This document shows, one piece after another, positions 1 to 64,000 of a DNA stretch of 64,000 nucleotides. This stretch comes from Methylomonas paludis. GTDB lineage: Bacteria > Pseudomonadota > Gammaproteobacteria > Methylococcales > Methylomonadaceae. Each line of letters opens with the position of its first letter. Within the stretch, counting starts at the first letter, position 1. Under the pieces are notes generated by a model. The model was not told the origin of the DNA. It searched no databases and saw only the letters and a list, made by a program, of their open reading frames with translations. Both the position numbers and the translations under genes were made by a program. The stretch lies in the NCBI RefSeq assembly GCF_018734325.1, contig NZ_CP073754.1, positions 1,116,001 to 1,180,000 of the forward strand, in the 5' to 3' direction.

Positions 1-492
1 ATTGTCTCAGCCGCTGTGCTGGCCGTACTGGTGGTGGTGGTGAGTTATTTTCAGCCCAAATTGCAGCGCTGGCGCAGGCAATGCGTGTATGTCCTGCTGG
101 TTATTGCCATAGGGCCTGGTCTGGTGGTCAATCTGGTATTCAAAGACCATTGGGGCCGGCCCAGGCCTACCCACATCCATGAATTTGGTGGTGAATACCA
201 ATACATCCCGCCGTTGCAACTGGGCCATACCCCGGACAAATCCTTCGTCTGCGGCCATTGCTCGGTCGGTTACAGCGTCATCGTCCTGTACTTTTTGGCC
301 CAGCATTACAAACTGCTCTATCTGGGCATCACCTTGTTTCTGGCCGGCATGATGGGCTACAGCCGCATGGCCGCCGGCGGCCACTTCTTCTCCGATGTGC
401 TCTGGTCCGGTTATCTGGTGTTTCTGGTGGCTTATCTGCTTTATTATGGCTGGTATTGCCGGGGCGAGACTAGGCGGGATGAAATCGAGTAG
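1..492 (+). CDS. PAP2-family membrane phosphatase (5' end outside window)
   Basis: The reading frame is open to base 1, so the N-terminus lies upstream of the window. The visible 163 residues carry all three PAP2 (type 2 phosphatidic acid phosphatase) signature blocks: KDHWGRPRP, then CGHCSVGY (in place of the usual PSGH), then SRMAAGGHFFSDV with the catalytic His. Hydrophobic stretches lie between them and at the C-terminus, as expected for an inner-membrane enzyme acting on lipid phosphates or pyrophosphates. The Cys in place of Pro-Ser in the second motif is a minor departure. Substrate cannot be inferred. Family call is firm from the motifs; the exact role is open. Confidence 0.85.
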   Translation: MVSAAVLAVLVVVVSYFQPKLQRWRRQCVYVLLVIAIGPGLVVNLVFKDHWGRPRPTHIHEFGGEYQYIPPLQLGHTPDKSFVCGHCSVGYSVIVLYFLAQHYKLLYLGITLFLAGMMGYSRMAAGGHFFSDVLWSGYLVFLVAYLLYYGWYCRGETRRDEIE

Positions 493-578
493 GGTAGCCT
501 GGATGTTTTAATGCAGAATCGAGGGGGGCAGGGGAGGCTGCTGATACTGCGATGACAGAGACTATGTTGTTTATTTTA

Positions 579-986
579 TTAAGGTTTTTGAATAATATCC
601 AATAGCTCGATGGGGCTAAAAATTATTAATTCCGAGGTTTTAAAGTCTTTAACATTGCGAGTTACAATGCCTTGAATGCCCGTGTAGTAGCCAGAATAAT
701 ATAAAACAGCATCTTCAAAATCAGAAAAGTTTGATTGTATCGCTTGTTGCACTATATTTTGATTAACTTCTGCAATTTTAAATATTTTTAGCAATGATAT
801 AAGCGCTTTTTTTGAAAAGTGTTTGTCATTTACTCGAGTAATCAAATAGTCTATTGTTGTTATAGTGGTTGCACATAAATAACCTTGAATAATTTTATCT
901 TCGGCTGCACTGAATAAATCAATTGCTGTATCGGCATAAGGCGTACGATTTAATAATACATCAAGGATAATGTTGGTATCAAACAT
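579..986 (-). CDS. PIN-domain ribonuclease toxin (VapC-like)
   Basis: The N-terminus reads MFDTNIILDVLLN, the first acidic motif of PIN nucleases, and later acidic residues (SDFEDAVLYYSG, VTRNVKDF) fit the Mg-binding site. About 135 residues, normal for the family. A TTG at 995 is in frame and would add three residues, overlapping the upstream gene's stop; the ATG at 986 starts directly at the PIN motif and is preferred, though neither has a strong ribosome-binding site, which suggests translational coupling. It lies immediately downstream of a small antitoxin-like gene on the same strand, so the pair is a likely type II toxin-antitoxin module. The DNA is AT-rich compared with the housekeeping genes nearby, consistent with horizontal acquisition. 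Confidence 0.8.
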   Translation of the reverse strand: MFDTNIILDVLLNRTPYADTAIDLFSAAEDKIIQGYLCATTITTIDYLITRVNDKHFSKKALISLLKIFKIAEVNQNIVQQAIQSNFSDFEDAVLYYSGYYTGIQGIVTRNVKDFKTSELIIFSPIELLDIIQKP

Positions 987-991
987 GATTT

Positions 992-1216
992 TCAAAGATA
1001 TTTTTCCTCTAAATGTCTTTTATAATCAAGTTCATTAATATTGGAATTTTCCATAATACCAATCAACGATTTTGTTAATGGTGGAACTTTCATGAACGAT
1101 GCTTGCTGTTCTTCCTGCAATAGCTTCTCGATTGCAGTTTGCACAAATAGTTGCACATTATCATGTTGTAAAACCCGTTGTCCCAATTCATCCGGTATTT
1201 CTATAGCTAGTTGCAT
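992..1216 (-). CDS. Small antitoxin-like protein paired with the PIN toxin
   Basis: A 74-residue protein starting MQLAIEIPDELGQRV. The ATG at 1216 has an AGGA ribosome-binding site about 7 bases upstream; a longer frame back to 1273 has no such support. The opening beta strand and helices resemble antitoxins that precede PIN toxins, and the C-terminal tail (NINELDYKRHLEEKYL) would be the toxin-binding segment. It ends 5 bases before the toxin ATG. The assignment rests mainly on gene order and size; I do not recognise a named family with certainty. Confidence 0.65.
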   Translation of the reverse strand: MQLAIEIPDELGQRVLQHDNVQLFVQTAIEKLLQEEQQASFMKVPPLTKSLIGIMENSNINELDYKRHLEEKYL

Positions 1217-2205
1217 GATATATTCCTGATTTTGGTTTATTAAAAGATCGGTAACTATTCGGCGTAGTCTCAATACAGCATAGCGGAATCGAAGTGTAGG
1301 CTTTTAAGTTATTTAACCAAACGGCTTTGTAGCATCATATCGCGTTTTTAGGTGACGGTTCTCGACGCTATTCGGTTTCATCAAGGCTACGGCATTTCGT
1401 TTTCAATACAGTGAATAGTTACAAAGATAGCCGGATAAGTTTTACCAAACGTAGCACCCGCCGCTTGGCTATTTTTTCCAATCGGCTGCTGATAGTCAGA
1501 TTTTCGCCTGGTTTTGCTATCAAGTAGTTAAATGATGCCACTGCTTTTTTGTCATTCTATCAATTGCTTGGATTTGTACAAGTCTATGGAAAATAAAGGC
1601 CGACTAGAATGGCACTTAGTTAAGAAACATAATACTAGTGGTACGCCAATTTTATATTGACAGATGAACTTTACCCGATTGGCCACCCAATCTTATTAAG
1701 CGCCAATTCTGGAAGCGTATCGTGCGCGATTGATGCGCATCACTGCGTTCAGCACATCCTACCCGTATCCGTCGAAATAAGATTTGGTGGACTACTAGAC
1801 CAATATGTGACAAAACCATTGGTGTTAAATTTGATGAGGTTCTCAAGGTAATGTAGGTCTAACGCGATTGATGCGCCTTCTGGTGTCGGCACATCCTATA
1901 AATTTAACTTGTTGTTATTTAATAAATTATATTAATTAAGTGCTGTTCCTAAGGTGAGCTAAGTTTTAGAATGGCTTGGTATGGACACCGACAGATAAGC
2001 ACAATCGATAGCGCAGGTTAACTGACGCAATGGTTCCGCTCAGCGTTGGCGTTGGCGCGGGAACTGCATCAAGCTGAAGTTAACGACTCAAATAGCTGAG
2101 CCTGCTCACAATCACCCCTAGCCGAGTCCTCATTTTACAAGCTGAGTTTTTAGCGGCTTCTTGATATAATAAGCAACTTTTGTATCCCCCGGATGAGAGA
2201 ATTGC
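1217..2205. other. Repeat-rich intergenic region without a convincing gene
   Basis: Two overlapping short frames at 1652-1851 run antiparallel across repeat sequence and look like chance. The stretch holds a copy of the arm CAGCATAGCGGAATCG at 1276-1291 (related to 8786-8801), a segment at 1321-1355 that is an inverted relative of 8820-8853, and two minus-oriented copies of the GATGCG hairpin family at 1725-1761 and 1861-1897. The right end carries the dapA promoter and leader. Confidence 0.6.
2162..2170 (+). promoter_or_regulatory. Extended -10 promoter element upstream of dapA
   Basis: TGATATAAT is a perfect extended -10 (TGnTATAAT), 36 bases before the dapA ATG. No good -35 is seen at 15-18 bases upstream, which is tolerated in extended -10 promoters. 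GGATGAGAG at 2191-2199 probably serves as the ribosome-binding region. Confidence 0.5.
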
Positions 2206-3087
2206 ATGATTCAAGGCAGTATCGTTGCGCTGGTAACTCCTATGACCGAAGCTGGTGCGGTCGATGATGACAGTCTGATCAGACTGGTTGAGTTTCATAT
2301 CGATCAAGGCACTGATGCCCTGGTTGCAGTCGGCACCACAGGTGAATCAGCTACTCTGGCGGAAGAAGAACATTGCCATGTCATCAAACTGGTGGTGGAT
2401 ACCGTAGCCGGGCGGATTCCGGTTATTGCCGGTACCGGCGCCAATTGCACCCGCGAAGCCATACACCTTACCGGCAAAGCCAAAGCCCTGGGCGCGGATG
2501 CCAGTCTGCTGGTTACCCCTTATTACAATAAACCCACTCAGGAAGGCTTGTTTCTGCACTATCAAGCCATTGCTCAGGCGGTTGATATTCCTATTATTCT
2601 TTATAATGTGCCGGGCCGCACCGCCTGCGATATGCTGCCGGAAACAGTAGGCCGGCTGGCAAAAATTCCTAATATTATCGGTGTCAAAGAAGCCACCGGC
2701 AAACTGGAGCGGATTCGGCAAATCCGTCATTTAAGCGGTGATGATTTTGCCATTTATACCGGGGATGATGCCAGCAGTCTGGAGTTTTGCCTGTTGGGCG
2801 GTAACGGTAGTATTACTGTCACCGGTAATGTCGCGCCTAAACTGCTGCACGACATGCTCAGTGCCGCGCTGCAAGGCGACCGCCAGACCGCTGCCGTTCT
2901 GGATGCCAAGCTCAGCGCTTTACACCAGCAACTGTTTATTCAGTCCAACCCCATCCCGGTAAAATGGGCTGTGGCAGAAATGGGCTTAATCGGCACAGGT
3001 ATCCGTTTACCGCTGACCTGGCTGACGCCCGACTGCTACGAACCGGTGCGCAAGGCCATGCGTCAGGCAGGCGTATTAACATCATGA
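2206..3087 (+). CDS. dapA: 4-hydroxy-tetrahydrodipicolinate synthase
   Basis: Condenses pyruvate and aspartate semialdehyde in the cytoplasm, the first committed step to lysine and meso-diaminopimelate for peptidoglycan. The 293-residue protein shows the family signatures at E. coli numbering: T44-T45 in GTTGES, Y133 in ILYNVPGRT with R138, and Schiff-base lysine K161 in GVKEATG. Length is typical. It is the first gene of a plus-strand run: the bamC start overlaps its stop in ATGA and purL follows, so the three are probably co-transcribed from the extended -10 just upstream. The dapA-bamC linkage is the same as in E. coli. Confidence 0.97.
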   Translation: MIQGSIVALVTPMTEAGAVDDDSLIRLVEFHIDQGTDALVAVGTTGESATLAEEEHCHVIKLVVDTVAGRIPVIAGTGANCTREAIHLTGKAKALGADASLLVTPYYNKPTQEGLFLHYQAIAQAVDIPIILYNVPGRTACDMLPETVGRLAKIPNIIGVKEATGKLERIRQIRHLSGDDFAIYTGDDASSLEFCLLGGNGSITVTGNVAPKLLHDMLSAALQGDRQTAAVLDAKLSALHQQLFIQSNPIPVKWAVAEMGLIGTGIRLPLTWLTPDCYEPVRKAMRQAGVLTS

Positions 3088-3866
3088 TTATCACCAAGCT
3101 CAGCCGTGGTCTGGTCGTACTGCTGGTTATGCAGATTTTGCCGGCTTGCACTTACGTCAAAAGCTTATTTCCCGACAAAGAACGGGATTATCAGTTTAGA
3201 GCAGAAATACCCGATCTGGTTATCCCTGTGGATTTAAAAACCCGCAGCTTTCTGGATAAATCTGCGCCAAAAGCAGCGCCGCCTGCGCCGACCGTTGTGG
3301 CAGCCCGTGAGCCGGTAGCACCGGTGGTCGAAGCGCCGGTCAGCAAAAAGTCGAAGACTAACGACAAACAGGCCAAGTCTGCTGCCAAACAACCGGAAGC
3401 CACTCGTCCGGCACCTGCGCCAGCACCAGTCGCCGCTGCTGTGGTAGCAGAAGCCCCAATCACCACCGTCAGTCACGGTGATATCAGCAGCCTGCAGATC
3501 GATCAGTCCCAAAATCAGGCCTGGCGGATGGTAGCCAGAGCTTTGGGCCGGCAAAACCTGGAAATTGTGGAGCGAAATATCGACAAGGGCTATTTTTATA
3601 TCAAATACGATCCGGATCAGCAAAAGCCCCAGGAAAAATCCATGTGGGATGAAGTGAAGGACGTATTTGCCAACGACGAAAGTCACGAACAGGAATACCG
3701 GATCAGCTTGCTGGAAATCGCGCCGCAATCCACCGAAGTCACTGTCCAGGATGTTCAGGGTAATACCTTGTCCGATGTTAATGCCACCCATCTGCTTAAA
3801 TTAATCACCGATGGGATAAATCAGGATGCGGCTCCGTCAACTCAGGATAAACCGGCTGCCCCATAA
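3084..3866 (+). CDS. bamC: Outer membrane assembly lipoprotein BamC
   Basis: Lipoprotein subunit of the BAM complex that inserts beta-barrel proteins into the outer membrane. The start is the ATG at 3084, overlapping the dapA stop as ATGA; the frame is open further upstream inside dapA but that part is not plausible. The N-terminus is a lipoprotein signal with lipobox LPAC (Cys22), followed by [19 protein letters not shown], typical of BamC/NlpB. An Ala/Pro-rich linker at about residues 55-125 separates this from a C-terminal domain ([13 protein letters not shown] onward). The long linker is unusual compared with E. coli, but lipobox, N-terminal segment and position after dapA agree. Confidence 0.88.
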
Positions 3867-3919
3867 TTGCCGGTTTTGCCTGTTTAGTCCCTCCATTTGC
3901 GCAATCGAAAAAAACCACC

Positions 3920-6900
3920 ATGTTAAAAATCCCCGGAACAGCCGCTTTATCCCGTTTTCGTCTGGAAAAATTACTGACTGAACTGCAGGCCATTGCCCCC
4001 GGCATTAGCGCAATCAGCGCCCGCTTCCTGCATTTTGTGCAACTTGAAACAGCCTTACAGCCTGAGCAAACCACCATGCTGGAAAGTTTGCTCAACTACG
4101 GCGAAGCGGCTGTTGCAGCCGATATTGACGGCGAGAAACTTTGGGTAGTGCCGCGTCTTGGTTCTATCTCACCGTGGTCCAGCAAAGCCAGCGAAATTGC
4201 CCAACGTTGCGGTTTAAGCCAGGTGCAGCGCATTGAGCGCGGAATTGAATTTCAGCTTGTCCTGAACGGCACGCCGAACGAGCAAACCCGCTCCGCCATC
4301 GCCGCTTTATTGCATGACCGCATGACCCAGCAAGTGGTCACCGATCTGGATCAGCTGGAATTGTTTGCCGAACACGCCGCCCGGCCTCTGCAAAGCGTCA
4401 ACATCATTGGTCAGGATCAGGAATTTGCCTGTGCCGCGCTGACCCAGGCCAACCGCGAATTGGGTTTGGCCTTATCTGCCGACGAAATTGACTATCTGGC
4501 TACCAGCTTTGTTAATTTGGGCCGTAATCCCACCGATGTGGAATTAATGATGTTTGCCCAGGCCAATTCTGAACATTGCCGGCATAAAATCTTTAATGCC
4601 AGCTGGACTATAGACGGCGTGGAGCAGGGCAAATCCCTGTTCGGCATGATCCGCAATACTTACCAGCAAAACCCGCAGCAGATCCTGTCGGCCTATTGCG
4701 ATAACGCCTCGGTAATCAGTGGAGCCAAGGCCCAGGTGTTTATCCGTGATGCAATCAACGAACACAGTTACAGCTATGTGGAAGAAGCCGCGCATATTTT
4801 AATGAAGGTGGAAACCCATAACCATCCCACCGCCATTTCCCCGCATCCCGGTGCGGCGACCGGTTCCGGCGGCGAAATCCGCGACGAAGGCGCCACCGGG
4901 CGCGGTTCGGCTACCAAAGCCGGCTTAACCGGTTTTAGCGTATCGCATTTAAAAATCCCCGGCTATGCCCAGCCTTGGGAAAACGATAACGGCAAGCCCG
5001 AGCGTATCGCCTCGGCGCTGGACATCATGCTGGAAGGCCCTATCGGCGGCGCGGCGTTTAATAACGAATTTGGCCGCCCCAATATCGCCGGTTATTTCCG
5101 CAGCTTTGAACAGCCTGCCGAAACCGGTGCCGCCCAGCAGTATCGCGGTTATCACAAACCCATCATGATTGCCGGCGGTATGGGGAATATTCGGCCCATG
5201 CTGGTGGAAAAACACCCTATCCCCAGTGGTTCCTTAATTATCGTGCTGGGTGGCCCGGCCATGCTGATTGGCCTGGGTGGTGGTGCTGCTTCTTCGCAAA
5301 CCTCCGGGGAAAGCTCGGCAGAGCTGGACTTTGCCTCGGTACAGCGCGAAAACCCGGAAATGGAGCGGCGTTGCCAGGAGGTTATCAACCATTGCAACGC
5401 TCTGGGCGAGAACACCCCGATTATTTCCATCCACGATGTCGGGGCGGGTGGTTTATCCAATGCCGTGCCGGAAATCATTCACGATTGCAATCGCGGCGGC
5501 AAATTTGAACTGCGCAAGGTGCAAAACGCCGATACCAGTCTGTCGCCTATGCAGATTTGGTGTAACGAAGCCCAGGAACGCTATGTGCTGGCCATTAAAC
5601 CGGAATCATTACCCTTGTTCCAAGCGTTCTGCGAGCGCGAACACTGCCTGTTTGCCGTGATCGGCGAAGCCACCGATGCTGAGCATCTCAGCCTTAGCGA
5701 TGCCTGGCTGGGCGGCGCACCGGTGGATTTACCCATGAACGTACTGTTTGGCAAACCACCTAAAATGCACCGCGATGTGCAGCGGCTCAGCAAAACCCTG
5801 CCCGATCTGCAGTTAGACGGCATAGAACTGGCCGAAGCGGTGAAACGGGTATTGGCTTTCCCGGCCGTGGCCGATAAAAGCTTTTTGATCCACATCGGCG
5901 ACCGCTCCGTCACCGGTTTGGTGGCTCGCGACCAAATGGTCGGCCCCTGGCAAATCCCGGTGGCTGATGTCGCTGTCACGGCTTCCGGTTTTCAGGCCTA
6001 TACCGGTGAAGCCATGGCCTTGGGTGAGCGTACCCCGCTGGCGCTGATTGACGGCCCGGCTTCCGGACGCATGGCCATAGGTGAAGCCCTGACCAATCTG
6101 GCTGCCGCCAGTATTGCCGATATCAAAGATATTAAACTGTCTGCCAACTGGATGGCAGCCGCCGGTAGTCCCGGTGAAGATGCGGTATTGTTTGATACCG
6201 TCAAAGCGGTGGGTATGGAACTCTGTCCGGCATTGGGCTTGGCCATCCCGGTGGGCAAAGATTCGCTGTCCATGCGTACCGTTTGGCAGGACCAAGGCAT
6301 CGAAAAAACCATGACCGCGCCGCTTTCTCTGATTATCACCGGCTTTGCCCCGGTGCTGGACATCCGCAAAACCCTTACCCCGCAATTACAACCGGTAGCC
6401 AGTGAATTATGGTTATTGGATTTGGGGCTGGGTAAAAATCGGTTGGGCGGTTCGGTGTTGGCCCAGGTATACCGGCAATTGGGCTCGGTGGCGCCGGATC
6501 TGGACGATGCCGAACTTTTATCAGCATTTTTCGCGGTTGTCCAAAAACACAATGCCCAGGGCGATATTCTGGCTTATCACGATCGCTCCGATGGCGGCGT
6601 ATTGGCGGCGGTGACAGAAATGCTGTTCGCCGGTCGTCAGGGTGTGGACTTGCAACTGGACGGCTGGGGTGATGACTATCTGGCGGCTTTATTTAATGAA
6701 GAATTGGGTGCTGTATTGCAGCTTAGCCCGCAGAATGCGCTGAAAATCAAGCAGAGTTTATCCGGTTCAAAACTGGCCGATGGTTTCTATAAAATTGGTG
6801 CCGTCAGCAGCAATCAGCAATTGACCATCAGCGCCCGGCAGCAAATTATTTACCGCGCAGAACGCGCCGAACTGCAACAAATCTGGTCGGAACTTAGCTA

Positions 6901-7798
6901 CCGTATGCAGGCGCTACGCGACAATCCGGATTGCGCTGCCCAACAGTTTGCCCGGATCAGCGACGATCAAGACCCCGGCCTGTCTGCAGTGTTAAGCTTT
7001 GACGTGAACGATAATATCACCGCCCGCTTTGCCGGCAGTGCCCGTCCCAAAGTGGCTATCCTGAGAGAGCAGGGCGTCAACGGCCATGTGGAAATGGCGG
7101 CGGCGTTCGACCGGGCCGGTTTTCAGGCCATCGACGTGCATATGACCGATATCATAGCCGGTCGGGTCAGTCTGCAGAACTTTACCGGCTTGGCTGCCTG
7201 CGGCGGTTTTTCTTATGGTGATGTATTGGGTGCCGGTGGCGGTTGGGCCAAGTCTATCCTGTTCAACCCCCAGGCCCGTGCCGAATTTGCCGGCTTTTTT
7301 GCCCGGCCCGACACTTTTGCGCTGGGCGTCTGCAACGGTTGTCAAATGATGTCCGGGCTTAAAGATATTATCCCCGGTGCCGAACACTGGCCGCAGTTTA
7401 AACGCAATTTGTCTGAACAGTTTGAAGCGCGGGTGGCCAGAGTTAAAATCCAGGCATCGCCGTCGATTTTCTTTACCGGCATGGCCGGTTCGCTGTTACC
7501 GGTAGTGGTTGCGCATGGCGAAGGCCGCGCCGTATTCAGCAGCGATCCCGCCGCCAGTCAGGTGGCTGTCAGCTATGTCGACAACTACGGCGAAACCAGT
7601 ATCGCCTTCCCGGCCAACCCCAACGGCTCTCCGCAAGGCATCACCGGCCTCACCACCCCGGATGGCCGCTTCACCATCATGATGCCGCACCCGGAACGCT
7701 GCTTTAGAACCGTGCAAAACGCCTGGCACCCCGCCGACTGGCAGGAAGATGCCGCCTGGCTGCGCATGTTCAGAAACGCCAGGGTTTGGGTAGGGTAG
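3920..7798 (+). CDS. purL: Phosphoribosylformylglycinamidine synthase (FGAM synthetase)
   Basis: Large single-chain PurL of 1292 residues, the gammaproteobacterial form. It converts FGAR, glutamine and ATP to FGAM in purine biosynthesis. An N-terminal PurS-like domain is followed by the synthetase halves ([39 protein letters not shown]) and a C-terminal class I glutaminase with nucleophile Cys in [10 protein letters not shown] and the His/Glu of [10 protein letters not shown]. No frameshift or missing block is seen. It starts 53 bases after bamC with no terminator between, suggesting one transcription unit. A run of intergenic hairpin repeats begins right after its stop. Confidence 0.97.
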
Positions 7799-7817
7799 GG
7801 TGTTTTCGCGATAGCAT

Positions 7818-7903
7818 AGTAGGATGCGGTAGACAACGTGCACCGCATCAATCGGGAATGGTGCGATTCGTAAACTCACCCTATTGAAAAATAGGCGCCG
7901 TAG
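7818..7903 (+). repeat. Intergenic hairpin repeat, GATGCG family
   Basis: Contains GATGCGGT ... ACCGCATC, a stem around an 11-base loop, followed by a conserved tail ending GCCGTAG. The sequence at 8692-8777 is nearly identical over the full 86 bases. Shorter members occur at 1725-1761, 1861-1897, 10170-10203, 14750-14783 and 23507-23540, all outside genes. Confidence 0.85.
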
Positions 7904-8237
7904 ATGTCATAAAGTGTCCAAGAACTGGCGCTAATCAAAGTCCCATGGACAGCGTAAGAAAAAGTGTCAACCTCCGAATGTAAATCATTAACCGAGGTCA
8001 TCCTCTGGGAGGAGCCTCAAACTATCGGAGGTTGACATGCATAACTGTGGCATTGAGCACTTCGTATTTAGGTCTATTGGTTCACGAGATTGAGAATATT
8101 TTGTACCAGACAATTTGAAAACAGCAATAATGATATAAATCCGGTCGATTACTTGATGAAATTCTTTTCATAAAAAGTCGCAGCAAGGAAAAAATAGGAT
8201 TTGGTTTTCAATAAGCACTTGAATAGGTTGGATAAAT
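7904..8237. other. Intergenic remnant with 13-bp inverted repeat
   Basis: TGTCAACCTCCGA at 7965-7977 is exactly inverted at 8025-8037. The pair may be an end of a lost mobile element or a regulatory hairpin. No frame here looks like a gene; after the second arm a short ATG frame at 8037 stops within 20 codons. Confidence 0.45.
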
Positions 8238-8447
8238 ATGAGAGTTTACACGGCGATTATTGAAAAATGTCACGATACTGGCTTATATGTGGGCTTCATT
8301 CCTGGATTTACCGGGGCTCATAGCCAGGCTGAATCATTGGATGAGCTTAATCAAAATCTTCGAGAAGTCATTGAGATGTTACTTGAGGATGGTGAGCCAA
8401 TACTGGAAGCTGAGTTTGTTGGAACCCAAAATGTCATCGTAGCTTAA
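8238..8447 (+). CDS. hicB: HicB-family antitoxin
   Basis: A 69-residue protein, MRVYTAIIEKCHDTGLYVGFIPGF..., with the HicB/UPF0150 beta-alpha fold: a G-rich strand turn, GAHSQAESLDELNQNLREVIEMLLEDGEP helix block and a short final strand. HicB proteins neutralise HicA mRNA interferases and often repress their own operon; this short form lacks an obvious extra DNA-binding domain. The hicA-like gene begins 2 bases after its stop. The order hicB then hicA is one of the two known arrangements. The partner toxin is frameshifted, so this antitoxin may be an orphan. Confidence 0.85.
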   Translation: MRVYTAIIEKCHDTGLYVGFIPGFTGAHSQAESLDELNQNLREVIEMLLEDGEPILEAEFVGTQNVIVA

Positions 8448-8449
8448 GC

Positions 8450-8676
8450 ATGGGAAATATACCTGTTCTTAAGCCCCGCGAAGTTGTCGCTTTGCTTGAA
8501 ATGCTGGGATTTATAGAAATCCGTCAGCGGGGGTCGCATAAACAATTTCGTCATCCTGACGGTAGGTGTACAACGGTACCGTTTCATGCTGGACCCTCAT
8601 TTCACCAATTTTACTTCGCCAAATCGCTAAAGATATTGGTTTAACCGTTGAAGAGATGCTTAAATCTCAGGTCTAA
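8450..8676 (+). pseudogene. hicA: HicA-family toxin, frameshifted near the C-terminus
   Basis: The first part reads as a normal HicA: LKPREVVALLEMLGFIEIRQRGSHKQFRHPDGR with the catalytic His in the GSHKQF motif and VPFHAG. Just after HAG the frame departs from the family and stops at 8644. A neighbouring frame then encodes PILLRQIAKDIGLTVEEML and stops at 8676, the exact ending expected of HicA. Loss of about one base near 8594-8608 would explain this. It could be a true inactivating mutation or a sequencing error. A non-functional toxin would leave hicB free to decay. Confidence 0.85.
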
Positions 8677-8691
8677 CCAACGCCCCAGCAG

Positions 8692-8777
8692 AGTAGGATG
8701 GGGTAAACAACGTGCACCGCATCAATCGCGAATGGTGCGATTCGTAAACTCACCCTATTGAAAAATAGGTGCCGTAG
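8692..8777 (+). repeat. Second full copy of the GATGCG hairpin repeat
   Basis: Near-identical to 7818-7903, including the tail with CTATTGAAAAATAGG and GCCGTAG; the stem is slightly weakened here by a GATGGGGT left arm. The two copies bracket the 334-bp remnant and the hicBA pair in direct orientation. Confidence 0.85.
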
Positions 8778-8785
8778 CCTCGATG

Positions 8786-8897
8786 CAGCCTAGCGGAATC
8801 GAGGAACATCGCAGCAGATTCACCAAATAACGCGATATGATGCTTCGAAGCGGTCCGCTCAAATCACTTAACAGAGCCCCACGATTCCGCTACGCTG
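8786..8897. repeat. 112-bp element bounded by 16-bp inverted repeats
   Basis: CAGCCTAGCGGAATCG (8786-8801) matches the reverse complement of 8882-8897 with one mismatch. The interior segment 8820-8853 is an inverted relative of 1321-1355, next to another copy of the arm at 1276-1291. Size, arms and intergenic position suggest a small non-autonomous element, but no target duplication was identified. Confidence 0.6.
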
Positions 8898-8905
8898 AAT
8901 AGTTC

Positions 8906-9943
8906 TCAGTTTTTTGAATTAAGTTGCCCACATGCGGCTAATACATCATCGCCTTTAGCCGTTCTGATTAAAGTGGGGATTTTAAAAGTATCTAAAATGG
9001 CTTTAAACGTTTCAATTTTAGCCAAATCCGGACACTGGTAATGTGATCCAGGGAATGAGTTAAAAGGAATCAAGTTGATATAAGCACTTTTACCCGCCAG
9101 TAGCGCACCCAATTTTTGGGCATCATCGGCAGAATCATTAAAATCTTTTATCAGAATATATTCATAAGTAATAAATTGCTTTTTATTTAAAGGTATCTGG
9201 TCGATATAGCTTAATACCTCCGCTAGCGGATATTTTTTATTAATGGGTATCAGTTCATTGCGCTTTTCTGTAAAAGGTGAATGCAGCGATAAGGCCAGGT
9301 TCACGCCAGGAATTTCCTGGCTCCATCTTTTAAGCCCCGGAATATAACCAGCTGTGGAAATAGTAATTTTTTGCACGCCAACTGACGTGCCGTGTTGGGA
9401 TAAAAAAATCTCACAGGCTTTTTTAACGGCATCAAAATTATGTAAAGGTTCGCCTTGCCCCATAAACACAATATTTAAAATCCGCTCTTCTCCAGGCCGA
9501 TTGCTGGCTAACCAGCGCCAGGCCTGCAGAAACTGGCCGACAATTTCACTGGTGGTCAAATTTCTTTTTAGGCCTTGTTCTCCGGTAAAACAAAAAGAAC
9601 AATTCATGGCACAGCCAACCTGTGATGAAAGACAAATAGAATATTTATTGTTAAACGGAATAAGCACCGTTTCAACTTTATGCTGGTCTTTAAACTTAAA
9701 AACAAATTTTACGGTGCGATCTTTTGTGGACTCATAAACCGTATCAATTTCCGGCAGAGAAAAGTCGAAATTTTCGGCAAAAAAGGCCAAAGAGCCTTTG
9801 GCAAGTTTATCCACACATTGAGTATCTGCTTTTTTCTTATAATGCCAGTTAAACAGCACGGTCGCGGCAGAATGATTTAAATTATTTTCATTTATGATCG
9901 TTGCTAAATCAGCATAATTTAAGTCATAAAAGGATGGTTTCAA
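8906..9943 (-). CDS. Cfr/RlmN-family radical SAM 23S rRNA methyltransferase (divergent)
   Basis: A radical SAM enzyme with C111, C115 and C118 (CAMNCSFC) to bind the iron-sulfur cluster, GQGEPLHNF, and the terminal AACGQL with the second essential Cys of the RlmN/Cfr family. Such enzymes methylate A2503 of 23S rRNA: RlmN at C2, Cfr at C8. The block NLALSLHSPFTEKRNELIPINKKYPL resembles Cfr-type proteins in its SLHSP, where classical RlmN has SLHAP. The chosen start is a TTG at 9943 with AGGAGA 7 bases upstream; longer starts at 9970 (ATG) and 10033 lack a clear ribosome-binding site. It is AT-rich, stands alone and borders repeats, suggesting transfer. Whether C2 or C8 is the target cannot be read from sequence alone. 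Confidence 0.8.
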   Translation of the reverse strand: MKPSFYDLNYADLATIINENNLNHSAATVLFNWHYKKKADTQCVDKLAKGSLAFFAENFDFSLPEIDTVYESTKDRTVKFVFKFKDQHKVETVLIPFNNKYSICLSSQVGCAMNCSFCFTGEQGLKRNLTTSEIVGQFLQAWRWLASNRPGEERILNIVFMGQGEPLHNFDAVKKACEIFLSQHGTSVGVQKITISTAGYIPGLKRWSQEIPGVNLALSLHSPFTEKRNELIPINKKYPLAEVLSYIDQIPLNKKQFITYEYILIKDFNDSADDAQKLGALLAGKSAYINLIPFNSFPGSHYQCPDLAKIETFKAILDTFKIPTLIRTAKGDDVLAACGQLNSKN

Positions 9944-10147
9944 GAAGTTTCTCCTGGGTATTTTACCCATGCCATTTAGATTGAAATATTGGGATTTGTA
10001 AGGCCATAGGTGGTGACAACCGGGCGGGGGCATTCATCTATCGCCTAAAGCCTAATTCATGAGGCTATATTTGCGTTAATAGTTGATACTCTAGTGGTCA
10101 AGTTTTTTAGCCACAAAATTGGTGCAAGTGTAACCAAAATTTTGGGT

Positions 10148-10207
10148 TTGGTGTTGACGAATAAGGCTTTATGATGCGGTTCGTTCCTCACCACATCCTA
10201 CCGGGCT
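10148..10207. repeat. 60-bp direct repeat, left copy
   Basis: Identical over 60 bases to 14728-14787; weaker similarity extends about 40 bases further left on both. It contains a minus-oriented GATGCG-family hairpin. The two copies flank the whole insertion-sequence block. Confidence 0.85.
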
Positions 10208-10245
10208 GCTTTAGATCCTATTCCGATCATTGATGCCGCAAAAAG

Positions 10246-10270
10246 CTGTAGGGTGGGCACACGCTTTTTG
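10246..10270. repeat. Palindromic intergenic repeat, left half interrupted by IS4
   Basis: TGTAGGGTGGGCACACGCT followed by TTTTG, the left part of a palindrome GGGCACA-CGCTTTT-TGTGCCC. The right part lies at 11802-11826. The same two halves flank the second IS copy (60099-60122 and 61654-61677). Related palindromes without insertions are at 22866-22887 and 63747-63773. Confidence 0.75.
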
Positions 10271-10366
10271 TGCCCCATACGCATCAACTTAGTATAAATT
10301 AGGCGAAATATACTGTTTAACCATATGATAAAATAGATATTATTTACTTGTAAACTAATATTCGAA

Positions 10367-11688
10367 ATGGAAATTTTTTTAGGCTGGCGCAAACCCTGCA
10401 GTTTGTTCTGACCACTAAGTCTAACGAACTCGCCAAAGAGGGATTCATCAAACGCCAGCGTAAAATCACGGGGTCTAATTTTGTGAAAACGTTGATCTTT
10501 GGTTGGATGCAGTACTTCACACCGTCAGTCGAAGGCTTGGCTAGAGCCGGCTATACTCATGGATTAAAGATCAGCGCTCAGGGGTTGGACAAGCGCTTCA
10601 CCCAAGAGGCTTGCGAATTGATGAAACGTGTTTTGGAAACAGCTCTTGCCCAAGTTGTGACTGCGAGTGTGCAAGTGGACGCTGGTATTTTAAAACCCTT
10701 TCCGGCCATTTATCTTGCGGATTGCAGCACCGTTGCTTTACCCACTGAATTGGAGACGATTTGGCCCGGGGTCGGCGGTTCCGAGAATGCGAGCAAAGCT
10801 GCCATTAAGGTTGATACGAACTTGGAAATAAAAACCGGGCAAATCCATTTTAACTTGTTGCCGGGCCGCCATTCGGACAGCCGTAGCCCTGTCGCCGAGT
10901 CTGTTTACGAAAAAGGGAGTCTACGCATACAAGATTTGGGCTATTTCAATCTAGGACGCATGAAACAACAGGCTGAACGAGGTGAATATTGGATTTCTCG
11001 CCTGCAACCCGGTACGCAAGTTTTTTCAATGGCCGGTGACCCGATAAACTTGAGTAGTCACTGTCTAAACTTACTCAAACAAGGACTGATGCGAAATGAA
11101 ATCGCGGTCAAAGTGGGCGTCAAGGAACAATTGACTGTACGAATGCTATTCTGGAAATTACCGGCGGAAGAGGCGGGTCGGCGACGGGCAAAAATGCTGA
11201 ATAACGGCAGAAAGCACAGCAGAATGCCTAGCGAAGCGAACCTTGCCGGGTGTGATTGGAATATACTGATCACCAATGTCGAACCTGAAAAACTTAACCA
11301 TGAAGACTGTTTTGTCATGTACGGTGTTCGTTGGCAAATTGAGCTGATTTTTAAATTGTGGAAATCCCATAGCGGCCTAGGACATTCGCGCAGTGAAAAA
11401 CCGGAGCGTATACTCTGTGAAATCTATGCCAAATTACTAGCGATCATCTTTCAGCACTGGATTGTGTTGACCGGACTCTGGCAAAAGCCTGATCGTAGTC
11501 TAGTCAAAGGCAATCAAATGATTAAGGAGCAATCATCGGGTTTAGCCAAATGCATGAATGATCTGGAAACATTGGCTAACTTTCTAAAAGAACTGGCGGA
11601 CAGGTTCGATCATGGCTGTTCAATGAATAAGCGAAAGAAAACGCTAAACACCTGTCAACGGATAGAACTTAGGTGCGCTTATGCATAA
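10367..11688 (+). CDS. IS4-family DDE transposase, probably expressed through a -1 frameshift
   Basis: The main frame is open from 10354 to 11688. The usual gene-finder start would be GTG at 10483, but the frame upstream encodes LAQTLQFVLTTKSNELAKEG and FIKRQRKITGSNF, which looks like the normal N-terminus of this transposase group, and it has no ATG. The only nearby ATG (10367) is in another frame and meets T_TTT_TTA at 10375-10381; a -1 shift there joins the frames. Catalytic acids fit IYLADCSTVALP, DLGYFN and YGVRWQIELIFKLWKS (D, D, E). No strong ribosome-binding site precedes the ATG. Starting at GTG 10483 with a truncated N-terminus remains possible. Confidence 0.85.
10375..10381 (+). 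promoter_or_regulatory. Candidate -1 frameshift heptamer T_TTT_TTA
   Basis: In the frame of ATG 10367 the codons are ATG GAA ATT TTT TTA, so the heptamer is correctly phased as X_XXY_YYZ. After a -1 slip the next codon is AGG in the transposase frame. Without it translation ends at TGA 10409-10411. Transcript slippage on the T7 run would have the same effect. The same site is present in copy 2 at 60227-60233. Confidence 0.5.
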
Positions 11689-11801
11689 AGGGGGACGAGC
11701 ACAGATCAAACGCATAGCGGGATTGAAAGGATGTAATTCATCAGCATTTATAACATACTAATAAATAACGATTGTTTTTTAAAGTTGATGCGTATGGGGC
11801 A

Positions 11802-11826
11802 CACGCTTTTTGTGCCCACGCGTAAA
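11802..11826. repeat. Palindromic intergenic repeat, right half after IS4
   Basis: CACGCTTTTTGTGCCCACGC, the right part of the palindrome interrupted by the IS; joined with 10246-10270 minus one copy of the duplication it restores TGTAGGGTGGGCAC...GTGCCCACGCGT. Confidence 0.75.
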
Positions 11827-12453
11827 TAGGCGTAAATCGTAAATAGGGAACAGACCCAACGCTGTTCACTTAAGAGATTTTTTGAATAAAATCGAATAAG
11901 CTTATCAATTTCATCCTGAAATAGGTAAGCAACATGGCAGGCAAATTAATGGCGTTAGCCGATCCCGTTCGAATTGCGGATTATCTAAGTTTGGGGCTGT
12001 TAGCGCGCTTAGTTCCGCCATCTATGGTAGAGGATGCCTTAATTCAGCATGGCAAACAGAGTCGCCGCCAGCGGGATTTACCGGCGCATGCAGTCGCTTA
12101 TTATGTTGTAGCGCTCCCCCTGTATCATGGAATCAACATTGAGGAAGTTCTGCGTGTGGTCACAGAAGGTATGGAATATATGGGAGCAAAATATATCCGT
12201 CGTGAAGTGGGCAAATCGGTGATTAGCGCCGCTCGAACACGATTGGGTGCTGAGGTCATGCAAACCCTAGCCGACCAAGCATTAAAGCCCTTAGCAACGG
12301 AAGCCTTATCGAACTCTGTCGCAAATACAAGCCTCACCACAAACGAAAAAGAAACATACGGAGCTACCCGATGCAGCCATGACCGTTCGAGTGATTGATT
12401 ACCGACTCCCTGGCGGAAATTGTCAATGTAGTTGTCGCCTCGACGTTTAAATC

Positions 12454-13536
12454 TTAAGCGGCATTTTTGTTCTGAGTTGTCTCCTCTGTATTAGGTTTAC
12501 TGTTAGTCACTGGCTTATCAGGATTAAGGTGGACTGCTTGGATGCAATCCCAATTCCGCGTGTTACCAGTCCATCGCTTCGGGTTTCGATCACGGGCAGC
12601 CTCATAAACGGCTTTACGCTTAACCAGTAGGCCTTGATCTAAGCCTTCATGGCGTTGCGCTGGCGTGACAAACCGGATGGCGCTGTGGCGATGCTCGTGG
12701 TTGTACCATTCCACCAGTCTCGTTACCCAGTCACGAGCATCCGTCACCTTTGCAAACGGCTTTAACGGATAGTTTGGCCGGTATTTTAAGGTCTTAAAGA
12801 GCGATTCTGAGTAAGGATTGTCGTTGCTAACCGAAGGCCGACTTAACGAGGGCATGACACCGAGTTGTTGCAAGGTTGCCAGCATGGTAGCGCCTTTCAT
12901 GGGGCTACCGTTATCAGAGTGCAGTATCAGCTGTTTGGGCTGTATCCCCTCACGATGGCACAGGTCACGTAACAATTCGCCTGCCAAGGTACTGCTTTCC
13001 TCTTCAAACACCTGCCAACCCACGATCTTTCGGCTGAAAATATCCACAAACAGGTAAAGATAGAAAAACTGTCCACGGATTGCTGATGGCAGATAGGTAA
13101 TATCCCAGCTATAAAGTTGGTTAGGTACGGTGGCACAGAGGGCACGCGGTTTAGTGCGGGATTGAGCAGGGCGTTCACTGCGACGGTGTGCCAATTGGTT
13201 TTCTGCTCGCAGTACGCGATAGAATGTCGATTCAGAAGCCAGATAGCGGCCTTGATCGGCCAGCCGAGGTACGATCTGACTCGGCGGCAGATGCCCAAAT
13301 TCATCGGAATTGGCAACAGCCAACACCTCGGCTCGCTCCATGACGGTAAGCTTATGCGGCGGTTGATATTCACGTAATGGACGTTGATCACAATGAACGG
13401 TCTCACCGGTCTGCCAGCGCTGCAAGGTGCGTTCGCTTAAACCCAGCACTTCACAAGCTTGGGCTTGCCGCGCACCCGCTATTATCGATTCATTCAGTAA
13501 AACAATTACTTGCTTGCGCTCTTCGTGGGCAGTCAT
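12454..13536 (-). CDS. IS3-family transposase OrfB (catalytic subunit)
   Basis: A 360-residue integrase-fold transposase with an N-terminal helix-turn-helix region, an HTH_21-like segment and an rve core. The DDE triad is visible: D in SWDITYLPSA, D in ILHSDNGSPMKG and E in NPYSESLFKTLKYRP. The ATG overlaps the orfA stop as ATGA, so coupling or frameshifting would produce it together with OrfA, the usual IS3 arrangement. The C-terminal extension (KPNTEETTQNKNAA) is unremarkable. Appears complete and potentially active. Confidence 0.92.
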   Translation of the reverse strand: MTAHEERKQVIVLLNESIIAGARQAQACEVLGLSERTLQRWQTGETVHCDQRPLREYQPPHKLTVMERAEVLAVANSDEFGHLPPSQIVPRLADQGRYLASESTFYRVLRAENQLAHRRSERPAQSRTKPRALCATVPNQLYSWDITYLPSAIRGQFFYLYLFVDIFSRKIVGWQVFEEESSTLAGELLRDLCHREGIQPKQLILHSDNGSPMKGATMLATLQQLGVMPSLSRPSVSNDNPYSESLFKTLKYRPNYPLKPFAKVTDARDWVTRLVEWYNHEHRHSAIRFVTPAQRHEGLDQGLLVKRKAVYEAARDRNPKRWTGNTRNWDCIQAVHLNPDKPVTNSKPNTEETTQNKNAA

Positions 13537-14024
13537 TCGACCTCTCCCCCCAAGAGCGCTCGGAACTTTTTTTGCAGAACCAACAGCGCGGCGGCTTCTG
13601 CTAAGGCTTTGTCTTTGCGTAACAACTCTCGCTCCAGGGTATGAATTTCCGCTTTTAGGGTATGCACTTCACCTTTTTCAGATACGCCACCCTGACGACA
13701 GAATTCAGCTTTCCACTGCTCAAGCTGATGAACGAATAACCCTTGTTCACGGCACCAGGCATTCAAGTCTTCCCCGTTCAAGCCATAAGATTTCTGTAAC
13801 GCTGAGAGACGTTCTTCAGGACGCCAATCATCAGGGCGTTTCGATTTCGACGGTAGATCTCGGGAGTTATGCAATTTAGCTTTTTTCATCCATGTTTTTA
13901 GGGTTTGCCAGCAAACGTTCAAGTCCTTCGCAATATCCTGAATCGATTGGTCGTTTCCACGGTTGTAAACTTTTCTCAGAGCTTGCTCTTTGAAGTCTTC
14001 AGAATACCTTGTATATGTTTTCAT
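13533..14024 (-). CDS. IS3-family OrfA (helix-turn-helix DNA-binding subunit)
   Basis: Starts MKTYTRYSEDFKEQALRKVY, typical of IS3 OrfA, with a helix-turn-helix (SIQDIAKDLNVCWQTLKTWMKKA) and a C-terminal coiled coil (HTLKAEIHTLERELLRKDKALAEAAALL) that in the family mediates dimerisation and leads into the frameshift zone. The ATG at 14024 is preferred over 14036 because the family N-terminus starts there. At about 163 residues it is longer than many OrfA proteins because of a middle segment (SYGLNGEDLNAWCREQGLF). Confidence 0.88.
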   Translation of the reverse strand: MKTYTRYSEDFKEQALRKVYNRGNDQSIQDIAKDLNVCWQTLKTWMKKAKLHNSRDLPSKSKRPDDWRPEERLSALQKSYGLNGEDLNAWCREQGLFVHQLEQWKAEFCRQGGVSEKGEVHTLKAEIHTLERELLRKDKALAEAAALLVLQKKFRALLGGEVE

Positions 14025-14727
14025 CTCTAATCTCAAATTTTATTGGCTTTAAAAATTTGAGACGACAACTAGTCTGACGCGGGGGGCTGGTGTTCCAGAT
14101 TCAGAATCAGTTTACCGGCTCATCACAAATTTACTTGACCCCATCGAATATCCAGCAGAGGAACTGGCCAGTCTGTATCAATCAAGATGGCAAATTGAAA
14201 CCACTTTCAACGAAATGAAAACAACCCTGAAAGGTGCTGATAGAGTGTTACGCAGCAAAACGCCTGAATTAGTCAAACAAGAGTTTTGGGGATTGCTTCT
14301 CGCGCATCACATCGTACGCAAAGTAATATTGGAAACCGCATTAGTACATGAGCAAGAACCTGATTACCTGAGTTTTAAAAATAGCTTATCCATTATCCGA
14401 AGGAAACTGCCCCATAGCGGGGCATTCCCCCCTAATCAATTCCAGGATTGGTGGTCGAAAATGATTGAGCAGGTGGCATCAGGTCTGATTACAAGTTGCA
14501 GAGGGCGATCAAATCCTCGTTGTGTTAAACGACGAACCAAACAACATCTGCCTCGACAGAGAAATGAAGCTCTTAATCAATGTTATAACTGGAAAATTGA
14601 AATCGTAAAGTGAACAGCATTGGGTCTGTCCCCTTTTTTTGCCTTTTTTGAAAGCCCAGGTACAGCGCTTTTTTTAAGTTGGATTTTATGCACACATTTT
14701 GCTGTAAATTTAACCGGAATTTTGAGC

Positions 14728-14787
14728 TTGGTGTTGACGAATAAGGCTTTATGATGCGGTTCGTTCCTCACCACATCCTACCGGGCT
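14728..14787. repeat. 60-bp direct repeat, right copy
   Basis: Identical to 10148-10207, same orientation, directly upstream of the DUF2971 gene. Includes a GATGCG-family hairpin at 14750-14783. Confidence 0.85.
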
Positions 14788-14807
14788 ACAGCCATACCTA
14801 TAGCATT

Positions 14808-15515
14808 ATGAAGTTATTTCACTTTACTAAAAAAGAGTTTGCGCTCTTGGCGATACGTGATCAGCGGCTTAAGGTTGCGCAGATTGATAAGCTTAACGAT
14901 CCGTTTGAGTTTCGCCCATATCTACATCCAGATGAAAATGAAATAGATATGTTCAATAGATTTAAACAATGGGTTAGTGAACGAACTGGGATACTTTGCT
15001 TCTCTAGGAAGTCGGATAATCCTGTGCAATGGGCTCATTATGGTGATAGTCATCAAGGCGTAGCGTTAGAGTTTTGCGTTAATGACGACAACGTTTGTGA
15101 AGTGAAATACTCGTGCGAGCCGGTACGAATTGATCTTAAAAAAGGGCGTCAGGATGGGGGGTTTTTAGATAAAGATTACGGGGATATATTATTGGAATTG
15201 GCAACTACGAAGTGGGAGCAATGGCAGTACGAAAATGAGGTCAGAGTTTTCTGTCCTTTTAATGAGTGCCAAAAAGTAGATGATCTATGGTACGAATCTT
15301 TCGGGGCGAATATGACTCTCGTTGGTATAGTCATTGGTTATAATTGCCACCTAACGGATGAAGTGATTAAGAGTAACTTACCACCTAATTACCAAATATC
15401 TGTTACGCGTGTAGAACTGGATTTCAGTTCTTTCAAGGTAGTCGAGACTCAGAAGTATACTATCAAAGACCCTGGACAAGCGGCCAAACCGAGCCAAAAC
15501 GCTCAAGCAACTTAA
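14808..15515 (+). CDS. DUF2971-domain protein
   Basis: A 235-residue protein opening MKLFHFTKKEFALLAIRDQRLKVAQIDKLNDPFEFRP, the typical DUF2971 start (a Tyr/Phe-rich strand, then LNDPFE). Further conserved pieces are ILCFSRKSDNPVQWAHYGDSHQGVALEF and WQYENEVRVF. The ATG at 14808 is chosen because an upstream in-frame ATG at 14751 lies inside the 60-bp repeat. Molecular function is unknown; members often sit in accessory or defence-rich regions, which matches its position at the edge of the IS block. The last 15 or so residues (DPGQAAKPSQNAQAT) do not look like the family and may come from read-through into neighbouring DNA. Confidence 0.8.
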   Translation: MKLFHFTKKEFALLAIRDQRLKVAQIDKLNDPFEFRPYLHPDENEIDMFNRFKQWVSERTGILCFSRKSDNPVQWAHYGDSHQGVALEFCVNDDNVCEVKYSCEPVRIDLKKGRQDGGFLDKDYGDILLELATTKWEQWQYENEVRVFCPFNECQKVDDLWYESFGANMTLVGIVIGYNCHLTDEVIKSNLPPNYQISVTRVELDFSSFKVVETQKYTIKDPGQAAKPSQNAQAT

Positions 15516-15713
15516 TGAAGCAGCGAAGTATGATACATGGTTACAACAAGCCAATGAGCAAAACTTGGGGGCTTGTCTTTATATGCAGCTATGAAAAATT
15601 TACACTAAATATCATTCTTATCTGATATTATCTCTAAGGCTATTGTTTTTTATAGGATATTTAATAATTGCGGATATATCTATCAATGAACCATAAGTAA
15701 CGGAGAATTGATC
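15516..15713. other. AT-rich intergenic stretch with a possible antitoxin-tail remnant
   Basis: A frame overlapping the DUF2971 end (15478-15594) reads TLKQLNEAAKYDTWLQQANEQN, faintly like the tail of a RelB/DinJ antitoxin, without a start codon or partner. The rest is AT-rich leader; CGGAG at 15701-15705 is the ribosome-binding site of the next gene. Confidence 0.3.
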
Positions 15714-17537
15714 ATGAACCCAAGATGTTTAGATATAAATCAGCCCGGTGGCTTGGGTGTATGCTTTGCCGCTTTTATGGCCACGGGTATAGGCGGCATT
15801 TGCGCTATTGGCCTAAAAGGCGGGCAAAAAAAGCCTTGCATGAAGACCGTTATTGCAGAAGGCCGCGCTAGGCGGCTAAGCAGTGACTGGGGGATTCCCT
15901 TAGTCTTGTTGTTGTGTCTGGGTATTTTGTACCAACCAAACGCATATGCTGAAGCTGCATCGGACACCGTGGCTGCCGACTCTTCTGCAGTCAAGAACAG
16001 CTATCAGCCCGCTTCGATCCTTGCTCTGCCGGAATTGCAGTGCAAACTGTATCCGACCGGGGGCGATCCAGCTTCTGAAGGCGTCCCTGTATATACTGAT
16101 GATGATGGTTATGCCAGGTTTTATGCGGTGCGGGCGACTACCAGCGGCGCGGTGCGGTCCTTGATTTTGGATTGCACAGACCCGGCCGGTAAACCAAGCA
16201 CATATTCTGTTGACTTAACCGCTGAAAATACCTTTGCGCCGCGCCCGGTCAATCTCGCCAAAGAGCGCGGCACTGACCGTCCGGCATTGCAAGATGACCC
16301 GCTCAGTTATACTCAGTCCGAACTGATCGAGTCCGGTTACGGCCTTAGGCCAGATCCGGGAGATACCGCAGCCTATGCCCGTTGGTTGGCATCCGCTACC
16401 AAATCAGGGCGCATGTTGGAGGCCAAACGTCCCAGTCTGCATGATTACACAGTCACCTCAAGTCAGGCGCCAGCCTGGGTCGGCAGCGTACTGACCGGCA
16501 AACCAAACTACATTTCTACCGATGCAAACTTTAATGTTCCCACCGCGCACCCCGGCGGAGACCAGACTACCAAAACGGAAATCGCCATTTGGAATGGTTT
16601 GGGCGGATTCGGCACGGGTTCCGGGCTGATTCAGGGCGGAGTGAACCTATATACAACCCCCACCGCTGCCAGCTACGGCAGCTGGCGGGAATATTGTTGC
16701 GGCAACGCTGACAGCAATGGCTACGGTGGCGCTTTTGTACCCAAGCCCGGTGATGAGATATTTTCGCAAGAGTGGTATTGTGATGCGAAGGGCAACCTCA
16801 ATCTCAACGGAGGCTATGGCTGCACCTACCTTCATGATCTGACTTCCGGTGCGATCCTGAGTTGTACTTTAGCTGCCGGCAAGCCCTGTTGGTCGGTAAA
16901 GGCGCTCCCCCTCTGCTCGGCCAGCCCCAAAACGGCCAATTGCATGACAATAGGTCGTGCCGCGGAATTTGTGATTGAGAACCAAAGTCCTCAAGTATCA
17001 AGTACGTCAACGGCATTCACGGATTTTACCCCACAAGTGACTATGACCGGTTCAGCCTATAGCTCGCAGACCAATAAATATTCACAAACGGTCAATAATG
17101 ATTCTACGGTCTCTTTATTGACCGACTTCACCAAGACCACGACTCACATTGTCGTTACTCTTGGCTCAGCCGCCCAGACCAATTTCAGCATTGAGCCGGG
17201 TGAGACTTCCTATCCGCTATACTGCCAGGGTCGACTTATTACCAGTACGGCACCGACACCTTTGACACCGTTCAAATGGTCAAGCAGGAGCGCCCACGCG
17301 GTAGCTCCAGGCCCTGGCCAATGTGCGTGGGCCGATCGTGTGCCTCAGGGGGCGGAGATAAACAAATCCGGCGGTAACCTGATTTCCGGGTATCTTAATC
17401 AGGTTGCCAATTTGCCTGCCGGAAAATATGCCGAGATTGGTGTTTACAGAGACACCAACGCCGACAATGATTTGGTGGTTACAAAAATCGTCGGTATTGT
17501 AAAACCTCCGTTTTCCTCCAGCACCACATTGCCGTAA
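15714..17537 (+). CDS. Secreted protein with a G1 (glutamic) peptidase-like domain
   Basis: About 607 residues. The ATG at 15714 has CGGAG 8 bases upstream; a second ATG at 15840 sits just before a classical signal sequence (IPLVLLLCLGILYQPNAYAEA), so the shorter start is possible and the first 42 residues are odd. After an Ig-like segment, residues ~270-460 show the eqolisin pattern: a W-x-G turn (WNGLGG), SGLIQGGV with Gln at 307, YGSWREY, PGDEI, and AEFVIEN with Glu at 422. In fungal scytalidoglutamic peptidase the corresponding ILQTG Gln53 and AEFIIE Glu136 are catalytic. Many Cys pairs suit an exported protein. Proteolytic activity is inference; the Q and E are present but the rest is divergent. 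Confidence 0.65.
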   Translation: MNPRCLDINQPGGLGVCFAAFMATGIGGICAIGLKGGQKKPCMKTVIAEGRARRLSSDWGIPLVLLLCLGILYQPNAYAEAASDTVAADSSAVKNSYQPASILALPELQCKLYPTGGDPASEGVPVYTDDDGYARFYAVRATTSGAVRSLILDCTDPAGKPSTYSVDLTAENTFAPRPVNLAKERGTDRPALQDDPLSYTQSELIESGYGLRPDPGDTAAYARWLASATKSGRMLEAKRPSLHDYTVTSSQAPAWVGSVLTGKPNYISTDANFNVPTAHPGGDQTTKTEIAIWNGLGGFGTGSGLIQGGVNLYTTPTAASYGSWREYCCGNADSNGYGGAFVPKPGDEIFSQEWYCDAKGNLNLNGGYGCTYLHDLTSGAILSCTLAAGKPCWSVKALPLCSASPKTANCMTIGRAAEFVIENQSPQVSSTSTAFTDFTPQVTMTGSAYSSQTNKYSQTVNNDSTVSLLTDFTKTTTHIVVTLGSAAQTNFSIEPGETSYPLYCQGRLITSTAPTPLTPFKWSSRSAHAVAPGPGQCAWADRVPQGAEINKSGGNLISGYLNQVANLPAGKYAEIGVYRDTNADNDLVVTKIVGIVKPPFSSSTTLP

Positions 17538-17623
17538 TACCACGGCTGGTGATGGGAATTATGTGGTGGTTCTAAATGCGGTAATTTAGCCTAAGGTAAA
17601 TGACGGTCTTTGATATCAGTTGC

Positions 17624-17665
17624 TCGAAGTTTTGGTGGATTGCCTAACGGCAAATCCACCTTTAG
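17624..17665. repeat. Hairpin repeat, GGTGGATT family
   Basis: CGAAGTTTTGGTGGATTGCC then TAAC then GGCAAATCCACC forms a hairpin. Related copies are at 27817-27857 and, inverted, 61926-61968. The rest of 17538-17879 shows no gene; it must contain the promoter of the following two-component operon. Confidence 0.7.
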
Positions 17666-17879
17666 CTGATATGCCTTTGGGCTTTTTAATTTGACCAAAT
17701 CGCAACTGCTCAATATGCTGGAGATGCGTTGTTTTTGTCACAAGTGAACTTTTCTTGCAATACAGGGTAGAGCATAGAAGGCTCTAAAGTGTGTATTCCA
17801 GTCAAAAAATGACTTTTTCCTATAGCTCTAAGCCCCCGCCAAGTCCATAATATCTCGATTTCGTTGCGTAAAAACCGCC

Positions 17880-19184
17880 ATGAGTCTTCGTTACCAGATT
17901 ATTGTTCGCATTTTGCTGTCCGCCCTGTGCATTTTGCTGCTGGGTGGGGCGATAGGCATCTGGCAGGCGCGTCAGGCTGTGCAGAAAGAAGTTGATTCTT
18001 CGGTGCATCTGGCCTTGCAGCTGATCAGCCTGAGTCTGGCCGATCAGGCCGGGGCGTATCAACTGGATGATTTAGCCCGTTTAAGTGCGTTGCAACAAAC
18101 CCGCCATCTTAGTATTCATTTACAAAAACCGGATGGGGAAAGTCTGCATTTTCCCGGTGAAAGCCAGCCCAGCCACCCGGAAAAAATGCCGCCGGCCTGG
18201 TTTGTGCGCTGGGTTAGCGGCGATTATCCGCAAGTGACTCATCAGCTTAAAACCCGTGACGGCCAAATGCTCAGCCTGATTATTGAGCCGCAGCCGCTGG
18301 ATGAGATTACCGAAGTCTGGGAAGAGAGTCTGGGCTTTTTCGGTTCCATCACTTTATTGACCCTGCTGACTTTTCTGGCGGTTAATCTGGTGCTCAACAA
18401 ATCCTTAACCGCCATCAGCGGTATCGTGGCGGCCTTACGCGCCATCGAAACCGGCCAATACCAGCAGCAATTGCCGCGCTTTATCACCCAGGAGTTTGAC
18501 AGTATCGCCAAAGCCGTCAATCATTTGATGGCCGAATTGGAAAAAGCCCGCCAGGAAAACCGGGAGCTGGCCCAGCATTCTTTGGCGATTCAGGAAGAGG
18601 AACGCCTGCGCCTGTCGCAGGAGTTGCATGATGAATTTGGCCAGTCCCTTACCGCGATTAAAGTCATGGCTGTGACTGCCCAGCACCAAAACGCCGATAT
18701 TACCAAAATCGGCCCGGCTATCAGCGATATTTGTGATCATTTGTTGGCTGAAGTGCGGGCTCTGATGCAGCAGCTGCACCCGCTGGTGTTAACCGATCTG
18801 GGGCTGAAAGCCGCACTGGAGGACATGATCAGCCACTGGTCGGAACGTCATCCCGGTCTTCATTTACAGCTTAATTGCAGTGATAGCGTGGATAAACTGG
18901 ATAAAACCATGAGTATTCAGGTGTTCCGCGTTATTCAGGAATGCCTGACCAATGTGATTCGTCATGCTCAGGCCAGCCGGGTGCAGATTGATTTGCAGCT
19001 TTTGCAGCATAAACTGCAGCTTAAAGTGCAGGACAATGGTATGGGTTGCGATTTATCCGCTCTCAGCAAAGGTTTTGGCCTGCTGGGCATGAAAGAGCGC
19101 ATCAAATCGCTGGATGGCAACTTCCGGCTGGAATCGCAACCGGCCGCCGGTTTCAGTGTTATTGCCCAAATACCGCTGTCATGA
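17880..19184 (+). CDS. NarL-type sensor histidine kinase
   Basis: 434 residues: a transmembrane helix at about 8-28, a roughly 120-residue periplasmic domain, a second helix at about 151-172, a HAMP-like linker, a HisKA_3 dimerisation domain with phospho-acceptor H250 in LSQELHDEFGQ, and an HATPase_c domain (N box in VIQECLTNVIRHA, then DNGMGCD and GFGLLGMKERI). This is the NarX/UhpB/LytS-like HPK7 architecture. The signal sensed is unknown; the periplasmic domain has no motif I recognise. The response regulator start overlaps the kinase stop as ATGA, so the two are co-translated. Confidence 0.92.
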   Translation: MSLRYQIIVRILLSALCILLLGGAIGIWQARQAVQKEVDSSVHLALQLISLSLADQAGAYQLDDLARLSALQQTRHLSIHLQKPDGESLHFPGESQPSHPEKMPPAWFVRWVSGDYPQVTHQLKTRDGQMLSLIIEPQPLDEITEVWEESLGFFGSITLLTLLTFLAVNLVLNKSLTAISGIVAALRAIETGQYQQQLPRFITQEFDSIAKAVNHLMAELEKARQENRELAQHSLAIQEEERLRLSQELHDEFGQSLTAIKVMAVTAQHQNADITKIGPAISDICDHLLAEVRALMQQLHPLVLTDLGLKAALEDMISHWSERHPGLHLQLNCSDSVDKLDKTMSIQVFRVIQECLTNVIRHAQASRVQIDLQLLQHKLQLKVQDNGMGCDLSALSKGFGLLGMKERIKSLDGNFRLESQPAAGFSVIAQIPLS

Positions 19185-19825
19185 GTATGCCGATTAAAAT
19201 TTTGCTGGTTGATGATCACGTGGTGGTGCGGGCCGGCTTCCGCATGTTACTGGCGACTGATGAGCAAATGCAGGTGGTGGGCGAGGCCGGTCGCGGTGAA
19301 CAGGCCATCCAGCTGTATCAGGAATTGCAGCCGGACATCCTGGTGATGGATTTATCCATGCCCGGTATCGGCGGCCTGGAAACCATCCGCCGTGTCATTC
19401 AGCGCCATGCTCAGGCCCGGATTCTGGTTTTTAGTGTGCATCATGAACAGGTGTATGTGCAGCGCGCGCTGCAGGCCGGCGCCCGTGGTTATATTACCAA
19501 AAACACCGCGCCGGATACGCTGTCCAAAGCCATCCAGCAGATTATGCTGGGCAAATCTTATGTTGAACCGGGTTTGATCAAACCCAGGCCGGATGATATG
19601 CCGCACAGCGACTATAACGCCGTTATTGCCCAGTTTACCCCACGGGAGTTTGATGTGTTCAGCCTGCTGGCGCAAGGCTTAACCGTACACAAAATTGCCG
19701 ACCAACTGTGTTTGGGCCAGAAAACGGTTGCCAATTACGCCACTCAGGTTAAAAAGAAATTGCAGGTGGAAACCACTACAGAATTGGCACATCTAGCGGT
19801 TAACCTGGGTATCAAAGTTCAGTAA
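19181..19825 (+). CDS. NarL/FixJ-family response regulator
   Basis: 214 residues starting at the ATG that overlaps the kinase stop; an in-frame extension back to 19046 lies within the kinase gene and is not credible. The receiver domain has the acidic pair D11-D12, phospho-acceptor D57 in LVMDLSMPG and the conserved Lys near 105. A LuxR-type helix-turn-helix follows (FTPREFDVFSLLAQGL, KIADQLCLGQKTVANYATQVKKKL). Targets are unknown. A strong bidirectional terminator directly follows its stop. Confidence 0.94.
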   Translation: MSMPIKILLVDDHVVVRAGFRMLLATDEQMQVVGEAGRGEQAIQLYQELQPDILVMDLSMPGIGGLETIRRVIQRHAQARILVFSVHHEQVYVQRALQAGARGYITKNTAPDTLSKAIQQIMLGKSYVEPGLIKPRPDDMPHSDYNAVIAQFTPREFDVFSLLAQGLTVHKIADQLCLGQKTVANYATQVKKKLQVETTTELAHLAVNLGIKVQ

Positions 19826-19828
19826 TAC

Positions 19829-19866
19829 AAAAAAAAGCCGCGACACACGGTGCCGCGGCTTTTTTA
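19829..19866. terminator. Bidirectional rho-independent terminator
   Basis: AGCCGCG (19836-19842) pairs with CGCGGCT (19854-19860) around an 11-base loop, with an A tract before and a T tract after. It ends both the two-component operon on plus and cspA on minus. Confidence 0.9.
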
Positions 19867-19923
19867 GCCATCAGAAGCTGATCCAGGCGGCCACCTAATA
19901 AGGTCGCGACCGGTCAAACAGCT

Positions 19924-20142
19924 TTAGATAATGGTTACTTCTTCAGCTTGTGGGCCTTTAGGACCGCGACCCAGTTTAAACTGTACGCGTTGACCTTCAT
20001 CCAAAGTGCGGTAGCTGTTGTTAGGGTTCAGAATGTTTTTGAAATGTACGAATACATCTGGACCTTGTTTTTGTTCGATAAAGCCGAAGCCTTTGTCAGA
20101 GTTAAACCATTTGACGGTGCCGGTTACCATTGTAGTAGACAT
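19924..20142 (-). CDS. cspA: Cold-shock family RNA/ssDNA chaperone
   Basis: 72 residues with RNP1 KGFGFIEQ and RNP2 DVFVHF, a single cold-shock domain and nothing else. Such proteins bind single-stranded RNA and melt structure at low temperature; some members are constitutive, so induction by cold is not assured. It is monocistronic, ending towards a shared bidirectional terminator. The specific paralogue (CspA, C, D or E type) cannot be told; the symbol is used generically. Confidence 0.93.
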
Positions 20143-20367
20143 GAGATAAGTCCTGTAAAAATTTTAGATATAAAAGCCTTAAAAAGCTAAGGCGGGTAGA
20201 GCTGGTAAATGTGGAAATTACTTAATGAAAAACACAGGACGAAGAACTAAAGACGAGACGTCGAAATGATAAACAGTGGTAAATCGTATTTTCTAGCTGG
20301 AACCCATTGTAGGCTCATCAGCTGCATTGTCAATGTTTTTCGTATAAAAATTATGGATTTATGTTAT
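20143..20367. other. Leader and promoter region of the cold-shock gene
   Basis: About 225 bases without a gene between msrA and cspA. Genes of this family often have long structured 5' leaders; the stretch could contain one, but I see no motif that proves it. AGGACTTATCTC just before the ATG supplies AGGAC as a likely ribosome-binding site. Confidence 0.4.
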
Positions 20368-21003
20368 TTAGCTGCTAAAACAGACACCTAGCCCACCCAA
20401 GCCGCAATATCCCTGCGGATTTTTGGCCAGATATTGCTGATGTTCATCCTCTGCATAGTAAAACGGCATCGCTTCCAGGATTTCTGTGGTGATTTCGCCA
20501 AACCCGGCAGTATCCAAACGGCTTTGATATTGCTGCTTGCTCAGATCCGCACCTTGCTGCTGAGCATCGTTATCGGTGTAAATGGCAGAACGGTATTGGC
20601 TGCCGATATCATTACCCTGGCGCATACCTTGAGTGGGATTATGTGATTCCCAGAACACCGCCAATAATTCCTGGTAAGAAATCTGCACCGGATCAAAAAT
20701 CACCAGCACCGCCTCGGTATGGCCGGTCAGGCCGGTACAAACTTCGTCATAAGTGGGGTTGGGGGTAAACCCGCCGGCATAGCCCACGGCGGTACTATAC
20801 ACGCCCGGCAGTTGCCAGAATTTGCGCTCAGCACCCCAAAAACAGCCCAAGCCAAACACCGCCTGATCCAGATGAGCAGGGAAGGGCGGCACTATAGTCC
20901 GGCCCGAAACAAAATGTTTAGTTACCGTTAGAATCGAATGATTCCGGCCCGGTAGCGCTTCCTCGGCAGTGGGTAAGCGGGTTTTTTTAAAGAGAAAACT
21001 CAT
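20368..21003 (-). CDS. msrA: Peptide methionine sulfoxide reductase A
   Basis: Reduces methionine-S-sulfoxide in proteins. 211 residues, the same length and layout as E. coli MsrA. Catalytic C54 is in GLGCFWGAE; the recycling cysteines lie in the C-terminal [12 protein letters not shown]. The start at 21003 has TGGAG 9 bases upstream; a longer frame to 21159 runs into the hslO promoter and is rejected. It is divergent from hslO (Hsp33), another oxidative-stress gene, with a 180-base shared regulatory region. Confidence 0.96.
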
Positions 21004-21183
21004 AAACACGGCTCCAGAGTCGAATGATGGGTGGCAAGGGATTATAATCTGCCTAAACTGAAATCGTTCAGCCCTAATCAGCAAGCAGCATACCCGCTTG
21101 CCGGTTAAATTGCAGCAAATTCCGTTTCGCTTGCACTCAGCAGGCCGAACAATTTTCACAATACTTTAACAAGCTTTAACTCT

Positions 21184-22068
21184 ATGAAACAACAAGATTG
21201 TCTCCGCAGGTTTTTATTCGAAGATTTTGCCGTACGTGGCGAATGGGTGCGCTTGCAGGACAGCTTTCAGCAAGCCAAGCAACATCAGGTCTTGGCCAGT
21301 GCCGCGGTCGAGTCTCAGTTGGGTCAGGCCCTGGTCGCAGCGGTATTACTCTCCGCCACTATCAAATTTAACGGCTCTCTGATTATGCAAATTCAGGGCA
21401 GCGGCGAATTAAAAGCCCTGGTCGCCCAGTCCAGCCATGACCGGAAAATCAGAGGTCTGGTACGCAGTGATGAGCAAGTCAGCGGGAATAATCTGCAGGA
21501 AATGATAGGTGAGGCCGGCCGGTTGGTGATTACCGTAGAGTCGGAAAATGCTGAACCCTATCAAGGCATCGTCGCGGTACTGGCAAATAGTCTGGCTGAG
21601 GTGTTGCGGGGATATTTTCGCCAGTCCGAGCAACTGGATACCCGCTTATGGCTGTTTGCCACCAGTACTCACGCCGCCGGCTTATTCCTGCAGGAACTTC
21701 CCAGCGATAATCATGACCAAACCGATTGGGAGCGCATTGAAATCCTGGCCTCCAGTATTACCGCCGAGGAAATGCTGAATCTGGATTGCGAAACATTATT
21801 ACACCGCCTGTTTCATCAGGAAAAAGTCCGCCTGTATGATCCGGAACCGGTAGAATTTAAATGCAGCTGTTCCAGAGCTAAAATCAGCACCACGCTGGCG
21901 GCACTGGGGCGTAAGGAATTAGAATCCATTTTAATCGAGCTGGACAATATAGAAGTGGATTGCCAGTTTTGTGGCGCCCAGTATCGCTTTGACAAAATCG
22001 ATGTGGAAGCCTTGTTGGCCAATCCTGGCGGCGATGTCGAAATCAACAATAAGTCCACCTTGCACTGA
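21184..22068 (+). CDS. hslO: Redox-regulated molecular chaperone Hsp33
   Basis: 294 residues. The C-terminal zinc/redox switch is intact: CSC in FKCSCSRAKI and CQFC in VDCQFCGAQYRF, the four cysteines that hold zinc when reduced and form disulfides on oxidation, activating the holdase. The N-terminal part (FLFEDFAVRGEWVRL, LLSATIKFNGSLIMQIQG) is typical. Divergent from msrA, and followed after 8 bases by a lipoprotein gene, so those two are probably co-transcribed. Confidence 0.96.
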   Translation: MKQQDCLRRFLFEDFAVRGEWVRLQDSFQQAKQHQVLASAAVESQLGQALVAAVLLSATIKFNGSLIMQIQGSGELKALVAQSSHDRKIRGLVRSDEQVSGNNLQEMIGEAGRLVITVESENAEPYQGIVAVLANSLAEVLRGYFRQSEQLDTRLWLFATSTHAAGLFLQELPSDNHDQTDWERIEILASSITAEEMLNLDCETLLHRLFHQEKVRLYDPEPVEFKCSCSRAKISTTLAALGRKELESILIELDNIEVDCQFCGAQYRFDKIDVEALLANPGGDVEINNKSTLH

Positions 22069-22076
22069 GGGGCAAT

Positions 22077-22853
22077 ATGCAAACAAAATTAAGCCGTTAC
22101 TCGCGGCTATTATTCATTTTTGGTTTACTCAGCACTATGACCGGCTGCCTGTACTGGATGCGTGCCTATCAAACCTATTTGCAAATGGACGAATTTGACC
22201 GGTATTTCGCTATCTATGCGGCAGAGGACTTTACTGTACATTTTAAAGATCCAAAACTGCTGAGCGAGGATTTTGTCTCGCTGGCCAAACTGCATGCCAG
22301 CAGTGAACAAACAATCCCCGACGGCAAGCTCTGGCATTATGTGTTCCGCAAGGTCGATAAAGACAATAGGCTGATTAAACCGGAAATATCCTTTTATTTT
22401 GATCTGCGCTTCAATAAATACGACAAAATCAGCGACTGGACTTTTTCGCCCTTATTTCTGCAAATTGCCCCGCCGGAATTTCTGGAAGCCTCGTTCCGCT
22501 CTCTGGGTGGCGCGGAAATCAACGAAGCCAAACAGCAACTCAAAGCCAAAGCCGAGTTTGCTGAAAAAGTCAGCGCCGAGTTACCCAAAAAAGCCAAAGT
22601 GGTCAAACAACTGGGTGAACCGCTGGAAATTACCGTGGAAGACAAGCAGGAAGTGTATTTTTACAAATTTATCCTGGAAACCCACGATATCGAAGAAGGC
22701 TACGAAGATCGCGCCATCAGCGAAGTTCGCCTGACCTTCGACAAAGCCGATAACGAGCTGGTGAAAATGTCCGGCCGTTTCGCCGGCCTGAAAATAGCCA
22801 TCGACTACCGCGACTTCAAGGAACAGGACGACGAAACCATCGCCAAGAAATAA
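22077..22853 (+). CDS. Uncharacterised lipoprotein
   Basis: 258 residues with GAGGGG 3 bases before the ATG. The N-terminus is a lipoprotein signal ending in STMTGC (lipobox Cys at about 24). The rest is soluble, rich in Lys and Glu, with a helix-rich stretch in the middle (EAKQQLKAKAEFAEKVSAELPKKAKVV) and beta segments on both sides. I do not recognise a family. It sits 8 bases after hslO, suggesting co-expression with the Hsp33 chaperone, but no functional tie is known. Confidence 0.75.
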   Translation: MQTKLSRYSRLLFIFGLLSTMTGCLYWMRAYQTYLQMDEFDRYFAIYAAEDFTVHFKDPKLLSEDFVSLAKLHASSEQTIPDGKLWHYVFRKVDKDNRLIKPEISFYFDLRFNKYDKISDWTFSPLFLQIAPPEFLEASFRSLGGAEINEAKQQLKAKAEFAEKVSAELPKKAKVVKQLGEPLEITVEDKQEVYFYKFILETHDIEEGYEDRAISEVRLTFDKADNELVKMSGRFAGLKIAIDYRDFKEQDDETIAKK

Positions 22854-22865
22854 ATGTATGCTGGT

Positions 22866-22887
22866 GTGGGCATGCAATCATGCCCAC
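22866..22887. repeat. Palindrome related to the IS4 target repeat
   Basis: GTGGGCAT-GCAATC-ATGCCCAC, 8-bp perfect stem directly after the lipoprotein gene, followed by GCG as at the IS4 target sites. It may act as a transcript end. Confidence 0.6.
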
Positions 22888-22936
22888 GCGCCTCCGTTGA
22901 TTGGCACATCATGCGCTGTCATCTGCATCGGTAAAT

Positions 22937-22959
22937 TCACCTCACCTCACCTCACCTCA
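22937..22959. repeat. Short tandem repeat (TCACC)n
   Basis: Four full copies plus a partial copy of the pentamer TCACC, 85 bases upstream of the DUF29 gene. A slippage-prone tract; no coding frame crosses it. Confidence 0.8.
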
Positions 22960-23045
22960 GCCCAGTCGCAACAAAGTTGTTTTATTGACAAGCAAGTAGT
23001 ATTCTTCAATCGTCTAAATTCTGTTGAGAAACGAGGACATGATTA

Positions 23046-23480
23046 ATGCAAAGCTACGAAACTGACGTAATAGCCTGGGCAAATGAACAAGCGGCCTTGC
23101 TTCGTTCTGGCAGGTTTGATTTGCTCGACCTTGAACATATTGCAGATGAGATTGAAGATGTGGGTAAAAGCGAGCGGCGAGAGTTAAGAAATCGTATGGC
23201 AGTTTTGTTGGCCCATTTGTTGAAATGGCAGTTTCAGCCGGAAAGACGCTGGAAAAGCTGGCAACGAACCATCAAAACCCAACGCAAAGAGATTGCCGAT
23301 TGTATTGCTGATACATCCAGTCTCAAAGTGGATGTTATCAACCCGGAATGGTGGGAAAAAATCTGGGCCGATACCTTAACCATTGCCACAAAAGAAACGG
23401 GATTTGATTTTGATACTTTTCCGGAACAATGTCCGTGGGGGTATCAAGAAGTCGTCAATTTGGATTTCTGGCCGGAATAA
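23046..23480 (+). CDS. DUF29-domain protein
   Basis: 144 residues with the DUF29 pattern: YETDVIAWANEQAALLRSGRFDLLDLEHIADEIEDVGKSERRELRNRM, then LLAHLLKWQFQPERRWKSW and a C-terminal CPWGYQEVVNLDFWPE. Members are common in cyanobacteria and some proteobacteria, all-helical and of unknown function. A single gene, preceded by GAGGAC about 9 bases before the ATG. Confidence 0.85.
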   Translation: MQSYETDVIAWANEQAALLRSGRFDLLDLEHIADEIEDVGKSERRELRNRMAVLLAHLLKWQFQPERRWKSWQRTIKTQRKEIADCIADTSSLKVDVINPEWWEKIWADTLTIATKETGFDFDTFPEQCPWGYQEVVNLDFWPE

Positions 23481-23506
23481 ATAACCCGCAAGTTTTAATT
23501 AAAAAC

Positions 23507-23540
23507 CATAGGATGCTGCCGTTAGGCGCATCAATCGCGT
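23507..23540 (+). repeat. GATGCG-family hairpin, short copy
   Basis: ATAGGATGCTGCCGTTAGGC then GCATCAATCGCG: a short relative of the repeat at 7818, between converging DUF29 and mltA genes. Confidence 0.6.
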
Positions 23541-23576
23541 TATTCCGTCCATAATTTTAATTGGCAAAATACCCGC

Positions 23577-24788
23577 TCACCCCACGCCAATATGCTTGGG
23601 TGCCAAAATAAACAGCCGCCCCGTCGATTTCATAATCCCGGCCATTTCCCCGGCATTGGGGCCTTGACCCCAGTACACATCCCCCCGAATCGCACCTTTG
23701 ATGGCGCCGCCGGTATCCTGTGCCATGACCAGGCGTTGCAGGCGCTGATTGCCGGCCGGATGCTCGGCGTCCAGCCATAAGGGCACGCCTAAGGGCAGAT
23801 AATTCTTGTCCACGGCCAGGCTATAACCGGCGGTTAATGGCGTATTCATGGTGCCCACCGGGCCTTCACCCGGATCGGCGTTGGTCAGTTTAAAAAACAC
23901 TACGGAAGGATTTTTTAACAGCAACTGCCGACCCTGTTCCGGATTTTGTGCTATCCAGCTGCGGATGCTTTGCATGGAAATCTGTTCCCGCGGGATATAA
24001 CCGTTATCCACCAGCCATTTGCCGATGGCGTAATAGCTGCGGCCATTTTTGCCGGCATAGCCCACGCCTTGTATATGACCGTCTTCCATAATCACCCGGC
24101 CCGAGCCTTGTACTTCCATAAAAAACGCATCCACCTCATTATCCACCCACAATAACTCGGCATGTTTACCGGCCAGTGCACCGGCGGTAATTTCGGCACG
24201 ATCATAATAAGGCACCAAATTACCCTGGGCATAGCGGCCAATTTGCGGCCCCTGTTTCACCAGGTCGTTAGGTATGCCGTAAACCGGCACATTAAAACGC
24301 GCCGTTTTCCGGTAAGAGCCGTGCAATTCCGGCAAATAATAACCGGTGAATAAACCCTCAAAGCTACCGCTATTGGCCAGCGCATAAGGCCGGAACCAAT
24401 GTTCAAAAAAATGCCGTTCGCTGCCGCTGGCTACCGGGATTTGACACAGGTTTTTCCAGTCGCCCACTCGGCCTATTTCAAAAATACCGCCCAATTTTTT
24501 CTCATCCGCCTGTTTGCGCCAGACTTGGCAAGAGCGTTTGAACGAGGCATAAGCACTGGCATGATCATTATTATGCCAGCCGGGCAGGTTATGAAATTCG
24601 GCAGGATAGGCCAGCACTGTGCTGTCGTTTTTCAGCCGGATAGGTGCGCCCAGCCGGTAAGGGCTGCTGGCGGTAGCAGTGGTGGTGGGTAATTCCGGTT
24701 TTTTCGGCGCTTCACTACAGGCATTCAGCAGTAATGCTGTTGCCAGCCATAGCTCATAGCGCTTAAATCCATGCTTGATTGCTGGCAT
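23577..24788 (-). CDS. mltA: Membrane-bound lytic murein transglycosylase A
   Basis: Outer-membrane lipoprotein that cleaves peptidoglycan glycan strands to 1,6-anhydro ends. The ATG at 24788 lies 2 bases after the glnE stop; the signal sequence ends in lipobox LLNAC. The MltA core (FTGYYLPELHGS, then FFMEVQGSGRV) is followed by the 3D domain with the catalytic Asp in VMAQDTGGAIKG and a late YWGQGPNAGEMAG. About 403 residues, in the normal range. Co-transcription with glnE is likely from spacing. Confidence 0.95.
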   Translation of the reverse strand: MPAIKHGFKRYELWLATALLLNACSEAPKKPELPTTTATASSPYRLGAPIRLKNDSTVLAYPAEFHNLPGWHNNDHASAYASFKRSCQVWRKQADEKKLGGIFEIGRVGDWKNLCQIPVASGSERHFFEHWFRPYALANSGSFEGLFTGYYLPELHGSYRKTARFNVPVYGIPNDLVKQGPQIGRYAQGNLVPYYDRAEITAGALAGKHAELLWVDNEVDAFFMEVQGSGRVIMEDGHIQGVGYAGKNGRSYYAIGKWLVDNGYIPREQISMQSIRSWIAQNPEQGRQLLLKNPSVVFFKLTNADPGEGPVGTMNTPLTAGYSLAVDKNYLPLGVPLWLDAEHPAGNQRLQRLVMAQDTGGAIKGAIRGDVYWGQGPNAGEMAGIMKSTGRLFILAPKHIGVG

Positions 24789-24790
24789 AA

Positions 24791-27673
24791 TCACTCCAGA
24801 TACGTTTGCCAAAGCCGGGTTACCTCGGCGCGCTGCTGACTAAATTCGGTATTATCGGCACTGGCCGGTAAACCCTGTAATACTTGATGATGGCCATAAT
24901 CCCGGTAACTGCAGTAAGCCTGTTTCAATAGTGCCGCGTCGGCTGCCGGGATAAAACCCTGGCCGCTTAGCGCTGCCAGCAAACGCACCACATCGGAATA
25001 AGTGGTCAGTTCCGGCTGGTGGGCGCTTTGGGCCAGAATGCCGAACTGTACTATAAACTCAATATCGGCTATACCACCCGGACTCTGTTTTAAATCAAAG
25101 TATTTAGACGGGCTTTTTAATTTATTTTGGCGCATTTTAAGGCGCATGTCATGCACCTCGGTTTTCAGGGTCTGATAATCGCGATTTAAGGTCAAAACCT
25201 GAGTGCGGACAGTGTTAAAGCGCTCGGCCAGTCTGGTATCGCCGCAGATAAACCGGGCTCTGACCAGGGCCTGATGTTCCCAGGTCCAGGCTTGATGCAG
25301 CAGGTAATCGGCGTAAGCCGCTACCGGCATCACCAGCAATCCGGAATCACCGTTAGGCCGTAAGCGTAAATCCACTTCGTACAATATCCCGGACAACATT
25401 TTGGTATCAAGAATATGCCGGATTTTCTGAGCCAGCCGTAAATAAAACAGGCTGCTGCTAATCGGTTTTTCGGCCTGAGTCGGGGCATTTTCGTCGCCAA
25501 TATCATGCAAAAACACCAAATCCAGGTCAGAACCGTAACCCAGCTCAATGCCGCCGAATTTGCCATAGGCAATCACGGCAAAATTTTCCGGATCTTCACC
25601 GCTGCCGGCTGGAAATCCGTATTGCCGGCCCAACAGCCGCCAGGCACTGTTCACCACTTGTTCCAGTATCACTTCGGCGATCCAGGTCAGGTAATCACTC
25701 ACCACCATGACTGGAATCACCCCCATAATATCGGCTGCCGCCACCCGCAACACATTCAGGTGCTTGAACTGGCGTAACACGATCATCAATTGCTCGCTGT
25801 CCGGTTGCTCCAGTTTATCCAGTTCGCGTTGTAAGTCCCGGCGTAAATCCTCTTTATGCAAAGGCTCGTACAAAGTCCTGGCATCCAGCAGCTCATCAAA
25901 CAGGATGGGGTAATGAGCCAAATATTCGCAAATCCAGACGCTGGCCGAGCACAGCTTTAATAACTGGGTCAGCGAATCCGGATTTTCCGCCAATAAAGCC
26001 AGATACACATTGCGTCCGGCTATGGCCTCAAACAAAGTCAATATCCGGTTTAGGGTGACCTGCTGATTATCCAGTTTCACCAGTTCGCCCAGCAAAGCGG
26101 GCAGTAGGCGCTGCAGAGCCGCCAAGCCCTTGCTGGACATGCGCTTGATGGCGGTTGAGTCTTTAAATGCCACCAGCTCGGCTAATAACCAGTCCGGATT
26201 GGCAAAACCGTAGTCGGCCAACAATTCCATCGCTTGCGGATCATCTGTGCTGCTGGCCCATAACAACTGGGCAGTGTGCTGTTTGCTGTCCTGATCGGTT
26301 AAGGAAAATACCTGATCAAAAATCCCATGTACGGTATGTCTCACGCAATCCAGTTCGGCTTTAAAACTGTCCCAGTCGCTAAAATCCAGCGAAAATGCCA
26401 AAATCTGTTGGGCCAGATCAGTGGTAGGCAAATCGTGAGCTTGTTTATCCTGATAGGCCTGGATGTGATTTTCCACCCGGCGCAGGAAGCGATAGGCGAA
26501 TTTCAGTTTGGCTACTTCATCTTCCGCCATTAACGCCAGTTCAGCCAGCACCGTCAGTACTGTTTGAATCTCGCGCTGCTGTAAAGCCACATCCTGGCCG
26601 CCGCGTATCAACTGAAAAGCCTGGCCGATAAATTCCACCTCGCGGATGCCGCCCGGCCCCAGCTTGACATTTTCCAGCCGGTCCTTGCGCTTTAACTCCT
26701 GCATGATCTGAAACTTTAAACCGCGCAATTCTTCAAAAGCGCCGTAATCCAGATAGCGCCGGTAAACAAACGGCTTAATCAGCGTTGCCAATTGTTTGCC
26801 GCTGACAAAGTCCCCGGCCACCTGACGGGCTTTTATCATGGCATAACGTTCCCACTCACGCGCCTGAGTCAGGTAATAGTGTTCCATGCCCTCAAAACTC
26901 ATCACCAGCGGGCCGCTGTCACCAAAGGGTCGCAGGCGCAAATCGGTGCGGAACACAAAGCCGTCTTCGGTTATTGCGTCCAGCATTTTCACCATGCTCC
27001 GGCAAATCCGGGTAAAAAACTCGCAGTAACTGATTTCCTTTTTCTCGGTCAGTACCCCATCCTCGGCGTAAGCCAGAATCAGATCGATATCCGAAGAAAA
27101 ATTCAGCTCCCAGGCACCCAGTTTTCCCATGCCCAGTACCACCAGATTAAACGGCCGGCCATCAGCCAGACGCGGCGTACCCCAGCGTAAACAGGCCTGC
27201 TGATAAGCAAAGTTCAAAGCACTATCAATGCAAATTTCCGCCAATCGGGTCAAATCGGCCAGGGTTTCATCAAGGTCGGCCCAACCGGCCAGGTCACGCC
27301 AGGCAATGCGCACCATTTCCCGGCGCCGAAACAGGCGCAAGGTTTTGGCCAATTCCGCTTCACTATTACAGTGTTGGCTGGATAGTTGCCAATCAGCCGC
27401 ATACGTATCCCGGCGTTGCTCGGCATATAAATCTCCGGAAGTAAGCAGCTCCACCAGTAAATCCGGCTGGCGCAGCCAGGTATCAGCCACAAACCGGCTG
27501 CTGCAGCAAACTTTCAGAATTGATCCGGCAAATAATGGCTGATCATCCAGTAGTGAAATCAAGCGTTCAGTAGGGATTTTTTCAGCCAGGCGCTGACAAA
27601 AATCCACCGCCAGGCCCTGCAAGGCCGGTGGTAAGGGCGGTGAGTATTTAGAAAGGGCAGTAAACAAAGTCAT
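24791..27673 (-). CDS. glnE: Glutamine synthetase adenylyltransferase/adenylyl-removing enzyme
   Basis: Bifunctional 960-residue regulator that adenylylates and deadenylylates glutamine synthetase in response to PII and glutamine. Both nucleotidyltransferase domains are visible: NFSSDIDLILAYAEDG in the N-terminal removase half and GYGSDLDLVFLHD in the C-terminal transferase half, with GPGGIREVEF and SPGGIADIEFI repeats after them. The ATG at 27673 (MTLFTALSKYSPP) is preferred over a TTG at 27718. It leads an operon with mltA 2 bases downstream. No partner glnA is in the window. Confidence 0.96.
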   Translation of the reverse strand: MTLFTALSKYSPPLPPALQGLAVDFCQRLAEKIPTERLISLLDDQPLFAGSILKVCCSSRFVADTWLRQPDLLVELLTSGDLYAEQRRDTYAADWQLSSQHCNSEAELAKTLRLFRRREMVRIAWRDLAGWADLDETLADLTRLAEICIDSALNFAYQQACLRWGTPRLADGRPFNLVVLGMGKLGAWELNFSSDIDLILAYAEDGVLTEKKEISYCEFFTRICRSMVKMLDAITEDGFVFRTDLRLRPFGDSGPLVMSFEGMEHYYLTQAREWERYAMIKARQVAGDFVSGKQLATLIKPFVYRRYLDYGAFEELRGLKFQIMQELKRKDRLENVKLGPGGIREVEFIGQAFQLIRGGQDVALQQREIQTVLTVLAELALMAEDEVAKLKFAYRFLRRVENHIQAYQDKQAHDLPTTDLAQQILAFSLDFSDWDSFKAELDCVRHTVHGIFDQVFSLTDQDSKQHTAQLLWASSTDDPQAMELLADYGFANPDWLLAELVAFKDSTAIKRMSSKGLAALQRLLPALLGELVKLDNQQVTLNRILTLFEAIAGRNVYLALLAENPDSLTQLLKLCSASVWICEYLAHYPILFDELLDARTLYEPLHKEDLRRDLQRELDKLEQPDSEQLMIVLRQFKHLNVLRVAAADIMGVIPVMVVSDYLTWIAEVILEQVVNSAWRLLGRQYGFPAGSGEDPENFAVIAYGKFGGIELGYGSDLDLVFLHDIGDENAPTQAEKPISSSLFYLRLAQKIRHILDTKMLSGILYEVDLRLRPNGDSGLLVMPVAAYADYLLHQAWTWEHQALVRARFICGDTRLAERFNTVRTQVLTLNRDYQTLKTEVHDMRLKMRQNKLKSPSKYFDLKQSPGGIADIEFIVQFGILAQSAHQPELTTYSDVVRLLAALSGQGFIPAADAALLKQAYCSYRDYGHHQVLQGLPASADNTEFSQQRAEVTRLWQTYLE

Positions 27674-27816
27674 AACAGCGCTACAATTAAATAAAGCCCA
27701 TGCAAAGCATCTGGCCAAACATTAATCATGGCACAAAATTGGGGTTTTTAAAGCGGATGGATGAAATTATCATCCTAAGGTTCAGGCCGGGGGGATAGCA
27801 AAATGTCAAACACCTT

Positions 27817-27857
27817 GCGAAGTTTTGGCGGATTGCCCGACTTAGCACTAATCCCCC
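27817..27857. repeat. GGTGGATT-family hairpin, diverged copy
   Basis: GCGAAGTTTTGGCGGATTGC followed by a longer loop and AATCCCCC; related to 17624 and 61926. Lies between divergent glnE and the DinB-like gene. Confidence 0.55.
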
Positions 27858-27892
27858 AATGTTGACTTAATTACATCGGAAGATACCCAGTT

Positions 27893-28432
27893 ATGAGTTG
27901 TATTGAGCATATCAGCCTGATGGCTAACTATAACAGCTGGATGAATGCCAAACTGTATTCCGCAGCCGGACAATTAGCCACGGAAGAATTGTTGGCAGAT
28001 CGGGGCGCATTCTTCGGTTCAATTCTGGGTACACTCAACCACATTGTGGTTGCCGACACCATCTGGCTCAAACGTTTTGCCGCACACCCCGGCCAGCATT
28101 TTGCGCTTGAACCGATACGGCAGTTGCCGGCTCCGGTAAGCCTTGACCAGTTATTATGTACCGACATCTCATCGCTTGCGGAACGCCGATATTGGCTGGA
28201 TGCTATCATCACCACCTGGACTCAGTCCCTGACAGAAACCGACCTCGATCACATCTTACCCTACACCAACACCAAGGGCATTCCGGCGGACAAAGTCTTT
28301 TTCAGTTTGCTCATGCATTTTTTCAATCATCAAACCCATCATCGTGGTCAAGCCACTACCTTGCTGTTTCAGCTGGGTATTGATGTTGGCGTAACAGATT
28401 TGCTGGCGTTGATTCCCAATCAGGTCGCGTAG
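27893..28432 (+). CDS. DinB-family four-helix metalloprotein
   Basis: 179 residues with the DinB/YfiT fold. Candidate metal ligands are the His in TLNHIVVADTIWLKRF and the pair in FFNHQTHHRGQATTLL, matching the spaced His triad of the family. Reported DinB-like proteins include metal-dependent thiol-dependent enzymes and proteins of unknown role; the name does not imply DNA polymerase IV. Start at the ATG 27893. It stands alone between glnE (divergent) and an Rpn-like gene (convergent). Confidence 0.88.
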   Translation: MSCIEHISLMANYNSWMNAKLYSAAGQLATEELLADRGAFFGSILGTLNHIVVADTIWLKRFAAHPGQHFALEPIRQLPAPVSLDQLLCTDISSLAERRYWLDAIITTWTQSLTETDLDHILPYTNTKGIPADKVFFSLLMHFFNHQTHHRGQATTLLFQLGIDVGVTDLLALIPNQVA

Positions 28433-28464
28433 GGCGTTTTCGCAATAGCAAAACCCCAAACGGC

Positions 28465-29475
28465 CTATTCGGCATCAAATATATCAGACAGCTGGTCGGC
28501 ATCTAGAGCTTTGTCAAACCAGCATTCAATATCGGCTAATGAAGCCGTTGCTATTTTGGCGGTGATTTCTGCCGGGATAGGACTAAAGCGTTTGGCTAGC
28601 AGTTTTTGCAGGGATAATGTTTCACCTTTTTGCAAGCCTTTCTGCATACCCGTTTGTATGCCTTTTTCTATACCTTGCTCCAAACCTTGTTCCAAACCTT
28701 GTTCCATGCCTTCAGCTTTATAGGCCAAAGCCCATTCTTCCAGTTTTTGTGCCAGCATAGTATTCAGCTCCTGTAAATCATGTACTTGGGGAAGTAAGAT
28801 AGCGTATTCCGGTTTGCGCATCAAGGTGGCTCTGATCCATAGCGCAAACATGCGGCGCAAATCGGGACGGTCACTAAGCCAGTCGGTGAGCATGGTGATC
28901 AGCTGCTGCATGGCCTGCGGGCTGCCGGGATGTTCGATACGAAATACTGCCGCCACCAGATTTTTTAAAGACGCCAAGTCGCTGTCATTATAGGCGTTTT
29001 CGTCTATCAGCAGGTATTTGGCTTTGGGTTTAAATTGTTCAACCAGACCGGGAACCGGTGGGATTAAGTCAAAAATATCGGTAGCGGCTGTCCAGCGTGG
29101 TTGGCCGTTATACAACACAATCGGCAGGATGGGTGGTAATAAGCCGTCACTCAGCACTTCCCCGCTTTTGATCAAATCCTGGTAAAGCAAGCCCTGATAA
29201 ACCATCATGCGCAGGCTCATATATTTATCAACGCTGCTTTGAAATTCGATCAGCAAATACAAGTACAGCCATTGGCCGCCGACTTTGATTTTCCACACCA
29301 CATCGTCTTCGCGCTGTTTAAAGTCTTCAGAGACATAACTGCCGGGGACTTTTTCCAGCGTTGAATAATCCAGGGAATGTAGCCACTCATCAGGAATAAA
29401 TCCCAATATCAGGTCTCGCACCAGTTCCGGTGCAGAAAACAAGGCTTTATAGCTGCTGTCGTGGTCTATGCTCAT
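28465..29475 (-). CDS. Rpn-family PD-(D/E)XK nuclease
   Basis: 336 residues. The N-terminal DSSYKALFSAPELVRDLILGF and DDVVWKIKVGGQWLYLYLLIEFQSSVDKYM match the transposase_31/Rpn nuclease group (E. coli YhgA/RpnA-E), whose members promote RecA-independent recombination. The E-F-Q triplet is the group's version of the ExK active site. Near residues 250-280 a run of short repeats (GLEQG, GIEKG, GIQTG, GLQKG) forms a Gly-punctuated helix common in such proteins, then a DUF4351-like end (LQKLLAKRF, DIECWFDKAL). No inverted repeats flank it, so it is not an IS here. It is convergent with the DinB-like gene. Confidence 0.88.
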   Translation of the reverse strand: MSIDHDSSYKALFSAPELVRDLILGFIPDEWLHSLDYSTLEKVPGSYVSEDFKQREDDVVWKIKVGGQWLYLYLLIEFQSSVDKYMSLRMMVYQGLLYQDLIKSGEVLSDGLLPPILPIVLYNGQPRWTAATDIFDLIPPVPGLVEQFKPKAKYLLIDENAYNDSDLASLKNLVAAVFRIEHPGSPQAMQQLITMLTDWLSDRPDLRRMFALWIRATLMRKPEYAILLPQVHDLQELNTMLAQKLEEWALAYKAEGMEQGLEQGLEQGIEKGIQTGMQKGLQKGETLSLQKLLAKRFSPIPAEITAKIATASLADIECWFDKALDADQLSDIFDAE

Positions 29476-29784
29476 GGCTGGTAGAACTTAAGGGGAGGGG
29501 ATTGCAAAACAACGGCAAGTGGCTGTCTTACAATCGGCTTTAAATTTACATCATACTTTAAACGTTAGCTACTCTGTGGTAGTGTATAAATAGCTACAAA
29601 AATTGCCTCCAAGGAATAATACGCAGCTCATAAAATCAAATGCTGATAATAGCGTGCAGGGTTTTGTGTACCAATTATTCTGTCTTCTCAATTTATGTTA
29701 CCCGGTTTATGTCTATATGAATTTGTGCGCATCAAACAAACCGTTAATTAAACACCCAGTTATCCTAATATAAGGAGAAAGATA
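29476..29784. other. AT-rich intergenic region
   Basis: 309 bases between two divergently transcribed genes. It must hold both promoters; TAAGGAGAAAGATA right before 29785 is a strong ribosome-binding site. Nothing else recognised. Confidence 0.5.
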
Positions 29785-30252
29785 ATGAGTAATTTCAGAT
29801 TCAAAAGCCTGGTTCAAATTTTTACAGTGTTTCTTGCAGCCACATCGCTGGCTATGGCCAACCCCGTTACACCAGCTCCTAATCAATATGTATTGCACAA
29901 CGGCAAGTTACATGTGACTTATTCCACGACAGGAATTGATGGTAAACCACACTTTAATTATCAGGATGGGCAGAATACGCTCAACTTCAGTGGCGACGAA
30001 ATCAGAGCAGTCGGAACCGAAATTGGTACACTGGTGACCGTGACGACTGGGATCACCGTCGATACCGGTTCAACCTCATTTACGGTTTTGATTCCACGGA
30101 TAAACCTTGACTCAACGCTGGAAGCCAGTATCAGGACCCAAGCCATTACCACCCAGCATAAATTCTCGGTTATTCCAGAGCTGAACCGTGGCCAACTCGA
30201 TACTTATAAATATATTGGACTTCTTGGTACCGCTAGCTTTGTGAATTTTTAA
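29785..30252 (+). CDS. Small secreted protein of unknown function
   Basis: 155 residues with an excellent ribosome-binding site (AAGGAG). A Sec signal peptide (hydrophobic core FTVFLAATSLA) is followed by a likely cleavage after AMA at about residue 28. The mature part is a predicted beta-rich chain of about 128 residues without cysteines: YVLHNGKLHVTYSTT, TLNFSGDEIRAVGTEIG, VTTGITVDTGSTSFTVLIP. The pattern of alternating residues suggests a small beta-sandwich. Family not recognised. Confidence 0.72.
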   Translation: MSNFRFKSLVQIFTVFLAATSLAMANPVTPAPNQYVLHNGKLHVTYSTTGIDGKPHFNYQDGQNTLNFSGDEIRAVGTEIGTLVTVTTGITVDTGSTSFTVLIPRINLDSTLEASIRTQAITTQHKFSVIPELNRGQLDTYKYIGLLGTASFVNF

Positions 30253-30295
30253 CTGCTTTTTCAGGGTTATAACTGCTGTGGTAGTCTACGCTCAT

Positions 30296-30316
30296 GGCTT
30301 AAATGTAAGTTAAGCC
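30296..30316. terminator. Hairpin between converging genes
   Basis: GGCTTAA-ATGTAAG-TTAAGCC, a perfect 7-bp stem between the small secreted protein gene and the end of gnd. It lacks a clear T tract, so its role as a terminator is tentative. Confidence 0.35.
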
Positions 30317-30330
30317 GCAGGGTTTGTGTG

Positions 30331-31368
30331 TTAATTTTGGTTTGAGACAGCTGCTGATTTCTTCTCATCATGACCACCAAACTGCTTTCTCATCGCAGAC
30401 TGCAACCGGTTGGCATAGTCGGCATCGCCGCGCGAGGCAAAACGCTCGAATAGCGCTGCGCTAATCACTGGAGTCGGTACGCCCTCTTCAATACTCGCCA
30501 GTACTGTCCAGCGGCCCTCGCCCGAATCCGACACCCGGCCCGAAAATCCGGCTAAATCGGCATCCTCGGCCAAGGCCGCCGCTGTTAGATCAAGCAGCCA
30601 GGAGGCCACCACACTACCGCGCCGCCAGAGTTCAGCGATTTCGGGCAGATCCAGCTCATACTGGTAAAACTCCGGATTGTCCATAGGCGATGTCTCAGCA
30701 TCGCTATCGTGCGCATGTTTGCCGATATTGGCATGGCGGAGAATATTCATGCCTTCGGCATAGGCCGCCATCAGTCCGTATTCGATGCCATTATGCACCA
30801 TCTTGACGAAGTGTCCGGCTCCGTGCGGGCCGCAATGCAAATAGCCCTGCTCGGCGGTAGCGTCGACTTTGTTCCGGCCAGGAGTGCGTGGTGCAGTCCC
30901 CGAACCGGGCGCTAGTGTGGCAAAGATCGGGTTCAGGTGTTTGACTATGTCCGGCTCGCCGCCGATCATCAAACAATAGCCGCGTTCCAGACCGGCTACG
31001 CCGCCGCTAGTACCCACATCCACATAATGCAGGCCTTTTTGCTGCAATTCCGCTGCCCGCCTGATATCATCGCGGTAGTAGGAATTGCCGCCATCAATAA
31101 CGATATCGCCTTCCTCAAGCAGCGGCGCCAATTGCGTCAGCATTGCATCGACTATCGCCGCCGGTACCATCAACCAAATTGCGCGCGGCTTGGTCATGCG
31201 GGCGATAAGATCCTGAAGAGAAGCTGTCCCGACAGCACCTTCGTCCTGGAGTTGCTGGATGGCTGCAACATGACGGTTATAGACCACGCATTCATGTCCG
31301 CCCTGCATGAGTCGCCGCACCATATTGCTGCCCATTCGTCCGAGGCCTATCATACCGATTTGCATCAT
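30331..31368 (-). CDS. gnd: 6-phosphogluconate dehydrogenase, short (GndA/YqeC-type) form
   Basis: About 345 residues, far shorter than the classical 470-residue enzyme, so it belongs to the short family often using NAD. It oxidatively decarboxylates 6-phosphogluconate to ribulose 5-phosphate. Visible are the Rossmann motif [36 protein letters not shown], and the catalytic region [19 protein letters not shown]. Two adjacent ATGs (31368, 31365) follow AAGGAG; either could be used. It lies 142 bases after treY on the same strand, with its own ribosome-binding site, so it may be the last gene of the glucan operon or separately expressed. Confidence 0.9.
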
Positions 31369-31510
31369 GAGTCTCCTTGTTTGTGGGAGAGGATTCCCGT
31401 CGCGCCTGGCACTAGGGGAGAGTGGTGTTATTGGCGACATGACTAATATCTGCATGCCGGTTTAACAGTTAAACCATACAATACCGATTACCGCAAATCA
31501 TTACTGTGCG

Positions 31511-34399
31511 CTAGCATACTTTAATCAAGCCCACCGGAAATTCCGCCAGCACTTGGGAAATGGGCAGTTGCCCACCTGAGGCCTGTTGATTTGGCGTCAA
31601 CACTTTTCCGCTGAATACACAGTGGTATTGCTGATCGAGCCGGTAAAAAGGCAACTCCAATACGGTATTACCCCAGACCTGTGCTCCCAGCGGCAAAAGT
31701 GCGGTTTTTCCCAGCAATCCGGCGAAAAAGCGCGGTGCAACAGTAATAACAATGTGCTTACCGACCATACGGGCATAAGCGCAGACATGCGCGGCCTGTT
31801 GGCCTTTGACGATCAAAGGTAAATATTTGCCTTGCTGAAACACCTCCGGCCAAATTTTCCGTAAGGCCAAGGCCGAACTTACCACCAGCATTTTCGCCCG
31901 ACCGTCCTCCAGCGTATCGCATAGGGCACTGATGCCGGCCAGGCGCTTTGCCGGGTCCTGCACGGCAAGTGCCTGTAATGCCGTCAGCATGTCGCGCCGC
32001 TGATCAAAATCGACCGCACGCCGGTTATCCGGGTCCACCAAGCTGAAATTCCAGAGTTCGCAGCCTTGATAAATATCCGGTACGCCCGGTGCAGTCAGTT
32101 TAATTAAAGTCTGCGACAAGCTGTTGAACAGCCCCAGCCAGGCAATCCGGCGCTGAAAGGGGCGAAAATCCGTCATAAAAGCACTTTCGCTCGGCGCATT
32201 GATCAGGGCCAGACTGAAATTGGTAACGGCCTCTTCATAAGCGATATTGGGGTTGATCCAACTGGTATGAACCTTGGCTTCGCGTAGCGCTTTGATCAGA
32301 TATTCCTGAACTCTGGCGCTAAGCTCGGCCATTGCCTGGCTGTCCAACACATCCAGCGGCCATATACCCAATAAGGTCTGATAGATGAAATATTCATCGT
32401 TACGGGTGGGTACCAGCAAGCCATCCACATTTTGTTTAAGACTATCATTAGCGCGGTGCCAATGACGGAGCGCCAGACGCCAGGCGGCGGGAAGTTCCGA
32501 TAATACATTGAGACGGGCGCGGACATCTTCGCTGCGTTTGCTGTCATGCGTAGAACTAGACAACATGGAATGCGGGCTAAGCGCTGCACGCAGCTGATTG
32601 GCGCGATGAAATGTGCGGCGGATCACGCCGAAGCGGCGCGGATCGCCACCCACTTCATTCAGAGACAGCAAGCGGTGGTAGATATAGGCGCTGGTGTCCT
32701 CCAGACCTTTCGCCATCACCGGACTGGTGAATTGTTGAAATTTCATGGCAAACATCTGCACCTGCGCAGCATAAGCGGGTGCTTGCTTATCTGCAGCAGC
32801 CAGCGTCAGCACCTCAGCCAGAAAATCGAAAATACTGGTATCCGCCGTGGTGCTGCGGCGTTTAGCCGCCGTCACCGCCTGTTTGATATTGCTGCGGTCT
32901 TCCGCAGCTATTTCGCGGCCACTAATGTAGCCGCGATAGACCGGAAAGCAGGCGACTATTTCCGCCAAGGCGGAGCGTAAGCCGTTAAGCGTGTAATCGC
33001 AGGTATTGCGGTCGGCTTCGGCGATTCTGGACAGCTGGTTTGCCAATACATTGAGTTCTGCCGACAGGGCGGTCTTCATGATCAGTTTCTTGGAACGGTA
33101 GAGCAGATCGTCAAAATCGATATGCTCACCGATAAAACTAAAATAAAGCCGCTGCATATGCTTGGCAGTGCTGGTATCCACAAACAGGCCATTGAGTAAA
33201 TTAGTGAATTCGTAACCCGTGGTCCCCTGCACCGGCCAACTGCTGCGTAACTCTTCGTGTAAACCTAAGATTTTTTCGACCACCAGATAGGGTGTGCGTT
33301 CCACCAGCCGGCATTGTTCGACCAGCCGGCAAAAATACGCTTCCGGATCGTACAAACCATCCGGGTGATCCAGGCGCAGGCCATCCAGTTTGCCTTCTTT
33401 AACCAGTCGCAGCACTAACTGATGGGTGGCATCGAAAACGGCATCGTTCTCCATCCGCAGTCCAGCCAGATCGTTGATATCGAAAAACCGCCGGTAATTA
33501 ATCTCATCCGAGGCAACCCGCCAGAACGCCAGCCGGTAGGCTTGAGTCTCAATTAAATGATGTAACTGATCAAAACTGGCCGATTTACCGACCTGTCCAT
33601 TAAAGCCGGCCAGGTTCTGATTAATAAACCCGGCTATTTCGACAGAATTGGCGGCCAGACCGGCCAGATGCCGCTTGTGCACTTCCTTGTCGCGCCGCCG
33701 CTCCATCTGATGCTCAGGCGATACATCATCGCGGCACGGCAGATTTTGGAAGCCAGTCACCAGACTCTGATATTCCATCAATAAGGGATTGTCCTCACCC
33801 AGGCGCAAACCTAAGTCAGCCATGCGATCGCCCAAAATTTGCGGGTATTCACGCGGATCCACCGGGAAGTGGTGCTCATAATAATAGACGGCAAATTCTC
33901 CGCGCTCCGCATTAAAGCGCAATTGCAATTCGGCATTTTCCAGGACAGTCCCATAATGTTTAGCCAATACCGGTAACAACACCTTGCCAAACAATTTTGG
34001 CTTAATCGGTGCCCAATCGATATCGAAAAATTCCGCATGTACCGCGGTTTGACCATTTTCCAGCACATCCAGCCACCAGGCATTATCGCCGGCCTGTACC
34101 CCCATATGATTAGGCACTATATCCAGCACTTGGCCCATGCCGTGCTGGGTTAAAGTTTCGCACATCAACTCGAAATCCTGGTTTGTGCCGATCTCGGGAT
34201 TCAAGGTATTGTGATCAATAATGTCATAGCCGTGCCGACTACCTGGCCGCGCCTTAAGATAAGGTGAAGCATACAAATGAGAAATGCCCAGAGCATTCAG
34301 GTAGGGCACAATTTCACGGGCCTGATTAAAAGTAAAATCGCTGTTGAATTGCAGACGATAAGTGCACAAAGGAATGTGTGGTTCAGCTATCTGCTTCAT
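31511..34399 (-). CDS. treY: Maltooligosyl trehalose synthase
   Basis: A 962-residue GH13 enzyme that rearranges the reducing-end linkage of maltooligosaccharides to alpha,alpha-1,1, making maltooligosyl trehalose. Signatures: the N-terminal TYRLQFNSDFTFNQAREIVPYL and GISHLYASPYLKARPGS, catalytic Asp in GLRLDHPDGLYDP, Glu in LVVEKILG and SSTHDSKRSEDVRARL. Length is within the usual 700-1000. Its ATG overlaps the treZ stop as ATGA. Works with TreZ to release trehalose from alpha-glucan. Confidence 0.96.
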   Translation of the reverse strand: MKQIAEPHIPLCTYRLQFNSDFTFNQAREIVPYLNALGISHLYASPYLKARPGSRHGYDIIDHNTLNPEIGTNQDFELMCETLTQHGMGQVLDIVPNHMGVQAGDNAWWLDVLENGQTAVHAEFFDIDWAPIKPKLFGKVLLPVLAKHYGTVLENAELQLRFNAERGEFAVYYYEHHFPVDPREYPQILGDRMADLGLRLGEDNPLLMEYQSLVTGFQNLPCRDDVSPEHQMERRRDKEVHKRHLAGLAANSVEIAGFINQNLAGFNGQVGKSASFDQLHHLIETQAYRLAFWRVASDEINYRRFFDINDLAGLRMENDAVFDATHQLVLRLVKEGKLDGLRLDHPDGLYDPEAYFCRLVEQCRLVERTPYLVVEKILGLHEELRSSWPVQGTTGYEFTNLLNGLFVDTSTAKHMQRLYFSFIGEHIDFDDLLYRSKKLIMKTALSAELNVLANQLSRIAEADRNTCDYTLNGLRSALAEIVACFPVYRGYISGREIAAEDRSNIKQAVTAAKRRSTTADTSIFDFLAEVLTLAAADKQAPAYAAQVQMFAMKFQQFTSPVMAKGLEDTSAYIYHRLLSLNEVGGDPRRFGVIRRTFHRANQLRAALSPHSMLSSSTHDSKRSEDVRARLNVLSELPAAWRLALRHWHRANDSLKQNVDGLLVPTRNDEYFIYQTLLGIWPLDVLDSQAMAELSARVQEYLIKALREAKVHTSWINPNIAYEEAVTNFSLALINAPSESAFMTDFRPFQRRIAWLGLFNSLSQTLIKLTAPGVPDIYQGCELWNFSLVDPDNRRAVDFDQRRDMLTALQALAVQDPAKRLAGISALCDTLEDGRAKMLVVSSALALRKIWPEVFQQGKYLPLIVKGQQAAHVCAYARMVGKHIVITVAPRFFAGLLGKTALLPLGAQVWGNTVLELPFYRLDQQYHCVFSGKVLTPNQQASGGQLPISQVLAEFPVGLIKVC

Positions 34400-36222
34400 A
34401 TTGGGGCCTCGTCAAGATACCAGGCCACACACCAAGCCGGCGCGTAACCGGCGGCAAACGCTTCCGGCAGATCCGCCTGGCTAATATAAAATGCACTGCC
34501 GGTCATCTGCAAATCGGCAGCGACCGGATCGTTCCCCAAATTTGCCAGCAAGCTCAGCCGGGAACCGCCGGTTAAGCGCCAGCACACCCGCATCCCGGTT
34601 GCTCCCAGTAATTCAAATTCGCCGCTCCCGCTTTGCCCCGGCAAGCGGGGCACAATAAAGGTGCGGCGTAACGCCAGCAAACGCCGGTAATAATCCAGAC
34701 TATCCTGGTGCTGGGGCAATTCCAGGCAAGCCCAATGCAACTTGCTGCATAAAAAAGTAGCCGGATTATTGGGGTCGGGAATCCTGGCGCGCGCAACCGG
34801 GTCTGCAAAGGCCGTGAAACCGGCGAATTCGCGGCGTCGCCCTTGAGTGACGGCAGCGGCCAGCTCGCCTTGAAAATCACAAAAAAACTGGAAGGGCGTT
34901 ACCGCGGCAAATTCCTCGCCCATAAACAGCATAGGCGGTGAAGGTGCTAACAGCAGCACCGCCAGTCCGGCCTGCAGCCGCTGTTGCGGTGCCAGCATAC
35001 CGATGCGTTCACCGTAAGCCCGATTGCCTATCTGATCGTGGGTCTGGCAATAACTGATGAAAGCGCCCGAGCTTAGATTTCGGCTGGGTTGGCCGCGTGA
35101 GCGGCCATTGCGAAAGCCAGAGGCTTGGCCCTGATAAGCAAAGCCTTCGGCCAGACAACGCGCCAGGTGCAGAACTGGCTGATCGGCATAATCGGCATAA
35201 TAGCCATCGGCTTCGCCGGTCAGCAGCAGATGCAAGGCATGGTGAAGATCGTCGTTCCACTGGGCGGTAAAACCGCCCGGCTGTAAATAATTGACCTGGT
35301 TGCCGTCGTTCTCCAGTATCAAATGTATGTGCCGGTTACGGCCCGGCCCGGCCTGTATCGTGGCCGCCAATTCTTCGAGAATATTTGGAAGACTATCGTC
35401 AATTATGGCGTGCACGGCATCGAAGCGCAGCCCATCGAAATGATATTCTTCCAGCCAATACAGGGCATTGTGTCGGTAAAAATCACGCACGCAACCATTG
35501 CCGTCGCCATCAAAGTTAATGGCCGCCCCCCACGGGGTATGATGATGCTCGTTAAAAAATTGCGGCGCATAGTGATGCAGATAATTGCCTTCCGGCCCGA
35601 AATGGTTGTACACCACATCCAACAGCACCATCAGGCCGCGCACATGTGCAGCCTGCACCAGCGTCTTCAGTTCATCCGGAGTACCGTAACTGTGATCCGG
35701 GGCAAACAGCAGTACGCCATCGTAGCCCCAGTTGCGGGTACCCGGAAAATCCGCTAATGGCATCAGTTCAATCGCCGTGACGCCTAAGTCGACCAGGTAA
35801 TCGAGACGCTGTATAGCGGCTGTGCAACTACCCTCGGCAGTGAAGGTGCCCAAATGCAGCTCATAGATGACCGCTTCGCTCCAGGGGCGACCCAGCCAGT
35901 CGGCATCCAGCCAATTAAATGACGCGGGATCGATTACTTGACTGGGGCCTTGCACATCATCAGGGTTAGCCCGCGAGGCCGGATCGGGGACAAGTAAGCT
36001 TCGGTCTATGCAATAGCGATAAAGTGTGCCCGATGTTGCCTGAGCAGTTTCGAGCTGAAACCAGCCATCGCTAAGTCGATGCATCGGTAACAAAATGTCT
36101 GCTCCGGCCTGATTTTCCAGACAGAGTTCGACGCTAGTCGCCGCCGGCGCCCACAGCCGGAAACGTACCCTACCGTCAGGCAGTACGCAGGCGCCGAATG
36201 GCATGTCATATCCGCGTTTCAT
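34396..36222 (-). CDS. treZ: Malto-oligosyltrehalose trehalohydrolase
   Basis: 608 residues, GH13. Hydrolyses the linkage next to the trehalosyl end, freeing trehalose and a shorter glucan. An N-terminal carbohydrate-binding beta domain (RVRFRLWAPAATSVEL) precedes the barrel with DVVYNHFGPEGNYL, the nucleophile in GLRFDAVHAIID, the acid Glu in LILENDGNQ, and YCQTHDQIGNRAYGER. The start at 36222 overlaps the glgX stop as ATGA; an ATG at 36204 (MPFGAC) is also possible. Directly upstream of treY. Confidence 0.96.
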   Translation of the reverse strand: MKRGYDMPFGACVLPDGRVRFRLWAPAATSVELCLENQAGADILLPMHRLSDGWFQLETAQATSGTLYRYCIDRSLLVPDPASRANPDDVQGPSQVIDPASFNWLDADWLGRPWSEAVIYELHLGTFTAEGSCTAAIQRLDYLVDLGVTAIELMPLADFPGTRNWGYDGVLLFAPDHSYGTPDELKTLVQAAHVRGLMVLLDVVYNHFGPEGNYLHHYAPQFFNEHHHTPWGAAINFDGDGNGCVRDFYRHNALYWLEEYHFDGLRFDAVHAIIDDSLPNILEELAATIQAGPGRNRHIHLILENDGNQVNYLQPGGFTAQWNDDLHHALHLLLTGEADGYYADYADQPVLHLARCLAEGFAYQGQASGFRNGRSRGQPSRNLSSGAFISYCQTHDQIGNRAYGERIGMLAPQQRLQAGLAVLLLAPSPPMLFMGEEFAAVTPFQFFCDFQGELAAAVTQGRRREFAGFTAFADPVARARIPDPNNPATFLCSKLHWACLELPQHQDSLDYYRRLLALRRTFIVPRLPGQSGSGEFELLGATGMRVCWRLTGGSRLSLLANLGNDPVAADLQMTGSAFYISQADLPEAFAAGYAPAWCVAWYLDEAPI

Positions 36223-38351
36223 ATCGGCTGTGTCTGTTTTAGCAGCACCAGACTCCGCCCGATCAGCGGATAAGTTTGCGCCGCCTGATAGCGTGGAATT
36301 TCCGGGGTGCCAATGGCATCTTTGGTGTCTAGCAGCACTTCCCAGGTATGATGTTTCTCGAATGACGGCAGCATAAAAGCGATATCCTCATAATGAGCGT
36401 TGAGCAGCAATAACAGATTATCATCCTTTAAGCGCTTGCCTCGTTCGTCGGTTTCGATCATTTTGCCGCCGGCAAAATAAACGCCCAGACAACGGGAAAA
36501 CGGCTGATTCCAGACCTCATCGCTAATTTCAGCACCATCCGGATTAAGCCAAATAATATCTTTGACTAGGCCGCCGCGGATCGGACGTCCCTGAAAGAAA
36601 TAATTGCGCCGGAACAATGGATGGGCTTTGCGCAAACTGATGATAAGCTCGGTAAACTCCAGCAACTCGCTATCCTGTTGGCGGAGTTCCCAATTCAGCC
36701 AGCTAGTGGCGTTGTCATGACAATAGGCGTTATTATTACCCTGCTGGCTACGCCCCATCTCATCCCCGGCCACCAGCATGGGCGCTCCCTGGGATAAAAG
36801 TAGGGTTGCCAGCAGATTACGTTTCTGACGGGCGCGCAAGGCGTTAATAGCAGCATCTTCGGTTTCGCCCTCGACGCCGCAATTCCAGGATAAATTATTA
36901 TCGTTGCCGTCTCGGTTTTCTTCCTGATTAGCCTCATTATGCTTACCATCGTAAGTGACCAAATCATGCAGGGTAAAGCCATCGTGGGCGCAGATAAAAT
37001 TAATGCTGGAATGCGGCTTACGCCCGGTGCGTTCATAGAGGTCGCTGGAACCCGTCAAACGTTGCGCCATTTCGCCGAGCAAGCAGCCATCACCCTTCCA
37101 ATAGGCGCGGATACTATCGCGGTATTTATCATTCCATTCCGCCCAGCCTAGCGGGAAATTCCCTACTTGATAACCGCCTTCACCAAAATCCCAGGGTTCG
37201 GCAATCAGCTTGATAGCGCTCAACACCGGATCTTGATGAATGGTATCGAAAAACACACCCAGTTGATTGACTTCATGTAATTCGCGCGCCAGCGCCGAAG
37301 CCAGATCGAAACGGAAGCCGTCCACATGCATATCCAGCACCCAATAGCGTAGGCTGTCCATGATTAACTGCAAGACACAGGAATGTTGCATATCCAGGGT
37401 GTTGCCGCAGCCGGTGTAATCCTTGTAATATCGCTTATCCTCATCGGCCAATCGATAATAGGAGGCATTATCCAGGCCACGAAAGGACAAAGTTGGTCCC
37501 AGTTGATTGCCCTCGGCGGTGTGGTTGTAAACCACATCCAGAATTACCTCTATGCCCGCCTTATGCAGGGTTTTGACCATGGTTTTAAACTCGCTGATCT
37601 GGCCGCTGGCTGAATAACGGGAATCGGGTGCGAAAAAGCCTATCGAGTTATACCCCCAATAATTGCGCAAACCACGCTCCATCAAGTGACGATCATCAAG
37701 GAAAGCATGCACCGGCATCAGTTCAACTGTGGTTACGCCCAGCCGTTTGAGATGTTCGATGGCAGGATCCATCGCCAATCCGGCGTAGGTACCGCGAAAT
37801 TGTGGGGTTATTTCCGGATGTTGCATGGTAAAGCCTTTAACATGCATCTCATAGATCACCATATCTTGCCAGTGAATATCGGGCGAACGATCATTTTCCC
37901 AATTAAAGGTCTGATCGATAACCCGGCACTTCGGCATGTCGGCGGCATTATCGCGCCGACTAAAGGACAGATCGGCATTCTTGCTGCCTATGCTATATCC
38001 GAAATGGGCATCGCTCCAGCGCGGCGTGCCCACAATATCCTTTGCATAAGGCTCTATTAGCAATTTATGCGGATTGAAACGATGTCCATCCTGGGGACGA
38101 TAGGGGCCGTGTACTCTAAGACCATAAAGCAGGTCGGGACGAGCCTCGGGCAAATAACAGTGCCAGACCAGATTGGTACGTTCTTTCAATTCGATACGCT
38201 GAATTTCGTTACGCCCCTTGGCATCGAATAGGCACAATTCAACTTTCTCGGCATATTCGGAAAAAACAGCGAAATTTACCCCTTCACCATCCCAGTAGGC
38301 GCCGCGTGGATAGGGTCGCCCAGGCCATACCGCCGTAATTGTCGTCGCCAT
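36219..38351 (-). CDS. glgX: Glycogen debranching enzyme, GlgX/TreX type
   Basis: 710 residues, GH13 isoamylase group. Hydrolyses alpha-1,6 branches of glycogen, supplying linear chains for TreY. The N-terminal CBM48 region (GRPYPRGAYWDGEGVNFAVFSEYA) is followed by DVVYNHTAEG, GFRFDLASALARE with the nucleophile Asp, IAEPWDFGEGGYQVGNFP with the acid Glu, and FICAHDGFTLHDLV. In clusters with treY and treZ this gene is often called treX; sequence alone does not separate the names. It overlaps treZ downstream and is 68 bases after treS. Confidence 0.94.
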   Translation of the reverse strand: MATTITAVWPGRPYPRGAYWDGEGVNFAVFSEYAEKVELCLFDAKGRNEIQRIELKERTNLVWHCYLPEARPDLLYGLRVHGPYRPQDGHRFNPHKLLIEPYAKDIVGTPRWSDAHFGYSIGSKNADLSFSRRDNAADMPKCRVIDQTFNWENDRSPDIHWQDMVIYEMHVKGFTMQHPEITPQFRGTYAGLAMDPAIEHLKRLGVTTVELMPVHAFLDDRHLMERGLRNYWGYNSIGFFAPDSRYSASGQISEFKTMVKTLHKAGIEVILDVVYNHTAEGNQLGPTLSFRGLDNASYYRLADEDKRYYKDYTGCGNTLDMQHSCVLQLIMDSLRYWVLDMHVDGFRFDLASALARELHEVNQLGVFFDTIHQDPVLSAIKLIAEPWDFGEGGYQVGNFPLGWAEWNDKYRDSIRAYWKGDGCLLGEMAQRLTGSSDLYERTGRKPHSSINFICAHDGFTLHDLVTYDGKHNEANQEENRDGNDNNLSWNCGVEGETEDAAINALRARQKRNLLATLLLSQGAPMLVAGDEMGRSQQGNNNAYCHDNATSWLNWELRQQDSELLEFTELIISLRKAHPLFRRNYFFQGRPIRGGLVKDIIWLNPDGAEISDEVWNQPFSRCLGVYFAGGKMIETDERGKRLKDDNLLLLLNAHYEDIAFMLPSFEKHHTWEVLLDTKDAIGTPEIPRYQAAQTYPLIGRSLVLLKQTQPI

Positions 38352-38419
38352 ATTGCATCCCCCGTCTGAATGATAGTCAGTTTTTAGGCCTTATCGAAAA
38401 CCGTAAGCGCCATTTACCG

Positions 38420-41400
38420 CTAATTGGTTTGCTGAGCCGCAGGTATTTCCGTGATTAATTTATGCATTATTTCCAAAATACCCCGCAGCGGAATGACTAC
38501 CCATGCGGGGCGATTATCAAGTTCATAACGCACTTCATAGAGTAATTTTTCCAGCAGAAACAGGTCCAGTAAGCCGCGTAGCGGCATCGGTGCGGCAATT
38601 AATCCTGAATCCGGCACGGTTTCAGCGTAGGCGGCCAGGAAAACCCGTCCCACCTCAGCTTCCCAATTGCGCAGCATGGGTTCTAACTTCGGCACATCTT
38701 CTGGACGTTCCTCAAGCTGTTTAGCGATCGCCGTGTAGGCGGCATAGTTAAATGACAGCAGCATGCCGGCTACATCCCGCAATACCGAGTGTTTACGGCG
38801 ACGTTCGGCCAGAGGCCGGGTCGGCTCACCTTCAAAATCGATAATCACAAAGTCATTGCGGGTGAGTAATACCTGCCCAAGATGGTAATCGCCGTGGTAG
38901 CGAGTCTTGACGGCGTTGACCGGCCCGGTAACACAGTGCTGAAGCTGATCGGCAAGCGCGCCGCGTTGGCTGAGCAGGTTTTGCGCTAGCGCCCGATCTG
39001 TTGTGTTGAGTCCAGCCAACCTATGTTCAAGCTGATCCAAGGTAGTAACGGCCTCGGCCTGCACATGTGCCACCCAGGCGGAAAGATCGGCATCGGTGAT
39101 CGGCTCAGGCGCGAAGGCGGCATCGCTGCTGGCTGCGCTCAGGGCATTGTGTAATTCACCAGTACGTTGCCCCAGGGTCTTTATCAACAATAGATAAACC
39201 TCATGAGCCGGTGCCGGGGTTACTGACGGCAGCACAGTTATCCGGCTTTCTTCCAGGAAACGTTTCAGGTAATCCAAGGTGTAACGCCAGAAATCACCCT
39301 GGTTTTCCACCTGAGCTTGCAATAAGGCCAAGGTCATACAGCCGCCATCGGCGGCTTGATACTCGATAGAGCCGGCCACCAGTGCCAGATGCGGAAATTT
39401 GCCGCCTTCGGTTAGAAAACGTCCGATCTCAAACTCCGGGTTTATCCCACTTTGCAGATGCCGATAGCCTTTCAGAAATAGCCGTTCACCCAGCAAAATC
39501 GCGGTGTTGCTACCCTGTATGGCGACTGGGTGAACCGGCAGATCGGCAACCGCCGCGCCTGCCAGCGCTTGGTAAGCACTGGTAGGCGTGAAACGGATCA
39601 CACCTTGTTGACTGGCGAATGTTTCGCTCGCGCCTATCGACATCACCAGCGCCCGGCAAAACGCCGCGTCGGCAAAGGCGTCAGCCAGAATGCCGATATG
39701 CGCCTGTTGCCGTACTCTAGCCACGCAGCTTGGCAGCATGGTGTGCAGGCGCTCCGCATCGCTGGTCTCCCATGCCAATCCCAGCGGCATAAAATAGCTG
39801 AGCGGTTCCGCCTGATCTGTTTGAATACTGACCAGAGCCATCAGCCATTTATACGACTGGTTCCCCCACTCGGCGTAATCGCTAATCACAACTCGCCGCA
39901 CCGGCCGGCCCTTGGCGCCATACCAGCGCTGCGCCGAGACAAAACGCGGCAATGCCTCGGATTCGAGTTGACTACGCACCAGATCCGCCATAGCGCTACG
40001 CCAAGGCTCAACTTTTTCCTTAAACAAACTGCGCCAACCGTCGAACAGTACCAGAATCGGCAATTCTTCCGCCGCTAACTGTTCCTGGTGCCAGTCTGGC
40101 ACCTCATTGCCGCTGGACAAACGAAACCAATAGAAGTTATGACCGGGCAAGGTCAGTAAATAAGACAATTCGCCTATGCGCGGGAAAGCCGAGTTGCCCA
40201 TCAACTCCACGGGGACATAGCCCTTATAAGCCGAAAGATCGAGCTCGACTGCCTGTGCGGCACGCGACAAATTGCTCACGCACAGAATGATGTCTTGTTG
40301 GTAAATTCTGAAATAGGCGAGTATCTTGCGATTACCCGGATGCAAAAAAACCGTTTTTCCGCGTCCGAAGGCCTGATGTTTTTTACGCACTGCCAACACA
40401 TTTTGCATCCAGTTCAACAGCGAAGCATGTTCGCGTTGCTGAGCCTCCACATTCACCGCGCCGTAACCGTAGACGGCATCCATGACCGGCGGGAGATACA
40501 AATTTTGCGGATCGGCGCGCGAGAAGCCGGCATTACGGTCCGGGCTCCACTGCATAGGGGTACGCACCCCGTTGCGGTCGCCCAGAAATAAATTATCGCC
40601 CATGCCGATTTCATCGCCGTAATAGATAATCGGCGAACCGGGTAAGGACAGCAATAAGCTGTTCATCAGCCGGATTTTATTGCTTTCATTGTCCATCAGC
40701 GGCGCCAGTCGCCGGCAAATGCCGAAGTTCAGCCGCGCCCGCTTATCGCCGGCATAGGTCTGATACATATAATCACGTTCTTTATCAGTGACCATCTCCA
40801 AGGTAAGCTCATCGTGATTACGCAGAAAAATCGCCCATTGACAGGATTCAGGGATATCCGGCGTCTGACGGATGATGTCGATTATGGGATGGCGGTCTTC
40901 CTGAGCAATCGCCATATACATCCGCGGCATCAGCGGAAAGTTGTAAGCCATGTGACATTCATCACCCGAGCTGAAATAGTCGCGCACATCCTCCGGCCAT
41001 TGATTGACTTCGGCGAGAAACACCCGATTTTGGTAATACTTATCCAGTACCGCACGCATTTGCTTGATGACGGCATGAGTTTCCGGCAAGTTTTCGTTTT
41101 TGGTGCCTTCGCGTACGCACAGATAGGGAATCGCGTCCAAACGTACGCCGTCAACGCCATGATCAAACCAGAAGCGCATGATTCTGATTACTGCCTTCAC
41201 GACTTGCGGATGGTTGAAATTGAGGTCCGGTTGATGGCTGAAGAAGCGATGCCAATAATAGGCTTTGGCTACTTCGTCCCAGGTCCAGTTCGATTTTTCG
41301 GTATCGTTGAAGATAATCCGGGTTTCGGGAAACTTATGGTCATTATCGCTCCAAACATAATAATTACGTTTGCTGGAGCCGGGCGGCGCCCGCCGCGCCG

Positions 41401-41797
41401 CCTGAAACCAGGGGTGCTGGTCGGAGGTGTGATTGATCACCAGTTCACTGATAACCTTGAGATTGCGACGGTGGGCTTCTTTTACGAATAGCCGGAAATC
41501 AGCCATATCGCCGTATTCGGGATAAATCTTCCGGTAATCGGAGATATCATAACCATCGTCACGCATCGGCGAAGGGTAAAAAGGTAACAGCCAGAGTGTG
41601 TTCACGCCTAAATCATGCAGATAATCCAGCTTCTGCATCAAGCCGGAAAAATCGCCGACGCCGTTATTATCGCTGTCGAAAAAAGCCTTGACGTGTACTT
41701 CGTAAATAACCGCATCTTTATACCAAAGTGGATCTTTCATCCATTCGGCACGATCCGCCGGCGCGGTTTTTATAGCCTGGGCGTTAGTTATTGTCAT
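38420..41797 (-). CDS. treS: Trehalose synthase-maltokinase fusion
   Basis: 1125 residues in two parts. Residues 1 to ~560 are TreS (GH13), which interconverts trehalose and maltose: DPLWYKDAVIYEVHVKAFFDSDNNG, GVDGVRLDAIPYLCVREGT with the nucleophile, FLAEVNQWPEDV with the acid, and RNHDELTLEMV. Residues ~590-1125 are a maltokinase (Mak/Pep2): RFVSAQRWYGAKGRPV at its start and the kinase motif YHGDYHLGQVLLTRNDFVIIDFEGEP, where H-D and the DFEGE acid bind Mg-ATP. The fused enzyme can turn trehalose directly into maltose 1-phosphate for GlgE, encoded 46 bases upstream. Confidence 0.96.
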   Translation of the reverse strand: MTITNAQAIKTAPADRAEWMKDPLWYKDAVIYEVHVKAFFDSDNNGVGDFSGLMQKLDYLHDLGVNTLWLLPFYPSPMRDDGYDISDYRKIYPEYGDMADFRLFVKEAHRRNLKVISELVINHTSDQHPWFQAARRAPPGSSKRNYYVWSDNDHKFPETRIIFNDTEKSNWTWDEVAKAYYWHRFFSHQPDLNFNHPQVVKAVIRIMRFWFDHGVDGVRLDAIPYLCVREGTKNENLPETHAVIKQMRAVLDKYYQNRVFLAEVNQWPEDVRDYFSSGDECHMAYNFPLMPRMYMAIAQEDRHPIIDIIRQTPDIPESCQWAIFLRNHDELTLEMVTDKERDYMYQTYAGDKRARLNFGICRRLAPLMDNESNKIRLMNSLLLSLPGSPIIYYGDEIGMGDNLFLGDRNGVRTPMQWSPDRNAGFSRADPQNLYLPPVMDAVYGYGAVNVEAQQREHASLLNWMQNVLAVRKKHQAFGRGKTVFLHPGNRKILAYFRIYQQDIILCVSNLSRAAQAVELDLSAYKGYVPVELMGNSAFPRIGELSYLLTLPGHNFYWFRLSSGNEVPDWHQEQLAAEELPILVLFDGWRSLFKEKVEPWRSAMADLVRSQLESEALPRFVSAQRWYGAKGRPVRRVVISDYAEWGNQSYKWLMALVSIQTDQAEPLSYFMPLGLAWETSDAERLHTMLPSCVARVRQQAHIGILADAFADAAFCRALVMSIGASETFASQQGVIRFTPTSAYQALAGAAVADLPVHPVAIQGSNTAILLGERLFLKGYRHLQSGINPEFEIGRFLTEGGKFPHLALVAGSIEYQAADGGCMTLALLQAQVENQGDFWRYTLDYLKRFLEESRITVLPSVTPAPAHEVYLLLIKTLGQRTGELHNALSAASSDAAFAPEPITDADLSAWVAHVQAEAVTTLDQLEHRLAGLNTTDRALAQNLLSQRGALADQLQHCVTGPVNAVKTRYHGDYHLGQVLLTRNDFVIIDFEGEPTRPLAERRRKHSVLRDVAGMLLSFNYAAYTAIAKQLEERPEDVPKLEPMLRNWEAEVGRVFLAAYAETVPDSGLIAAPMPLRGLLDLFLLEKLLYEVRYELDNRPAWVVIPLRGILEIMHKLITEIPAAQQTN

Positions 41798-41843
41798 CGT
41801 TCCTTCATCCTGATTTGGCTGCTATTCGCGATTAGGAACTCGG

Positions 41844-43835
41844 CTAGAGAAAATAGTCGAAATCATGTTCTGTGCGTACCCGGCGCCGCAGTTTAAAAAT
41901 GTGCACTGGTGCAACTAGCGGATTCAGTTCAACGTAGTTTCGGCTACCGTTCCACAAAAAACGGGCGTTGCTTAATAAATCGTGCATCTGGAAAGGTGTT
42001 TCATCCAGACCGAGCAGTTCCAGGTTCAAGGTTACCCAGCCGGACTGGGTATGATGAGGGTCGAGATTGGCCACCACCAGAATGATATCGGTCTCATCCC
42101 CGGCAATTTTGGCAAAGCACAGCAGACTCTCATTGTCCACAGTCAAAAAATGCAGGCGCTGATTTTGCTGTAATGCCGGGTTTTCCCGGCGAATTCGGTT
42201 CACTCGCGCGATAAAGTCTTTCAGGCTGTCAGCACGGGCAATATCCCAGCGGCGCAGTTGGTATTTCTCGGAGTCGAGGTATTCTTCTTCGCCTGCTGCT
42301 CTGGGAGAGGCCTCCATCAACTCATAAGCCGGGCCGTAGATACCGTAACTGGCACCCAGCGTAGCCGCCAACACCAAACGCAACATAAACGCCGGGCGAC
42401 CGCCGAATTGCAAATACTCGGCAAGGATATCCGGCGTATTCGGCCATAGATTAGGCCGAAAATATTCCTGCACTGCCAAGCTGCTAAGCTCAGTGAAATA
42501 GGTCTCGATTTCGCTTTTGGTATTGCGCCACGGAAAATAATTGTAGGATTGACTGAAACCCAGCTTCGAGAGTCGATACATGACTTTAGGCCGGGTAAAG
42601 GCTTCAGCAAGAAAAATTGTCTCAGGATGGTCGTGCTTCACTTCGGCTATCAGCCATTCCCAAAGCTGGAATGGCTTGGTGTGCGGATTATCGACCCGAA
42701 AAATACTCACACCTTGCCCGACCCAAAACAAAATCACATCCAGCAGTTCCTGCCATAGCTCGCGCCAGGCTGCGGTTGCAAAATTAAACGGATAAATGTC
42801 TTCGTATTTCTTGGGCGGATTTTCGGCATACTGGATACTGCCGTCAGCTCGCTGGCTGAACCATTCCGGATGCTCTTGTACATAGGGATGATCCAAAGCA
42901 CACTGAAAGGCAATATCCAAGGCGATAGCTATCCCTAGGGTCTGGGCTTTCTGTATCAGGCGCTGGAAGTCTTCCAGGTTACCCAATTGCCCATGTATTG
43001 CTTTATGGCCGCCGTCCGCGGCGCCGATAGCCCAGGGGCTGCCGACATCCGCCGGGTTAGTTGACGGCGTATTATTCGCGCCCTTGCGTTTACTCTGACC
43101 TATCGGATGGATAGGCGGCAAATACACCACATCAAAACCCATGGCCGCCACATAAGTCAGGTGCTTTTCGCAGTCGGCAAAGGTGCCGTGCCGCATGGCG
43201 TCACCACTGCAGGAACGCGGAAAAAATTCGTACCATGTGCTGTATTGGGCTGTTACAGGCTCTGCCCATGCACATAAAGTAACAGCATAATCTGTAGCCA
43301 GACTGCGCTCAGGATAAGTCCGCATCAGGTTTGCCAAGGCTTCGGATAGCGCCAGTTCATTGCCGGCCTCGGGTTTAACCGTACGCAATCCCGCAGCAAA
43401 GTCTTCAAGCTGCAACTTATCATGACCAACGGCGCGCAGCGCCGCCTCAGCGACCAATAACGCACCCGCCAGCAGTGCCAAGCCGATATCATCTGCCGCA
43501 TTGCGTCGCGCAAATGCCTGCCGCCAGGAAAAAAAACCATCACCCCAGGCCGTCAGGGTATAGAAATACCGGCCAAGTTTGCTTACCTCAAATGAGGCGC
43601 GCCATCTGTCACTGGCCAGCGGCGACATGGCAAGCTCATGCCAGTCTGTTTCCGCTTCGTGCCGGTAGCGCAATAGACAGATCAAGGTATCCTGGCTGTC
43701 GGTGTAAGCATCAGCTTCCACTGTGACGCGCTGACCAATAACGCGCTTGATTGGAAACCGCCCGCCATCAATGACCGGCTGCACATTTTCGATCACTACT
43801 CTGCGTCTGCCGTCAATCGTTGAAATGCTGGTCAT
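41844..43835 (-). CDS. glgE: Alpha-1,4-glucan:maltose-1-phosphate maltosyltransferase
   Basis: 663 residues, GH13_3. Transfers maltosyl units from maltose 1-phosphate onto alpha-glucan chains, the key polymerase of the GlgE pathway. Signatures match the Streptomyces and mycobacterial enzymes: STWYEFFPRS, DVVYLPPIHPIGQSKRKG, nucleophile D382 in FRVDNPHTKPFQLWEWL, acid E411 in IFLAEAFTRPKVMYRLSKLG, and TQSYNYF-like YNYFPWRNTKSE. The start at 43835 overlaps the glgB stop as ATGA; an in-frame extension to 43883 is inside glgB and rejected. Confidence 0.97.
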   Translation of the reverse strand: MTSISTIDGRRRVVIENVQPVIDGGRFPIKRVIGQRVTVEADAYTDSQDTLICLLRYRHEAETDWHELAMSPLASDRWRASFEVSKLGRYFYTLTAWGDGFFSWRQAFARRNAADDIGLALLAGALLVAEAALRAVGHDKLQLEDFAAGLRTVKPEAGNELALSEALANLMRTYPERSLATDYAVTLCAWAEPVTAQYSTWYEFFPRSCSGDAMRHGTFADCEKHLTYVAAMGFDVVYLPPIHPIGQSKRKGANNTPSTNPADVGSPWAIGAADGGHKAIHGQLGNLEDFQRLIQKAQTLGIAIALDIAFQCALDHPYVQEHPEWFSQRADGSIQYAENPPKKYEDIYPFNFATAAWRELWQELLDVILFWVGQGVSIFRVDNPHTKPFQLWEWLIAEVKHDHPETIFLAEAFTRPKVMYRLSKLGFSQSYNYFPWRNTKSEIETYFTELSSLAVQEYFRPNLWPNTPDILAEYLQFGGRPAFMLRLVLAATLGASYGIYGPAYELMEASPRAAGEEEYLDSEKYQLRRWDIARADSLKDFIARVNRIRRENPALQQNQRLHFLTVDNESLLCFAKIAGDETDIILVVANLDPHHTQSGWVTLNLELLGLDETPFQMHDLLSNARFLWNGSRNYVELNPLVAPVHIFKLRRRVRTEHDFDYFL

Positions 43836-45772
43836 AAAGCACGGCCTTGCCTGAAGAAAAGCACTGCCAACGGCGGTAAGCACAGCATCAGCGCGTGATA
43901 CATTTCACCGCTGGATATTGGGGCGGCTTCGACACCGCCAAAATTACCGCTGCCGCTGCCGCCATACAGCTCGGCATTGCTGTTCAGCACTTCCTGCCAG
44001 ACCCCGCCGCTAGGCGCGCCGATCAGATAATTTTCGCGAACCACAGGGGTAAAGTTGCAGACCACTAATAGCGTATCGTCTGGGTTGGTGCTGCGGCGGA
44101 TGAAGCTAATCACGCTCTTTTCCGCGTAGTTGCAATCCATCCATTGAAAGCCGTCGCGGCTGAAGTCTTGCTGATACAGAGCAGGTTGACTGCGGTAAAA
44201 ATGATTCAGATCGGCAACCCAACGCTGCAGTCCATGGTGAAGCGGATATTGTAATACGTGCCATTCCAGGCTTTCATCGTGCTGCCACTCGCGTTTCTGT
44301 CCGAATTCGCAGCCCATGAATAATAGTTTCTTACCAGGATGCCCCCACATATAGCCATACAATAAACGTAAATTGGCAAACTGTTGCCATTCGTCACCCG
44401 GCATTTTGCCGATCAGCGAACCTTTGCCCTGCACCACTTCATCGTGTGAAAATGGTAGTACGAAGTTCTCGGAATAGGCGTACCAGATACTGAAAAGCAA
44501 CTGCGCGTGGTGATATTTGCGGTTAAGCGGATCCTCGGCAAAATAGCACAAAGTATCGTGCATCCAGCCCATATTCCACTTCAAGCCAAAGCCCAGGCCA
44601 CCGGCTGAGACCGGTCGGGAAACCATTGGCCAGGCCGTTGATTCTTCGGCGAAAGTTTGAGTATCCGGGTAATCACGATAAACCGCCTGATTCAGATTAC
44701 GCAGGAAACTGACTGCATCCAGATTCTCCCGGCCGCCCAGACGATTTGGAATCCATTCGCCTTCCTTGCGACCATAATCCAGATATAGCATCGAAGATAC
44801 CGCATCCAGACGCAAACCGTCGATATGATATTTATCCAGCCAGAATAAGGCGCTGCTGGTCAAAAATGCCCGTACCTCGTAGCGACCGTAATTAAAAAGC
44901 GAACTATGCCACTCCGGTTGATAGCCCTGCCGCACATCGGCGTGTTCGTAGAGATAGGTACCATCGAAGTGACCTAGACCATGGGCATCGACAGGAAAAT
45001 GCGCCGGCGCCCAATCCATGATTACGCCGATGCCGTGCTGATGCAAGGTATCCACCAAAAACATCAAATCCTGCGGGCTGCCATAACGCGCCGTGGCGGC
45101 AAAATAACCGGTGGTCTCATAGCCCCAGGAGCCGTAAAAAGGATGCTCGGTCAAGGGCAAGAACTCGATATGGGTAAAACCCAGCTCATTAAGATAAGGC
45201 GGCAGCCATTCAGCCATCTCGCGGTAAGTCAGGAACCGATTGCCTTGTTCCGGAATCCTGCGCCAGGAACCCAAATGGACTTCATAAATGGCACAGGCCG
45301 CATTAAGCTGATTTTTTTGGTGACGTTGCGCCATCCAGGTCTGGTCCTGCCAGGTGTAATCAAGATCCCAAACCCGGGATGCGGTTAACGGCGGCGCTTC
45401 GCAACTGAACCCGAACGGATCGGCCTTGTCGGCTATTTTGCCGTCGTGGGAAACGATCCGGTATTTATAGCGCGCTGCAGTGGTTACCCCAGCTATATAA
45501 CCTTCCCAAATTCCCGAGTCGTCATTGCGCAACTGGAGTGGGTTAGACTCGGCATGCCAAGCATTAAAGTCGCCGATAATCGCTACAGTACAGGCATTAG
45601 GCGCCCAAACGGCAAAATGGCAACCACTAACGCCATCAATAGTAACCAGATGTGAGCCGAGCTTTTCATACAGGCGAAAATGGTCGCCCTGTTTAAACAA
45701 AGCGATATCAAAATCCGTTAGCCGGCTGTCTGCATCGCTATTCGTTGCCGAAAAATTTATTGCTGTGGACAT
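43832..45772 (-). CDS. glgB: 1,4-alpha-glucan branching enzyme
   Basis: 646 residues, GH13. Creates alpha-1,6 branches in glycogen-like glucan. It begins close to the CBM48 module ([26 protein letters not shown]), so it lacks the extra N-terminal domain of the 728-residue E. coli enzyme. Catalytic motifs: [56 protein letters not shown]. It starts inside the last 16 bases of the sugar dehydrogenase gene and its stop overlaps the glgE start, tight coupling that matches joint function. Confidence 0.97.
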
Positions 45773-47166
45773 TTGCTAACCTCATTGGACGGGTTACCGC
45801 CGATACTGGCGTCTGCTATATGCGGCATGGCTGTTAGCTCAGAAAGATTCGATGGCGTGACACGCCAGACGGTGTTACCGACATCATCGGCAACCAGCAA
45901 TGCGGTTTGCCGGTCCAGCATGGCAACGCCCACCGGTCTGCCGTATGCCTCGTCATCGGCACTCACAAAACCGGTCAGTACATCCAGTGGATCGCCACAG
46001 GGCTTACCATCCTTAAAAGGGATAAAAATAACCCGATAGCCGCTACGCGGCTTTCGGTTCCACGAGCCATGCTGGCCAATGAAAGCGCCGTTGTCAAAAG
46101 GTGTCTGCCAAGCCTTATTCAGGCTAAAAGCCAGTCCGAGTGAGGCGGTGTGCGGTCCAAGCGCATAATCTGGCATAAGGGCTTTGGCGACCAAATCGGG
46201 GCGCTGAGCCTGGATGCGCTCGTCCAGATGTTGGCCGAAATAGCTGTAAGGCCAACCATAAAATCCACCGTGAATCACAGAAGTCAGATAATCGGGCACC
46301 AGATCACTACCCAGTTCATCGCGTTCGTTGACCACAGTCCAAAGCGTATCGCCATTCGGCCCCCAAGCCAAGCCATTGGGATTACGTAAACCGGAGGCGT
46401 AAATACGCTGACTTTTTTGGTTTAAATCAAACTCCCAAATAGCGGCTCGACCGTCCTCTTGGGCTATGCCGTTTTCGGCAGCGTTACTATTCGATCCGAC
46501 TGTTATATACAGCCGTGAGCCATCCTTGCTGGCCAGCAGATTTTTAGTCCAGTGATGATTAATAAGCCCGGCCGGTAAATCCAGCACCTTGGTTCCGGGT
46601 GCTTCAATATGGGTTAGACCTTGGGTATAGGGAAACTTGATAACTGCATCCGTGTTAGCCACATAGAAATCATTGCCTATCAATGCCATGCCAAACGGCG
46701 AATTAAGCCCTTGGATAAATACAGACCTGGTTTCGGCGACTCCATCGCCATCGATATCGCGCAGCAGTGTAATACGATTAGCGCTAGCCACACCGGCACC
46801 TGCTTTGTTCATAATCTGCTGCATGATCCAGCCCTTAATACCGGTTCCATCCTCCGGCTTCGGCGGGGCATTGGTTTCAGCAACCAATACATCGCCGTTG
46901 GGTAGTACATAAAGCCAGCGCGGGTGAGCTAGCCCATCGGCAAATCTGTTGACTGTCAATCCGGCTGCCGGCGAGGGTTTGCCTTGCATGGGCCAACCTT
47001 TTGCTGCAGCAATATTCACAGTCGGAATCAAGGTATTGTCAGGCGGCGGCAGTTGGGGGTGGGGGCCAACGCCGGCAGAGACCGGTAATTGCGCGACTTC
47101 GCCGCAGGCCGATACAACTAAGCCGACCAAGGCGAATAACAAGAAGTATCTTGGGTACATAAGCAT
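45757..47166 (-). CDS. PQQ-type soluble sugar dehydrogenase-like lipoprotein
   Basis: 469 residues from the ATG at 47166 (or 47160), just before a lipoprotein signal ending VVSAC. The mature part is a six-bladed propeller of the GSDH/sorbosone dehydrogenase superfamily: [95 protein letters not shown]. These include the His and Arg positions that bind PQQ in the family; cofactor use is inferred. A periplasmic or outer-membrane sugar oxidase as the first gene of a glucan/trehalose operon is unusual. Its end overlaps glgB by 16 bases. Confidence 0.85.
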
Positions 47167-47572
47167 ATAACCCGATTCCGGTTGCAGGTTGCGAGCGGCC
47201 AAGGTACCGAGATCAAATTGAATGGTCTGTACAGGAGTGGCCGAGTCCAAAATATAAAAGTAATTTAGCCGCAATATTCGTATCAGTCGGTACGGTATCG
47301 TACATTGCGTAATGCCTGAATCCGGACTAACAAACGACCTGGGCATAAATCAGCGGCTCTTACTTATCTGGCATATTTTGGCTCCCGCTAAATCGGCTGT
47401 TATGTCTCTTGCCGTACTGACACGGCAATTTATTGCGATTACGCTGATCAGCAGCCTATGCTCAGTCTGGTTCAAACCAGCGCTAAAAATTTAGAAACAC
47501 CATGAGTTAATTAATAACGCCGGTTCTTTGCCTGTCGCGCTCTCAATTATTTACTATTTCCGGCTATTTGAA
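47167..47572. promoter_or_regulatory. Divergent promoter region of the glucan operon and AsmA-like gene
   Basis: About 400 bases between divergent genes. A frame at 47312-47494 would encode a 60-residue hydrophobic peptide but has no ribosome-binding site or family likeness. The promoters of the large minus-strand operon should be here; no operator was recognised. Confidence 0.5.
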
Positions 47573-49612
47573 ATGCTCAGTATTTACTCAGGTTCGACCC
47601 GCGTCAGTAAAGTTTTGCGCCGACTTAGTCTGGCCTTGGCGTTTTTATTTGTGATAGGTTTTGTTGGCATAATACTGATGCCAAACAGTTGGGTACGGGG
47701 GGTGGCGGCTAATAAAGGCAGTGCCTTGCTCGATCGCGAATTTGCTGTTGATGGTGATATTGATATCGATTGGGACTGGACTCAGCCCAAAGTGTCACTG
47801 CATAAGTTGCGGATTGCTAACCTATCCGAAAGCAAGGATAAAAATATGTTGGTGATTGAAACGCTTAGTTTCGAAATTAAGATCTGGAAATTGTTATTGG
47901 CAGAACTGAATTTACCCAGTCTCAGTTTGGTAAAACCCAAACTTATATTGGAAAAATTTACCCCGACTAAAAACAACTGGGATTTTCCGCTGATGTCAAA
48001 AGCCAATCTTGCCGGCAAAGCGGCGTTACCTAATGAACGTAATAGTTTTCCTATTATCGGCAGTCTATTAATAAGCGATGGTCAGTTAACGTATCGTGAT
48101 GTGCCCAAGCAATTGGCTACCCAATTGACTATCGTGCTGGCCAAAGGTGGTGAAGGCCAGGAGCAGGCTGTGTATCGTGTCACCGGCCAAGGGACATTGC
48201 AGAATAAGCCGTTTTCTATTCAGGCTAAGGGTGGCTCACTGTCCATGCTGCGCAATAATAGCCAACCTTATCCGCTCCAGCTCAATATCAATATGGGGAG
48301 TACCCGTGTCAGCCTGGAGGGCACGTTTGCTGATCCTGTGCAGATGACTGGTGTCAATGCGCAGCTTGATTTGCGCGGGGATAATCTGGCTGATCTGTTC
48401 TATTTAACCGGTATTCCTTTGCCGCCGACGCCGCCTTATAAATTAAACGGTCATTTACAAAAGCAGGATGGGATTTGGGCATTTCACCACTTCCAGGGGC
48501 AGGTGGGCGACAGCGATTTATCCGGGGAATTAACGTACGATACCAGCAAACCGCAAGGGTTGGTGAAAGCTGAGCTGGTTTCAAAATTGCTTGATATGAA
48601 AGACCTGGCCGGTTTTATCGGCGTCACACCAACCACAGGCATATTGTCGCCTGCCCAAATAGCTCAGGCCGAACGGGAAAAGTCCAGTCCGCATTTGTTG
48701 CCTGACATCCCGATCAATTTAATCCGCTTGCGTGCCGCTGATATGACTGTACGCCTTAAAGCCAATCAAATTAAAGCCCCGGATTTGCCGATAAACGATC
48801 TGGATATCGGTTTCAATATAGAACATGGCGTGTTGAAAATGAACCCATTCAATTTCGGCGTTGCTTATGGAAGCATCAGCGGGAGTCTAATATTGGATGG
48901 CCAAACAGATATTGCCAGCATAGAATCGGATTTGTTGATTAAGCGCTTAAGTTTTAAGCAGTTTTTTGCAAAAACTCAATTCGAGTCTTTATCATCCGGT
49001 TATTTTGGCGGCCGGCTGCAGCTAAAAGGTAGCGGCAAATCACTGGCTGAGGTGCTGGCGATCAGTAATGGCCGGATTATTTTGCTGATGTCTGGCGGCA
49101 GCATTAGTTTACTGATCGTAGATGCGGCCGGGCTTAACCTTGGTCAAGCGATTCCTTTATTACTGGGGAAAGACCAATCCACCGATATCCGCTGCGCAAT
49201 CGCTGATTTCCAGGTTAAGAACGGATTGTTGAATTCGGACGTGTTTGTACTGGATACCACAGATTCTAATATAGCAGGCGCCATGCACATCAATCTAAAA
49301 GACGAAGTCCTGGCTGCCAAGGTCGAAGCGCATCCCAAAGATTTTAGCCTGCTCAGTGCCCGTACCCCTATTATTGTCAGCGGTACTTTGAAAAAACCAG
49401 CAATCGGGCTGGATCCAGAAGCGCTGGCCTTGCGCAGTTCCAGCGCAGTAGCACTGGGTGTATTGCTTAGCCCGGTGGCTGCCATCATCCCTTTCATTGA
49501 ACTTGGGCTGGGTAAAGACAGCGATTGCCGCGAATTAATACAACATGCCCTAGCCTATTCAGAGGCTAAACCAGTGCCAAAATTGAAGAAAAAGAGTCGC
49601 GTTCATCAGTAG
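47573..49612 (+). CDS. AsmA-family protein
   Basis: About 679 residues. An N-terminal signal anchor (LRRLSLALAFLFVIGFVGIILM) leads to the AsmA N-terminal beta-rich region (VDGDIDIDWDWTQPKVSLHKLRIANLSE) and ends with the AsmA C-terminal domain (LAEVLAISNGRIILLMSGGSISLLIVDAAGLNLGQAIPLLLG ... DTTDSNIAGAMHINLKDE). AsmA-like proteins are long periplasmic groove proteins linked to outer-membrane lipid transport. The ATG at 47573 is chosen over a TTG at 47528; neither has a good ribosome-binding site. No partner gene follows. Confidence 0.85.
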   Translation: MLSIYSGSTRVSKVLRRLSLALAFLFVIGFVGIILMPNSWVRGVAANKGSALLDREFAVDGDIDIDWDWTQPKVSLHKLRIANLSESKDKNMLVIETLSFEIKIWKLLLAELNLPSLSLVKPKLILEKFTPTKNNWDFPLMSKANLAGKAALPNERNSFPIIGSLLISDGQLTYRDVPKQLATQLTIVLAKGGEGQEQAVYRVTGQGTLQNKPFSIQAKGGSLSMLRNNSQPYPLQLNINMGSTRVSLEGTFADPVQMTGVNAQLDLRGDNLADLFYLTGIPLPPTPPYKLNGHLQKQDGIWAFHHFQGQVGDSDLSGELTYDTSKPQGLVKAELVSKLLDMKDLAGFIGVTPTTGILSPAQIAQAEREKSSPHLLPDIPINLIRLRAADMTVRLKANQIKAPDLPINDLDIGFNIEHGVLKMNPFNFGVAYGSISGSLILDGQTDIASIESDLLIKRLSFKQFFAKTQFESLSSGYFGGRLQLKGSGKSLAEVLAISNGRIILLMSGGSISLLIVDAAGLNLGQAIPLLLGKDQSTDIRCAIADFQVKNGLLNSDVFVLDTTDSNIAGAMHINLKDEVLAAKVEAHPKDFSLLSARTPIIVSGTLKKPAIGLDPEALALRSSSAVALGVLLSPVAAIIPFIELGLGKDSDCRELIQHALAYSEAKPVPKLKKKSRVHQ

Positions 49613-49641
49613 GCGTTTTTCGACTGCAAGCGTGTTCTGAG

Positions 49642-49692
49642 TGGGGTCAGGTCTTGTTATTTGCATTCTGCAAATAACAAGACCTGACCCCA
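49642..49692. repeat. Perfect 23-bp-stem palindrome inserted into a parD gene
   Basis: TGGGGTCAGGTCTTGTTATT then TGC, a 5-base loop ATTCT, and the exact inverted arm 49670-49692. This GGGGTCAGGTCTTG type of sequence is known to me from the surroundings of RAYT (REP-associated tyrosine transposase) genes. It stands where the first half of the antitoxin gene should be. Confidence 0.85.
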
Positions 49693-49696
49693 TAAG

Positions 49697-49877
49697 TTGT
49701 TACGGCTCGGCAAGTGAGGTTGTGAGGGATGCTTTGCGAGAGCTTGAGGAACGCAAGCATAAACTAGCAGCGTTACGGATACATCTTGCTGAGGGTGCCG
49801 CCCAAGCCAGTAGAGGAGAATTTGTACAGAATTATTCATTTGCAGCTGTTATTCAGGAGTTGGATAACGAGGCATGA
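49697..49877 (+). pseudogene. parD: ParD-family antitoxin, N-terminal half missing
   Basis: From 49706 the frame reads GSASEVVRDALRELEERKHK, LAALRIHLAEGAAQASRGEF and VQNYSFAAVIQELDNEA, the central and C-terminal part of ParD. The DNA-binding ribbon-helix N-terminus is absent; in its place the frame runs into the palindrome at 49642-49692, from which only an artificial GTG start could arise. The loss removes operator binding; the toxin downstream is broken too. Confidence 0.85.
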
Positions 49878-50042
49878 CGGCAACGGATTACACCGAGGGC
49901 AGTTAGTGACTTGAAGAACATTGGTCGTTATACGACGGAAAAATGGGGTAAGCCACAACGGAACCCCTATTTAGCAGACCTTGATGAACGCCCTAACTAC
50001 CATCGTGAAATCCTATGCCTAGCTTCTAATCTTTCTAATTAA
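49878..50042 (+). pseudogene. parE: ParE-family toxin fragment
   Basis: In the frame starting at 49878: ITPRAVSDLKNIGRYTTEKWGKPQR and NPYLADLDER, the first third of a ParE/RelE toxin. The ATG at 49874, which overlaps the parD stop, is in another frame, so a one-base shift separates start and body. After LADLDER the sequence goes straight to a few residues and a stop; the C-terminal catalytic half is gone. Non-functional. Confidence 0.75.
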
Positions 50043-50102
50043 CAATATCAAAATCTGCAGTACCCTATCACTCACCAGAGCAAACCAAAATAGGGCACAA
50101 TC

Positions 50103-50771
50103 ATGCAAAAACTCATAAAAGGGCTGCAGCAATATCAAACCAAAGTGTTTGGTTCGCAGCGTGAGCTGTTCGAGCGGCTTAAACAGGGCCAATCGCCTGA
50201 TGCATTATTTATCACCTGTTCGGATTCGCGTATCAACCCTAATCTGCTGACTCAAACCGAACCCGGCGAACTGTTTATCCTGCGTAACGCCGGCAATCTG
50301 GTGCCGCCTTATGGTGCAGTCTATGGCGGCGAAGCAGCCACCATAGAATTTGCGGTAGCCGGGCTGGGGATTAAAGATATCATCATTTGCGGCCACACCC
50401 ACTGTGGCGCCATGAATGCGCTGCTGAATCCGCCGTCCAGCAGCCAATTTCCGGCGCTGACCAGTTGGCTGGCTCATGCCGAATCAACCCGGCGCATCAT
50501 CCAGGACAAATATGCCGATAAAGAATCATCATCTTTAATCAGTATCACCACTCAGGAGAATGTGTTGGCCCAGATGGAAAACCTGCGCACCCATCCGGTG
50601 GTTGCTTCCGGCTTATCCAGGGGCAAACTCAAGCTGCACGGCTGGGTATATAAAATCGAAACCGGCGAAGTTTACGGCTACGATCCGCAAAGTTTTCAAT
50701 TTGAAGTGCTAACCGAAAAATGCACCTTAGTCGCCGTCCCGGAACATAAACTGATTTCGGCAGAAATTTAA
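50103..50771 (+). CDS. Beta-class carbonic anhydrase
   Basis: 222 residues. Interconverts CO2 and bicarbonate in the cytoplasm. Zinc ligands are clear: C39 and D41 in ITCSDSRINP, H98 and C101 in CGHTHCGAMN. GELFILRNAGNLVPPYG is also typical. The sequence resembles the CynT/IcfA-like group. It is a single gene, convergent with the NhaR-type regulator, and upstream lies toxin-antitoxin debris. In organisms growing on C1 compounds bicarbonate supply for carboxylases is a plausible role, an inference only. Confidence 0.94.
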   Translation: MQKLIKGLQQYQTKVFGSQRELFERLKQGQSPDALFITCSDSRINPNLLTQTEPGELFILRNAGNLVPPYGAVYGGEAATIEFAVAGLGIKDIIICGHTHCGAMNALLNPPSSSQFPALTSWLAHAESTRRIIQDKYADKESSSLISITTQENVLAQMENLRTHPVVASGLSRGKLKLHGWVYKIETGEVYGYDPQSFQFEVLTEKCTLVAVPEHKLISAEI

Positions 50772-50820
50772 GCAACATTATCGGCATGCTTAGCGCCGAG
50801 TTTAAAATAAAAAACAAGCG

Positions 50821-51786
50821 TTAAGCCTGATCCGGAAATTTGTGCGTAGTCTGGATATTAGGCATAGTCAATGGCGTGCTCAGTAAATCAAACAAGCGGC
50901 TTTGCGCCTGGGCCAATATTGCCATCACCGCCGGATGTTTGATTTTGCGTTGCGCAGTAATCGCATAAAAGCGTTCGGAGACATTATCAATCCGGCCCAC
51001 CAGTTGCGTACCATACTGGCGCTGAATCTGGTTGGCCACCGCGATAGGCGCCACAAACATGCCGGCCCCGGCGGCGGCAAAGGTTTTCAGCAAAGCGCTG
51101 TCTTCAATTTCGGCTTTGATATCCGGGCAAATATTTTCAGTATCAAACCATTGATCCAGCGAGCGGCGCAAAGCAATATTGGTGGTGGGCAGCAGCAAAG
51201 GGGCGGCATTAAGTGAATACGGAAAATTGTCCCGATAACGCACGGCTAATTCCGGGATGGCAAACACCGCCACGCTGCATTCGCCCAACAGATGATTAAA
51301 CAAATGTGTGCCGCCTGCGCTTGGAGTGGCCGGCATATCCGACAGCACCAGATCAATGCCGTGCAGCATAATTTCATTCATCAGCCGTTCAGCCTTGTCT
51401 TCAATACAGACCAACTGCAAGGGTTCGGCCAAATTTAGTGCCGGCTCCAGCAAACGATAAGCCATCAGCTTGGGTAAGGCATCGGCCACCCCCACACTAA
51501 TCCGCAAGCCGCGACCACTGACCCGGCCTTTCAGGGTGTTGGTCAACTCCCGGCCCAGGGCAAAAATATCTTCAGCATAATGAAACACGGCTCGGCCGGT
51601 ATCGGTCAGCGCCAGTTTTCTACCTTCTTTGTAAAACAGTTTTTCACCGATGGCCTGTTCAAAAACCGTCAACTGACCACTGATGGTGGGCTGGGCCAGA
51701 TGCAGTTTTTCACTGGCCAGGGTAATACTGCCTTCTTTGGCGACATTCCAAAAATAATATAAATGCTGATAGTTCAATCGTTCCAT
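50821..51786 (-). CDS. nhaR: LysR-family regulator, NhaR type
   Basis: About 321 residues. The N-terminal winged helix starts MERLNYQHLYYFWNVAKEGSITLASEKLHLAQPTISGQL, closely following E. coli NhaR (INYNHLYYFWHVYKEGS). Further matches are SVGVADALPKLMAYRLLEPAL, LLGECSVAVFA and GAGMFVAPI. In E. coli NhaR senses Na+ and activates the antiporter gene nhaA; no antiporter lies next to this one, so the target is unknown. A start at 51798 would add four residues. The AT-rich region to the right is presumably its promoter. Confidence 0.87.
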   Translation of the reverse strand: MERLNYQHLYYFWNVAKEGSITLASEKLHLAQPTISGQLTVFEQAIGEKLFYKEGRKLALTDTGRAVFHYAEDIFALGRELTNTLKGRVSGRGLRISVGVADALPKLMAYRLLEPALNLAEPLQLVCIEDKAERLMNEIMLHGIDLVLSDMPATPSAGGTHLFNHLLGECSVAVFAIPELAVRYRDNFPYSLNAAPLLLPTTNIALRRSLDQWFDTENICPDIKAEIEDSALLKTFAAAGAGMFVAPIAVANQIQRQYGTQLVGRIDNVSERFYAITAQRKIKHPAVMAILAQAQSRLFDLLSTPLTMPNIQTTHKFPDQA

Positions 51787-52071
51787 AGGTTTTTGCATCG
51801 TTAAAAACGATATTAAGGTTAGATAAATTCAAATTTACTATAAAAATATATAGTTCATTCTATTAAGTGTTGATTAGCATAGCAAGCGATAAATACCTGT
51901 TTATTTGGCTCAGCATTGATTTCGGCCAATACCGGAAAATCTTAATGATTCCATATTTTCTATGGCAATATAAAATCCCATGAAATTACCAATGGATTGT
52001 AAGTGCCGCGAATAATGAGCTGTGATAATAAAATACGATTTACAGATCCATCATGGCCGCAGCAGCGCAAT
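51787..52071. other. AT-rich intergenic region
   Basis: Promoter-side sequence of the NhaR-type gene, ending at the IS target duplication. No gene seen. Confidence 0.5.
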
Positions 52072-52079
52072 GAGATATA

Positions 52080-53767
52080 GGCTACCCACTTAAACCGGGA
52101 CAAAATCAAGCGTTCGCCGCACAGTCCTGTATCATGAGTTAATGACTAAAAAAACAAAACGACACAAGGAATCCGTGCAACGAACCGCTCGATTATCAAT
52201 GAACTGGTAGCCCGTGGCAAGAAAAGTCTTAGACAATTGGCGGTGCTGGTCAATCGATCCAAAAGTAGCGTCCATCGGCACCAAAAAGCGCAAGCCCGAC
52301 GCCATCAATATCCCGAATCTGCCCTATGGGAAACCGAAGCAGGCGAAGCCTGGTTGAAACTATTGATGGTTGCGGTTCTGTACAGTTTTGGCATGGAGTG
52401 CCATGTTGGAGCCGACAAGTTGTCGCGATTTTTCAAGCTGATTCGCATTGACACGCATGTGGGCATATCTTCATCGGCATTGCGTCAGCAATTGAGCCGG
52501 ATGGAAAGCCTGTTACCCGTATTTCAGCAGCGTTGTGAAAGCGGCGTTTCAGCTCAAACACGTTCAGCCGTAGTCGCCATGGATGAAACATTTTTTGGTG
52601 ATTTTCTCATCCTGGTGCTGATGGACTTGTCGTCCGGTTATTTGATTCTGGAAGACATCAGCCATGACCGTCGCTTCGATACTTGGTTTGAGAAAGCGAT
52701 ACCGCGCCTAAAAGAGTTGGGTATTGACGTCAACCACGCCGTCAGCGACCGAGCCAAAGCCTTGATCAAACTGGCTATTACCGGGTTTGACTGTCAATCA
52801 GGTGCCGATATTTTTCATGCACAGCAGGATGTCAGCAAATGGTTGGGTGCAACGCTGGGAAGGCGGCACGAACAAGCGAAAACTCAACTGGAAACGGCTG
52901 AGGCGCTATTGAAAAAGAAACCGGACAACAACCTCGCCGAATTGGTGCAGGTCGTTGATGCAGAACGAGCCTATAAACAGATACAGGAAACACGCGCCGA
53001 TTATCACGAAAATCTGGCCAGCATTGCCGAAGATGTTCATCCGTTTTCGTTAGAAACCCAGAAAATCAATCGGGCGGAACAGGTGACTTTCAGTCTGGAA
53101 AAACGCGCTCAGGCGTTTGAAAAAATCGCGCAATCGCAATCTATTGCTGACATAAAACAGACCATAAATAAGTTTCGTAATCAATTGAATGACTTAGCGT
53201 CCAATGTAGAAACCTGGTGGCTATGGGTCATGGAAATTCTAGCCGGTCTTTCGGTGGATGAGGCAACGCACTACTGGCTGATTCATGCCCTGTTACCAAC
53301 GGTGTACTGGCATCAGCAACTGCTCAAAACCCAAAACCCCAGGCAAAGGGAAAAATACCGTCAGGCTTGGCAGCAAGCCGCGCAGCATTTACAGACTGAT
53401 GCTTTCACAGCAACCCTGTCGGAAAGCGAATTGCAACGCTGGTTGGAATGGGCAGAGTGGATGGCGCGGAACTTTCATCGCAGTTCTTCCGCCGTCGAGG
53501 GGCGTAATGGTTATCTGTCGCAGATGTATCACAATGGCCGTGGCTTGACCGAAAAACGCCTGAGGGCATTGACAGTGATTCATAACTACGGACTCAAACG
53601 GACTGATGGAACAACAGCGGCAATGCGCTTGTTTGGTCAAACGTTTCCTGATTTGTTTTTATGGTTGGTTGCTGAAATGGGCGAGCTTCCGCTGCCAAGA
53701 AAGGGGCGGGAGCGGACTATTCATAACCCATTGTTTTTGAAAACTGTCCCGGCTTAAGTTGGAAGCC
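52080..53767 (+). mobile_element. Complete insertion sequence with DUF6399-like transposase
   Basis: 1688 bp. The ends are 23-bp inverted repeats: left GGCTACCCACTTAAACCGGG-ACA, right (inverted) GGCTTCCAACTTAAGCCGGG-ACA, three mismatches. GAGATATA occurs directly outside both ends (52072-52079 and 53768-53775), an 8-bp target duplication. One large gene fills the element. I cannot assign it to an IS family I know. Confidence 0.85.
52237..53757 (+). CDS. DUF6399-like putative DDE transposase
   Basis: At least 506 residues from TTG 52237; the frame is open back to about 52150 and the upstream part (SIINELVARGKKSLRQLAVL then VNRSKSSVHRHQ) completes a helix-turn-helix cut by that TTG, so translation probably begins earlier from a non-ATG codon or after a frameshift from ATG 52141. 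Likely catalytic acids: D in VVAMDETFFGDFLI, D in NHAVSDRAKALIK and E in SSSAVEGRNGYLSQMYHNGRGL. A helical insertion with long coiled stretches (about 215-310) separates the second and third. Ends five bases before the inverted repeat core. Position between inverted repeats supports a transposase role. Confidence 0.75.
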   Translation: MAVLVNRSKSSVHRHQKAQARRHQYPESALWETEAGEAWLKLLMVAVLYSFGMECHVGADKLSRFFKLIRIDTHVGISSSALRQQLSRMESLLPVFQQRCESGVSAQTRSAVVAMDETFFGDFLILVLMDLSSGYLILEDISHDRRFDTWFEKAIPRLKELGIDVNHAVSDRAKALIKLAITGFDCQSGADIFHAQQDVSKWLGATLGRRHEQAKTQLETAEALLKKKPDNNLAELVQVVDAERAYKQIQETRADYHENLASIAEDVHPFSLETQKINRAEQVTFSLEKRAQAFEKIAQSQSIADIKQTINKFRNQLNDLASNVETWWLWVMEILAGLSVDEATHYWLIHALLPTVYWHQQLLKTQNPRQREKYRQAWQQAAQHLQTDAFTATLSESELQRWLEWAEWMARNFHRSSSAVEGRNGYLSQMYHNGRGLTEKRLRALTVIHNYGLKRTDGTTAAMRLFGQTFPDLFLWLVAEMGELPLPRKGRERTIHNPLFLKTVPA

Positions 53768-53775
53768 GAGATATA

Positions 53776-54349
53776 CATCAAGCCGGTTATGCAAAATACT
53801 AACAATTTGTATGCCGGATTTTATTTAACGGTAATAGGCGGTGTTTAAACCGATGGATTTCAACTGTACGGTTTATACCAACCACAGTGCTGGCTCATAT
53901 AAACCACTTCTAGTGATGCGGTTAATAATATGCCTGATTTAGCTGGTTTTTTTATTATCAGCGGCATTATAAAAATGGCATGGTCTATGCTAATGTAATT
54001 GTGTCGTTTTTTTAGTTGTTATGGAGGGCACTTAATTATATTGCTGGTTTTTTTACTGAGGCGCCCCAAGACTGGATCAGCAACATTACAAATATTGTTT
54101 TATTGCCGGGATAATTAATCGGCCTGAAGCTGCGCTGATTTAAACGCTGTTTCGGGGTAATAGAATTTATTTTATAACTCATGGGCGTAGCTTAAATACT
54201 AATGCCGTAAGACTGTAATGGTTTTTGCAAAATCTACCGGGTTGTTAAGCAAATTTATGCGCCGGCACCTAATTGATCCAATGCTTGATAAATTGAAAGC
54301 CATCCACCCCTAAATCAACATTCTTCATTAAATTTAAAGCTCTAATACG
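53776..54349. other. AT-rich region upstream of the RND operon
   Basis: 574 bases without a credible frame. It contains whatever promoter drives the efflux operon; no operator or adjacent regulator gene was found. The IS inserted at its left border. Confidence 0.5.
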
Positions 54350-55435
54350 ATGATTAATAAAACACTGATGTTAATAATCCTGGTCAGCATGCTATTGAGT
54401 GGTTGCCACAAAACCGATAGCGAGAGCCATGAAGAACCGCCTATCTATGAGGCAACCACACCTTTTCGTGAAGACACTGCCATCCAAAAAGAATATGTCT
54501 GTCAGATACATGGCATTAGACATATTGAAGTGCGGGCTTTGGAAAGAGGTTACTTACAGAATATTTTTGTCGATGAAGGGCAATTGGTGCACCAGGGGCA
54601 GCCCATGTTCAAAATCATGCCCAATATCTATCAGGCAGAGCTGCAGGCAGCAAAAGCCGAAGCCAATAATATGCGTATCGAATACCTCAATACCAAAGGC
54701 CTGGCAGATCAAAATATTGTATCGGCCAATGAATTGGCTTTGGCAAAAGCCAAGCTGGACAAGGCGGAAGCCGAGGTGACATTAGCGGAAACTCATCTTG
54801 GGTTTACCGACATCAAAGCGCCTTTTGAAGGGATTATGGATCATCTGCTGGTCAGAAACGGCAGCCTGCTGGATGAAGGGGCCTTGTTGACCACGCTATC
54901 GGACATCAGCAAATTATGGGTTTATTTCAATGTGCCGGAATCGGAATATCTGGATTATAAAAAGCATCACAATAACGATACCCGCACCAAAGTAAAGTTA
55001 AAAATGGCCAACGGCGAGATTTTTAATCAACCCGGTATCATCGAAACCATAGAGGCTGATTTTGATAATACTGCCGGAAATATCGAATTTCGCGCCACCT
55101 TCCTTAATCCGGACAAACTGCTCAGGCACGGGGAAACCGGAACGATTTTAATGACCAAGCCTTACAAAAACGCTTTGATTATCCCCCAAAAAGCAGTATT
55201 CGAAATCATGGATAAAACCTATGTCTACATTATCAATAATGAAGGAAAACTGGAGCAAAGACTGATCAAAATAGAGGCCGATTTACCTCAGCTGTTTATC
55301 ATTACCGATGGATTGAAGGACGACGACAAGATCTTGCTGGAAGGTTTGCGCAAAGTGCATTCCGGAGAAGAGGTCAAAATTGATTTAAAGCCCTCCGATA
55401 AAGTTCGCTCAGAGTTGCATTTATATACAGAGTAA
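54350..55435 (+). CDS. RND efflux periplasmic adaptor lipoprotein
   Basis: 361 residues of the membrane fusion protein (AcrA/MexA) family. Lipobox LLSGC follows a signal peptide. The lipoyl half-motifs (VRALERGYLQNIFVDEGQLVHQGQPMFKI and DIKAPFEGIMDHLLVRNGSLLDEGALLTTL) surround an alpha hairpin (ELQAAKAEANNMRIEYLNTKGLADQ), then the beta-barrel and membrane-proximal domains. It bridges the inner-membrane pump and the outer-membrane channel encoded next. 20 bases separate it from the pump gene. Confidence 0.94.
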   Translation: MINKTLMLIILVSMLLSGCHKTDSESHEEPPIYEATTPFREDTAIQKEYVCQIHGIRHIEVRALERGYLQNIFVDEGQLVHQGQPMFKIMPNIYQAELQAAKAEANNMRIEYLNTKGLADQNIVSANELALAKAKLDKAEAEVTLAETHLGFTDIKAPFEGIMDHLLVRNGSLLDEGALLTTLSDISKLWVYFNVPESEYLDYKKHHNNDTRTKVKLKMANGEIFNQPGIIETIEADFDNTAGNIEFRATFLNPDKLLRHGETGTILMTKPYKNALIIPQKAVFEIMDKTYVYIINNEGKLEQRLIKIEADLPQLFIITDGLKDDDKILLEGLRKVHSGEEVKIDLKPSDKVRSELHLYTE

Positions 55436-55455
55436 TCCTTCATTAGTGAATAATT

Positions 55456-58400
55456 ATGTTTAATATTTTTATCAAAAGACCGGTAATGGCGATCGTGTTA
55501 TCGCTATTGTTTTTATTCATGGGGGCATTGTCGATCATGTCCTTGCCCATTTCCCAGTTTCCGGATATTGCTCCGCCCCGTGTCACGATTTCCTTATCGT
55601 TTCCGGGTGCTAGCGCCGATGTACTGGTGCAGTCGTCGCTGATCACCATCGAGCGGGCCATCAACGGCGTGCCCGGCATGAAATATATGGTGTCTGCTGC
55701 GACCAGCGCCGGTGAATCCACTATTCAAGTGCTGTTCGACTTGGGGGTTGATCCCAATATTGCCATGGTTAACGTCAAGACGCGCTTGGATCAGGTCATG
55801 AGTCGGCTACCCACTTTGGTGCAATTGGAAGGGGTAATCGTCAATCGGGTGCAGCCCAGCATGCTCATGTACGTCAACCTTTACAGCAAAGACAAAAACG
55901 CCGACGAAAAATTTTTATTTAACTATGCCTACGCCAATGTCATTCCGGAAGTTCAGCGGGTGTTTGGTATTGCCCAAGCCCAAATATTGGGCAGTCGCCA
56001 ATATGCGATGCGAATTTGGTTGAATCCGGATCGGATGCGGGCTTATAGCGTCTCGATAGACGAAGTAATGGAAGCCGTATCAACTCAAAGTATTATTGGC
56101 CGGCCGGGCCGATTAGGCCAAAGTACCGGGATTGCCGCGCAATCCAAAGAATATGTGCTGATCTATCAAGGCCGTTACAACAAACCCGAACAGTATGAAG
56201 ACATTATCATCCGGGCCAATTCCAAAGGCGAGATATTGCGGCTTAAAGATATCGCCAGGGTCGATCTGAATAGCGAGTTTTATAACATTTACTCGGATAA
56301 GGATTCCTTGCCTTCTGCGTCCATCGTGCTTAAGCAAAACTATGGCAGTAATGCCCAAAAGGTGATCGAGGACGTTAAGGAAAAATTGAAATCCTTAAAA
56401 AAATCCTTCCCGGAGGGTATGGACTACGAAATCAACTACGATGTATCCAGATTCGTGGAAGCTTCCATCGAAAAAGTTCTGCATACCCTGGCAGAAGCCT
56501 TCGTGCTGGTATCGTTGGTAGTGTTTATTTTCCTGGGTGACTGGCGTTCTACCTTGATCCCAATCTTGGCAGTACCGGTTTCGCTGGTTGGGGCATTTGC
56601 GGTGATGTCGGCGTTCGGGCTGTCCATTAATCTGATTACCCTGTTTGCCTTAGTGTTAGCCATCGGGATCGTGGTCGATGATGCGATTGTGGTGGTCGAA
56701 GCGGTACATGCCAAGATGGAAGCCGAACATTGCAGCCCTTATGTGGCTTCCAGAAAAGTATTGGGTGAAATCGGCGGTGCCATTATTGCCATCACCCTGG
56801 TCATGACCTCGGTGTTTGTCCCCATTGCCTTCATGAGCGGGCCGGTTGGGGTATTTTATCGGCAGTTCTCGATAGCGATGGCATCGTCCATCATCATTTC
56901 CGCCATTGTCGCTTTATCATTGGCCCCGGTTTTGTGCGCCATGATCCTTAAAAATACCCACGGCCAACCAAAGCGCAGAACGCCGATCAGTATTTTTATT
57001 GACGCCTTTAACCGATTGTTTGAAAAAGTCACCGGGCGTTACGTGAAATTGCTGGATGTGGTGGTCACCCGGCGTATCCTGACCATTTTGGTGTTGGGTG
57101 GGTTTTGCTTCGGCATCTATTCGGTCAATTTAACCTTGCCTTCCGGTTTTATTCCGGGTGAAGACCAGGGCATGATTTATGCCATTATTCAGACGCCACC
57201 CGGTTCAACCATAGAGGTAACCTATAAAGTCGCTCAGGAACTGGAAAAAGTAGCCAGCAATATTGAAGGTGTGCAATCAGTTTCTTCTTTAGCCGGCTAT
57301 GAAGTGCTGACCGAGGGACGCGGGTCCAATGCCGGTACCTGTATTATCAACCTGAAAGACTGGACTGAGCGTAAAAACTCCGTGCAGGATGTGATCCGGG
57401 AATTGGAGGGAAAAGTCCATGACTTTGGCGCCATCATAGAATTTTTTGAACCCCCGGCAGTGCCAGGTTACGGTGCGGCATCCGGTATGGCTTTGCGTTT
57501 ATTGGATAAGACCACCGACACCGACTATCAGGCGTTTGACAAAATTAACCAGGCCTTTATGGCAGAACTGCGCAAGCGCAAGGAGTTAAGCGGATTGTTT
57601 ACCTTTTATGCGGCCAATTTCCCGCAATACGAATTGGTGATCGACAATAAGCTGGCCATGCAAAAAGGGGTTTCCATCAACAAAGCCATGAATAACCTGG
57701 ATATCATGATAGGCAGTACCTATGAACAAGGCTTTATTCGCTTCAACAACTTTTTCAAAGTCTACGCCCAGGCTTCGCCTGAATTCCGGCGCTTCCCTTC
57801 GGACGTGTTGAACTACTATGTGAAAAATGATGAGGGCAAAATGGTGCCTTACTCATCCTTCATGACCATGCGGAAAACCCAAGGCCCCAACGAAATTACC
57901 CGTTACAACCTCTACAATTCAGCGGTTATCCGTGCCGTGCCGGCCAAGGGCTATACCTCTGGTGACGCGATCAAAGCCATTCAGGAAGTTGCCGCCGCCA
58001 CTTTGCCGCGCGGTTTTGACATAGGCTGGGAAGGTCTGTCGTTTGACGAAGCAGCCCGCGGCAATGAAGCCATGGTGATCTTCGTGATAGTGTTAGTGTT
58101 CGTATACCTGGTGTTAGCCGCCCAGTACGAAAGCTTTCTGTTGCCCTTAGCCGTGTTATTTTCGTTACCCGCCGGTATTTTTGGTTCGTTCCTGCTGTTA
58201 AAAACCTTGGGCCTGGCCAATGATGTTTATTCCCAGGTGGGGATGGTGATGTTAATCGGCTTGCTCGGCAAAAACGCGGTATTGATTATTGAATTTGCCG
58301 TGCAGAAGCAGGCCCAGGGCATGTCGGTTAAAGATGCGGCGATTGAGGGCGCTAAAGCCCGGTTCAGGCCGATTTTGATGACTTCATTCGCATTTATCGC

Positions 58401-58632
58401 AGGCTTGATACCTTTAGTGGTGGCGACCGGCGCGGGCGCAGTCGGCAACCGCACCATCGGTACTTCCTCGCTGGGCGGCATGTTGTTCGGCACCGTATTT
58501 GGGGTGATTCTTATTCCGGGACTTTATTACATCTTTGCCAAAATGATCGAAGGAAAATCATTAATTAAAGACGAAGAACTGGATCCGTTAACTGAAACCT
58601 ATCACTATGGTGCAGACGATGAAAAAGACTAA
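55456..58632 (+). CDS. RND multidrug efflux pump, AcrB/MexB (HAE1) type
   Basis: 1058 residues with twelve expected membrane segments and two large periplasmic loops. Starts MFNIFIKRPVMAIVLSLLFL, typical of HAE1 pumps. Proton-relay acids D408 and D409 are in TM4 (IVVDDAIVVVEAVHAKME); the partner Lys is in the later GLLGKNAVLIIEFA segment. Drug range cannot be told. It is the middle gene of adaptor-pump-channel; the outer-membrane gene starts before its stop, so the trio is one operon. Confidence 0.96.
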   Translation: MFNIFIKRPVMAIVLSLLFLFMGALSIMSLPISQFPDIAPPRVTISLSFPGASADVLVQSSLITIERAINGVPGMKYMVSAATSAGESTIQVLFDLGVDPNIAMVNVKTRLDQVMSRLPTLVQLEGVIVNRVQPSMLMYVNLYSKDKNADEKFLFNYAYANVIPEVQRVFGIAQAQILGSRQYAMRIWLNPDRMRAYSVSIDEVMEAVSTQSIIGRPGRLGQSTGIAAQSKEYVLIYQGRYNKPEQYEDIIIRANSKGEILRLKDIARVDLNSEFYNIYSDKDSLPSASIVLKQNYGSNAQKVIEDVKEKLKSLKKSFPEGMDYEINYDVSRFVEASIEKVLHTLAEAFVLVSLVVFIFLGDWRSTLIPILAVPVSLVGAFAVMSAFGLSINLITLFALVLAIGIVVDDAIVVVEAVHAKMEAEHCSPYVASRKVLGEIGGAIIAITLVMTSVFVPIAFMSGPVGVFYRQFSIAMASSIIISAIVALSLAPVLCAMILKNTHGQPKRRTPISIFIDAFNRLFEKVTGRYVKLLDVVVTRRILTILVLGGFCFGIYSVNLTLPSGFIPGEDQGMIYAIIQTPPGSTIEVTYKVAQELEKVASNIEGVQSVSSLAGYEVLTEGRGSNAGTCIINLKDWTERKNSVQDVIRELEGKVHDFGAIIEFFEPPAVPGYGAASGMALRLLDKTTDTDYQAFDKINQAFMAELRKRKELSGLFTFYAANFPQYELVIDNKLAMQKGVSINKAMNNLDIMIGSTYEQGFIRFNNFFKVYAQASPEFRRFPSDVLNYYVKNDEGKMVPYSSFMTMRKTQGPNEITRYNLYNSAVIRAVPAKGYTSGDAIKAIQEVAAATLPRGFDIGWEGLSFDEAARGNEAMVIFVIVLVFVYLVLAAQYESFLLPLAVLFSLPAGIFGSFLLLKTLGLANDVYSQVGMVMLIGLLGKNAVLIIEFAVQKQAQGMSVKDAAIEGAKARFRPILMTSFAFIAGLIPLVVATGAGAVGNRTIGTSSLGGMLFGTVFGVILIPGLYYIFAKMIEGKSLIKDEELDPLTETYHYGADDEKD

Positions 58633-60055
58633 AACTTTACATCTTATGATGCTGGGACTGATGGGGCTGATCGTGCAAGCTTGCGGCATTCCCGACTTGA
58701 CCCCCAGAAAAGAACAGGTCAGCCTGCCCGATCAGTTTAAGCCGGAATTGGCAGAGCAGGCCAATACCTCCGAAGTGAAATGGAAGGAGTTTTTCGACGA
58801 TCCCTACTTGTCCAGCCTGATCGATATAGCGCTGGTAAACAACAAGGAAATCAATATCGTTATGCAGCGCATCAATGCCGCGCAAAACGAAATTCAAGCC
58901 CGGCGCGGGGCCTATTTGCCGTTTGTCAACGTTGGTACCTCAGCGGGAGGGGATAAAGTCGGCAAATACACCCGCAACGGTGCAGTGGAAGACAGCCTGC
59001 CGCTGGCCAATCAGGGCTTCCCAACTTTGGTCGGCGATTATCAGTTCGGCCTGTTTTCCAGTTGGGAAATCGACGTCTGGAAAAAACTCAGAAACGCCAC
59101 CCAGGTGGCGGTCTTTGAGTACATGGCTACCACAGAGGGTAAAAACTTCGTGTTGACCAATCTGGTTTCCGAAGTAGCACATGCTTACTACGAACTGGTT
59201 ACCCTGGACAATCAGCTTGAGAACCTGGAGCAAAACATCACCATTCAACAAAATGGGCTGGAGATCGTCAAGCAACTGCAGTTTTTTGCTCGATCAAGCA
59301 CCTTAGCCATCAAACGTTATGAAGCGGAAGTGGCAAAAAACCAAAGTAAACGCTTTGAAATAAAACAGCAGATTACCGTGGTGGAAAACCGCCTCAACTT
59401 TTTACTTGGTCGAACCCCGGAGCCTATCCAGCGCGCCTCCAAGGGCTTCATGGAAATGAAACCGAAATTTCTCAATGTCGGTATTCCCTCGCAATTACTC
59501 AAAAACAGACCGGATATCAGACAAGCCGAGCTGGAGCTGGCGGCGGCGAAATTAAACATAGATGTGGCGCGGGCTAATTTTTATCCTTCCTTCGGCATAA
59601 GAGCTGGGATAGGATTTGATGCGTTTGCTCTTAAGTATCTGATTAACACACCGGAATCTTTGGCGGCTTCCATCGCCGGGGATTTGACCGCGCCTTTGGT
59701 GAATAAAAACGCCATTATCGCGGAATATAAGAATGCCAACGCCCACCAAATTCAGGCAGCATACGAATATGAGCAAAGCATCATCAATGCTTACACAGAG
59801 GTATTAAATCAAGTTTCCAACATTGATAATCTCGACAAAAACTATCAATTAAAAAGAAAACAGGTGGACGCACTGGTGCAATCCATCGATGTATCCACCC
59901 AGTTATTCAAATCCGCGCGCACCGACTACCTGGATGTATTATTAACCCAAAGAGACGCCTTGGACGCCAAAAAAGACATCATTGAAACCAAACAAAAGCA
60001 AATCAACGCCACCTTGGATTTGTATAAAGCGCTGGGTGGCGGCTGGCGGCAGTAA
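58619..60055 (+). CDS. Outer-membrane efflux channel (OprM/NodT-like lipoprotein)
   Basis: About 478 residues. The ATG at 58619 (MKKTKTLHLMMLG) overlaps the pump gene by 14 bases and gives a lipoprotein signal ending IVQAC; the earlier start at 58607 is also in frame. Both TolC-type repeats are seen (VKWKEFFDDPYLSSLIDIALVNNKEI and the second with QLLKNRPDIRQAELELAAAKLNIDVARANFYPSF, the classic RPDIxxAE motif). Forms the trimeric outer-membrane exit duct for the pump upstream. Confidence 0.95.
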   Translation: MKKTKTLHLMMLGLMGLIVQACGIPDLTPRKEQVSLPDQFKPELAEQANTSEVKWKEFFDDPYLSSLIDIALVNNKEINIVMQRINAAQNEIQARRGAYLPFVNVGTSAGGDKVGKYTRNGAVEDSLPLANQGFPTLVGDYQFGLFSSWEIDVWKKLRNATQVAVFEYMATTEGKNFVLTNLVSEVAHAYYELVTLDNQLENLEQNITIQQNGLEIVKQLQFFARSSTLAIKRYEAEVAKNQSKRFEIKQQITVVENRLNFLLGRTPEPIQRASKGFMEMKPKFLNVGIPSQLLKNRPDIRQAELELAAAKLNIDVARANFYPSFGIRAGIGFDAFALKYLINTPESLAASIAGDLTAPLVNKNAIIAEYKNANAHQIQAAYEYEQSIINAYTEVLNQVSNIDNLDKNYQLKRKQVDALVQSIDVSTQLFKSARTDYLDVLLTQRDALDAKKDIIETKQKQINATLDLYKALGGGWRQ

Positions 60056-60098
60056 CAGGGTGGTAATGGACTAAAACGGTTATTCGCCAATACCTAGG

Positions 60099-60122
60099 TG
60101 TAGGGTGGGCACACGCTTTTTG
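60099..60122. repeat. Palindromic target repeat, left half at IS4 copy 2
   Basis: TGTAGGGTGGGCACACGCTT then TTTG, same as 10246-10270; the right half is at 61654-61677. Confidence 0.75.
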
Positions 60123-61653
60123 TGCCCCATACGCATCAACTTAGTATAAATTAGGCGAAATATACTGTTTAACCATATGATAAAATAGATATTATTTACT
60201 TGTAAACTAATATTCGAAATGGAAATTTTTTTAGGCTGGCGCAAACCCTGCAGTTTGTTCTGACCACTAAGTCTAACGAACTCGCCAAAGAGGGATTCAT
60301 CAAACGCCAGCGTAAAATCACGGGGTCTAATTTTGTGAAAACGTTGATCTTTGGTTGGATGCAGTACTTCACACCGTCAGTCGAAGGCTTGGCTAGAGCC
60401 GGCTATACTCATGGATTAAAGATCAGCGCTCAGGGGTTGGACAAGCGCTTCACCCAAGAGGCTTGCGAATTGATGAAACGTGTTTTGGAAACAGCTCTTG
60501 CCCAAGTTGTGACTGCGAGTGTGCAAGTGGACGCTGGTATTTTAAAACCCTTTCCGGCCATTTATCTTGCGGATTGCAGCACCGTTGCTTTACCCACTGA
60601 ATTGGAGACGATTTGGCCCGGGGTCGGCGGTTCCGAGAATGCGAGCAAAGCTGCCATTAAGGTTGATACGAACTTGGAAATAAAAACCGGGCAAATCCAT
60701 TTTAACTTGTTGCCGGGCCGCCATTCGGACAGCCGTAGCCCTGTCGCCGAGTCTGTTTACGAAAAAGGGAGTCTACGCATACAAGATTTGGGCTATTTCA
60801 ATCTAGGACGCATGAAACAACAGGCTGAACGAGGTGAATATTGGATTTCTCGCCTGCAACCCGGTACGCAAGTTTTTTCAATGGCCGGTGACCCGATAAA
60901 CTTGAGTAGTCACTGTCTAAACTTACTCAAACAAGGACTGATGCGAAATGAAATCGCGGTCAAAGTGGGCGTCAAGGAACAATTGACTGTACGAATGCTA
61001 TTCTGGAAATTACCGGCGGAAGAGGCGGGTCGGCGACGGGCAAAAATGCTGAATAACGGCAGAAAGCACAGCAGAATGCCTAGCGAAGCGAACCTTGCCG
61101 GGTGTGATTGGAATATACTGATCACCAATGTCGAACCTGAAAAACTTAACCATGAAGACTGTTTTGTCATGTACGGTGTTCGTTGGCAAATTGAGCTGAT
61201 TTTTAAATTGTGGAAATCCCATAGCGGCCTAGGACATTCGCGCAGTGAAAAACCGGAGCGTATACTCTGTGAAATCTATGCCAAATTACTAGCGATCATC
61301 TTTCAGCACTGGATTGTGTTGACCGGACTCTGGCAAAAGCCTGATCGTAGTCTAGTCAAAGGCAATCAAATGATTAAGGAGCAATCATCGGGTTTAGCCA
61401 AATGCATGAATGATCTGGAAACATTGGCTAACTTTCTAAAAGAACTGGCGGACAGGTTCGATCATGGCTGTTCAATGAATAAGCGAAAGAAAACGCTAAA
61501 CACCTGTCAACGGATAGAACTTAGGTGCGCTTATGCATAAAGGGGGACGAGCACAGATCAAACGCATAGCGGGATTGAAAGGATGTAATTCATCAGCATT
61601 TATAACATACTAATAAATAACGATTGTTTTTTAAAGTTGATGCGTATGGGGCA
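60123..61653 (+). mobile_element. Complete IS4-family insertion sequence, copy 2
   Basis: Same length, ends and interior as 10271-11801 at an exact offset of 49,852 bases; I found no difference in the parts compared. Target duplication CACGCTTTTTG at 60112-60122 and 61654-61664. It separates the RND operon from a RAYT-like fragment. Confidence 0.9.
60219..61540 (+). CDS. IS4-family DDE transposase, copy 2
   Basis: Identical protein to the copy at 10367-11688, with the same arrangement: ATG at 60219, T_TTT_TTA at 60227-60233, a -1 step into the main frame, and a GTG at 60335 that would give only the truncated 401-residue form. Catalytic D, D, E intact. Two identical intact copies suggest the element has been active recently in this genome. 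Confidence 0.87.
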
Positions 61654-61677
61654 CACGCTTTTTGTGCCCACGCGTGA
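61654..61677. repeat. Palindromic target repeat, right half at IS4 copy 2
   Basis: CACGCTTTTTGTGCCCACGC and following GTG; same as 11802-11826 up to the GCGT, then the flanks differ. Confidence 0.75.
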
Positions 61678-61701
61678 AAACCTATAAACAATAGACCAAC
61701 C

Positions 61702-61908
61702 ATGTCCCATTATCGACGCGCTAAAACAACGGGAGCGACCTATAAATTTGCCAATATATTATTGGCGCATACTATAAAGATTCGCCTTGCCGCAGGGCAG
61801 GGCGGATCTGTCTCTCTCTTGCCAGACTGCAGATGTTTTGACGATAAGCCTGGCAATGTGTATATTCCCCATTTTAATCTGGAGTTGCGCCCGCTGGGCT
61901 GTGGATAG
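61702..61908 (+). pseudogene. Possible N-terminal fragment of a RAYT transposase
   Basis: The frame opens MSHYRRAKTTGATYKFANILL, close to the start of REP-associated tyrosine transposases (xxYRRAxxxGGTYFFTVNLL), then loses similarity within about 25 residues and stops at 61908. The HUH and Tyr motifs are absent. The call rests on the short N-terminal match alone. Confidence 0.4.
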
Positions 61909-61925
61909 ATGTTAACCAAAGCCAG

Positions 61926-61968
61926 GTAGGGTGGATTCGCCGCCAGGCAATCCACCAAAACTTCGCGG
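61926..61968. repeat. GGTGGATT-family hairpin, inverted copy
   Basis: GGTGGATTCGCC-GCCA-GGCAATCCACC followed by AAAACTTCGCGG, the reverse orientation of 17624-17665. The rest of 61909-62141 shows no gene. Confidence 0.7.
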
Positions 61969-62141
61969 CTGTTTGGCGTTTCGCTGTCGCGATTCCCCTG
62001 AGCACGAAGTGAAAACACCCAACCTGGATTTTGGTATAGCCCTGTAACCGTTAAAATGTTATGGCTGACCGCAACTATTACCAATAAGTAAGCTATCCTA
62101 GTTTTAAAAATAACTATAACTATTCACCAAGGATAATTTGT

Positions 62142-63740
62142 ATGCAATTCGAAGAATATTTGCCCCTGATCCAGGCTCAGTGGCTGCAGTTCTACCAATT
62201 TACCCTGGAAAATCCGCTGTATGCCGGTGCTTTGGCGCTGAGTGTCTGGTTAGTCACCGCCATATTATACGGTTTCCGTATCGGTTCTCTGAATCGGCGC
62301 AACCGCAAAAGCCTGCAGGTTATCACCACAACTCAAACCGAACTGACTGAAGTCCAGGCCCAAGTTCAGCAATTACAGGAAGCACAGGCGCTGCTAAACC
62401 AGCAACTGGAACAGGAAAGCCTGCGTGCCGGTGGTTTACAAACCCGGATTGCCGAACTCAGCACTCTGCTCAGCGAAAACATCCTGGAACTGGCCGCACA
62501 GCCGGCTTTGGGGCAGCAAGGCTTAACCGTCAATCCGGCTTTGACTCTGGAACAACTATGGCAGCGTTTCAGTATTGCCGTTAAACAGTTATCGGAAAGC
62601 CTGATAGCCGAAAAAGATGCCTACCGGGAATTAAAACAGACGCTGCAAACCGAAACCGCCAAACTGGCCGAACAGGAATTACAACTGCAAGCCGCCCAAC
62701 TGCGGGTGGATAACCAAAAACAACAGATCAACAAACTGGAAGAAGTACTGGCCGAACACGACCAGATTCTGGTACAGCAACAAGATAGCGCCCAGCAGCG
62801 TATCGCCGCCATTGAAGCCAAATACCAAACCAATTTACTACGCTTGGCCGAACTGGAACAGCAGGCGCTGGAATGGCGTAAACAACCGGCTGCGCCAATT
62901 ACCCCGGCTGTCGCCACAGCCCCGGTAGTGCCGGAAGTTACACAACCCGCCACTGCCGAGCCGACCATTAGTGCTGTTATTGACGAACCAGTGGTTCAAC
63001 CAGCCCCGCCTGTTCCACAACAGACGTCACCGGTGAAACCGCTTGAAGTGATCACCCCTGCCGCCAGTGTGATGGAGCAGGCAATTGTCCAGGCCGCCGA
63101 GCCAAGCCCAGCAGCGGAAGCCCCAGCTCCCGCCGCCGGTAAATTCAAATCCCTGTTCGCCAATGCCAGACAGAAAATCGACTTGCTGGATCAAAAACTG
63201 GGCTCGCGGTCTTCGCAAAATCAAGAAATCAATCAGGCCGCCGCTCACTATGACGCCATTCGTCAGCCGGAACCACCAGCCCCACCGGTAGTAGAAACCC
63301 CTGCCGCGCCGGTAGTCGAGCCGGAACCCGCCCCGGTTCAGGCCGCAGCGCCCAGCAGCAAAGCCAGTGCCGCCGCCAAGCCGGAAGCCAGTAAATTTGG
63401 CGCAATATTCAGTAATGCCCGGCAAAAAATCAGTAAACTGGACAGTCTGTTAGGCCCGCCCGCCGATGCTGCCGCGCCAGCCGAACCGGAAGCCCAAGCC
63501 GCACCGGAAACCGTTATTGAAGCAGCACCCGCTGCCCAGCCGGTTGCAGCAGAAGCTAAACCCGGCCTAGGCGGTAAATTTAAAGGTCTGTTAGGCTCTA
63601 AAGCCGCAAAACCAGCAAAAGAAGTAGCCTCGGAAGCAGAACCTGCCGTCCCCGTGGCTGAGCCAAGCGCAGTTCCAGCTGAGCCGGCTGAAACCGGCTC
63701 CACCAAATTAAAAGGCTTGCTCGGTAAACTGAAACGTTAA
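62142..63740 (+). CDS. Membrane-anchored coiled-coil, Ala/Pro-rich protein of unknown function
   Basis: 532 residues. A transmembrane helix at about 28-50 (AGALALSVWLVTAILYGF) is followed by a coiled coil from ~60 to ~250 rich in Gln and Glu (LTEVQAQVQQLQEAQALLNQQL), then an Ala/Pro/Val-rich, low-complexity part. Within this, a basic amphipathic motif recurs: GKFKSLFANARQKIDLLDQK at 333, SKFGAIFSNARQKISKLDSL at 417, a short GKFKGLLGS at 478 and TKLKGLLGKLKR at the very end (521-532). The layout recalls scaffold or polar proteins such as the FimV type, but I see no LysM or TPR. Function unknown; the spaced motif may bind a partner or membrane. Confidence 0.75.
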   Translation: MQFEEYLPLIQAQWLQFYQFTLENPLYAGALALSVWLVTAILYGFRIGSLNRRNRKSLQVITTTQTELTEVQAQVQQLQEAQALLNQQLEQESLRAGGLQTRIAELSTLLSENILELAAQPALGQQGLTVNPALTLEQLWQRFSIAVKQLSESLIAEKDAYRELKQTLQTETAKLAEQELQLQAAQLRVDNQKQQINKLEEVLAEHDQILVQQQDSAQQRIAAIEAKYQTNLLRLAELEQQALEWRKQPAAPITPAVATAPVVPEVTQPATAEPTISAVIDEPVVQPAPPVPQQTSPVKPLEVITPAASVMEQAIVQAAEPSPAAEAPAPAAGKFKSLFANARQKIDLLDQKLGSRSSQNQEINQAAAHYDAIRQPEPPAPPVVETPAAPVVEPEPAPVQAAAPSSKASAAAKPEASKFGAIFSNARQKISKLDSLLGPPADAAAPAEPEAQAAPETVIEAAPAAQPVAAEAKPGLGGKFKGLLGSKAAKPAKEVASEAEPAVPVAEPSAVPAEPAETGSTKLKGLLGKLKR

Positions 63741-63746
63741 CACCGT

Positions 63747-63773
63747 GGCGTGGGCAGGTTTTATGCCCACGCC
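63747..63773. terminator. 10-bp-stem palindrome after the coiled-coil gene
   Basis: GGCGTGGGCA-GGTTTTA-TGCCCACGCC, perfect stem, 7 bases after the stop codon. It belongs to the GTGGGCA palindrome family used as IS4 target and probably also ends transcription, though no T tract follows. Confidence 0.5.
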
Positions 63774-63825
63774 GGATAGCGCAGATGTTATCCTGACGGC
63801 TGCTTAAGCCTCTTTTAGGATAGTC

Positions 63826-64000
63826 ATGATAGGGTACGCACAGCATTATATCCGCCACCGGCTAAACCAGCTGTCACGCTGGAGTTTACCGGTGGTGTGT
63901 GCTGCCGCCTGCGCACTGTCCGGCTGTTTTTCGCCTATGGCGCTGGATCATGTGGCGCTGGCCTATAATGAGTCGATATCCGATGTGGTCTCCAAGCAGT
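63826..64000 (+). CDS. Lipoprotein (3' end outside window)
   Basis: ATG at 63826 with AGGA 7 bases upstream. The visible 58 residues are a basic N-terminus, a hydrophobic segment and lipobox ALSGC at about Cys34, then FSPMALDHVALAYNESISDV. The frame stays open to the window edge. Family cannot be told from the fragment. Confidence 0.7.
   Translation, partial: MIGYAQHYIRHRLNQLSRWSLPVVCAAACALSGCFSPMALDHVALAYNESISDVVSKQ

Follow-up and report, generated by a model that had tools for sequence, protein, structure and literature searches.

The window analyzed here, a stretch of 64,000 nucleotides of Methylomonas paludis DNA, contains a complete insertion sequence of 1688 bp on the plus strand (52080-53767), with an 8-bp target-site duplication, GAGATATA, immediately outside each end (52072-52079 and 53768-53775). 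Its 23-bp inverted ends, GGCTACCCACTTAAACCGGGACA on the left (52080-52102, plus strand; the motif is also present in relatives) and GGCTTCCAACTTAAGCCGGGACA on the right (53745-53767, minus-strand reading), are identical at 20 of 23 positions. Among the 62,272 position pairs at this spacing in the window, a single one has inverted repeats of at least 20/23 and a single one has an 8-bp direct repeat, and in both cases it is the DUF6399 element itself. The initial annotation, made from the sequence of the window, had placed an element with 23-bp ends and an 8-bp duplication at exactly these coordinates, and our analysis bears it out.

The large ORF of the element (52150-53757, plus strand; 535 codons to the stop) encodes a protein that aligns with DUF6399 (PF19936; E = 4.7e-64, 215 bits vs a gathering score of 35.4). 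This match was recovered in 30/30 diverse relatives, and the window protein reaches the cut-off for no other family. Residues D145, D200, D220, H223 and E450 are among those invariant across the 30 relatives. An AlphaFold model of the protein (pLDDT 90.1, pTM 0.83) opens with an HTH region, followed by strands at residues 138-149, 152-159 and 165-171, a helix, a strand at 192-199 leading to D200, a strand at 216-219, a helical block at 221-440, and a helix at 447-464 that carries E450. The HTH region corresponds to a predicted N-terminal DNA-binding domain (residues 3-51; 52156-52302, plus strand), which has weak matches to HTH_24, HTH_38 and HTH_IclR and comprises model helices 3-22, 27-34 and 38-51. 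The first catalytic Asp, D145 (52582-52584, plus strand; MDETFF), lies in beta-1, the second, D200 (52747-52749, plus strand; SDRAKAL), follows beta-4, and the catalytic Glu, E450 (53497-53499, plus strand), belongs to the motif SSxVEGRNG. These residues support the D, D, E set that had been considered plausible from the sequence, and the long helical insertion noted before the Glu appears in the model as an all-helical domain (residues 221-440; 52810-53469, plus strand; mean pLDDT 90) between beta-5 and the Glu helix. At its entry lies D220-I-F-H223 (52807-52818, plus strand), the counterpart of a C/DxxH motif that has been described in other transposases with such an insertion (PMC7780238).

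A sequence search of solved structures returned HTH and coiled-coil noise only. The only Foldseek matches at E<1e-3 were Hermes and ISCth4, Hermes having the best E-value. Upon structural realignment most of the matches listed were retroviral integrase cores of ~130 residues, and ISCth4 gave the longest alignment among the matches listed (262 residues, Z 13.4, rmsd 3.9). A predicted structure had been suggested as a check on the initial annotation; the one obtained contains an RNase H core with D145/D200/E450, and on this model the DUF6399 protein is an RNase H-like DDE transposase with a helical insertion.

Copies in the host genome and across bacteria

The host genome (one 3.67-Mb contig) carries six copies of the whole 1688 bp with common boundaries, five of which are identical; the sixth has one change, which creates a stop codon. 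Besides the window copy, the copy L006 is flanked by the duplication CGTATATG, and L003 and L004 lie head to tail, separated by the spacer CTGTTT, with AAATTTTC on both sides of the pair as a whole; in total, three insertions in this genome show perfect 8-bp repeats. The two remaining copies (L001 and L002; 2/6 of the window type) are without a duplication, a condition commonly attributed to recombination or adjacent deletions (PMC11708052). In silico removal of the L003/L004 pair together with one AAATTTTC restored a 474-codon PIF1-helicase ORF, and removal of L006 with one repeat restored an AraC/GyrI-like regulator gene, and in each case a Pfam model matches the restored ORF across the join. 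Since deletion restores intact genes, insertion duplicates exactly 8 bp. For the window copy, a search with its joined flanks found no empty orthologous site in 36 genomes of the genus, because the intergenic region is too divergent or absent in congeners. The element at 52080-53767 is a real, recently active insertion sequence. Elsewhere in the window, positions 12943-13473 (minus strand) are part of another multicopy element; this stretch is present at eight places of the host genome and has a weak match (22 bits) to the ISNCY_2 transposase model.

A genome scan of bacteria and archaea gave 185 encoding loci, 80 of which were kept. DUF6399 loci were found in Methylococcales (a match in 49/311 genomes of this order), Zoogloea, Accumulibacter, Cycloclasticus, Magnetococcales, Desulfobacterota, many Cyanobacteria, a Kaiserbacterium and Planctomycetota. 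No relatives were found among viral contigs and phage records, and a PHROGs search gave no match. With element ends picked by inverted-repeat similarity alone at 50 loci, exact 8-bp flanking repeats were present at 28, vs 0/2450 control cross-pairings; other repeat lengths were essentially absent, and four further repeats read as 6 bp because the inverted-repeat call was one base off on each side. Related ends with 8-bp duplications were seen in Methylococcales, Desulfobacterota, Cyanobacteria, Kaiserbacteria and Planctomycetota. The end consensus of these elements is GG(C/G)TA.C.ACTTAAGCCGGGACA, and the target duplications are A/T-rich (76% A+T, n=26, from genome G702 and the window genome, vs 50% A+T in the window). 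Other genomes' DUF6399 genes, which the initial annotation had proposed as a check, thus have the same kind of ends and exactly 8-bp duplications, and its reading of DUF6399 as a transposase is upheld by the RNase H-like DDE model together with these inverted ends and 8-bp duplications in many genomes. A multi-phylum family of "unknown function" would in this way be recast as a family of transposases for which the ends, the length of the duplication, the fold and the catalytic residues are defined, and annotation pipelines could thereby recognise DUF6399 elements.

In genome G702 (contig C2, 2.97 Mb; same family), a DUF6399 element has reached 37 near-identical copies, which amounts to a natural burst of activity; perfect 8-bp repeats flank 23 of the 32 single copies, the other nine being without duplication. 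Leptolyngbya PCC 7375 also carries many copies of a DUF6399 element. Three 113-bp non-autonomous, MITE-like elements with the ends of the G702 insertion sequence are also present in genome G702 (L200:593-705, L201:594-706 and L202:633-745). Taken one by one, these copies have no duplication, but CCCATTTA occurs both to the left of L201 and to the right of L202, which suggests recombination between the 113-bp copies. A deep branch of the family, from Planctomycetota and a Thiodictyon plasmid (L109, L110 and L030), has different ends, GGCCTTGATC; these elements are 1.9 kb long, and 8-bp duplications are present at L109 and L030.

The start of the transposase gene

The initial annotation had described a single large gene. 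This is half right: the large DUF6399 ORF is present, but its frame contains no ATG, and no canonical start precedes the TTG at codon 30 (52237). An ATG at 52142 lies in the wrong frame, 6 nt after a -10-like TGTATCAT; behind it come ACT and a run of seven A (52148-52154, plus strand; codons 3-5). Relative to this ATG, the frame of the conserved N-terminus (residues 1-29) is -1. The box itself, TATCAT with a TG before it (52130-52135, plus strand), is a candidate on sequence alone and was missed by a scan for consensus promoters; TGTAT[CAGT]AT-like boxes are found 6-9 nt 5' of the ATG in most related methanotroph elements. In the encoded frame, the ATG opens a short ORF (52142-52210, plus strand) for a 22-residue peptide, MTKKTKRHKESVQRTARLSMNW, followed by a stop; one added A gives MTKKNKTTQGIRATNRSII..., the conserved N-terminus.

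The A7 run is present in 6/6 window-type copies, which have the same sequence, and in 36/36 G702 copies. About 15 distinct elements of the methanotroph clade have an out-of-frame ATG with A7 or A8 and no canonical in-frame start, nearly all of them in the -1 configuration, and the shifted elements form one clade (100/99 support). Inside this clade, the Crenothrix element (L039) has an in-frame ATG that was probably regained. The copy at L149 has six A and an in-frame ATG. In cyanobacterial and desulfobacterial elements the ATG is in frame, and most elements outside the methanotroph clade start in frame. The Accumulibacter genome G710 (L205-L215) has copies of the Zoogloea element, five with A7 and five with A8, most of them at contig ends; this mixture may be homopolymer or assembly noise, or it may reflect real tract instability or DNA-level phase variation.

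The position of the -10-like box predicts a leaderless or near-leaderless mRNA. Such an mRNA would start at or just before the ATG, with the A7 or A8 run behind it. To reach the transposase frame from this start, either RNA polymerase would have to slip (+1 A) or the ribosome would have to shift by -1 at codons 3-4. As judged from this arrangement, the A run is a probable slippage or -1 frameshift site, and transposase expression in the methanotroph (gammaproteobacterial) clade is probably throttled at its start by the need for one of these two events. Control by frameshifting or by slippage during transcription is well established for IS elements (PMC5009743), and the elements described here resemble those of the IS3, IS1 and IS630 type in having the transposase out of frame with the start codon, a slippery run and, presumably, low expression. 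However, the shift in IS3, IS1 and IS630-type elements joins two substantial ORFs, whereas in the DUF6399 clade it would occur at codons 3-4, with an unshifted product that is a 22-residue peptide without a domain. An A run directly behind the start codon is an unusual position for IS frameshift control, and it offers a simple testable case of slippage control of a transposase.

We consider it unlikely that the frame break is unprogrammed, with translation beginning at an internal start (a non-canonical codon, or the TTG at 52237) or with the element decayed. The TTG at codon 30 would provide an internal start in the window element, but it would skip residues 1-29, a conserved segment that makes up the first HTH helix in the model, and the first canonical start falls at codon 41 in G702, codon 59 in L033 and codon 112 in L037, where its use would delete the HTH. 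Decay is at odds with the identical A7 copies that have grown to 36 in G702, the A7 state being compatible with activity. A simple pseudogene as the cause of the break was rejected, as many elements share the break and 36 copies retain it.

Head-to-tail pairs and transposition mechanism

A pattern search for IRR-N(0-30)-IRL in 311 genomes identified head-to-tail pairs in two genomes, three in total, each with a 6-bp spacer (CTGTTT in the host genome, and GAATAG and CATTGT in G702); tandem pairs were found in none of five further genomes (Leptolyngbya, Accumulibacter and others). The spacer CTGTTT is identical to the opening 6 nt of CTGTTTTG, the 8-bp sequence to the left of L001, a match with a chance of roughly 14 in 4096 that is as would be expected if L001 had been the donor before loss of its right duplication. 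For the other two spacers no donors were identifiable in G702, and no sigma-70 junction promoter was found. The origin of tandem pairs through insertion beside a resident copy was rejected, since the second 8-bp repeat of the expected form is absent (genomes G000 and G702).

ISCth4 forms junctions of 6-8 bp, of which the 6-bp junctions integrate best, and generates A/T-rich 8-bp duplications (PMC7780238). Given its IS256-like architecture and the 6 bp found at each head-to-tail junction, we infer that the DUF6399 element probably moves by copy-out/paste-in through a circle. In such a pathway, the N-terminal HTH presumably binds the ~23-bp ends, and one end would attack flanking DNA at a point 6 nt beyond the other end; in the case of L001, an attack of the left end 6 nt beyond the right end would capture CTGTTT. 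Replication would free a circle with an IRR-6bp-IRL junction, and this circle would then integrate at a target, where the transposase would insert the element by an 8-bp staggered cut, with the preference for A/T-rich targets that the duplications show. The head-to-tail structure is exactly what would result if a circle carrying a 6-bp junction recombined with a resident copy or dimerised beside it.

Relationship to named transposase families

In hhalign comparisons, DUF6399 was aligned with IS256 at a probability of 0.4% (E 0.15) and with ISL3 at 2.7% (E 0.017; weak register DE(T/S)...D...DxFH), vs 96.6% (E 7e-10) for the positive control, IS256 with ISL3; the alignment sets are small and very remote kinship is possible. 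By this measure, DUF6399 is farther from IS256 and ISL3 than those two are from each other. In searches with family models, PF00872 (Transposase_mut) gave nothing in the host genome, PF01610 (DDE_Tnp_ISL3) and transpos_ISL3 did not match the DUF6399 element at cut-off, and none of the NCBIfam models, transpos_ISNCY_2 included, matched the window protein at cut-off, the NCBIfam model IS256_Zn_var giving a weak match (E 2e-5, 24 bits vs a 150-bit cut-off). The hAT C-terminal dimerisation and BED domains had no Pfam match in the window protein and are not among the 25 commonest Pfam families over the 30 relatives. The initial annotation had found no fit to a known family, and this stands, as no curated transposase-family profile is matched at cut-off. 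On profile evidence, DUF6399 is an IS family separable from the named families tested in this way (IS256, ISL3 and the NCBIfam models).

ISL3 elements have 8-bp duplications and ends that start with GG. DUF6399 elements share both traits, and ISL3 gives the best, though weak, hhalign register, but there is no profile match at cut-off and the E-value is far from that of the IS256-ISL3 control. The likeness to IS256, as represented by ISCth4, lies in the DDE RNase H core, the all-helical insertion with a C/DxxH motif, the A/T-rich 8-bp duplications and the ~6-bp junction spacers. In contrast to IS256, DUF6399 has no recognisable profile homology to that family, an insertion of ~220 residues vs ~65 in ISCth4 (more than threefold), and, in one clade, a slippage-type start; the subterminal motif TGTAAA, defined for IS256 (PMC7780238), is absent from both element ends. 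With hAT transposases such as Hermes, the protein has in common the RNase H core, a large helical insertion, 8-bp duplications and a place among the top Foldseek matches, but DUF6399 is a bacterial IS with an HTH N-terminus, and its 6-bp head-to-tail junctions are unexpected under cut-and-paste. Structural nearness to IS256, the 6-bp junctions and the frame break near the start all go beyond what the initial annotation had described.

These comparisons bear on three other explanations. That DUF6399 is a divergent, Mutator-like member of IS256 rather than a family of its own would accord with the A/T-rich duplications, the DxxH helical insertion, the 6-bp junctions, the nearest full-length fold being ISCth4, and the 24-bit IS256_Zn_var match; it is nevertheless quite improbable in view of the hhalign result, far below that of the IS256-ISL3 pair, the missing PF00872 match and TGTAAA motif, and the size of the helical insertion. 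We give a similarly low probability to cut-and-paste movement as in hAT, with head-to-tail pairs arising by other routes. Hermes does have the top Foldseek E-value, and 8-bp duplications occur in both classes, but an insertion beside a resident copy would bring its own 8-bp repeat, a pattern that the G000 and G702 pairs do not have, all three spacers are 6 bp, ISCth4 gives the longest whole-model alignment among the matches listed, and the hAT dimerisation domain is unmatched in Pfam. A slightly less remote, though still unlikely, alternative is that ISfinder already lists members, for example within the ISNCY groups (ISDol1 or other), in which case the family would be on record there while lacking a name in Pfam and NCBI. 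ISNCY includes groups with few members (PMC8147514), and a literature search yielded nothing usable on ISDol1; against a prior listing, NCBIfam has no match, PLSDB plasmid homologues are still labelled "DUF6399 domain-containing protein", and our literature search found no paper mentioning DUF6399.

The explanation that we favor with good confidence is a separate, autonomous DUF6399 IS family with a DDE transposase that would move by copy-out/paste-in, its expression being throttled at the start in the methanotroph clade. Its most specific form, in which the family stands apart from IS256, ISL3 and hAT, copy-out/paste-in nevertheless proceeds with a fixed 6-bp junction, and one clade relies on A-run slippage on a leaderless mRNA with essentially no transposase made from the encoded frame, seems to us only somewhat better than an even bet. 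As a second, sequence-unrelated lineage with IS256-like anatomy, DUF6399 elements would be useful for learning how helical insertions steer copy-out/paste-in transposition.
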